Part shown: in pieces, positions 1 through 32,887 of the stretch
Numbering within the stretch: position 1 is the stretch's first letter
Layout: each line of letters starts with the position of its first letter
Assembly: GCA_021849045.1 (NCBI GenBank)
Contig: JAJZTK010000034.1
Location: forward strand, 1-32,887
Reading direction: 5' to 3'
Length of the DNA: 32,887 bases
Origin: Deltaproteobacteria bacterium
GTDB taxonomy: Bacteria > Desulfobacterota > Desulfuromonadia > Geobacterales > DSM-12255
Notes under the pieces: model-generated
Databases searched by the model: none
The model's input: only the letters and a program-made list of their open reading frames with translations
What the model was told of the DNA's origin: nothing
Translations under genes and position numbers: made by a program

Positions 1-182
1 CATCTCAAGAGAGAAGCACAGGAGCACTTGCCCTGAAATCAGAAAAAGGGGTAAGAAACGGTTCGATTGACAAAGAACAGGGCCTACAGGTCAAGCTGAG
101 CGGCCAAAATTTACAGGATTCTCCCGGACAAGATCGAAAATACCCCCTAGCGGGGGACAAAGCCCGTCCGTTCAATGAACGG
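1..182. other. Gene-free left edge, possible decayed insertion-sequence end
   Basis: No convincing reading frame lies here. On the plus strand ACAGGTCAAGC at about 89 and ACAGGATTC at about 114 flank GCGGCCAAAATTT, an arrangement that recalls the repeated end sequences of IS21-like elements; this is from memory and not a match I could test. Two short dyads are visible: CCCCC-TAGC-GGGGG at about 145-158 and CCGTTCA-A-TGAACGG at about 167-181, which abuts the stop codon of the truncated lipoprotein gene. An element end that cut off that gene would explain both. The alternative is ordinary intergenic DNA. Confidence 0.25.
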
Positions 183-383
183 TCACGGATTCAGGTCATA
201 GGTAAACGTCCCGTTTGTGTCGGTTACGCCAGTGATAGCTCCTGATACATACGTGAGACCTTGAGTTGGGGAGTCCACAAATTTTCCTGTTGCCGTCGTG
301 GGTGATGAGGAGCTGCTGCCACACCCTGCCAGCAGTGCGCCAGAAGCCAACGTTAAAACCAACCATCTCCATAGTCCTTTCAT
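183..383 (-). pseudogene. Truncated lipoprotein gene (N-terminal stub)
   Basis: The reading frame begins with a strong ribosome site (AAGGAGG seven bases before ATG) and encodes a 66-residue product. Residues 1-21 form a lipoprotein signal peptide ending in the lipobox LLAGC with Cys21, followed by a serine run and a beta-rich segment (GKFVDSP, then GTFTYD). That segment resembles the first module of much longer Geobacter-type lipoproteins in which FVDSP...TYxxG...TxxxGTFTY repeats. Here the frame stops straight after the first module. I infer loss of the 3' part by insertion or deletion at about 182. A genuinely short secreted lipoprotein cannot be excluded. Confidence 0.5.
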
Positions 384-497
384 GACAAACCTCCTTGAGG
401 AAATTATCCAGCCCTGCCGGACAGAACTGGAGTGAGAGACAGCATATGGGCAATTTCAGTTCAGCTTATGTAGCGGATACCGCCGGAGAAGAATCCA

Positions 498-521
498 GCG
501 CCGGAAGGAGAGGTCCGGCGC
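498..521 (-). terminator. Hairpin downstream of the receiver gene
   Basis: GCGCCGGA (498-505) and TCCGGCGC (514-521) form a perfect 8-bp GC-rich stem with an 8-nt loop, 30 bases past the stop codon of the receiver gene on the minus strand. The following minus-strand bases (TGGATTCTTCTCC) are only moderately T-rich, so this would be a weak intrinsic terminator. Confidence 0.45.
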
Positions 522-551
522 ACATTGCAAGGTGGGAAGATTTCCTCCTCG

Positions 552-941
552 TCATCCCATTTCAAATTCACTCGCCCGTTCGGCAGAAAGCCTCCCCACC
601 ACCTCCCGCACCTGCTCGGCCGTAAACGGTTTCTCGATCCCATCCTGCGCCCCGGCCGACCTGACCGCCAGTGCCAGCTCTTCAGGACCTACAGAACTGC
701 AGAGAACGATCTTCACCCCTTGGTCCAGGGCAACGATCTCCCTGGTCGCCTCAATGCCGTTCAACAGCGGCATTATGACATCCATAATGATCATGGCAGG
801 GCGGTGCTCCCGGAATTTTGCCACCGCCTCGACCCCGTTGGCGGCCTCGGCCACCACGTTGTAGCCATCCAGCTCCAGGATGCTGCGCAGGAGGTTCCGG
901 ATGAAAAAGGCATCATCCACGATCATGACCGTACGACTCAT
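552..941 (-). CDS. Stand-alone CheY-like response regulator receiver
   Basis: This 129-residue protein is one receiver domain with no output domain. The acidic pocket is Asp9-Asp10, the phospho-acceptor is Asp54 (IIMDVIMP), the switch position is Ser82 or Ser83 (LCSSVG), and the conserved lysine is Lys104 in KPF. All catalytic positions of the CheY family are therefore present, and it should be phosphorylated by a histidine kinase and signal by protein contact. No kinase gene is adjacent; the only one in the window is cheA, more than 25 kb away. The gene lies 100 bp downstream of the large lipoprotein gene on the same strand and is followed by a hairpin. Its ribosome site is weak. Partner and output are unknown. 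Confidence 0.9.
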   Translation of the reverse strand: MSRTVMIVDDAFFIRNLLRSILELDGYNVVAEAANGVEAVAKFREHRPAMIIMDVIMPLLNGIEATREIVALDQGVKIVLCSSVGPEELALAVRSAGAQDGIEKPFTAEQVREVVGRLSAERASEFEMG

Positions 942-991
942 CGTGCGTGGACCTGCAAATGCGACATATGCGAACCTCAGGTTTCAGCCCA

Positions 992-1025
992 AGGAACGCC
1001 GCCGGTAGTGCCCGACGGCGCTCCT
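992..1025 (-). terminator. Hairpin after the large lipoprotein gene
   Basis: AGGAACGCCG (992-1001) pairs with CGGCGCTCCT (1016-1025), ten pairs with one G-U on the minus-strand RNA and a 14-nt loop. It starts 17 bases past the lipoprotein stop. No T-tract follows, so it may act as an mRNA 3'-end structure or a partial terminator before the receiver gene. Confidence 0.35.
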
Positions 1026-1041
1026 CTTCGCATGCCTGTGG

Positions 1042-3516
1042 TTATCTTACCAACAGATTGATTCCGTAGACGCCGGATGACCAGGTGGACGTAACAATCG
1101 CCAGTTTCTTGTCGGCTGACATGAACCCGTGCACCGAACTATCCGCTGCAACCGTCAGAAGACCTGTAGAGTCGAGCAGCACCGTTTCTCCTCCCTGTCC
1201 GGTCGTACTGGTACTGCCGTTGCTGTCAAGGTATGACGAAACTGAACGCAGGCCGGCGCTGGATATGGCGTCGGTTGTTGAGTGCCAGACTGGCGTGGTC
1301 TCGTTGGCAACGGCAAAGTTTCTCCAGTTCCCGGCCAGATCAGCCTGGGTGAATGTCTGGCCGTTCATCGAAATCACATTGAACAGATACCCATTGCCCG
1401 CAAACGGGGAGTTGCCCACACCGAAGATCATTTTCTTGTCCGGCGTCATAATGCCGCGCCAGGCGGGTACTGCCGTATTGGTGGCAAGGCCGGTAGAGCT
1501 GATCTTTGAGGTACCAAAAGGCCCGCTGTAACCAGTGCGTGATGGAGCTACCAGGTTGCTGGTGTACGTCACGTTGCCCGTGCTGCCAGTAGTTCCTCTG
1601 GCAAACACCCATTCAGTGAAGTTTCCGCTTAAGATCTGGCTCTCGACGAAACTGCCGGCCACGAAGTCTGCACTGCTGAAGGTGCCCTGTTTCACTGCCA
1701 CCCGCAGGACGCGATCAGCCCCTACGGAAGCAACGCCAACGACAATCTGTTTGTTGGAGGAGATCTGCAACGGCGCCGGGGTGGTAGAGGTGGCAAAAGC
1801 GGCCGTGCCGGTTTCGGTAATCTTGCCGGTGGCGTCTATAGCCCAGTTTAGGTTGCCGCCGATGAAAGTGGATATGTCGGCAGCAGGAACATCGATCGGT
1901 GAGGTAGGATTCGTCGGCTTGTTGCCGTAGGTCATAGAGGTGATAGTGACATCGCCATTGGCAGCAACGGCACTGGTTCCGCTGACCCACCCCGGACGCG
2001 TTCCGGCGGCAACACCCGGGCCGGTATAAAAGTGGACGAAATTCCAGTTTCCGGTGAGATCCGCCTGGCTGAAGGTGGAGCTGGCAGTGCCGACCAGCCG
2101 GCCTTGACTGAGAGCATCGGCATGGGTAAGGAAGGTTTTGGTGTTGAATGTGTAGCCTGATTTGCTGGCAGTCACCTCCACAGTGCGGCCTGCAGGCACG
2201 TTCACGATAATATAAGTACCGTTGACATCGGTGCTGGTCATGGTGCTGGAGATGCTGTTGTTGGTGCTGTTGACATACTTTACCGGGTATGTCGTCACCC
2301 CGTCTGAATCTTTTGCCGTTACGACAGCGCCGCCGATATAGCCGCTGACTTCATTCGTGCTGTCAACTACCCTGCTGCGGATAACACCGTTTCCGGCAGT
2401 ATTCCCCCAGCTCGTCAGCTTGGCCGGTGGGAAAAGGGCATAGGGTCGGTCGGAGCCGTCACGATTTGCCGTTAGGGAAATGACATTGGAATAGGAATCG
2501 GCATAGGCTGAAAGGCTCATTTTGACGGTAAAGCTGGTGTTTTTCGGAATGCCGGCCAAAACGTACTGCCCGTTGGCATCGGTAGTGGTGGTTATTTCCG
2601 GGGTAAGGCCCGAGGTGGTTACGGAAACACCCGGCAGCGGGGCGCCGGCTGCAGATGTGGTGTATTCATAAACTTTCGACGTGAAAGAAACTGAATCGGC
2701 AGGCGGCGGGGTATAGACCGTTGCTGCCGAGGTCAGAGAGCTTTGAGCGGTTGCCGTGCTGACCGAAAAAGATGTGTTTGCCGTAGCAGTACCGCTTACC
2801 AGGGTATACTGGGTAGTTGTTACCGGTGTCGTTACTGTGCCGTTCAGGAATTTGGCCGGATCAACGCCGGTATAGACCGAAGCGGCTACGACATTGGCCA
2901 GGTTGGCTAAGTCGATGTTAGCCTTCGTGGCCGTTGCCGGGGCAAAGAGGACGGCATTAACAGCAGATTTTACCGTGTTTTCCAGAACAGCCGGCTGAAT
3001 GGTTGCTACGGCCGTGGAGGTAACGGCGCTGTTTGATGTTTCTCCGATCGTTCCCGGGGGGACGCCGATCTTCTGTTCCGCCAGAATGACCGCAGTCGAG
3101 CTGATAGAGTTGATATCTTTTCTGGTATTTGTCTCCAGAGCCCCCTGGTCGAGCAGCGCCTTTACCACTTTGGCGCCACTCACAGCCTTGACGACATAAT
3201 CCCCCTTGACAAGATTGGCAACAGTGTAGGTGTAGGAGCCATCGCCATTGTCCGTTGCCGTAACCGATGTTACCAGCGCGCCGACCAACGTTCTGATTTC
3301 AACGGTTGGCGGAGTGGCTGGGGCGGCAACGGTTTTCACAACAGCTTTCCCAACGGTATTTCCCGCAGGAAAGGTTACCACCCCGGTCAAGGTGACTGCC
3401 GTCGGAGCGGGCGTTGAACTGCCGGACGAACCGCATCCGGCCAATGCCAGGGGGAGAAGGATTGCCGTCAGGGCAACTCTCCAGCTTCGTAACGACGAAA
3501 TAATTCTGCGGTACAT
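1042..3516 (-). CDS. Large surface lipoprotein with carboxypeptidase-regulatory-like and repeated C-terminal domains
   Basis: I place the start at 3516 because AAGGAGGT lies about 8 bases before that ATG; the same frame is open back to 3567 but with no ribosome site. The 824-residue product has a lipoprotein signal peptide with lipobox ALAGC and Cys28. The N-terminal half has several beta-sandwich segments resembling CarboxypepD_reg domains (TDANGQYVLAGIP, STDVNGTYIIVNVPAG). The C-terminal part carries three related modules starting near residues 481, 612 and 721, each opening with TF[ST][QS]AD; the last two also share a later DKK[ML] segment. Composition is rich in Thr, Ser and Ala and nearly cysteine-free after the lipid anchor, as expected of an exported surface protein. 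The SARP-like regulator gene lies 234 bp upstream on the same strand. Specific function unknown. Confidence 0.85.
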   Translation of the reverse strand: MYRRIISSLRSWRVALTAILLPLALAGCGSSGSSTPAPTAVTLTGVVTFPAGNTVGKAVVKTVAAPATPPTVEIRTLVGALVTSVTATDNGDGSYTYTVANLVKGDYVVKAVSGAKVVKALLDQGALETNTRKDINSISSTAVILAEQKIGVPPGTIGETSNSAVTSTAVATIQPAVLENTVKSAVNAVLFAPATATKANIDLANLANVVAASVYTGVDPAKFLNGTVTTPVTTTQYTLVSGTATANTSFSVSTATAQSSLTSAATVYTPPPADSVSFTSKVYEYTTSAAGAPLPGVSVTTSGLTPEITTTTDANGQYVLAGIPKNTSFTVKMSLSAYADSYSNVISLTANRDGSDRPYALFPPAKLTSWGNTAGNGVIRSRVVDSTNEVSGYIGGAVVTAKDSDGVTTYPVKYVNSTNNSISSTMTSTDVNGTYIIVNVPAGRTVEVTASKSGYTFNTKTFLTHADALSQGRLVGTASSTFSQADLTGNWNFVHFYTGPGVAAGTRPGWVSGTSAVAANGDVTITSMTYGNKPTNPTSPIDVPAADISTFIGGNLNWAIDATGKITETGTAAFATSTTPAPLQISSNKQIVVGVASVGADRVLRVAVKQGTFSSADFVAGSFVESQILSGNFTEWVFARGTTGSTGNVTYTSNLVAPSRTGYSGPFGTSKISSTGLATNTAVPAWRGIMTPDKKMIFGVGNSPFAGNGYLFNVISMNGQTFTQADLAGNWRNFAVANETTPVWHSTTDAISSAGLRSVSSYLDSNGSTSTTGQGGETVLLDSTGLLTVAADSSVHGFMSADKKLAIVTSTWSSGVYGINLLVR

Positions 3517-3539
3517 AGTTAGACCTCCTTTTTGATTTC

Positions 3540-3555
3540 GGGCATGAAAATGCCC
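3540..3555. repeat. Inverted repeat in the lipoprotein leader
   Basis: GGGCAT-GAAA-ATGCCC is a perfect 6-bp dyad with a 4-base loop, lying just upstream of the ribosome site of the large lipoprotein gene. In the mRNA it would be a small hairpin ending about 8 bases from AAGGAGGT. It could also be half of an operator. Confidence 0.4.
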
Positions 3556-3575
3556 ATCAACGTGCACTGACTGCC

Positions 3576-3597
3576 ACTAACCGCAAAGTACTAACCG
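3576..3597 (-). promoter_or_regulatory. Paired octamer direct repeats, candidate regulator site
   Basis: ACTAACCG occurs at 3576-3583 and again at 3590-3597 (CGGTTAGT twice on the minus strand), 14 bp apart start to start. They lie 60-80 bp upstream of the large lipoprotein start. OmpR-type winged helices, including those of SARP proteins, bind direct repeats near promoters, and the adjacent regulator has such a domain. The link is inference; spacing differs from the 11-bp multiples usual for Streptomyces SARPs. Confidence 0.4.
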
Positions 3598-3604
3598 GCC
3601 GACG

Positions 3605-3630
3605 CCTCTGGTATGTGAACATACCAGAGG
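3605..3630. repeat. Perfect 11-bp dyad upstream of the lipoprotein gene
   Basis: CCTCTGGTATG (3605-3615) and CATACCAGAGG (3620-3630) are perfect inverted repeats around TGAA. The dyad sits between the regulator's stop codon (3751) and the lipoprotein start (3516). On the minus strand no T-tract follows, so it is a poor intrinsic terminator; an operator, or a processing or attenuation hairpin between the two genes, is as likely. Confidence 0.5.
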
Positions 3631-3750
3631 GTAGGTTACGGATTGGATACGTATTATGAAGAAAATAAAAAAGGGATTGTTTATGACTGATTTAGGCGGA
3701 AAAATACGGAGAGATTATTTTTATTGAGGCTCAATATTAAATAATACAAA

Positions 3751-6700
3751 TCACACTAACGCAGTTTTGTAAATTGCCGTGGTTCTGGCAGACGGCTTTA
3801 TCCCCTGGTAGGCGAGGCATTTCCTGCAGCGCTGGTACGTGTCGACCGCCTCACCCTTGAGCCCGGCGGCCAGGTAGCACTCCATCAGATTCTGATACAG
3901 TTCCTCGGCCAGGTCATCCACCTCCAGCCCCCGGAGATAGCAGGCGATGGCCCGCCTGTGGTCACCCCTCTGCAGCCAGAGGTTCCCCATGGCCACCACA
4001 TGCAGCACGAACCTGCTCTTCAGCCGCTTGCGCGGCGAGACCAGCCACGGTTTGTCACCCTCGTCATCCAGAAACTGGCCACGGTACAGGGCCAGGGCCT
4101 TTTCCGTCAGATGAACCGCCTCGGCCTCGTCCCCCCCATCCCCCTTCAACTGGGCGCTCCGCAGGAACTGGTCAAAGGCCCGGACGTCGGTCCAAACGAG
4201 TTGCTGGTCGAGAGAGATCCTCCCTTCCTGCACCTGAACTGCCCTGTCGTTGCCAAGGAGGCCGCGCAGGCGGTGCAGGGTGATCTTTAGCGCGCTCCTG
4301 GCCGTATCGCCGTCGGCGTCGGGCCAGAGATAATTGGCGATCTGCCCCTCGCGCGTCTCCGTCCCGCCCAGCGCCACCAGCGCCTTCAGCATCTCCAGCG
4401 GTTTCTTCTGCACCTTGCCGGAAAAGCGGACCGGTTCTTCGTTGACCAGCATCTTGAAGCCACCGAGGGTATAGAGCTTCACCGGCCAGGGCCACGCCTC
4501 GATTTCAACGGTTGGTGGATGGTCCGTGAGGTTGCGCAGCTGGATGAGCCGACGGACGTATTCCGTCTCGATCCCGGCCTCAAGGGCCCTTGCGCAGAGG
4601 TCAGCCATTACAGTAGGACGCCAGTAAAACTTATTCACATAGCCATTGATCCTTGCGAGGAGAAACGCCTTGCCGAGACGCTCTGTTCCTGCCTCAACTT
4701 CTCCGTGGCCGAATAACATCTGTGAGTCCACCAGGAGACAGTAAAATTCGAGCAAGGTGCTCCTGATACGATTGGCAATGTCATACCCTTTTGCCAACGC
4801 AACCGCTGCTTCTTCATCCTTCCCAAGTTCCCAGAGCAGTTCCGCTAACCCGGAATAGGCAATTCCTTCCGGAGCAAGAAATCCTATGGCAATAGCAGTA
4901 TGTATTACCATCCTCAGGTCTTCCAGCGCGCCGGAGAGATCCCCTGTCAGAAACTTCTCCCAACTTAAGCCGGTATGATACATGAGCATGTCGAGACGGC
5001 GAGACGTATTAAGTTGCCGGGACATCTGCTCTAGGAATCGGTCGGCAGTGGCCGTGTCACCCTTGCTCAATGCACAGGAAACTCCGTGCCCCAAGGCGTG
5101 GGACTCCCAGAAATAAACACCGCTGTTTTTTGCCAGTTGGAGTTGCTCGTGGGTCAACTCAACCCCTTCGTCGCATCGAGCAGTGACAAAGCAGTGCATA
5201 ATTTCATTGGTCTTGATCGCCTGAAGGGTCAGATCCGATAGCCCATCGCACAAGGACATCCGGTGCAGGAATTCGAACAGCATTGTAGCCCTGGCAAAAT
5301 CTCCTTCCCAGGTATAATAAGTCTTCAGGTGAATTGCTGTCATGAGCCTCTGATTAAGCTCAACGGTTTCGTCGTTGAGGACAAGAGTATAGGCCCGTTC
5401 ATGCCACTCTAAGATGTCGGAGTGATCGATCATCTTCAAGGACATGGCGTTGAAGATACTCATGGTTACCGTAGCCTCGATCTCCCGGCTCGGGAACGAA
5501 GGGTCGTCGACAAGCATGGCGCGAAGCGTGGCGAGCCACTCCTCACTGGCGCCGAACTCTCCCAGGTGAAAGGAGACATTAGCCGCGTTAGACCAGGCGA
5601 GAAACATGCCTGCCCGGTTGCCAGCTTCCCGGTACAGGTAAAAGGATCTTTTTAGATGATGCTGACTTTCCAGGGGAGAGACGGCCATAAGCGCCATGCC
5701 ATACCAAAAGAGAAGATCGGCGTCCGCGTCCCTCTGTTCGGAAGGTAGTCTTTCCAGCCATTCCCGGATTGTTCCGCTCCTCCCCTGGGCCAGAATGGCC
5801 GGGGCCTGCTGGCAGATTAACATGGCAGCCTGCTCCAACTCTCCGGCCTTTTGATACAGATCCACCGCCGCCGCAGGATCCCCTACTTCTGCAAACAGTA
5901 CGGCAGCGCTACACCTGAGTTGATTGACGTCCTTACGTCCGAACTGCTCCTCTGCCTGGCTCTGCAGAAATGCTTGAAAAAGCTGGTGGTACTGGTAAAT
6001 TGCCTCCTTTGCGGTTCGCCTGGAGGTGAAATAGTTGCTGCGACTCAACTCGGCAAGAATACGACCGGCCCGGTCATAGCCGGTCAGCGACTCTGCCAGT
6101 GATACCGGGACGTAGGGGAGCAGAGATGTAGCAAGCAGAAAGGCCTGATGCTCCTGGTTCATCCGGGCAAGCACCTCGGCGGCGAAATAGTTGAATATCC
6201 CCTCGGTAGTCCAGCACCCGTCCTTCGACAGCTCGCTACCCTGAAGCTTCGCATGTTCCACGATAAGCAGGAGCCCGGCGATCCACCCTTCTGTCTTGTG
6301 ATACAGCTGTTGAACAGTCTCGGCGGAAACGCCAGCGGCCGATCTTGCCTTGACGAATTCCATCGCCTCTTCGAGCGTGAACCGCACCTGCTCCCACCCA
6401 AGCAGCTCAATTCTGCCGTTTGCCTGCAGCCGGGCAAAGCGTGCCGGTGGCGCCTCCCGGCTGACCACGATGATGGTGATCCCCGGCGGGACCGCATCCA
6501 GCCCTGCGTAGAGAACATCGTGGAACAGAGGACCATGGGCGTCCTGAAAGTTGTCGAATACGACCGTGCATGGTTGGGAAAGACGGGCGTAAAACGTCTC
6601 GAACCAGCGGCGGGCAAAGGTCTCCAGGGCAAGAAATTGGTCGGGCGTCAGGCGAAGCAGCGGCTGCCCCGGTTCAGGCATTGCCTTGTTGACAGCGATT

Positions 6701-6999
6701 TCCATGAAGTGGAAAAAGGTGGCGATGTCCGTATCGCCACTGTCCACCTGATACCAGAGTGAGGGGAGCGAACGTGATTCAAGGTAGCTGGCAACCAGGG
6801 TGGTCTTTCCCGAACCGCCCGGAGCGGCAATCCATAGGCCGGGACGCATGCGGGCTTCATCGATGCGGCTGAAAAGCCGCTCACGGTGCACGACGCCAGT
6901 CATCAACGGCCGGGTCACCTTGTTGAGCGGCACCCTTTCGTCCTGCTGGAAAATCTCTCGAAGAGGACTGGAAGTAGATTCGTCAGTTGCCATCTTCAT
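3751..6999 (-). CDS. MalT-like ATPase regulator with C-terminal winged helix and BTAD (SARP-type)
   Basis: I prefer the ATG at 6999, preceded by AAGGGTGG; a GTG at 7026 would add nine residues. The 1082-residue protein opens with a STAND/NB-ARC-like ATPase domain (Walker A APGGSGKTT near residues 59-67, VVFDNF as the likely Walker B). A long helical-repeat region of TPR character follows. The last about 243 residues, from near 840, are an OmpR-type winged helix (LYTLGGFKMLVN, then ALKITLHRLRGLLG) and a bacterial transcriptional activator domain with its own helical repeats. MalT-family ATPases usually end in a LuxR helix-turn-helix, and AfsR-type SARPs carry the winged helix at the N-terminus, so the order is reversed here. 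It is likely an inducer- and ATP-switched activator; the lipoprotein gene downstream is the obvious candidate target. Confidence 0.88.
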   Translation of the reverse strand: MKMATDESTSSPLREIFQQDERVPLNKVTRPLMTGVVHRERLFSRIDEARMRPGLWIAAPGGSGKTTLVASYLESRSLPSLWYQVDSGDTDIATFFHFMEIAVNKAMPEPGQPLLRLTPDQFLALETFARRWFETFYARLSQPCTVVFDNFQDAHGPLFHDVLYAGLDAVPPGITIIVVSREAPPARFARLQANGRIELLGWEQVRFTLEEAMEFVKARSAAGVSAETVQQLYHKTEGWIAGLLLIVEHAKLQGSELSKDGCWTTEGIFNYFAAEVLARMNQEHQAFLLATSLLPYVPVSLAESLTGYDRAGRILAELSRSNYFTSRRTAKEAIYQYHQLFQAFLQSQAEEQFGRKDVNQLRCSAAVLFAEVGDPAAAVDLYQKAGELEQAAMLICQQAPAILAQGRSGTIREWLERLPSEQRDADADLLFWYGMALMAVSPLESQHHLKRSFYLYREAGNRAGMFLAWSNAANVSFHLGEFGASEEWLATLRAMLVDDPSFPSREIEATVTMSIFNAMSLKMIDHSDILEWHERAYTLVLNDETVELNQRLMTAIHLKTYYTWEGDFARATMLFEFLHRMSLCDGLSDLTLQAIKTNEIMHCFVTARCDEGVELTHEQLQLAKNSGVYFWESHALGHGVSCALSKGDTATADRFLEQMSRQLNTSRRLDMLMYHTGLSWEKFLTGDLSGALEDLRMVIHTAIAIGFLAPEGIAYSGLAELLWELGKDEEAAVALAKGYDIANRIRSTLLEFYCLLVDSQMLFGHGEVEAGTERLGKAFLLARINGYVNKFYWRPTVMADLCARALEAGIETEYVRRLIQLRNLTDHPPTVEIEAWPWPVKLYTLGGFKMLVNEEPVRFSGKVQKKPLEMLKALVALGGTETREGQIANYLWPDADGDTARSALKITLHRLRGLLGNDRAVQVQEGRISLDQQLVWTDVRAFDQFLRSAQLKGDGGDEAEAVHLTEKALALYRGQFLDDEGDKPWLVSPRKRLKSRFVLHVVAMGNLWLQRGDHRRAIACYLRGLEVDDLAEELYQNLMECYLAAGLKGEAVDTYQRCRKCLAYQGIKPSARTTAIYKTALV

Positions 7000-7089
7000 G
7001 AGCCAACCACCCTTGGCGACAAGCACACTATGATTTGCTTAATGTGCGTATTCCAAGCAAAAGTAATTCCATTTTAATGATAACTGTAT

Positions 7090-7160
7090 TTCAGCCAGTT
7101 AGGGCTGTTTGGCTGAAGGATAATCCTCCATACTGTAAAGTTACCCGACAAAATTTGTCG
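7090..7160. promoter_or_regulatory. Dyads upstream of the regulator gene
   Basis: This gap holds a perfect palindrome CGACAAA-A-TTTGTCG (7146-7160) and competing inverted repeats: TTCAGCC (7090-7096) can pair with GGCTGAA (7111-7117), and CAGCC (7092-7096) with GGCTG (7103-7107). None is followed by a clean T-tract in the minus direction. They could form the 3' end of the glycosyltransferase transcript or operators for the regulator gene. I could not fix a promoter here. Confidence 0.35.
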
Positions 7161-7174
7161 AAAAACCTTACATA

Positions 7175-7861
7175 CTACCGGTCTAATCCGGGATTATTCG
7201 ATCCGAGCAGTTGGACAAACTCACGCGTCAAAGGCGCACCATTACCGGCACGCACCAACCCCTCCCGCTGCAGGTCTGCCGGGGTATCCACATCATGCCA
7301 CTCGGGCAGCAGCCGCACCCGCAGACCCGCCTCCTCAGCCCGCGCCAGACTCTCCGCCAGGACGGTGCCGGTGCTCCAGGCAATCCCCGTGAACAGACAA
7401 TCCGGCACCGCTTTCAGGGCCAGCAGATAATAGCCGCCATCTGTGCTCGGACCGAACACCACATCCACCGCGTCGTCAGCCAATGCCCGGAACGCCTGGT
7501 GCAGATAGTCGACCGGCAGGTCCGGCGCGTCGGTCCCGACAATGACCATCCGTCGGTGCCCGCGGGACAGGACCTCGCGGAACGCGCCGGCCATCCTTGC
7601 CCCCAGATCGCCCCCTTGCTGGGGCAACGACACAAAGTCGGGGGCAATCCCCTGAAAATACTGGAGCGCCGCCGGGTCATCCTGGTAAAAAAGAAAACGT
7701 TGCACCTGCAGTAGTGAACGCACCTTGGCCAGGGTGTCCAGGAGCATGCAGCGGTAGAGTTCGGCCGCCTCTTCAGGCGTGAGGGGAGGGGTCAGCCGGG
7801 TCTTGACCCGACCCGGGGCGGGAAGTTTGGCAAAAACGATCAGGGCGCTGTCGTGTAACAC
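7175..7861 (-). CDS. TIGR04282-type glycosyltransferase (DUF2064)
   Basis: The 228-residue protein has the nucleotide-diphospho-sugar transferase fold of the family called TIGR04282 or DUF2064. The N-terminal motif FAKLPAPGRVKTRL forms the nucleotide-binding loop, GTDAPDLP is the metal-binding region, and FGPSTDGGYYLL followed by WSTG is the conserved core. HDVDTPADL near the C-terminus is also typical. Some members sit in arsenosugar gene sets, but nothing here suggests arsenic chemistry, so the acceptor is unknown. Translation starts at GTG (7861), with GGTGG about 10 bases upstream. The region before the start holds two DnaA boxes and ends at the folE2 stop. It appears to have its own transcript or to be the last gene of the lon-folE2 string. 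Confidence 0.88.
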   Translation of the reverse strand: MLHDSALIVFAKLPAPGRVKTRLTPPLTPEEAAELYRCMLLDTLAKVRSLLQVQRFLFYQDDPAALQYFQGIAPDFVSLPQQGGDLGARMAGAFREVLSRGHRRMVIVGTDAPDLPVDYLHQAFRALADDAVDVVFGPSTDGGYYLLALKAVPDCLFTGIAWSTGTVLAESLARAEEAGLRVRLLPEWHDVDTPADLQREGLVRAGNGAPLTREFVQLLGSNNPGLDR

Positions 7862-7903
7862 GATTGTAAAACCACCATTTCAATGATAATGAAAAATTTA
7901 GCG

Positions 7904-7943
7904 TTATCCACAATTTCAGGGGTTTTCAACAGACTTATCCACA
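7904..7943 (+). promoter_or_regulatory. Two perfect DnaA boxes
   Basis: TTATCCACA occurs at 7904-7912 and 7935-7943, same orientation, starts 31 bp apart, about three helical turns. A weaker TTTTCAACA (7923-7931, two mismatches) lies between them, and an AT-rich stretch (7880-7900) adjoins. This matches the consensus DnaA binding site exactly. They lie between folE2 and the glycosyltransferase gene with no dnaA, dnaN, gidA or parAB genes nearby, so a regulatory or DnaA-titration role is likelier than the origin. Confidence 0.65.
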
Positions 7944-8004
7944 AGAACAATGAGCAGGATAAGGGAATTCCAGTATGCTCGGTGGCTCTCTTGTCCCCGG
8001 TCCT

Positions 8005-8856
8005 TTATCCTCGAACCTCACTCCTTCTTTTATCCCGTTCGATCGCTGCATAGGCCGAATGCTTGTGGATCGATTCGAAGTTCTCTGCCTCGACGCTGAA
8101 CCAGATGATGTTCTCCATGGCCAGGAAACGCTGGGTCACTTCACGGACAATGTCCTCCACGAATTTCGGATTCTCGTAGGCCTGCTCGGTGACAAACTTC
8201 TCGTCGACCCGCTTCAGCAGGGAATACACCGGACTGGAGCCGCACTCCTCCACCTGCGCTACCAGATCCTCGATCCAGACGAACTCCCGGTACCGGACCC
8301 GGATGGTGATGATGGAGCGCTGGTTGTGGGCGCCATACCGCGAAAGCTCCTTGCTGCAGGGGCAAAGCGAGGTGACCGGTATCCGGATGCCGAGGACGAA
8401 GTCGAAGCTATCCGCCAGGGAGGCGTTGAATTCACAGGTATACTCCATAAGCCCCTTGGCCTTGGAGACCGGCGCCCGCTTCTCGATGAAGTACGGAAAC
8501 TCCATCTCCAGGTGGGCACTGGAGGCCCCGAGCTTCTTCTTCATCTCGCCCAGAATGGTCTCCAGCTTGTCCAGGGCGATCTCCTCACGGTGAGCGTTCA
8601 GGAGCTCGACGAACCGGCTCATGTGGGTCCCCTTGAAGTGATGGGGCAGGTCCACATACATGTTGATCCGGGCCACGGTCTGCTGGAACTTCCGGTTCTT
8701 GTCCATGACCACGACCGGATAAGAGATATCCTTCACCCCCACCTTGTTGATCGGGATGTTGCGGGGATCGTGCAACTGCTGCACGTCGTGCAACGGCTGC
8801 CGGGATTGGGTATCCGGGACCGGGGACTGACTGTCACTCCCTTTCTTCTGATTCAC
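8005..8856 (-). CDS. folE2: GTP cyclohydrolase I, FolE2 type
   Basis: FolE2 (COG1469) converts GTP to 7,8-dihydroneopterin triphosphate, the first step of both folate and queuosine synthesis. The 283-residue protein has the family signatures DPRNIPINKVGVKDISYPV near residues 30-48, the active-site segment SLCPCSKE with Cys165 and Cys167, and HNQRS. Translation starts at GTG (8856), with AAAGGTG five bases upstream. The first about 22 residues are not typical of the family, which normally begins close to the HDxRNIPI motif; this extension is encoded by degenerate heptamer repeats. queC lies 30 bp upstream, so its product probably feeds deazaguanine synthesis, though folate cannot be excluded. 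Confidence 0.95.
   Translation of the reverse strand: MNQKKGSDSQSPVPDTQSRQPLHDVQQLHDPRNIPINKVGVKDISYPVVVMDKNRKFQQTVARINMYVDLPHHFKGTHMSRFVELLNAHREEIALDKLETILGEMKKKLGASSAHLEMEFPYFIEKRAPVSKAKGLMEYTCEFNASLADSFDFVLGIRIPVTSLCPCSKELSRYGAHNQRSIITIRVRYREFVWIEDLVAQVEECGSSPVYSLLKRVDEKFVTEQAYENPKFVEDIVREVTQRFLAMENIIWFSVEAENFESIHKHSAYAAIERDKRRSEVRG
8804..8838. repeat. Degenerate heptamer repeats inside the 5' end of folE2
   Basis: On the plus strand the units ATTGGGT, ATCCGGG, ACCGGGG and ACTGACT run head to tail (8805-8832), approximating ACYGGGG. They encode the unusual N-terminal residues of FolE2 (SQSPVPDTQS). A related block lies in the ABC-F gene at 14947-14996 and encodes a similar SQSPV segment. 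Confidence 0.5.
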
Positions 8857-8886
8857 GTTACACCTTTCTCATTTCACGATCATTCG

Positions 8887-9573
8887 TCACATGTCACGTC
8901 GCACATACTTCACCGGGTCCGGGACCCCGGCCTCGATGAACCCTTTGAGCCGCAGGCGGCATGAGTCGCAAAGTCCGCAGGCAAGTCCGTCGGGAGTGGG
9001 GTCGTAGCAGGAGTGGGTCCGACCGTAATCCACCCCCAGGGAAAGCCCACGGGTGATGATCTCCGCCTTGGTAAGGTGGATAAGCGGGGTGTGGATGGTG
9101 TAATGTCCCTTCCCCTCCACCGCCGCCTTGGTCGCAAGGTTGGCCATGGCCTCGAAGGCGGCGATGTATTCCGGCCGGCAGTCGGGATACCCCGAGTAGT
9201 CCAGGGCGTTGACACCGATGTAGATGTCGAAGGCGGAGAGCACCTCGGCCCAGCCCAGGGCAAAGGAGAGGAAGATGGTGTTCCGTGCCGGCACGTAGGT
9301 GACCGGGATGTCGCTCCCCACCCCCTCCTTGGGGACGGCAATGTCGGAGGTAAGGGCGCTCCCGCCGATCCTACGGTAGTCGAAATCCACCACCAGATGG
9401 TCCTTGGCCCCCATGGGCCGGGCATTCTTCTTGGCCAGTTCAAGTTCCACACTATGGCGTTGGCCGTAGGCAAAGCTGATGGCGTAGGGCTCGAACCCCT
9501 CGCTCCTGGCGATGGCCATGCAGGTGGTGGAATCGAGCCCGCCACTGTATAACACGACTGCTTTCCTGGTCAT
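8887..9573 (-). CDS. queC: 7-cyano-7-deazaguanine synthase
   Basis: QueC is an ATP-dependent enzyme that converts 7-carboxy-7-deazaguanine to preQ0 on the way to queuosine in tRNA. I choose the ATG at 9573, with GGAG nine bases upstream; an ATG at 9588 adds five residues but lacks a ribosome site. The 228-residue protein has the pyrophosphatase loop SGGLDS near residues 10-15, and the C-terminal zinc cluster of four cysteines (HSCYDP...CGLCDSC). Its start lies 18 bp after the mlaD stop, and folE2 follows. Two enzymes of one pathway, FolE2 and QueC, are thus in one transcript; queD and queE are not in the window. Confidence 0.95.
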
Positions 9574-9590
9574 GGTGCACAACTCCATTC

Positions 9591-10673
9591 TTAAAACAAA
9601 GAAAACTTCACGTACCGCTTCGGATTCTCCTTGATGTCCTTTACCAGGGCATCGACGCTCTCCACCATCCGGGTTAACCGGTCGTAGACCTCCCGGTCGT
9701 TGATGAGGCGGCCGGCGGTTCCTTCGGTGCCGCGCAGCCGGCCGGCCACGTCGTCAAACGACTTGACCGCACTGTCGGCCCGCTCGATGAGGGCCACCCC
9801 CTTGTCATACAGTTCGCGGTCACTCAGCAGCATCCCCACCGTGCTGTCGCTGGAAAGCAGCTTCCGGTTCAGCTCCCGCACATCCTCGGCCGCCTGGGTG
9901 CTCTTGTCGGCCACGGCCACCATCTTGTCATAGAGTTGACGGTCATGAACCAGCCGCCCAAGGGTGCCATCGGCTGACTGGATATCCCTGATGGTGTCCT
10001 CGGTCCTGGTCAGGATGGCAATGAGCCGGTCATAGGGCTCGCTGTTTTTGGTCAGCTTCCCCAGCGTCCCCTGCCCCTGGTTCACTGAGTGCGTAACGAT
10101 CTGCAGTTCCGCTGTCAGCCGCGAAAGGTTGTCGTAAAGTTTGGGATCCTTGGCAAAGCGGCCAAGGGAACCCTCCCCCTTATCAATCTTGTCCATGATC
10201 CCGTTGAGCCGGTCAAAGGCGGAACCGGCCTTCTGCATCACGTCGTCCAGTCGCGGCACCTCGGTGCCGGAGACCCGTGTCTCCGGTACCTCCGCATAGT
10301 GCCGGCTGGGGGTGATATCCACGTACTTTTCCCCCATCAGGCCACGAGTCTTGATGGTGATCCGGGAATCCTTGCCGACCTTCTTCAGCGCCTCATTCTC
10401 AATCTCCAGGAGGACCTCCACATCGTTGCTCTTCCTGGCGTCGACAAAACGGATATCCTTGACGATCCCCACATCCACCCCGGACAGCCAGACCGGCGCC
10501 CCGACCTTCAGCCCGGCCACGTCAACCATGACCAGCGTTATCTCCCCCTTGGGAACGAACATCTTGGTCTTGTCCCCCATGAGCAGCACGCCGCCGGCGA
10601 AGAGCAAGAGGGCGATGACGATGAAGATGCCGGTGGTTACCTGCGACCATCCTAGGGTGTCACTACGTTTCAT
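9591..10673 (-). CDS. mlaD: MlaD-family MCE-domain protein with an extended repeat tail
   Basis: The 360-residue protein has one N-terminal membrane helix (about residues 14-33) and one MCE domain (about 38-122, with [11 protein letters not shown] and [10 protein letters not shown]). MCE proteins carry lipids between inner and outer membrane with an MlaEF-type transporter. Escherichia coli MlaD is only about 180 residues. Here residues 165-345 contain five copies of a unit resembling G[ST]xG[RK]L...D[RP]xLYD, with the YD pairs near 180, 214, 248, 289 and 330. The protein ends [11 protein letters not shown]. The gene overlaps mlaF by 4 nt and precedes queC by 17 nt. The tail may lengthen the lipid conduit across the periplasm, an inference. 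Confidence 0.92.
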
Positions 10674-11455
10674 AACCGTGCTTCCTGTCCATTGGAATAG
10701 GTGAACAGAGACTGCTCCGACGGGGCGAAGAACTCCCGGATCTCGGGCAGGGAGGCTGAGCGGAGCTGGTCACTGCTGCCGTCAAAGACGAGACGGCCCT
10801 GGTGGATAAATGAGAAACGGGAGGAGACGGCAAAGGCGGTCTCCAGATCGTGGGTCACCATCAGGGTGGTCTTTCCCTCCTGCTGAAGACGGAGCATCAG
10901 ATGCCTGATATTGTAGACCCCGATCGGGTCAAGGCCGGTGGTCGGCTCGTCGAAAAAGATATACTCCGGATCGGCTGCCAGGGCGCGGGCAATGGCGGCC
11001 CGCTTCTTCATCCCACCGGACAGCTCGGACGGATAGAGGTCGATGGCATGCTCCAGGCCGACAAAGCCCAGCTTCTCCAGGACGATCCGTTCGATATCCG
11101 CCTCGGACAGCTCCCCTTCCTCGAAGAGACGGTAGCCGACGTTTTCGCCCACGGTCATGGAGTCGAACAGCGCCCCCCCCTGGAACACGATGGCAATACA
11201 GCGGCGGACAGTGGTCAACTCCTGTTCCCGCAAGCCGGCAATGGCAGTGCCGTTGATGAAGATCCGGCCGGCATCGGGGCTGAGCAGGCCGAGGATCAGC
11301 TTGAGGATGGTGGTCTTGCCGACACCGCTCACCCCGAGAATGGTGCGGTTCTCGCCGGGAAAGAGCCGGAGATCGAACTCCTCCAGTATCCGCCGCCCAC
11401 CGACACTGTACGTGACCTGCTCCATCCTGATGCCGCTCGTATCGGCCGTTGTCAT
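10670..11455 (-). CDS. mlaF: ABC transporter ATPase, MlaF type
   Basis: This 261-residue ATPase powers the MlaE permease in phospholipid transport. Visible motifs are Walker A GVSGVGKTT (about residues 38-46), the Q-loop FQGGALFDSM typical of the MlaF/Mkl branch, the signature LSGGM, Walker B FFDEPTTGLD and the switch histidine in VTHD. It overlaps mlaD by 4 nt (ATGA) and lies 7 nt downstream of mlaE, so the three subunits are probably translationally coupled. A STAS-domain MlaB subunit is not encoded beside it. Confidence 0.95.
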   Translation of the reverse strand: MTTADTSGIRMEQVTYSVGGRRILEEFDLRLFPGENRTILGVSGVGKTTILKLILGLLSPDAGRIFINGTAIAGLREQELTTVRRCIAIVFQGGALFDSMTVGENVGYRLFEEGELSEADIERIVLEKLGFVGLEHAIDLYPSELSGGMKKRAAIARALAADPEYIFFDEPTTGLDPIGVYNIRHLMLRLQQEGKTTLMVTHDLETAFAVSSRFSFIHQGRLVFDGSSDQLRSASLPEIREFFAPSEQSLFTYSNGQEARL

Positions 11456-11462
11456 CCTTGTC

Positions 11463-12239
11463 CTATCCCCTGAAAACGATGAATATCTTGGTCATGAAGA
11501 AGTCGGTAATCAGGATCAGCACCGAGGCCAGCACCACGGTCCGCTTCACCGCGGCACCGACCCCTTCGGCGCCACCGCGGGTGTTGAGCCCGACATAGCA
11601 CCCCATCATGGCGATGATGAACCCGAACACGGCCGGCTTGGCCACCCCTTCGATCAGGTCCTGAAACACCATGAACTGGGGCAGCGACTTCCAGTACATG
11701 AGCGGATTGATCCCATACCCCATGGACATCAGGTAGCCGCCGCAGAGTGCCACGGTGTCGGCGATTACCGCCAGAAGCGGCATGGCGACCAGCATCGCCT
11801 TCAACCGGCTCGTCACCAGCCGCTTGACGATGTCGGTCCCCTCCACCCGCATGGCGTCAACCTGCTCGGTCACCACCATGGTCCCCAGTTCGGCCGTGAT
11901 GGCCGACCCGACCCGGCCGGCAACCATGAGCGAGGCGAGGACCGGTCCCAACTCCTTGACCATGGTCACGGCCACCATCCCCCCCACATAACTGGTGGCC
12001 GCGAACGGCTTGAGCTGAATCAGGGCCTGCAGCGCCATGACCATGCCGGTAAAGAGACCGGTCAGGCAGACGATGAAGAGTGAACCGACCCCGATCCGGT
12101 CCAGTTGGGTAACGAACTCACGGTAATAGAAGGGAGGGAAGACCATTCCCCTGACGGCCCGCCACGCCAGGGCGAAGTACGACTGTATCTCGAAGAAGAC
12201 CTGCTTCAGTCTGGCATCCAACCGCACAAAGCCGATCAC
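11463..12239 (-). CDS. mlaE: MlaE-family lipid ABC permease
   Basis: The 258-residue integral membrane protein belongs to the MlaE/YrbE permease family. It has several hydrophobic helices and the conserved central segment GRVGSAITAELGTM, followed by EQVDAMRV, both hallmarks of the family. It starts at GTG (12239) within a 4-nt GTGA overlap with the lon stop codon, so its translation is coupled to lon. With MlaF and MlaD it should form an inner-membrane lipid transporter; MlaB, MlaC and MlaA are not adjacent. Confidence 0.95.
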   Translation of the reverse strand: MIGFVRLDARLKQVFFEIQSYFALAWRAVRGMVFPPFYYREFVTQLDRIGVGSLFIVCLTGLFTGMVMALQALIQLKPFAATSYVGGMVAVTMVKELGPVLASLMVAGRVGSAITAELGTMVVTEQVDAMRVEGTDIVKRLVTSRLKAMLVAMPLLAVIADTVALCGGYLMSMGYGINPLMYWKSLPQFMVFQDLIEGVAKPAVFGFIIAMMGCYVGLNTRGGAEGVGAAVKRTVVLASVLILITDFFMTKIFIVFRG

Positions 12240-14554
12240 ACCAGCGCCTCGGTCAGGGCGTCACGGATATCCTTGACGAAAACAAACGTCAGTTCGGCCC
12301 GCGCCGGTTCAGGCAGATCTTCCAGGTCGACCCGGTTCCGCTCCGGGACGATGATCCTGACCACGCCGGCGCGGCGGGCGGCCAACGCCTTTTCCTTCAG
12401 CCCGCCGATGGCCAGGACCCGGCCGGTGAGGCTGATCTCGCCGGTCATGGCCAGATCGCGCCGGGCAGGGCGGCCGGTCATGAGAGACACCAGGGCCGTC
12501 GCCATGGTGATCCCGGCCGAGGGACCATCCTTGGGGATACTCCCGGCCGGGACATGGATGTGGATGGTGGTGTCAATAAAGGCATCGGTGCGTATCCCGA
12601 ACTCGTCCTGATTGGCCTCGACAAAGGAAAGGGCTGCCCGGGCCGACTCCTTCATCACCTCCCCCAGTGAGCCGGTCAGGATCAGTTCACCCTTTCCCTT
12701 CATCCGGGTTGCCTCGACAAAAATGATGTCCCCACCGGTCTCGGTCCAGGCGAGGCCGGTGACCACGCCGATCCGGTCCGCCTCGGCTGCCACCTCGTTG
12801 AAAAACTTGCGCGGGCCGAGGAATTCGCTCACCAGTTCGGCACTGATGGTCTCCCGGGGCGATTTCCCCTGGGTGATCTCCTTGGCCACCTTGCGGCAGA
12901 CCGAGGCGATGTTACGCTGCAGGGTCCGCACCCCTGCCTCGCGGGTGTACTCTTCGATGATTCTGAGCAGGGCCTCCGGAGGAAACCGGGGGTGGTAGTC
13001 GGCAAGACCGTTCTCCTCGATCTCCTTCGGCACCAGGTAGCGGGTGGCGATATGCTCCTTTTCCTCGGTGGTGTAGCCGGAGAGGGTAATCACCTCCATC
13101 CGGTCCTTGAGGGGGGGAGGGATCGGGTCGAGCTGATTGGCGGTGGTGATGAACATGACTTTTGACAGGTCGAACGGCAGGTCCAGGTAATGGTCGGTGA
13201 AGGTGGAGTTCTGCTCCGGGTCCAGCACTTCCAGCAGGGCACTGGCCGGATCGCCCCGGAAGTCGAGCCCGATCTTGTCCACCTCGTCCAGCATGAATAC
13301 CGGGTTGTTGGCGCCGCAGCGAAAAATCTCCTGGATGATCCGCCCCGGCAGGGCGCCGATGTAGGTCCGGCGGTGGCCCCGGATCTCCGCCTCGTCCCGC
13401 ATCCCCCCCAGGGAGACGCGGATGAACTTCCGCCCCAGGGCACGGGCGATGGACTTCCCCAGGCTGGTCTTCCCCACCCCCGGCGGGCCGACAAAGCAGA
13501 GGATCGGCCCCTTCATCGACTCCTTCAGGGTGCGGACCGCCAGGTACTCCAGTATCCGCTCCTTCACCTTTTTCAGGTTGTAGTGGTCCTCGTCCAGTAC
13601 CGTTTCCGCCTGGGTGATGTCCCGGTTGTCAATGGTGCCGGTCTGCCAGGGCATGCCCGCCAGGTAGTCAAGGTAGGTGCGGGCCACGGTGTATTCAGGT
13701 GACGACTGGTTGATCCGCTCCAGCCGCTTCAGCTCCTTGTCGGCGACCTTGCGCACATCGGTCGGCATGCCTGCCGCAATGACCTTTTTCTTGAGTTCGT
13801 TCAGGTCGGCGCTCCGGGGGTCCTCATCCCCCAGTTCCTCCTGGATATGCTTCATCTGCTCGCGGAGGATATACTCTTTCTGGGTCTTGCCGACCCGTTT
13901 GGTCACCTCCGCCTGCACTTCCCCCTTGATCTGCAGCCGCTGCACCTCGCTGGTCAGGTGGGCGTAGACCGATTTGAGCCGCTCCAGCGGATCGATGGTC
14001 TCCAGGAGAAGCTGCTGATCATCCAGCGGCAGGTTCATATAGAGGGTCACCAGGTCGGCAAGGCGGGCCGGGTTGTCGATGTAGTCGATCATCTTCATCA
14101 CATCGTCCGGAAGGGGTCTGCCGTAGGAGAGGGCTATTTTCAGGAGCGCCGAGAGGCTTGACACCAACGCCTCGGACACCAGGCTCTTTTCCACGAATTC
14201 GCGCAGCGGTTCCAGCCGGACCATGGTAAGCGGCTTTTCCTGTACCAATTCCTGGAGCTGGACCCGGACAAGCCCCTCCATGGTCACCTTGGCGCCCCCC
14301 TCATCCAGATGGCGCAGCCGGGTGATGCGGCAGGCCGTGCCGACCTGATGGAGCGAAGGGAACAAACCGTCACCATTCGGGTCACTCTTGAGTTTTGCCA
14401 GCACGATCAGGCTGTTGTGCGCGGCAACCGCCTCTTCAAATGCAGGGGTTTCCTCATCCTTGAGAAACAGGGAGAGGATCATGTACGGAAAGGCCACCAT
14501 TTCCCGCAAAGGGAAGAGGGGAAGGATCTCCGGTATGGGGGTGCTGTCCGGCAT
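12236..14554 (-). CDS. lon: ATP-dependent Lon protease
   Basis: Lon degrades misfolded and regulatory proteins in the cytoplasm. The 772-residue protein has the N-terminal substrate domain (PLFPLREMVAFP), a helical region, the AAA+ domain with Walker A GPPGVGKTS at 356-364, and the serine-lysine peptidase domain with catalytic Ser679 (DGPSAGIT) and Lys722 (GGLKEK). GAGG lies eight bases before the ATG at 14554. It is the first gene of the lon-mlaE-mlaF-mlaD-queC-folE2 string. A TTGACA promoter overlapping a heat-shock-like CTTGA...CCCGAT element lies upstream, with a strong hairpin in the leader. Confidence 0.97.
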   Translation of the reverse strand: MPDSTPIPEILPLFPLREMVAFPYMILSLFLKDEETPAFEEAVAAHNSLIVLAKLKSDPNGDGLFPSLHQVGTACRITRLRHLDEGGAKVTMEGLVRVQLQELVQEKPLTMVRLEPLREFVEKSLVSEALVSSLSALLKIALSYGRPLPDDVMKMIDYIDNPARLADLVTLYMNLPLDDQQLLLETIDPLERLKSVYAHLTSEVQRLQIKGEVQAEVTKRVGKTQKEYILREQMKHIQEELGDEDPRSADLNELKKKVIAAGMPTDVRKVADKELKRLERINQSSPEYTVARTYLDYLAGMPWQTGTIDNRDITQAETVLDEDHYNLKKVKERILEYLAVRTLKESMKGPILCFVGPPGVGKTSLGKSIARALGRKFIRVSLGGMRDEAEIRGHRRTYIGALPGRIIQEIFRCGANNPVFMLDEVDKIGLDFRGDPASALLEVLDPEQNSTFTDHYLDLPFDLSKVMFITTANQLDPIPPPLKDRMEVITLSGYTTEEKEHIATRYLVPKEIEENGLADYHPRFPPEALLRIIEEYTREAGVRTLQRNIASVCRKVAKEITQGKSPRETISAELVSEFLGPRKFFNEVAAEADRIGVVTGLAWTETGGDIIFVEATRMKGKGELILTGSLGEVMKESARAALSFVEANQDEFGIRTDAFIDTTIHIHVPAGSIPKDGPSAGITMATALVSLMTGRPARRDLAMTGEISLTGRVLAIGGLKEKALAARRAGVVRIIVPERNRVDLEDLPEPARAELTFVFVKDIRDALTEALV

Positions 14555-14570
14555 GGTCTGTTCCTCGGTG

Positions 14571-14599
14571 AGCAGGGCGGTTCACTGGCCGCCCCTGCT
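14571..14599 (-). repeat. Hairpin in the lon leader
   Basis: AGCAGGGCGG (14571-14580) and CCGCCCCTGCT (14589-14599) form a 10-bp stem with one bulged base and an 8-nt loop. It ends about 17 bases before the lon start codon, just ahead of the GAGG ribosome site. No T-tract follows on the minus strand, so leader structure is likelier than an ABC-F terminator. Confidence 0.5.
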
Positions 14600-14624
14600 G
14601 GAAACGCGGCATAGGTACGTGTAA

Positions 14625-14653
14625 AGAGTATCGGGACGGTGGGGCGGTGTCAA
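14625..14653 (-). promoter_or_regulatory. Candidate lon promoter with heat-shock features
   Basis: On the minus strand, TTGACA (14648-14653) is followed after 17 bp by TACTCT (14625-14630). The same DNA reads CTTGA-N14-CCCGAT, close to the RpoH consensus CTTGAA...CCCCAT. It lies about 70 bp upstream of lon, a classic heat-shock gene. Which sigma factor acts is undecided. Confidence 0.45.
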
Positions 14654-14675
14654 GGACAGTCGCGCCCGGAAGCGG

Positions 14676-16598
14676 CTACAACTCGGCCTGGAGCTGTTCC
14701 CACTCCTCATAGAGGGCAGCTATCCGGGCCGCCAGGGCCGCATGTTCGGCACCGAGCCGCTGCAATTCGGTGTAATCGCCCGCCACGGCCGGATCGGCCA
14801 GCTGCACTTCCAGTTCGGCCAGCCGCGACTCTTCCGCCTCGATCGCCGACTCCATCTCGGCCAGCCGTTTCTGCCGCGCCCGGTCCGTCTTCTGGCGCTG
14901 CTTCTCTTCTTCCCGCTGGCGCAGCCGCTCCTCTTTAGAGGCAGGAACCGGAGAATCGGCGACTGGTGGCCGTGGGCCGGTGACCGGAGACTGGGAACCC
15001 CCTTCCTTTTTGGCCAGAAAGTACTCGTAGTCCCCGAAATAGTTGGTCAAAGCGCCAGCATCCACCTCCACCACCCTGGTGGCCAGGCCATCGATGAAAT
15101 GCCGGTCGTGGGAGACGAACACCACCGTACCGGGAAAGTCCCGCAGGGCGTCCAGCAGCACCTCTTTGCTGAACAGGTCCAGGTGGTTGGTCGGCTCATC
15201 CATGAGGAGCAGGTTGGCCGGCTTGAGCAACATCTTGGCCAGGGCGAGGCGATTGCGCTCCCCGCCGGAGAGGACCGCTACCCGCTTGTGGATGTCGTCC
15301 CCGGAGAAGAGAAAGGCCCCCAGGAGGTCACGCAGACGCGGCACCATGTCGTACGGGGCGTCGGCCAGGATCTCCTCGTACGCCGTCAGGTCGCCGTTCA
15401 GTTCCCGGGCCTGGTCCTGGGCAAAGTAGTCGAGCAGTACATTGTGGCCGACGATCCGCTCTCCCCCCTGGAACGAGCCCCCGGCCAGGACCCGCATCAG
15501 GGTCGACTTGCCGGCACCGTTGTGGCCGACCAGGGCCACCTTTTCCCCTTTCTCCACCACAAGGTCGACCCGGTCCAGGATTACCCTGCTGTCGTAGGCC
15601 CGAGTGAGCCCCTTCAGCTCCATGACGATCCGCCCGCTCTTGGGGGGGTCGGGAAAACGGAAGCGGATCCTTTTCCGCTCCGGCGGCAGCACGATCCGTT
15701 CGATCTTCTCCAGCTGCTTGATGCGGGACTGGACCAGTGCCGCCTTGTCCGCCTTGTAGCGGAAGCGGCTAATAAAATCCTCCAGTTTCTGCACCTCTTC
15801 GTCCTGGCGCCGCTTCGCCTCCCTGAGGGCGGACACCCGCTCTTCACGCTGCACCAGATAGCTGCTGTAGTTGCAGTGATAGTCGGCAAGGGTGCCGTTC
15901 CAGACCTCGGCAATCCGGCTGCAGACCGTGTCCAGGAAGAAGCGGTCGTGGGAGACCAGCATGACGGCATACGGGTACTGGCTGAGGTACCCTTCCAGCC
16001 AGTTGCGGGCCTCGATATCCAGGTGGTTTGTCGGTTCGTCCAGGAGCAGCACGTTCGGCTTTTTCAGGAGGAGCCGGGCCAGGGCGATCCGCATCTGCCA
16101 CCCGCCGGAAAACTCGTCGCAGTCCCGCTCCCAGTCGCCCGGCAGAAATCCCAGGCCGGCAAGGACGGTTCCCACCACCGCCTCCTTGGCATACCCTCCC
16201 CGCAGTCGGAACTCCTCCTGCAAGTGGCCGTACCGTTCGAGCAGGGCCTCGTGGCGCGGGTCGTCATGGCGGACATGGGCGAGATCGGCGGTAAGGGTCG
16301 CAATCTCCTCCTCCATCCGCTGCAGGTCGCCCAGGGCGGCCAGAGACTCGGCAAAAAGGGTCCTGCCGCGGGTGACGAGCCCGTCCTGCGGGAGATAACC
16401 GACCGTGGCCCCCCGGACCATTCGGATCTCGCCGGCGGAACTCTCCACCTCGCCGGCAATGATCCGCATCAGGGTCGATTTTCCGGCACCGTTCTCCCCC
16501 ACCAGGCCGACCCGCTCACCACCGTTCAACTGCCAGGAGATCCTGTGAAACAGTTCGCGCCCGCCGAATTCCTTGCTAAGATTGTCCAACTGCAACAT
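14676..16598 (-). CDS. ABC-F family ATPase
   Basis: ABC-F proteins have two fused ATPase domains and no membrane segment, and act on ribosomes. I choose the ATG at 16598, with AAGGAG six bases upstream, giving 640 residues; the frame is open to 16661. Both halves have Walker A (GENGAGKST, GHNGAGKST), signature (FSGGWQMR, LSGGERNR) and the family motif DEPTNHLD. The C-terminus is a charged coiled coil (about residues 555-640) as in Uup-like members. The linker before it (SQSPVTGPRPPVADSPVP) is coded by heptamer repeats. The exact subfamily is unresolved, so I give no symbol. It has its own strong promoter and lies 120 bp upstream of lon. Confidence 0.93.
   Translation of the reverse strand: MLQLDNLSKEFGGRELFHRISWQLNGGERVGLVGENGAGKSTLMRIIAGEVESSAGEIRMVRGATVGYLPQDGLVTRGRTLFAESLAALGDLQRMEEEIATLTADLAHVRHDDPRHEALLERYGHLQEEFRLRGGYAKEAVVGTVLAGLGFLPGDWERDCDEFSGGWQMRIALARLLLKKPNVLLLDEPTNHLDIEARNWLEGYLSQYPYAVMLVSHDRFFLDTVCSRIAEVWNGTLADYHCNYSSYLVQREERVSALREAKRRQDEEVQKLEDFISRFRYKADKAALVQSRIKQLEKIERIVLPPERKRIRFRFPDPPKSGRIVMELKGLTRAYDSRVILDRVDLVVEKGEKVALVGHNGAGKSTLMRVLAGGSFQGGERIVGHNVLLDYFAQDQARELNGDLTAYEEILADAPYDMVPRLRDLLGAFLFSGDDIHKRVAVLSGGERNRLALAKMLLKPANLLLMDEPTNHLDLFSKEVLLDALRDFPGTVVFVSHDRHFIDGLATRVVEVDAGALTNYFGDYEYFLAKKEGGSQSPVTGPRPPVADSPVPASKEERLRQREEEKQRQKTDRARQKRLAEMESAIEAEESRLAELEVQLADPAVAGDYTELQRLGAEHAALAARIAALYEEWEQLQAEL
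14947..14996. repeat. Degenerate heptamer repeats inside the ABC-F gene
   Basis: Seven head-to-tail plus-strand units, ACCGGAG, (a)ATCGGCG, ACTGGTG, GCCGTGG, GCCGGTG, ACCGGAG and ACTGGGA, approximate ACYGGNG with one extra base after the first. They encode the Pro/Ser/Val-rich linker between the second ATPase domain and the coiled coil. The folE2 block at 8804-8838 is of the same kind. Confidence 0.55.
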
Positions 16599-16632
16599 GC
16601 CATGCTCCTTTTCTCCATACGAAAACAGCGGC

Positions 16633-16661
16633 ATTGTAGGGGGGATGGCCCGCCTTGTCAA
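16633..16661 (-). promoter_or_regulatory. Sigma70 promoter for the ABC-F gene
   Basis: On the minus strand TTGACA (16656-16661), a 17-bp spacer and TACAAT (16633-16638) give a near-consensus promoter 35 bp upstream of the chosen ABC-F start. Confidence 0.75.
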
Positions 16662-16683
16662 TTTCCCGCTCCTGCCTTTTATA

Positions 16684-16712
16684 TGGGCAAGCCGGGTAAT
16701 TTCTGGTATAGT
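16684..16712 (+). promoter_or_regulatory. Candidate RNase E promoter
   Basis: TGGGCA (16684-16689), 17 bp, then TATAGT (16707-16712), preceded by TG one base upstream as an extended -10. Transcription would give a leader of about 105 nt. Its -35 lies 22 bp from the divergent ABC-F -35. Confidence 0.55.
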
Positions 16713-16783
16713 TTACCGATTTTAGTCGACGTTACGCCGGAAGCGAGCTGCCCCGCAGCCGCCGGCTGACCATACATCATTCA

Positions 16784-16806
16784 GGGAGCCTGGCGTCCAG
16801 CCTCCC
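16784..16806 (+). repeat. Leader hairpin just before the RNase E ribosome site
   Basis: GGGAGCCTGG (16784-16793) and CCAGCCTCCC (16797-16806) pair with one C-C mismatch and a 3-nt loop, ending 5 bases before AAGGAA. RNase E in Escherichia coli controls its own mRNA through leader hairpins; a similar role here is inference. Confidence 0.4.
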
Positions 16807-16824
16807 CACAAGGAACTTGCACCT

Positions 16825-19209
16825 ATGGCAAAAAAGATGCTCATCAATGCCCTCCATCCCGAGGAAGCGCGGGTCGCCATCGTCGACGAAGGCCGTCTGA
16901 TCGATCTGGATATCGAGATCGCCGGCAGTGAACAGACCCGCGGCAACGTGTACAAAGGGGTCGTGCTCCGCGTGGAGCCCGCCCTTCAGGCCGCCTTCAT
17001 CGACATCGGCCTGAAAAAGCCCGGCTTCCTCCAGATCGGGGAGTTGCACCCGGAATGGTGGCAATGGCGTGACGATGTCCCCGAGGACCAGCGCAAGAGG
17101 CGTCCCCGCATCCAGGAGGTCCTCCGCCGGGGCCAGGAGCTAATCGTCCAGGTGGAAAAGGACGAACGGGACATGAAAGGAGCAGCCCTCACCTCCTACC
17201 TGTCGTTGCCGGGCCGCTACATGGTGCTCATGCCGGGGAGCGATTCCTCGGGCATATCCCGCAAGGTGGAGGGGGAAACGGAGCGCAAGAAGCTGAAGGC
17301 CCTGGTGGCCCAGATGACGATCCCCGAGGGGATCGGCTACATCATCCGGACCGAGGCGGTGGACAAGAGCCTGGAAGAGCTCCAGAAAGACCTGGACCAG
17401 TTGGTAGAGAAGTACGAGGAACTCCGGCAGCAGGCGGAATCGGCCAAGGCACCGGCCCTGCTCCACAAGGAATACTCGGTGGTCATCCGCAGCATCCGGG
17501 ACTACTTCACCGCCGAGATCGACGAGGTGCTGATCGACAGCAAGGAGGTCCACCGGGAGACCAAGGCCTTCTTCAAAGAGGCGATGCCCAAGTATGAAAA
17601 ACTGGTAAAGCTGCACCAGGAAAAGCGCCCCATCTTCTCCCGCTACCAGATCGAGGAGCAGATCGACCAGACCCACGAAAAGAAGGTCCCGCTCAAATCC
17701 GGCGGTTCCCTGGTGATCGAGCCGACTGAGGCGCTGGTCTCCATCGATGTCAACTCCGGCAAGTCCACCGGTGAAAGGGGAGTGGAGGACACTGCCTTCC
17801 GCACCAACCTGGAGGCAGCCGAAGAGGCGGCCCGCCAGCTCCGCCTGCGCGACCTGGGGGGGCTGATCGTCATCGACTTCATCGACATGCGGGACAACAA
17901 GCACATCCGCGAGGTGGAAAAGACCCTGAAGGCAGCCCTGAAAGGCGACAAGGCGAGGGTCACCGTGGGGAGGATCTCCCAGTTCGGCATCCTGGAGATG
18001 TCCCGCCAGCGGATCCGTCAGGCGCTCAACCAGGCCAGCTACCTGGCGTGCCCCCACTGCGAGGGGCGGGGCAAGGTGAAATCGGTCGAATCGATGGCCC
18101 TCTCCTTTCTGCGCAAGGTCCATGCAGCCGCGGCCAAGGGGACCGCTGCCGAAGTCCGGGGCGAACTGCCGCTGGAGGTGGCCTACTACCTGCTCAACCG
18201 CAAGAAACGGGATCTGGCCCAGATCGAGAACGACTACGATATCGAGGTGACGATCAAGGGCAAACCGTCCTTCCTCATGAACCAGTTGGAGCTGGAACTG
18301 GTCAAGCGGGAAAAGCCGGCCCATATCGAACCGCTGTCAGAGGAACGTCCTGAGCGAAAACCTATTGTTTCCCCGACCGAACCACAGGACACTGCCAGCA
18401 GCGATACTGATGTCGAGCCGGCTGGCAAGAAAAAGCGCGCGCGGGGACGAAAGAAAGATGCCGAGGAGACAGCCGCCGTTGTCGAAGTAGAGGCAGCGGT
18501 TCATCCGGAGGTCCTTGTCACTCCGACCGACGAAGAGCCTCTGGCGGAGAGCGTCACTCCCGAGGGTGACGAGGCGACTGAGGAACAGAAGAAAAAACGC
18601 CGCCGCCGGCGTCGCCGGGGCAAAGGAAAGCCCACGGAAGGGGTGGCTGCTCCCGCCACACCTGAGTCCGATCTGCTGACCCCAACTGCCGAGCCGGCCG
18701 GGCAGGAGTCCGTGGAATCGCTGGAAACAACCGGTGAAGAGGATGATGGCGAGCACCACGAGGAACAGAAGAAGAAGCGACGGCGGCGCAGGCGCACCAA
18801 GGGAAAGGGTGCTCCCAACGATACCGAACAGGGGCAACTGACCAGCGAACCCCCGGCTGACGCTGCGCCGGCACCGGTCGTGATGCAGGAACAGCCGGGA
18901 CCGGCTCAACAGCCAGAGGAAACTGCTCCGGCGGTTGCCAGCGAACCGAAACCGAAGCGCACCCGGCGGAAAAAAGCGGATGCCCCGGAGGCCAGCGAAC
19001 CGGCAGTTGTTGCCGTACCGGTCACCCAGCCTGAAGCGGCCACACCGGCTGAAGAGCAAAAACCGAAACGGACCAGGCGGTCAAAGGCGGCCGCCAAAGT
19101 GGAGGCGCCGGCACCGGTCGAGCAGCAGCCTGAAGCGGCACCCGCCGCTCCTGCTGAAAAACCGAAACGGACCAGACGCAAAAAAGCTGAACCAATTGGG
19201 GAGGAGTAG
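16825..19209 (+). CDS. rne: Ribonuclease E/G
   Basis: The 794-residue protein is a single-strand endoribonuclease of the RNase E/G family for mRNA decay and rRNA processing. The S1 region spans about 38-125, catalytic metal ligands are Asp308 (SIDVNSGKSTG) and Asp351 (IVIDFIDM), and the zinc-link cysteines are Cys409 and Cys412 (CPHC), matching Escherichia coli RNase E with a shift of five. The catalytic core ends near residue 500. The remaining about 290 residues are low-complexity, acidic and proline-rich, broken by basic clusters near 588, 646, 707, 745 and 777, two of them KKRRRRRR-like and three KPKRTRR. Such tails bind RNA or partner proteins. The start follows AAGGAA. The gene heads a plus-strand string. 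Confidence 0.95.
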   Translation: MAKKMLINALHPEEARVAIVDEGRLIDLDIEIAGSEQTRGNVYKGVVLRVEPALQAAFIDIGLKKPGFLQIGELHPEWWQWRDDVPEDQRKRRPRIQEVLRRGQELIVQVEKDERDMKGAALTSYLSLPGRYMVLMPGSDSSGISRKVEGETERKKLKALVAQMTIPEGIGYIIRTEAVDKSLEELQKDLDQLVEKYEELRQQAESAKAPALLHKEYSVVIRSIRDYFTAEIDEVLIDSKEVHRETKAFFKEAMPKYEKLVKLHQEKRPIFSRYQIEEQIDQTHEKKVPLKSGGSLVIEPTEALVSIDVNSGKSTGERGVEDTAFRTNLEAAEEAARQLRLRDLGGLIVIDFIDMRDNKHIREVEKTLKAALKGDKARVTVGRISQFGILEMSRQRIRQALNQASYLACPHCEGRGKVKSVESMALSFLRKVHAAAAKGTAAEVRGELPLEVAYYLLNRKKRDLAQIENDYDIEVTIKGKPSFLMNQLELELVKREKPAHIEPLSEERPERKPIVSPTEPQDTASSDTDVEPAGKKKRARGRKKDAEETAAVVEVEAAVHPEVLVTPTDEEPLAESVTPEGDEATEEQKKKRRRRRRRGKGKPTEGVAAPATPESDLLTPTAEPAGQESVESLETTGEEDDGEHHEEQKKKRRRRRRTKGKGAPNDTEQGQLTSEPPADAAPAPVVMQEQPGPAQQPEETAPAVASEPKPKRTRRKKADAPEASEPAVVAVPVTQPEAATPAEEQKPKRTRRSKAAAKVEAPAPVEQQPEAAPAAPAEKPKRTRRKKAEPIGEE

Positions 19210-19210
19210 C

Positions 19211-20074
19211 ATGCTGTGTCGCTTCAAAAGCGTGTTCATCGTACTGGCTGCGCTGCTGCCTTTCTGGTCGGCTCCGGCCTTGGCGGCACCCCGCTTCGGG
19301 GGGATGACCGAGCTGTATGTTTACCCCTACATCCAGTACTTTCATTGGCAAGAGGAGAGCGGAGGCCGCAAACTCCTGACTGAAAGCGGCCCCCTCTACG
19401 GCATCGGTACTGCCGTAGGCTTGAACCTTCTCCAGACCGACACCTCCGGCTCCCTGTTCATGAAAGCAAAAGGCGAGCTGTTCGGCGGCGTGGTCGATTA
19501 CGACGGTCAGACTCAGAAATCAATAGATCCATCACAAAGCGAGCTACCGGTCAATACCGATGTTACCTATGTCGGCGGCAAGGGCGAACTGAACCTGGGC
19601 TGGTCCTTTCCGGCCGGACGCTTTGCCATCCAGCCGTTTTCCGGCATCGGCTACCGCATCTGGCTGCGGGACCTGCACGATTCCTCGACCACGGACCGTA
19701 ACGGCCAGGCCCTGCAGGTACAGGGATATACGGAAGTATGGGAAAGCGCCTACGCGAAACTCGGCCTTAACCTCTCCCACACCCTTGACAACAACTGGCG
19801 CCTGTTCCTGGAAGGTGGGGTCAGCTACCCCTTCTACAACACCAACAGCGTGGATATCGTCGGGAACGGCACCGTGACGGTCAGGCCTGAAGGGCACTGG
19901 TCAGAATTTGGCGAGATGGGAATACGCACCGGCAAGGTCCGCACTGCCATCTTTTACCAGGGGTACCGCACCAACCAGTCACCTGCCGTGCGGATCAGTC
20001 AGTCGACCTCGATACTGCAGCCCCGCTCCGCCGAAGATATTGTCGGCGTCAGCGTCGGGTACTGCTTCCGGTAA
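19211..20074 (+). CDS. Exported probable outer-membrane beta-barrel protein
   Basis: I set the start at 19211, one base after the RNase E stop, because GGGGAGGAG lies directly upstream. The 287-residue product has a signal peptide (hydrophobic residues about 7-24, cleavage near ALA-AP). The mature part alternates aromatic and polar residues in strand-like segments (MTELYVYPYIQYFHW, FAIQPFSGIGYRIW, WSEFGEMGIRTGKVRTAIF), as in small outer-membrane barrels, and ends VGVSVGYCFR, with the usual terminal phenylalanine next to last. I do not recognise a named family. Tight spacing to rne and crcB suggests one transcript. Confidence 0.8.
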   Translation: MLCRFKSVFIVLAALLPFWSAPALAAPRFGGMTELYVYPYIQYFHWQEESGGRKLLTESGPLYGIGTAVGLNLLQTDTSGSLFMKAKGELFGGVVDYDGQTQKSIDPSQSELPVNTDVTYVGGKGELNLGWSFPAGRFAIQPFSGIGYRIWLRDLHDSSTTDRNGQALQVQGYTEVWESAYAKLGLNLSHTLDNNWRLFLEGGVSYPFYNTNSVDIVGNGTVTVRPEGHWSEFGEMGIRTGKVRTAIFYQGYRTNQSPAVRISQSTSILQPRSAEDIVGVSVGYCFR

Positions 20075-20080
20075 CCGGCC

Positions 20081-20467
20081 ATGACCGGCACCGTCGTCAC
20101 CGCCCTGTTCATAGCCGTTTTCGGCGCCCTCGGCTGCCTGGGCCGTTTCTACCTGTCCGGCATGGTGTACGACCTGCTGGGACGCGCCTTCCCCTACGGG
20201 ACCTTTGTCGTCAACATCCTCGGAGCGTTCCTGATCGGCCTGATCATGGAGTTCGCCCTCCGAAGCACCCTTGTCTCCCCCAATCTCCGGATCGGCCTCA
20301 CCGTCGGCTTTCTGGGCGGGCTAACCACCTTCTCCACCTTCAGTTACGAAACCTTCCGCCTGTTGGAAGAGGGTGAGTTCCTGATTGCCACCGGCAATGT
20401 CCTGGGGAGTGTCCTGATCTGCCTTGCCTTTACCTGGCTGGGAATCCTGGCTGCCAGGACCCTGTAA
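20081..20467 (+). CDS. crcB: Fluoride channel CrcB/FluC
   Basis: The 128-residue membrane protein has four hydrophobic helices and the CrcB signatures: GALGCLGRF, VVNILGAFLIG with the pore asparagine, and GFLGGLTTFSTFSYE with the TFST fluoride track. Dual-topology CrcB dimers export fluoride. It starts 6 bp after the preceding stop, so translation is probably coupled. No fluoride riboswitch is visible before it. A DUF190 gene follows. Confidence 0.95.
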   Translation: MTGTVVTALFIAVFGALGCLGRFYLSGMVYDLLGRAFPYGTFVVNILGAFLIGLIMEFALRSTLVSPNLRIGLTVGFLGGLTTFSTFSYETFRLLEEGEFLIATGNVLGSVLICLAFTWLGILAARTL

Positions 20468-20501
20468 CGAACCGCGCGCATTGGAAGAGGAGAAAGCCGT
20501 C

Positions 20502-20840
20502 ATGACCGGACAAACAAACGAAGAACTCCTGCTGCGCATCTTTCTCGGCGAAAACGACCGCCACGGTCATATCCCCCTCTATGAAGCGATCGTGGAGCAT
20601 CTTCGCCGGGAAGGAATCGCCGGCGCTACGGTCCTGCGGGGGGTGGCGGGATTCGGCGGCAGTCGCGCCTTCCATGCCGACCGGCTTCTGGACCTGGCCC
20701 ATGACCTGCCGCTGGTCATTGAAGCGATTGACACCGGGGAGCGGCTGGAGGCGGTGATTCCCTCCCTCCGTGGCATGCTGTCCGGCGGGTTGATTACCCT
20801 GGAGAAAGTGACCGTCATCCGACCGGCAACCGCCCGTTAG
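20502..20840 (+). CDS. DUF190 (PII-like) protein
   Basis: The start at 20502 follows GAGGAG by about 10 bases and gives 112 residues. The sequence has the DUF190 pattern: RIFLGENDRHGHIPLYEAIVEHL, GATVLRGVAGFG, LPLVIEAIDT and a final GLITLEKV strand. The family has a PII-like ferredoxin fold and often lies next to crcB, as here, 34 bp downstream. A nucleotide-sensing or modulating role for CrcB is inference; the ligand is not known to me. Confidence 0.9.
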   Translation: MTGQTNEELLLRIFLGENDRHGHIPLYEAIVEHLRREGIAGATVLRGVAGFGGSRAFHADRLLDLAHDLPLVIEAIDTGERLEAVIPSLRGMLSGGLITLEKVTVIRPATAR

Positions 20841-20879
20841 GAGCCGGAGTGAACGTCACAACGTATTGGAGCGTTTCAG

Positions 20880-21215
20880 ATGCACCAGAACATCAAGGCA
20901 GCCTTCCTTTCCGCGTTCCTCCTTCCCGGCCTCGGCCAACTGGCCAAGGGTGACCGGGTCAAGGGAGGAATCTTCATCATCCTCGTCAACATTTTCCTCC
21001 TGGGAGCCCTGTTCATGCTGCTCCGGGGGATGAGTCCCGTCCTGCTCGCGGCAAAGACCGGCGGCACTCCCGACGTCATCAAGACCATCGAAACGATTCG
21101 TCAGAGCTCTCCCGAGGCGCGCTGGCTCCTCTGGGGATTCGGCATCCTCTGGCTCGCCAGCGTTCTGGACGCGGCCATCGGCAAAGGAAAAGAGCGATCC
21201 ATTACACCGGGCTAA
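20880..21215 (+). CDS. Small membrane protein, TM2-like
   Basis: This 111-residue protein has an N-terminal FLSAFLLPGLGQLAKGD segment, a second hydrophobic stretch (GGIFIILVNIFLLGALFMLL) and a C-terminal one (LLWGFGILWLASVLDA). PGLGQ followed by a glycine turn and a helix resembles TM2-type membrane proteins. GGAG lies eight bases before the ATG. It is the last gene of the rne-crcB string. Function unknown. Confidence 0.75.
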   Translation: MHQNIKAAFLSAFLLPGLGQLAKGDRVKGGIFIILVNIFLLGALFMLLRGMSPVLLAAKTGGTPDVIKTIETIRQSSPEARWLLWGFGILWLASVLDAAIGKGKERSITPG

Positions 21216-21237
21216 TCCGGCTGAAACGGCATTCTAT

Positions 21238-21267
21238 TTGACATGATTCGGCCTTCTGTGCAATAAA
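21238..21267 (+). promoter_or_regulatory. Candidate fabH promoter
   Basis: TTGACA (21238-21243) is followed after 18 bp by AATAAA (21262-21267), about 40 bp upstream of the fabH start. The -35 is perfect, the -10 matches at four of six positions. Confidence 0.5.
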
Positions 21268-21307
21268 TGATAAGTTTATGAATATTTGCAGCAGTGGGAG
21301 AACATCG

Positions 21308-22288
21308 ATGATCCATGCTGAGGTGCTTGCCACCGGGTCCGGCATCCCCGAAAGGGTAGTAACCAACGATTTTTTCAGCTATCTCGTTGACGACGCCGAT
21401 GAGTGGATCAGGTCCAGAACCGGCATCAGCGAGCGGCGTTTCGTGAGTGAAGACCAGGCAACATCCGACCTCGCCACCGAAGCGGCCCGCAACGCACTTG
21501 CCGCCGGCAATATAGACCCGCTCTCCCTCGACTGCCTCATCGTTGCCACCTCCACGCCGGACATGTACCTCCCGGCTACTGCCTGCATGGTGCAAAAAAA
21601 CATTGGTGCCGCCAGGGCGGTCGCCTTTGACATGAATGCCGTCTGCAGCAGCCTGGTCTTCGGCCTGGAGGTGGCCGACAACCTCATCCGCTCCGGGAAA
21701 TACAAGCGGGTGATGGTGATCGGCGCCGACACCTATTCCAAGATCCTCGACTTTGATGACAAAACCACCTGCCCCCTGTTCGGCGACGGTGCCGGGGCAG
21801 TAATCCTGGGGGCCACCGAGCAGCCGAAGGGAATCATGCAGAGCATCGTCAGGAGCGACGGCAACGGCTGGGAGCTGATCCAGATTCCGTCATCCGGCTC
21901 CCGCAAACCGATTACCCCGGCAACCATAGAGGCCAAAGAAAACACCTTCAAGATGGAAGGGAAGAAGGTGTTTGTCTTCGCTACCGACGTGATTCCCGAG
22001 ATCATTGCCGAGGTCACGGCCAAGGCAGGGATCAAGCCGACAGACCTGGACTACATCATTCCCCACCAGGCCAATGTCAGGATCATCGATTTCATTTCCA
22101 AAAAGACCGGCATCGAGAAGGAACGGTTCCTCCTTAACCTGGACCGGTTTGGCAACACCGCTGCCGCCTCGGTTGGACTGGCCCTGGACGAGAACCTCCG
22201 CAACGGCACCATCAAGCCCGGACACCAGATCCTGATCATGGGCTTTGGCGGTGGGCTCTCCTGGGGAGGGCTGTTGGTCAGATTCTGA
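21308..22288 (+). CDS. fabH: 3-oxoacyl-ACP synthase III
   Basis: KAS III condenses an acyl-CoA with malonyl-ACP to start fatty acid synthesis. The start at 21308 follows GGGAGA by about 6 bases and gives 326 residues, the usual family length. The catalytic triad is Cys113 (NAVCSSLVF), His253 (PHQANVRI) and Asn283 (GNTAAASV); WIRSRTGI near residue 33 and FGDGAGAVIL are further signatures. No other fatty-acid gene is next to it, so it is probably an extra or relocated KAS III, or one serving a special acyl product. Its last 11 bases overlap the 3' end of the convergent methyltransferase gene. Confidence 0.95.
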   Translation: MIHAEVLATGSGIPERVVTNDFFSYLVDDADEWIRSRTGISERRFVSEDQATSDLATEAARNALAAGNIDPLSLDCLIVATSTPDMYLPATACMVQKNIGAARAVAFDMNAVCSSLVFGLEVADNLIRSGKYKRVMVIGADTYSKILDFDDKTTCPLFGDGAGAVILGATEQPKGIMQSIVRSDGNGWELIQIPSSGSRKPITPATIEAKENTFKMEGKKVFVFATDVIPEIIAEVTAKAGIKPTDLDYIIPHQANVRIIDFISKKTGIEKERFLLNLDRFGNTAAASVGLALDENLRNGTIKPGHQILIMGFGGGLSWGGLLVRF

Positions 22289-23330
22289 TCCCGGCAATCC
22301 CCTCCCCGCCAGCCATCAGCCGCAACCCGCAGCGGACGAACAGCTCCGCCAGTTGCTCGCGGGGGAACAGTTTACGCCAACCGGCATGGAACCGGTCCGC
22401 GGCCATCAAAATACCGCCCGGTTCCAGGCTTGCCGCCAACCCCTTCACGACCCTTTCGACACTCACCAGATCATGCAGCATCGGACCTCCCAATAGCCCG
22501 TTGCAGAGGATGGCGGAATACCCCTCCCCAAGATCCCCGCAATCCATCAGATCGGCCTGCCTGAACAGCATCCGCTTTGACATGCCGCTGGCCACGAGCG
22601 AAGCGATACGCTCCCGGTAGGCATGCTGACGTTCAAGGTCGTGGGGGAAAAAGGCATGGGCAGCGGCAAAGAGCTCCAGGGCTCCCAGCGTGAGTCCCGT
22701 AATCATGATGTTTTCCCTGGGGAGCCCCGTAGCGAGGAGCGCTTCGGCAAGGTCCCAGGTCCCTTCCCCTGTTCCGCAGGCCGCATCCAGGCAGCGGACC
22801 ATCCCCTTCTGCCCGCTGCGAACAGCGAGCCAGTCGCGTAATGCCTGCAGTTGGCACGGGTAGCGGCTGAATCCTCCTCCATGCCGTTCCGGGAGATACA
22901 GGGAGAAGAGGAGAGCGACGCGACGTTCCCGGTCGGTGAGAAGCGGCCGCAACAGTCCGGCCGGATTGGCGTCTGCCACCGGCCAGCCGAGCCTTTCCAG
23001 GACCGGGAGCCAGCCGGTGGCGTCATGAAAGACGAGGGGGTCGGAAGGAGCCGGGCCAGTCATGGCGAGCCGGCTGAACCGCCTGAAGGTGCGGGCAATC
23101 TCCGCAACCGGCAGATACCGTTCGGCCTGATTCACCAGTTCGTTGGTGAGGATCAGGCCGGGCGCCCACAAGGATACCGGACAGGTGGCGGCGTATATCC
23201 GATACCGTAGCTCCAGGCACGCCAGACGCCGTTCCAGACCGGTATCCGCGATAGATACCGGCACCAGGAGCGCCCTGAGCCGGCGCTGCAGCTCCTCCGC
23301 GTCAATGGTCGGACAATAGCTCAACCCCAT
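22278..23330 (-). CDS. Class I SAM-dependent methyltransferase-like protein
   Basis: I prefer the ATG at 23330, with GGAGAG seven bases upstream, giving 350 residues; the same frame is open to a TTG at 23570 (430 residues) without a convincing ribosome site. The N-terminal half is helical (LERRLACLELRYRIYAATCPVS). The C-terminal half has the SAM motif LDAACGTGEG near 181-189, a later ADLMDCGDLGEGYSAILCNGLL and LEPGGILMAADRFH, as in Rossmann methyltransferases. It is not CheR: TNETxFFR is absent. It lies downstream of cheB on the same strand and may be the last gene of the chemotaxis operon, or may have its own start. Substrate unknown. Confidence 0.7.
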   Translation of the reverse strand: MGLSYCPTIDAEELQRRLRALLVPVSIADTGLERRLACLELRYRIYAATCPVSLWAPGLILTNELVNQAERYLPVAEIARTFRRFSRLAMTGPAPSDPLVFHDATGWLPVLERLGWPVADANPAGLLRPLLTDRERRVALLFSLYLPERHGGGFSRYPCQLQALRDWLAVRSGQKGMVRCLDAACGTGEGTWDLAEALLATGLPRENIMITGLTLGALELFAAAHAFFPHDLERQHAYRERIASLVASGMSKRMLFRQADLMDCGDLGEGYSAILCNGLLGGPMLHDLVSVERVVKGLAASLEPGGILMAADRFHAGWRKLFPREQLAELFVRCGLRLMAGGEGIAGIRI

Positions 23331-23364
23331 TGTAGGCTCTCCATCCCCATGGTACAGTGGGTAC

Positions 23365-23640
23365 ATGTACCAAACAGGCAGAACGCTCCGCACCATCAGG
23401 CTGGTTTGCAGCTTGCTGTGGCCGTCCACCAATAAAAACGGCAGCCCGCTCGGGTCTGCCGTCGCCTTTGCCATCAAAATCGAACCGTCCGGATCAGGAA
23501 GGGGAGAGCTCGGCGTCTTCTTCCCCGACACGGCATCCTTTGCCGCACCCTTTCTCCTTTTTCGCCTCAAACGCCTGGGATACTCCGACTGCCGGGTGAT
23601 CAGCGAGGATGGCGGGCTTCGTCTCTTTGCCCGGCGCTGA
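23365..23640 (+). CDS. Possible small protein opposite the methyltransferase 5' region
   Basis: A 91-residue frame ends two bases before the cheB stop, in convergent orientation. Its C-terminal third (FRLKRLGYSDCRVISEDGGLRLFARR, written here only as a description of residues 65-90) reads like real protein, and that part lies outside the methyltransferase frame. The N-terminal two thirds overlap the alternative 5' extension of the methyltransferase gene. The ribosome site is weak (GTGGG). Codon third-position GC does not separate the two strands by eye. Either this is a genuine small gene and the methyltransferase starts at 23330, or the frame is chance. Confidence 0.3.
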   Translation: MYQTGRTLRTIRLVCSLLWPSTNKNGSPLGSAVAFAIKIEPSGSGRGELGVFFPDTASFAAPFLLFRLKRLGYSDCRVISEDGGLRLFARR

Positions 23641-23642
23641 AC

Positions 23643-24710
23643 CTACCCAGCCACCCTGGCAATCTCAAAACCGATATCGCCAAGGGGAAGTACTTCGTCG
23701 GCAACGCCACCTTCCACACAGGCCCGGGGCATGCCGTAAATGGTCGAGGTCGCCTCGTCCTGGGCGATGGAAACCCCGCCTTTGCTTTTCAGGTGCTGCA
23801 TCCCCTTGAAACCATCGTTACCCATGCCGGTCAGGATGACCCCCAGCGCCGAGCCGTTGCTCACGTCCGCCATGGTCGTCAGCATCCGGTCGACCGACGG
23901 GATGTAGAGATACTGGGGAAACTCTGACGGTTGGGCCGTGGCCACCACAACGCTGGTGCCTCTTTTCACCAGGGACAGGTGCCGCCCGCCGGGAGAGATC
24001 AGCACCAGACCCGGCTTCAGGATGTCGCCGTCGGCTGCCTCTTTGATCTGGATGGAGCACTTGGCATTGAGCCGCTCCGCATATGGCCCGGTAAAGGCCC
24101 GAGGCATGTGGATCGCCACCACCACCGGATGGGGGAAATTCATCGGGATCCGGGACAGCACCTCCTGCAGGGCAACCGGACCGCCGGTGGAAGCGCCTAT
24201 CCCCACGAACTGCACATTGCGCTTCGGCAACCGGCTGGCAACCGGACGTGGGGATGGGAGCACAGCCGCCCGCGGCAGTACCAGGGAGCGGAACCTTGAG
24301 CTGACCGCACCCTTGACCTTTCGCAGCAGCTCTTCCTTGAAGACCTGCTGGGCATCGGTCGAGTCGGTCACGTTCTTCGGGATGTAATCGACCGCTCCGG
24401 CTTCCAGCGCCTCGAAGGTGGCCCTGGCCCCTTCGTTGGTCAGGGTTGAAACCATGATCACCCGGGTCGGAGCTTTTGCCATAACCTGTTTGAGGGCGCT
24501 GATACCGTCCAGCCGCGGCATCTCGATATCCATGGTGATCAGGTCGGGTTTCAGCTCTATTGCCTTGTCCACCCCTTCCAGACCGTCGACAGCGCTGCCA
24601 ATAACCTCGATATCCGGATCCCGGGAGAGTATCCCCCTGATGGCCATCCGCATGAACGACGAGTCGTCAACGATGAGAACCCGTATCCGTTTGCCCGGCA
24701 TAAGCACCAT
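23643..24710 (-). CDS. cheB: Chemotaxis methylesterase CheB
   Basis: CheB removes methyl groups from, and deamidates, chemoreceptors when phosphorylated by CheA. The 355-residue protein has an N-terminal receiver (Asp15-Asp16, acceptor Asp61 in TMDIEMPRLDG) and, after a proline-rich linker, the esterase domain with the triad Ser174 (GASTGG), His201 (IHMP) and Asp299 (GMGNDG). GGAGGAG lies about ten bases before the ATG at 24710; an internal ATG three codons later is also possible. The HDOD gene ends 7 bp upstream. Confidence 0.96.
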   Translation of the reverse strand: MVLMPGKRIRVLIVDDSSFMRMAIRGILSRDPDIEVIGSAVDGLEGVDKAIELKPDLITMDIEMPRLDGISALKQVMAKAPTRVIMVSTLTNEGARATFEALEAGAVDYIPKNVTDSTDAQQVFKEELLRKVKGAVSSRFRSLVLPRAAVLPSPRPVASRLPKRNVQFVGIGASTGGPVALQEVLSRIPMNFPHPVVVAIHMPRAFTGPYAERLNAKCSIQIKEAADGDILKPGLVLISPGGRHLSLVKRGTSVVVATAQPSEFPQYLYIPSVDRMLTTMADVSNGSALGVILTGMGNDGFKGMQHLKSKGGVSIAQDEATSTIYGMPRACVEGGVADEVLPLGDIGFEIARVAG

Positions 24711-24717
24711 ATTCGCG

Positions 24718-25620
24718 TTACTCCTCCGTTATGCCGGCAAAAATAGACCGGACCAACTCTTGAATCTCTTCCACCCTGTCATCAAGCTCATAACAGAATC
24801 GCTCCACATCCAGGCCTCCCAGGTGGGGCGCATAATTCTTCAAAATCTCCCAGGCCTTTTCCTCCGCCAGATTGAACGAGATCCACTCCCGTCCGCCATA
24901 GTCGAGTTGCCGCACCGTACAAAAGAGGTCAGCCAGGTTGACGATGGCATTGAGCGGTGGGTCGATGGTCGCATCCAGCGGAGTGTGGTGGAGAGAGATG
25001 ATCTCCTTGTACTCCTTGGGGAAATTCCATTTTTCGGCAATGCAGAGGCCAACCTCACAGTGAGTGGTGCCGAAATACTCTTCCTCCAGGGTATAGAACT
25101 TGCGCGGCTCGCCCTGCTTCGATGCGACGATCTTCATGAATTCGTCCTGGTGATAGTAGCTCAGGAAGACCTCGCCGATATCGTGGATGATGCCGACAAG
25201 GTACGCCTTTTCAATATCGTGGTACCGTGCCCGCTGGGCAATGAGCTTGGCAACGATGCCTACGCCAAAGGAATGCTCCCAGAAGGTCTGAATATCGAAC
25301 GCACCGTCCTTGTCCTTGAACGCCTCGATAAACGAACAGGTAAGCGCCAGCTCCCGGACATGCCGGAACCCGAGATAGATGAGAGCCTGTTTGACCGATG
25401 TGATCTCATGGGCCGCCCGGTAGAGGGGGGAATTGACGATTTTGATGACCCGTGCCGCCATGACCTGGTCGGTAAGGATCAGATCCACCACCTCGTCCAG
25501 CTCCACATCTGGTTTTTCCAGCAGTTCCAGCACCTTCATCGCCACCACCGGAATGGTGGGGAGTTCATCGACCTCTGCCACCATCTCCCGGGCTTTTTGC
25601 ACCATAGCCGTCTTGTCCAT
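24718..25620 (-). CDS. HDOD domain protein in the chemotaxis operon
   Basis: The start at 25620 follows GAGG by 11 bases and gives 300 residues; the frame is open to 25686 but that part overlaps cheR. An HDOD domain fills most of the protein: LPTIPVVAMKVLELL, ILTDQVMAARVIKIVNSPLYR, SVKQALIYLGF, then HDIGEVFLSYYH and the GTTHCEVGLCIAEKW segment. HDOD proteins are HD-like signalling domains without a demonstrated common reaction. A position between cheR and cheB suggests a role in the same signal pathway, perhaps an output of CheA signalling; that is inference. Confidence 0.92.
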   Translation of the reverse strand: MDKTAMVQKAREMVAEVDELPTIPVVAMKVLELLEKPDVELDEVVDLILTDQVMAARVIKIVNSPLYRAAHEITSVKQALIYLGFRHVRELALTCSFIEAFKDKDGAFDIQTFWEHSFGVGIVAKLIAQRARYHDIEKAYLVGIIHDIGEVFLSYYHQDEFMKIVASKQGEPRKFYTLEEEYFGTTHCEVGLCIAEKWNFPKEYKEIISLHHTPLDATIDPPLNAIVNLADLFCTVRQLDYGGREWISFNLAEEKAWEILKNYAPHLGGLDVERFCYELDDRVEEIQELVRSIFAGITEE

Positions 25621-25633
25621 GATTACCGTTTCC

Positions 25634-26503
25634 TCACTTCTTGTAGGCGAAACCACCGGGGAAGTGGACCGTCTTAAACTTGTCATTCACCCCGTGCAGT
25701 GATTCGGACTGACCGACAAAGAAATAGCCGTAGGGTTGCAGGTTATTGTAATAGTGCTGCACGACCTTCGATTTGGAGGCAGTGTCAAAATAGATGAGCA
25801 CGTTGGCGCAGAAGATAAAATCAAAGCTCTTCATGAAGATCATCTTGGTATCGTCATACAGGTTGAGTGACGAGAAGGTAACGAACTTTTTGACCTCCGG
25901 CGATAGCACAAACCGTTCGGGCCCCTCCTTGGTGAAATATTTCTTCAGATAATAGTCGGGGGTATTCCTGACCGAATAGCTGTTATAGACCCCCTCCCGG
26001 GCCATGGCCAGCACCGTCTCGTTGATGTCGGTCCCGATGATCTCGATGATCCAGTCTTTAAGAACCGTTGACCGTTTTTCCGCCAGGATCATGGCCATGG
26101 TATAGGCCTCCTCACCGGACGAGGACCCGGCGCTCCAGATCCGCAGCTTGCGGAAACCGATCTTGCTCTTGGTCTCCACCACCTCCGGCAGGAGCTTGTT
26201 CTCCAGGGCATTGAGCTGAGGGAGGTTACGGAAAAAGCAGGTCTCATTGGTGGTTATTTCGTCCAGCAGCTTCTTCAACTCCCCACTGCCACCAGCCCCC
26301 TTGACCAACTGGTAATAATCAGTATGGGTTTTGCTGCCAGTCGCCTCCATCCGCCGTGAAAGCCTGCTTTCGAGGAAATATTTCTTGCTGGCATGGAAAT
26401 AGATCCCGCAGAGATTGTAGATATAATCCCTGAGGAGCTCGAAATCCTTGTCCGAAATCTTGGAAGGGGCTGTTTTGCCCCCGGTAACCGGTTCAAACGC
26501 CAT
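25634..26503 (-). CDS. cheR: Chemoreceptor methyltransferase CheR
   Basis: CheR methylates glutamates of chemoreceptors using SAM. The 289-residue protein has the N-terminal helical domain (FELLRDYIYNLCGIYF), the receptor-binding motif TNETCFFR at 85-92, and the SAM motif at 123-133 as IWSAGSSSGEE, a variant of the usual SAACSTGEE. IIGTDIN and FDFIFCANVLIYFD follow. It ends with the typical ...VGQSESLHG stretch. The ribosome site is weak, and the cheA stop lies 19 bp upstream, so translation may be coupled. Confidence 0.95.
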   Translation of the reverse strand: MAFEPVTGGKTAPSKISDKDFELLRDYIYNLCGIYFHASKKYFLESRLSRRMEATGSKTHTDYYQLVKGAGGSGELKKLLDEITTNETCFFRNLPQLNALENKLLPEVVETKSKIGFRKLRIWSAGSSSGEEAYTMAMILAEKRSTVLKDWIIEIIGTDINETVLAMAREGVYNSYSVRNTPDYYLKKYFTKEGPERFVLSPEVKKFVTFSSLNLYDDTKMIFMKSFDFIFCANVLIYFDTASKSKVVQHYYNNLQPYGYFFVGQSESLHGVNDKFKTVHFPGGFAYKK

Positions 26504-26522
26504 AGGCTATCCGCACCAGCCG

Positions 26523-28316
26523 CTAACGGCCGGCACTCCCTCCTTCGTTTCCCTCCACAAGGCCAACCGGATCGACGATAAGGGCGACACGGCCATCCCC
26601 CAGGATTGTCGACCCGGCTATCCCGGGAACATTTGCCAGATATTTGCCCAGCGACTTGATGGCAACTTCCTGTTGTCCGAGCAACCTGCTTACGATCACG
26701 CCCACTCGTTTTTCCGCCACACCGACGACAACCACATAGCACGACACGTCGTTTGCATAGGTATGATTGACGCTGAAAACCCGTTCAAGGCGGACAAGCG
26801 GCAGCACGGAATCCCGCAGTTTGAGGACCTCTTGCCCTCCCACCGTATGAAATTCCTTCATCTCCACCCGCAGGGTCTCGAACACTGCAGCGAGTGGAAT
26901 CGAGTAAATCTCTCCTTCCACATCCACCAACAATGACTGAATTATGGCAAGGGTTAAGGGGAGCCGCAGGACAAATTCGCTGCCGTGCCCCAGTTCGGTA
27001 CGGATCTCGATGATGCCGTTCAGTTTCTTGATATTGGTCCGCACCACATCCATGCCAACCCCGCGTCCCGACAGGTCGGTGGTAACTTCTTTCGTGGAAA
27101 AACCGGGCAGGAAGATGAGGTCAAGGATCTCCCGGGTCCCCATGTTAGCCAGTTGGGCCTGGGTGACCAATCCCTTATCAACAGCCTTGGCTGCCACCTT
27201 GTCAGGATCAATCCCTTTGCCGTCATCCTTGATACTGATGACGATCTGGTTCCCCTCATGCGCCGCGGAAAGAACGATGGTGCCGCACCGGGACTTACCA
27301 GCAGCGGCCCGCTCCTCGGGCATCTCGACACCATGGTCCATGGCATTGCGGATCAGGTGGGTCAGGGGGTCACCGATTTCATCCACCACCGAGCGATCCA
27401 GTTCGGTCTCTTCGCCGAAAAGGTGCAGTTCCACCTCTTTTCCCAATTCACGGGCCAGATTTCTGACAATGCGCGGAAATTTCTTGAAGACCTTCTCCAC
27501 CGGGATCATCCGGATCTTGAGGACCTGCATCTGAACTTCCGAGGTGACAAAATTCAGCCGCTTGGCCAGCTTGCCGAACTCTTCTGCAAACCGGTTCATA
27601 TCGGCACCGCTACGCAGGTCGCTATCCAGTTGCAGCATACGGTTTCGTTCCAGCACCAACTCGCCAACCTGGTTCATCAGATCATCGATCCGTTTGACGT
27701 CAATCCTGACCGTCGAACTATCGGTAAGGTCCTCGGGCTTGGCCTTCAACTCCTTGCCCGGCGCCACTGCCGGCGGTGCCGCAGGCCTTGGTGACGGTGC
27801 CTTCTCCTTTGTTGGCTGTACGGAACAGGAAGACGCTTCTCCAGCCTCGGCCGGTGGTTCTTCCGCTGAAGCTGCCGCCAAAACGACCTGCTGCGGAGCG
27901 GCAAGCACCGTCGCCTCACCCGCCCCCTCCGAGAGGAGAGGCAGCAGCTTGGTGACTGTCCCGTCGATCTCCCGCTCCACTATCTCTCCGGCCTTGATAT
28001 CTCCCACCAGAACCTTCACCAGATCGACCGCCTCCAGGATCACATCCATGATCTCGGGGTTGACCACCAATTCCCCTTTGCGGAGACGGTTGAGGACGTC
28101 TTCAGTCTTATGGGTCACTTTGACCAGCAGATCAAAGCCGAGGAAGCTGGATGCTCCCTTTACCGTGTGGATCGATCTGAAGATACCGTTCAGAAGTTCC
28201 ATATCAGACGGGGACTTTTCCAAAGTGACCAAGTCATCATCGAGCTTATCCAGCAGCTCCGTGGTCTCTGTCAAAAATCCATCAATTAGTTCTTGATCTT
28301 CCGGCGCAAACGGCAT
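26523..28316 (-). CDS. cheA: Chemotaxis histidine kinase CheA
   Basis: The 597-residue kinase has an Hpt domain with His50 (SIHTVKGASSFLGF), a second helical segment, a low-complexity Ala/Pro/Glu linker (about 135-205), the dimerisation domain (RIDDLMNQVGELVLERN), the ATPase domain with N-box HLIRNAMDHG, G1 DDGKGID and G2 GRGVGMDV, and a C-terminal CheW-like domain. A classic P2 domain is not evident, so CheY/CheB docking probably uses another surface. GGAG lies six to seven bases before the ATG. cheW is 42 bp upstream. Confidence 0.96.
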   Translation of the reverse strand: MPFAPEDQELIDGFLTETTELLDKLDDDLVTLEKSPSDMELLNGIFRSIHTVKGASSFLGFDLLVKVTHKTEDVLNRLRKGELVVNPEIMDVILEAVDLVKVLVGDIKAGEIVEREIDGTVTKLLPLLSEGAGEATVLAAPQQVVLAAASAEEPPAEAGEASSCSVQPTKEKAPSPRPAAPPAVAPGKELKAKPEDLTDSSTVRIDVKRIDDLMNQVGELVLERNRMLQLDSDLRSGADMNRFAEEFGKLAKRLNFVTSEVQMQVLKIRMIPVEKVFKKFPRIVRNLARELGKEVELHLFGEETELDRSVVDEIGDPLTHLIRNAMDHGVEMPEERAAAGKSRCGTIVLSAAHEGNQIVISIKDDGKGIDPDKVAAKAVDKGLVTQAQLANMGTREILDLIFLPGFSTKEVTTDLSGRGVGMDVVRTNIKKLNGIIEIRTELGHGSEFVLRLPLTLAIIQSLLVDVEGEIYSIPLAAVFETLRVEMKEFHTVGGQEVLKLRDSVLPLVRLERVFSVNHTYANDVSCYVVVVGVAEKRVGVIVSRLLGQQEVAIKSLGKYLANVPGIAGSTILGDGRVALIVDPVGLVEGNEGGSAGR

Positions 28317-28358
28317 GGCCTACTCCACACTATCCAAGATTGAAAGGTAATTTTGGGT

Positions 28359-28844
28359 CTACATCGATAAGAGCATCCGGTCTTCCTTGCTGGAGACCTT
28401 TTCAAGGTCAAGAAGGACCAGCAGACGCTCCCGCTGGCTGACAATGCCGGAGAGGCACTCGTGATCCACTCCGGTAGAAACGACTGCGGGCGGAGGTTGA
28501 ATCTCCTGTTCAGAGATGCGAATGACTTCGGAAACGGAATCCACGATAAACCCCATAAGCTCGCTATCAACTTCCATAACCATTATGCGGGTCTGCTTGT
28601 CCCACTCCCTTTGCTCGAGGCCAAAGCGGTTCCGCATGGACATGACCGGAATAACCTTCCCCCGGAGATTAATCACCCCTTCTACATAATGGGGGGTGTT
28701 GGGGACCCTGGTAATCTCCGGCATGCGAATGATCTCCCTGACCTTCAGTACATCCACGCCGAATTCCTCTTCGCCCAGCATAAAGCTCACCAGTTGGATC
28801 AACTCACCGGTATTGTCACTTGAACTTTCTCTAACAATCTCCAT
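28359..28844 (-). CDS. cheW: Chemotaxis coupling protein CheW
   Basis: The 161-residue protein links CheA to chemoreceptors. It has the CheW fold signatures LVSFMLGEEEFGVDVLKVREIIRM, VPNTPHYVEGVINLRGKVIPVMSMRNRFGL and a C-terminal LLVLLDLEKV strand. AGGAGG lies nine bases before the ATG at 28844. It is the first gene of the minus-strand operon, divergent from the sigma54 regulator gene. Confidence 0.95.
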   Translation of the reverse strand: MEIVRESSSDNTGELIQLVSFMLGEEEFGVDVLKVREIIRMPEITRVPNTPHYVEGVINLRGKVIPVMSMRNRFGLEQREWDKQTRIMVMEVDSELMGFIVDSVSEVIRISEQEIQPPPAVVSTGVDHECLSGIVSQRERLLVLLDLEKVSSKEDRMLLSM

Positions 28845-28914
28845 CGTCCCAAGCCTCCTGACTCAGCGAAAATCCGCTACCCTCGCCCGATACTGCCCAG
28901 AGAATGATTGTATC

Positions 28915-28942
28915 TTATTCGGCACTAGCAGCTACTGATTAA
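28915..28942 (-). promoter_or_regulatory. Weak sigma28-like candidate promoter for cheW operon
   Basis: On the minus strand TTAA (28939-28942), 15 bp, then GCCGAATAA (28915-28923) resembles TAAA-N15-GCCGATAA of FliA promoters, with one inserted A and one mismatch. A TACAAT further down has no -35 partner. No better promoter was found. Confidence 0.25.
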
Positions 28943-28980
28943 ATTGTTTTTGCTCATTACCCATTAATTGGTTTTAAAAA

Positions 28981-29001
28981 ACTCTCATCACGGCAGAGAG
29001 T
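28981..29001. repeat. Inverted repeat in the divergent regulatory gap
   Basis: ACTCTC (28981-28986) and GAGAGT (28996-29001) are perfect 6-bp arms with a 9-base gap. GACATGA is also repeated directly at 29030-29036 and 29049-29055, the second copy overlapping the -35 of the regulator promoter. Possible operators. Confidence 0.35.
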
Positions 29002-29046
29002 CTGTCACGTTTTTGTCATTTTTTTCCCAGACATGAAGTCATTTAA

Positions 29047-29075
29047 TTGACATGATAAAATGTTGCCAGTATAGT
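29047..29075 (+). promoter_or_regulatory. Sigma70 promoter for the NtrC-type regulator
   Basis: TTGACA (29047-29052), a 17-bp spacer, then TATAGT (29070-29075), 42 bp upstream of the start codon. This is one of the best promoter matches in the window. Confidence 0.8.
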
Positions 29076-29117
29076 TGCTTCGCACCAAAACATACCCTCT
29101 CTGCGAACGGAAGCTTA

Positions 29118-30521
29118 ATGGATACCGCGAGAATCCTGATTGTCGACGATGACAAGAAAACCCGTGATTTCGTCGCCGCCTTCCTGACCTACAAGGGTTA
29201 CCAGATCCTGCAGGCAATTGACGGCCAAGACGCCCTGGAAAAAATCGATCAGGAGACCATCCACATGGTCATCACCGACCTGATGATGCCAAGGGTGAAT
29301 GGCCTGGATTTCATCAAGAATCTCAAGGCAACGCATCCGGAAATAGTTACCATCGCATACAGCGCCTTTGCCAACTTCGAGATGACCGCCAACCTTCTCA
29401 AGGCCGGCGCCTTCTTTTTCCTGGAAAAACCGTTTAACCTGGAGGATCTTGAGTCTCACGTCCGGCGCGGTCTGGAACATCAGGCACTGCAAACGAGGAG
29501 CTTTCGCACCAAACCCCAGGTCAAGAACCGCTCCCTGCTCAACAACATAATCGGTGAGAGTCGCAAGATGCTCTCCCTGTTCGAGCTCATCGAAAAGGTT
29601 GCCGGCTCGGACTCCACCGTTCTCTTGCAGGGCGAATCGGGAACCGGCAAGGAACTGGTCGCCCGTGCCATTCATGACCTCAGCACCCGTCGCAACCGAA
29701 ACTTTGTCCCGGTTAACTGTGCGGCCATACCCGATGACCTGCTGGAAAGCGAGCTGTTCGGCCATGTAAAGGGCTCGTTTACCGGTGCCATTGCCACGCG
29801 GATCGGCCGCTTTGAAATGGCTGACCGGGGCACCCTCTTCCTGGATGAAATTGGGGATATGAAACCCAATCTTCAGGTGAAGCTGCTGCGGGTTCTGCAA
29901 AACAGAGAGATCGAACCGGTTGGTGCCACAAGCTCCAAAAAGGTGGATGTAAGGATCATAGCAGCCACCAACCAGAACCTGGACAAGATGGTTGCGGAAA
30001 AGGAGTTCCGGGAAGACCTCTACTACCGGATCTCTGTCATACCGATCATACTTCCCCCGCTCCGGGAGCGAAAAGATGATATCCCACTCCTGATCAACTC
30101 GTTTCTCGAACGGTTCAATCGGGACAAGCACAACAAGGTCATTGGACTCGACCGCAGCACCATGAACCTGCTCTGCGGTTATGACTGGCCCGGCAATGTC
30201 CGGGAACTGGAAAACCTCGTCGAACGGCTGGTTATCCTCAAAGGGAGTGGCTCGATAACCCCTGATGACCTACCCGAGAAATATCGCGGATCACGGCCGC
30301 TGCCGGCCTCCGAACCTCTCATGCTGCCGGAAAAAGGATTCTGCCTCAACACTGCCGTAGAAGAGTTCGAGAATCAGTTGATCCTTCAGGCCCTGCAGAA
30401 GACCGGCGGCAACAAGAAAGAAGCCGCCAATCTCCTCAATCTCAAACGAACGACTCTCATTGAAAAGCTGAAAAAAAAGCAGCTATTCCTTCCGTCATCC
30501 ACGCGTTCTTTAGACACTTGA
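29118..30521 (+). CDS. NtrC-type sigma54-dependent response regulator
   Basis: I take the ATG at 29118 (GGAAG four bases upstream), giving 467 residues. The receiver spans 1-120 with Asp10-Asp11 and acceptor Asp54 (VITDLMMPRVNG). The AAA+ sigma54 domain has Walker A GESGTGKE, the sigma54-contact loop as GSFTGA at 219-224 instead of GAFTGA, and Walker B LFLDEIGD. The C-terminus is a Fis-type helix-turn-helix (GGNKKEAANLLNLKRTTLIEKLKKK). It should activate sigma54 promoters when phosphorylated. No histidine kinase gene is adjacent; cheA, in the divergent operon, is one possible phosphate source. The next gene has a sigma54 promoter. Confidence 0.95.
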   Translation: MDTARILIVDDDKKTRDFVAAFLTYKGYQILQAIDGQDALEKIDQETIHMVITDLMMPRVNGLDFIKNLKATHPEIVTIAYSAFANFEMTANLLKAGAFFFLEKPFNLEDLESHVRRGLEHQALQTRSFRTKPQVKNRSLLNNIIGESRKMLSLFELIEKVAGSDSTVLLQGESGTGKELVARAIHDLSTRRNRNFVPVNCAAIPDDLLESELFGHVKGSFTGAIATRIGRFEMADRGTLFLDEIGDMKPNLQVKLLRVLQNREIEPVGATSSKKVDVRIIAATNQNLDKMVAEKEFREDLYYRISVIPIILPPLRERKDDIPLLINSFLERFNRDKHNKVIGLDRSTMNLLCGYDWPGNVRELENLVERLVILKGSGSITPDDLPEKYRGSRPLPASEPLMLPEKGFCLNTAVEEFENQLILQALQKTGGNKKEAANLLNLKRTTLIEKLKKKQLFLPSSTRSLDT

Positions 30522-30564
30522 GATCTCTGCCGTTCAGCTGACAAACCGAAAAACATTTCCTTAC

Positions 30565-30580
30565 TGGCACGTTCCATGCT
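30565..30580 (+). promoter_or_regulatory. Sigma54 (-24/-12) promoter
   Basis: TGGCAC-GTTCC-ATGCT matches TGGCAC-N5-TTGCW at all but one fixed position, with GG and GC exactly ten bases apart. It lies 37 bp upstream of the transglycosylase start. Two 8-bp palindromes, GAGATCTC (30520-30527) and TCAGCTGA (30534-30541), sit just upstream and could be activator sites. Confidence 0.7.
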
Positions 30581-30616
30581 TTTCTCTGTCTGCAACTTGA
30601 CAAAGCAGGAGCCAGC

Positions 30617-31381
30617 ATGTCCATTTCCCAACTGCAGAATACACCGCAACCGATCCGCACCGAAGAGCGCCCCGCCCAGGCAACGCCACGGTCCGGAAGC
30701 GGACCCGCATTCGATGCGATCCTCGCCCTGGCAGACAACGCCCGAGGCAAGGACCGAGCCACAGTCGTCGCCACCGCGGCGGAAGTATTGCGACTGGAGA
30801 TGATGCGAAGCGCCTTAGCGACGGACGATGGTCCTTCCCCCACCTCTCCGGCACGGGAAGCCTTACAGGCATTCCTGGAAGTATCTCGCCAGGGTGGTCA
30901 AAATTCTGTCGCCAACCAACCTGCTTCACCAGCGGCTGTAGTGCCGAAGACCGCCCCACCGGCACCACCTCAGGCACAGGAACCGGCAGCGACTGGCAGC
31001 ATTGATGGCATCATACAGAAAGCCTCCAGACGTTACGGTGTGGATGCCGGGCTCATCAAGGCAGTGGTCAAGGCCGAAAGCAATTTCAACCCCAGGGCGG
31101 TATCATCAGCCGGTGCCCAGGGACTGATGCAACTGATGCCCGCCACGGCCCGTCAACTCGGTGTCACCAATGCCTTTGATCCGGAACAAAACGTCATGGC
31201 CGGTACCCGGTTCCTGAAAGAGTTGCTGGAACGTTACAACGGCAACATGGATGCCGCGCTGGCGGCCTACAACTGGGGACCGGGCAATGTTGACCGTAAA
31301 GGGCTGGGGAGTGCGCTCCCCACCGAAACCCGCGCCTATCTTGCCAGGGTAAAAAACCTCTACTCCCAGAACATCGCCTGA
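30617..31381 (+). CDS. Lytic transglycosylase (SLT domain) without a signal peptide
   Basis: The 254-residue protein ends in an SLT/lysozyme-like domain (about 128-250): [27 protein letters not shown] with catalytic Glu154, then [25 protein letters not shown] and the closing TRAYLARV. Such enzymes cut the glycan strands of peptidoglycan. The N-terminal 127 residues are polar, alanine- and proline-rich and contain no hydrophobic signal sequence. AGGAG lies five bases before the ATG. Export without a Sec signal could use a flagellar-type export system, as for FlgJ-like enzymes; this is inference. A sigma54 promoter precedes the gene and an intrinsic terminator follows. Confidence 0.9.
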
Positions 31382-31393
31382 CTCCCCGCAGCG

Positions 31394-31436
31394 ACAAAGG
31401 GCGGCCGGATTCCCGGGCCGCCCTTTGTATTTTCGC
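31394..31436 (+). terminator. Intrinsic terminator after the transglycosylase
   Basis: ACAAAGGGCGGCC (31394-31406) and GGCCGCCCTTTGT (31416-31428) form a perfect 13-bp stem with a 9-nt loop, followed by ATTTT. It lies between convergent genes and may also help end the cytochrome transcript from the other side, though with a poorer T-tract. Confidence 0.85.
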
Positions 31437-31450
31437 GTTTGCAAGGATCG

Positions 31451-31750
31451 TTACTTGCGGGGCTCCCTGAAGGGGCTTTTTTCCCAAAAATGACCCATTA
31501 CCTGTCGGTCCTTGTCGGTCAGGACGACACCCTTTCCCTCCATCTTTTTCAACACTTTTTCCATATTCTGACGGCTCTTGATGGCAGCGTCGATCCTGTG
31601 GCGATTGTGGCAAAAAAGGCACTTCTCTTCTACCACCTTGAGCCCCTGCTCATGGTAGGCAATGCCCTGCACCTCTTCCCTGGTCGCACCTAATGCAGCG
31701 GCCCCGCACAGGAGAAGCACCAACGCAACGGTTTGTACCGGCCCTTTCAC
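31451..31750 (-). CDS. Small periplasmic monoheme c-type cytochrome
   Basis: The 99-residue precursor has a signal peptide (hydrophobic about 7-20, cleavage near ALG-AT) and a single heme site CLFCH with Cys44, Cys47 and axial His48. A methionine in the C-terminal half (for example in KKMEGKG or QVMGHF) could be the second axial ligand. Translation starts at GTG immediately after the ferritin-like stop codon (TAAGTG), with GGGAG overlapping the end of that gene, so the two are translationally coupled. An electron-carrier role is likely; the partner is unknown. Confidence 0.85.
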   Translation of the reverse strand: MKGPVQTVALVLLLCGAAALGATREEVQGIAYHEQGLKVVEEKCLFCHNRHRIDAAIKSRQNMEKVLKKMEGKGVVLTDKDRQVMGHFWEKSPFREPRK

Positions 31751-32248
31751 TTACTCCCTCACATAGGTGTCCTGATCGGACTTGTCCACCATCCCCATGA
31801 TATGCATGTACTCGTCCTCGATCATGTCATAGTGCCCCTGGGACTCCTTGATCACCCGCTCGAAAACCCCCCGCACCAGCGGATCAATGATGTCCTTTAC
31901 CAGGTGGGTATACTGCTGGATCCCGGACTTCTCCTCCTTCATGGCGATCTCCAGGGCCTGCTGCTCAGGGGTATCCTCCTTAATCGCCTTTTCCAGAGCC
32001 ATTATGGTGGCACTCTTGGCATTGGGTGGAGAATCGATGAAACTCTTCAGATCGCCGAACTCGGTCCCCTTGTAGTGCTCAAGAAACGACTTGAGATGCC
32101 CCACCTCTTCGTTGGCCAGCAGATCAAACACCTTTTTTGCCCGCTCGTTTTTGGTTACCGATGCGGCCCTGCGGTAGAAGTCCATACTGTCCTTCTCGGC
32201 CTGTACTGCCAGCTTCAGTGCCTCCTGCAGCGAATATTCCTTTCCCAT
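31751..32248 (-). CDS. Ferritin-like (rubrerythrin-type) di-iron domain protein
   Basis: The 165-residue protein is a four-helix ferritin-like domain without a rubredoxin domain. Likely metal ligands are Glu18 (AEKDSMDFY), Glu48 and His51 (EEVGH), Glu106 (KEEKSGIQQY) and His139 (SQGHYDMIEDEY). The second ExxH motif reads Ser136-x-x-His139 by eye, so one glutamate ligand may be lost or supplied by Glu135. GGGAG precedes the ATG, and a clear promoter lies upstream. Family members store iron or reduce peroxide. The coupled cytochrome gene suggests electron exchange, but the ferritin-like protein has no signal peptide and should be cytoplasmic. Confidence 0.85.
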   Translation of the reverse strand: MGKEYSLQEALKLAVQAEKDSMDFYRRAASVTKNERAKKVFDLLANEEVGHLKSFLEHYKGTEFGDLKSFIDSPPNAKSATIMALEKAIKEDTPEQQALEIAMKEEKSGIQQYTHLVKDIIDPLVRGVFERVIKESQGHYDMIEDEYMHIMGMVDKSDQDTYVRE

Positions 32249-32284
32249 GGCATCTCCCTCCCGTTCGCAATTGGTTTTGGAAAC

Positions 32285-32312
32285 AGTATAGCCAACTCCT
32301 CCGCAACTTCAA
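32285..32312 (-). promoter_or_regulatory. Promoter for the ferritin-like/cytochrome operon
   Basis: On the minus strand TTGAAG (32307-32312), 16 bp, then TATACT (32285-32290), about 37 bp upstream of the ferritin-like start. The -10 matches five of six positions. Confidence 0.65.
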
Positions 32313-32323
32313 CGCACCAAACT

Positions 32324-32887
32324 CTATTTTGCATTCGGAGCAGTGGCAAGCAGCTGGTTAACCACCACACCGGCCATGGTCAACCCGAAGATTGAGGGAA
32401 TGTATGAGACGCTGCCCAGGATGACCCGGCGATGTTCGCAGGAAAATTGCTGCTCGCCCCGGTTGGGGCAGATACAGTCGCTCTTGCAGCCGGCATCCCT
32501 GCTGAGCGGCTCGCGGTACTCCTCGGTCGAATAGACAACCGTCACCCCGCGCTCAACTCCCCGCTGCCGCAGGAGTTTGCGTACGGACCGGGCCATGCGG
32601 CACTTGTGGGTATCGGCAATGTCGGCAACGTGAATCTTTGTCGGATCGAGCTTGGCTGCCGCCCCCATGCTGGCAATGACGGGGATTCCCCGTTCCAGGC
32701 AACTGACGATCAGATGCACCTTGCTGGTGAAATGATCGATGCAGTCCACAACATAATCGTAGGGTCCGGCAAGGAGAAACTCGCTGTTTTCCGCTGCATA
32801 AAAATCACGATATGGGATAATTTCGGCCTGCGGATTGATCAGGCGCAGCCGATCAGCCATGACCTGCACCTTGGCCTTGCCGACCGT
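32324..32887 (-). CDS. tcdA: tRNA threonylcarbamoyladenosine dehydratase, 5' end outside the window
   Basis: TcdA (formerly CsdL/YgdL) cyclises t6A37 of tRNA in an ATP-dependent reaction. The 187 residues present lack the N-terminal nucleotide-binding part; the frame is open through the window edge, reading TVGKAKVQVMADRLRLINP, which matches the E1-like fold after the glycine-rich loop. DYVVDCIDHFTSKVHLI is the adenylate-binding core, SMGAAAKLDPTKI the following loop, and RVILGSVSYIPSIFGLTMAG the typical C-terminal segment. It ends 75 bp before the ferritin-like start and is on the same strand. Confidence 0.92.
   Translation of the reverse strand, partial: TVGKAKVQVMADRLRLINPQAEIIPYRDFYAAENSEFLLAGPYDYVVDCIDHFTSKVHLIVSCLERGIPVIASMGAAAKLDPTKIHVADIADTHKCRMARSVRKLLRQRGVERGVTVVYSTEEYREPLSRDAGCKSDCICPNRGEQQFSCEHRRVILGSVSYIPSIFGLTMAGVVVNQLLATAPNAK

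Follow-up and report, generated by a model that had tools for sequence, protein, structure and literature searches.

An array of three DnaA boxes, all in the same direction, is located behind folE2 in the DNA analyzed here and, judged by comparison of related loci, is conserved across the class Desulfuromonadia, which comprises soil and sediment bacteria, in two discrete box spacings. We propose that this array might be a chromosomal DnaA-control site like the DnaA-box clusters of Bacillus subtilis or datA of Escherichia coli, a reading for which we see about an even chance. The site and its surroundings in the window, i.e. the whole stretch of 32,887 nucleotides that was analyzed, are as follows:

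7935..7943, plus strand: box 1, perfect DnaA box TTATCCACA (TGTGGATAA on the gene strand), array offset 0
7923..7931, plus strand: box 2, weaker box TTTTCAACA, 3 bp from box 1, offset +12
7904..7912, plus strand: box 3, perfect DnaA box TTATCCACA, 10 bp from box 2, offset +31
7892..7901, minus strand: CTA and T-run adjoining box 3, CTAAATTTTT on the minus strand, in Geobacterales only
7892..7943, minus strand: whole array, matched by the sequence-only profile R1 with 56.5 bits and E 9.5e-15, the site itself being one row of the profile
7175..7861, minus strand: DUF2064 / TIGR04282 glycosyltransferase-like gene, downstream neighbor
8005..8856, minus strand: folE2 (GTP cyclohydrolase FolE2), upstream neighbor
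8887..9588, minus strand: queC, next gene upstream of folE2

The two perfect boxes, both on the plus strand, are 31 bp apart from start to start with 22 bp between them and represent the only exact copies of TTATCCACA in the window, while box 2 has two mismatches. Boxes 1 and 2 form a direct double DnaA box (7923-7943; TTTTCAACA-GAC-TTATCCACA), i.e. two boxes in the same direction separated by 2 or 3 bp, and all three boxes are found within 40 bp, away from dnaA and from the GC skew switch, as a DnaA-box cluster outside of oriC. The array is located in the 143-bp intergenic gap between folE2 and the DUF2064 gene (7862-8004), with a GC content of 0.41 over the whole gap and 0.35 at positions 7850-7949, compared to 0.64 and 0.58 in the flanking genes. 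Thereby, the pair of perfect boxes in the same orientation, the weaker third site between them and the AT-rich DNA alongside, as described in the first-pass annotation, were confirmed. The closest named relative found was Geobacter argillaceus (FolE2 98% identical); the array is present in this cultured environmental bacterium as well as in Geomobilimonas luticola and Geomonas sp. Red32. The host genome encodes an Hda-like protein (152.7 bits, below its cut-off of 194.8). An RNA element was also considered and rejected, since positions 7800-8100 yielded no Rfam match at E values up to 1 and RNAalifold predicted zero base pairs for 38 arrays.

The exact 9-mer TTATCCACA is present in 18 copies in the 4.33-Mb host genome and a reversed-pattern control in 19, so that a lone box carries no meaning and a chance cluster of a common 9-mer had to be considered. 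Exact double boxes (TTWTNMACA-n3-TTWTNMACA) were found only three times genome-wide, i.e. beside dnaA, at the array site, and on contig C260, and with up to one mismatch seven double boxes were found in the host genome compared to three for the control. Searched with the whole-array profile, in which the window site itself is one of the 38 rows, this site had an E value of 9.5e-15 in the host genome, and an identical geometry was present in 91 of 95 loci across two groups. The observed conservation thus refutes the chance reading, to which we assign practically no probability; the genome-wide count suggested along with the first-pass annotation gave background frequency for the 9-mer, but a frequency far above background for the pair with the third box. 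On contig C260 (L244:1501-1533) of the host genome, three DnaA-type boxes in the same direction, TTTTCAACA, TTATTCACA, and TTATCCCCA, were observed in an intergenic region with 3 bp between each.

For analysis of conservation in the order Geobacterales (families f1-f4; f5-f22 denote the other families of the class), a sequence-only array profile was run over 141 genomes. The full array was found in 57 of 65 genomes of f1-f3, 56 of them reaching at least 30 bits and one (G059) scoring 25.2 bits with a matching gene context; the conservation in relatives that was to be checked is therefore very strong. All other matches in array-bearing genomes were partial and below 25 bits, and the array is single per genome. 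The 38 arrays aligned without gaps, with a mean information of 1.30 bits per column within the array compared to 0.14 bits upstream of it and 0.27 bits downstream of it. The corresponding intergenic gap of relatives holds three boxes at fixed offsets, with the gene-strand consensus TGTGGATAA, n3, TGTTGAAAA, n10, TGTGGAHAA, nnCTA, and a T-run, and the box variants TTATC[C/A]ACA, TTTTC[C/A]ACA, and TTGTCCACA are DnaA-box-like. Each base of the CTA beside box 3 is kept in 37-39 of 40 rows, which is nearly box-level conservation in Geobacterales. The offsets 0/+12/+31 were found in all 55 scanned loci, which had been preselected as array carriers with omission of G017, G012, and the array-less genomes, and likewise in G017.

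Among the eight genomes of f1-f3 without the full array, G003, G008, and G010 had no folE2 match and G081 a distant one only, the contig of G076 terminates at folE2, and G007 carries a two-box remnant. In G004 and G021 the array is missing behind folE2; at another place in G004 (L218), a partial match with 25.5 bits was excluded from the count. In family f4, the array was found in none of 76 genomes at 25 bits, the best match having 23.6 bits, and those partial matches of this family that were fetched showed other box arrangements at other loci. A geometry scan of 24 f4-like loci, which were preselected as array-less and therefore test only for another spacing, revealed no array at any spacing. 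In genus g14 (L025, L031, L041, and others), the palindrome AGTCAA-n4-TTGACT was observed 12-25 bp before box 1.

Outside of Geobacterales, 40 folE2 loci from 15 families of the class were read without fixing either offset. In 36 of these loci, 0/+12/+21 scored best; the remaining four comprise L287, which has the same geometry just below the threshold (22.2), and three f18 loci without array. The two positions of box 3 differ by 10 bp, i.e. about one helical turn, so that the helix face would be kept. A single spacing shift at the base of Geobacterales may underlie this difference. When a 0/+12/+21 profile was run over 394 genomes of the phylum using strict filters that drop weak sites, 11 genomes matched at E ≤1e-4, all within the class.

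The array is nearly always located between folE2 and DUF2064, and DUF2064 follows it in most loci. This would fit a promoter region through which the DUF2064 glycosyltransferase gene responds to DnaA, as had been suggested in the first-pass annotation, and so would the absence of the array where folE2 and DUF2064 abut (f4 and f18) and the role of DnaA as a known transcription factor (PMC8203912, in the part consulted). However, the array is present in eight genomes without DUF2064 behind it, three from Geobacterales (G059, G078, and G079) and five from genus g44. In G078 and G059 it is followed by a pyridine nucleotide-disulphide oxidoreductase gene, which we take to be trxB-like, and in G079 by a convergent gene of the PALP family, presumably ilvA-like. 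A search for DUF2064 in G078 (84% complete) found none, and in G079 and G059 only relatives at 34% and 41%, located elsewhere, were seen. Between G078 and G079, the fourfold sites of folE2 agree at only 68%, while the arrays differ at one of 27 box positions and five of 13 spacer positions; the array overlaps the end of folE2 in both genomes, so that coding constraint may contribute. The five g44 genomes (f11) represent an unrelated lineage, in which folE2 and the array are followed by genes of the TolQ/ExbB and then the TolR/ExbD family, as assigned by a Pfam check in one of the five.

Loci with a different upstream neighbor were found as well. In G012 (an 81% complete draft), the array lies between a divergent dihydrofolate reductase gene (folA) and DUF2064, with folE2 on a separate contig without array, and in G202 the order is queC, array, and DUF2064 with no folE2 match within the 3-kb locus. 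Neither neighbor is thus strictly required where the array is kept, which argues against the promoter of a single gene. Furthermore, the distance from the array to the DUF2064 start ranges from about 10 to 120 bp, and the sole promoter-like match over the array (9/12) is at chance rate (two in the region vs 0.9 expected). Control of the glycosyltransferase gene by DnaA is therefore disfavored by the loci without DUF2064, with which a one-gene promoter fits badly, and we regard it as improbable.

The strongest rival to replication control is a DnaA-dependent roadblock, in which DnaA bound behind the folE2 stop codon would halt RNA polymerase coming from queC-folE2 and insulate the next gene, perhaps in a cell-cycle-linked manner. 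In E. coli, DnaA boxes can terminate transcription. The array follows directly behind folE2, and in f6 the folE2 stop codon forms the three terminal bases of box 1 in eight of 12 loci. A search for intrinsic terminators at 7100-9700 of the window gave none behind folE2, the sole hit being located at 9403 on the other strand, and a roadblock would be sensible also before trxB-like, tolQ-like, or convergent genes. On the other hand, the array of G012, between divergent genes in an 81% complete draft, receives no incoming upstream transcript, so that a one-gene terminator fits badly, and in f4 and f18 folE2 and DUF2064 are side by side without array. Altogether, we consider the roadblock rather unlikely. 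Since the form of the array is constant despite changing neighbors and the array is near the origin in several families, we favor replication control by titration or nucleotide switching, at about even chances, over gene regulation. Titration, which the first-pass annotation had named as its second option, or some other role in DnaA control would fit better than control of the glycosyltransferase gene.

Regarding chromosome position, the first-pass annotation had placed the boxes away from any replication gene, which holds for the contig of the window but not for six genomes of other families (f10, f11, f16, f17, and f22), where the array is found 18-26 kb from dnaA. In these, the distance between array/folE2 and dnaA is 19 kb (G168), 21 kb (G182), 19 kb (G208), 17.7 kb (G209), 17.6 kb (G210), and 25.9 kb (G228). 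In nine closed Geobacterales genomes, it amounts to about 328 kb (G067), 332 kb (G077), 396 kb (G043), 410 kb (G031), 420 kb (G033), 431 kb (G035), 756 kb (G039), 771 kb (G022), and 879 kb (G017), i.e. 330-880 kb, so that near-origin timing is not kept there. In G217 (f18), where the array is absent, folE2 is 259 kb from dnaA.

Clustered DnaA boxes next to AT-rich DNA, and the location of the array near dnaA in some families, would also be expected for a part of the replication origin or an additional origin. The sign of the GC skew switches at dnaA and not at the array in G209 and G182, 19-22 kb off the array, and therefore the array is not the origin. In G043 and G022, the skew sampled in 20 segments of 20 kb per genome (in G022, one segment consisted entirely of N and another partly) is compatible with an origin at dnaA, although the signal is weak and noisy and some segments have the opposite sign; in G168 and G228, the skew was not informative. 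By eye, no DnaA-trio repeat was found beside the array, whereas the dnaA-dnaN gap of the likely oriC of the host (L019:781-970, 2461-2530) contains a DnaA-trio-like repeat TAGTAGTAGCAGTAG next to a TGTTGATAA box. An origin function of the array thus appears extremely improbable. At the dnaA gene of the host, a double box was observed upstream, and TTATCAACA boxes flank the gene.

A search with the array profile in the 100-kb surroundings of dnaA in four genomes recovered the array at folE2 and, for three genomes, an additional array 11-12 kb from dnaA. This second array, of the 0/+12/+21 kind and about 11-12 kb from dnaA wherever the distance was measurable, is located after a gene of the endonuclease/exonuclease/phosphatase family and before nth (L336:11702, L331:9041, L342:12202, L386, L392, L378, L364, and L388). 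Further matches about 10-12 kb from dnaA were found in G161, G162, G171, G208, and G214, those of G171, G208, and G214 beside the same nuclease/nth genes to the extent visible in the fetched loci. No second array was present near dnaA in G209, and no array in the origin stretches of the Geobacterales genomes G043 and G022. Altogether, 30 array matches were fetched, comprising 18 folE2 arrays, five at nuclease/nth, two beside DUF2064 with folE2 out of view (one locus being ended by the contig edge), and five at other loci. In L387 and L391 from two genomes, array-like matches were observed beside genes with similar protein starts (…NE[VI]FFLGHTD…), possibly another DnaA-linked gene family.

If the array acts as a DnaA-control site, boxes 1 and 2, in the same direction and 3 bp apart, could form a cooperative double box for DnaA, with box 3 docking further DnaA on the same helix face and extending a presumably head-to-tail complex. 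Once the replication fork has duplicated the site, this complex would take up DnaA or switch its nucleotide state, and further initiation would thereby be damped. While the boxes with their order, direction, and two spacings, the conservation over the class, the position near the origin in several families, and the persistence beside different neighbors were observed, DnaA binding, the head-to-tail complex, and any effect on initiation are inferred. In favor of a control site, the array far exceeds chance and was found once in each of 57 of the 65 f1-f3 genomes. Against it, the array is absent from all 76 f4 genomes and three f18 loci and is therefore not indispensable. Three boxes would bind few DnaA molecules and hence be a weak titrator, the near-constant position between folE2 and DUF2064 would be needless for a free-standing site, and no conserved IHF site was found.

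Most of what is known about chromosomal sites tuning DnaA comes from E. coli and B. subtilis, with datA stimulating DnaA-ATP hydrolysis and the DARS core promoting the release of ADP from DnaA. By its title, a study of Okumura et al. (2012) reportedly deals with DnaA-box clusters near oriC of B. subtilis. According to the parts consulted of two articles (PMC5295017, PMC13220808), B. subtilis has DnaA-box clusters outside of oriC, and loss of all six leads to early initiation, so that the clusters may hold DnaA away from oriC. These clusters are closest in concept to the array, which for its part has a fixed three-box design in one direction with two spacings across a class.

The E. coli locus datA, like the array, is a non-coding DnaA-box locus near the origin, and a role in DnaA control is proposed for the array as well. 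However, the closest box pair of datA in MG1655 is head to head, while the array boxes are all in one direction, and datA needs an IHF site at a set spacing to its boxes (PMC5742627 and PMC4585315, sections consulted), whereas no IHF-like site at a fixed position was found at the array. IHF-like motifs with one mismatch were found within 200 bp of 33 of 38 arrays compared to 7.2 expected from plain shuffles, at scattered positions, the commonest of which (seven loci) overlaps the palindrome of genus g14.

The cores of DARS1 and DARS2 share with the array three DnaA boxes at conserved spacing including a direct pair 3 bp apart, but box I is opposite to boxes II and III (PMC5742627, as far as consulted), head to head at 5 bp, while the array has no inverted box. 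A DARS-like identity of the array was therefore rejected, as its three boxes have the same direction both in the window and throughout the aligned arrays. In vivo, E. coli DnaA prefers a direct box pair 3 bp apart, and double DnaA boxes such as that of purH combine, like the array, a weaker and a perfect box of the same orientation with 3 bp between them (both from the consulted part of PMC11317965); in the array, one more box follows at a fixed distance, and the site is located behind a gene whose downstream neighbors vary. Within the open-access titles and abstract openings searched, no such site was described for Geobacter or Desulfuromonas, and the consulted part of PMC4914508 mentions DnaA boxes only for locating the origin. 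As a mostly single-copy, class-wide array that is separable from its neighbors and has two spacings, the site offers a natural experiment on box spacing and helical phase.

Of the 141 Geobacterales genomes, 94 carry a separate motif resembling the DARS core, i.e. a box, 5 bp to a second box head to head, and 2 bp to a third box with one mismatch permitted, once per genome except for two copies in G096, while a control pattern gave no match in the 141 genomes. A head-to-head pair with 5 bp is also present in DARS1 and DARS2 of E. coli, where it is followed by 3 bp instead of the 2 bp of the Geobacterales motif. Tentatively, the array may be a class-specific DnaA-control element of Desulfuromonadia with a new design, in which three head-to-tail boxes have the third box at either of two positions one helical turn apart. 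Such an element would be located close to the origin in several families, have a further copy in front of nth, and act alongside the distinct DARS-like site. If this is true, Desulfuromonadia would run a datA/DARS-like DnaA cycle from parts unlike those of E. coli. With the array and the DARS-like motif, the spread of DnaA switch sites becomes directly testable. In the host genome, the DARS-like cluster is located between murJ and a DUF815 gene (C243:12923-12968, corresponding to L260:1924-1969), with the motif match itself at C243:12935-12968, and other DARS-like loci are L261, L264, and L344-L363.
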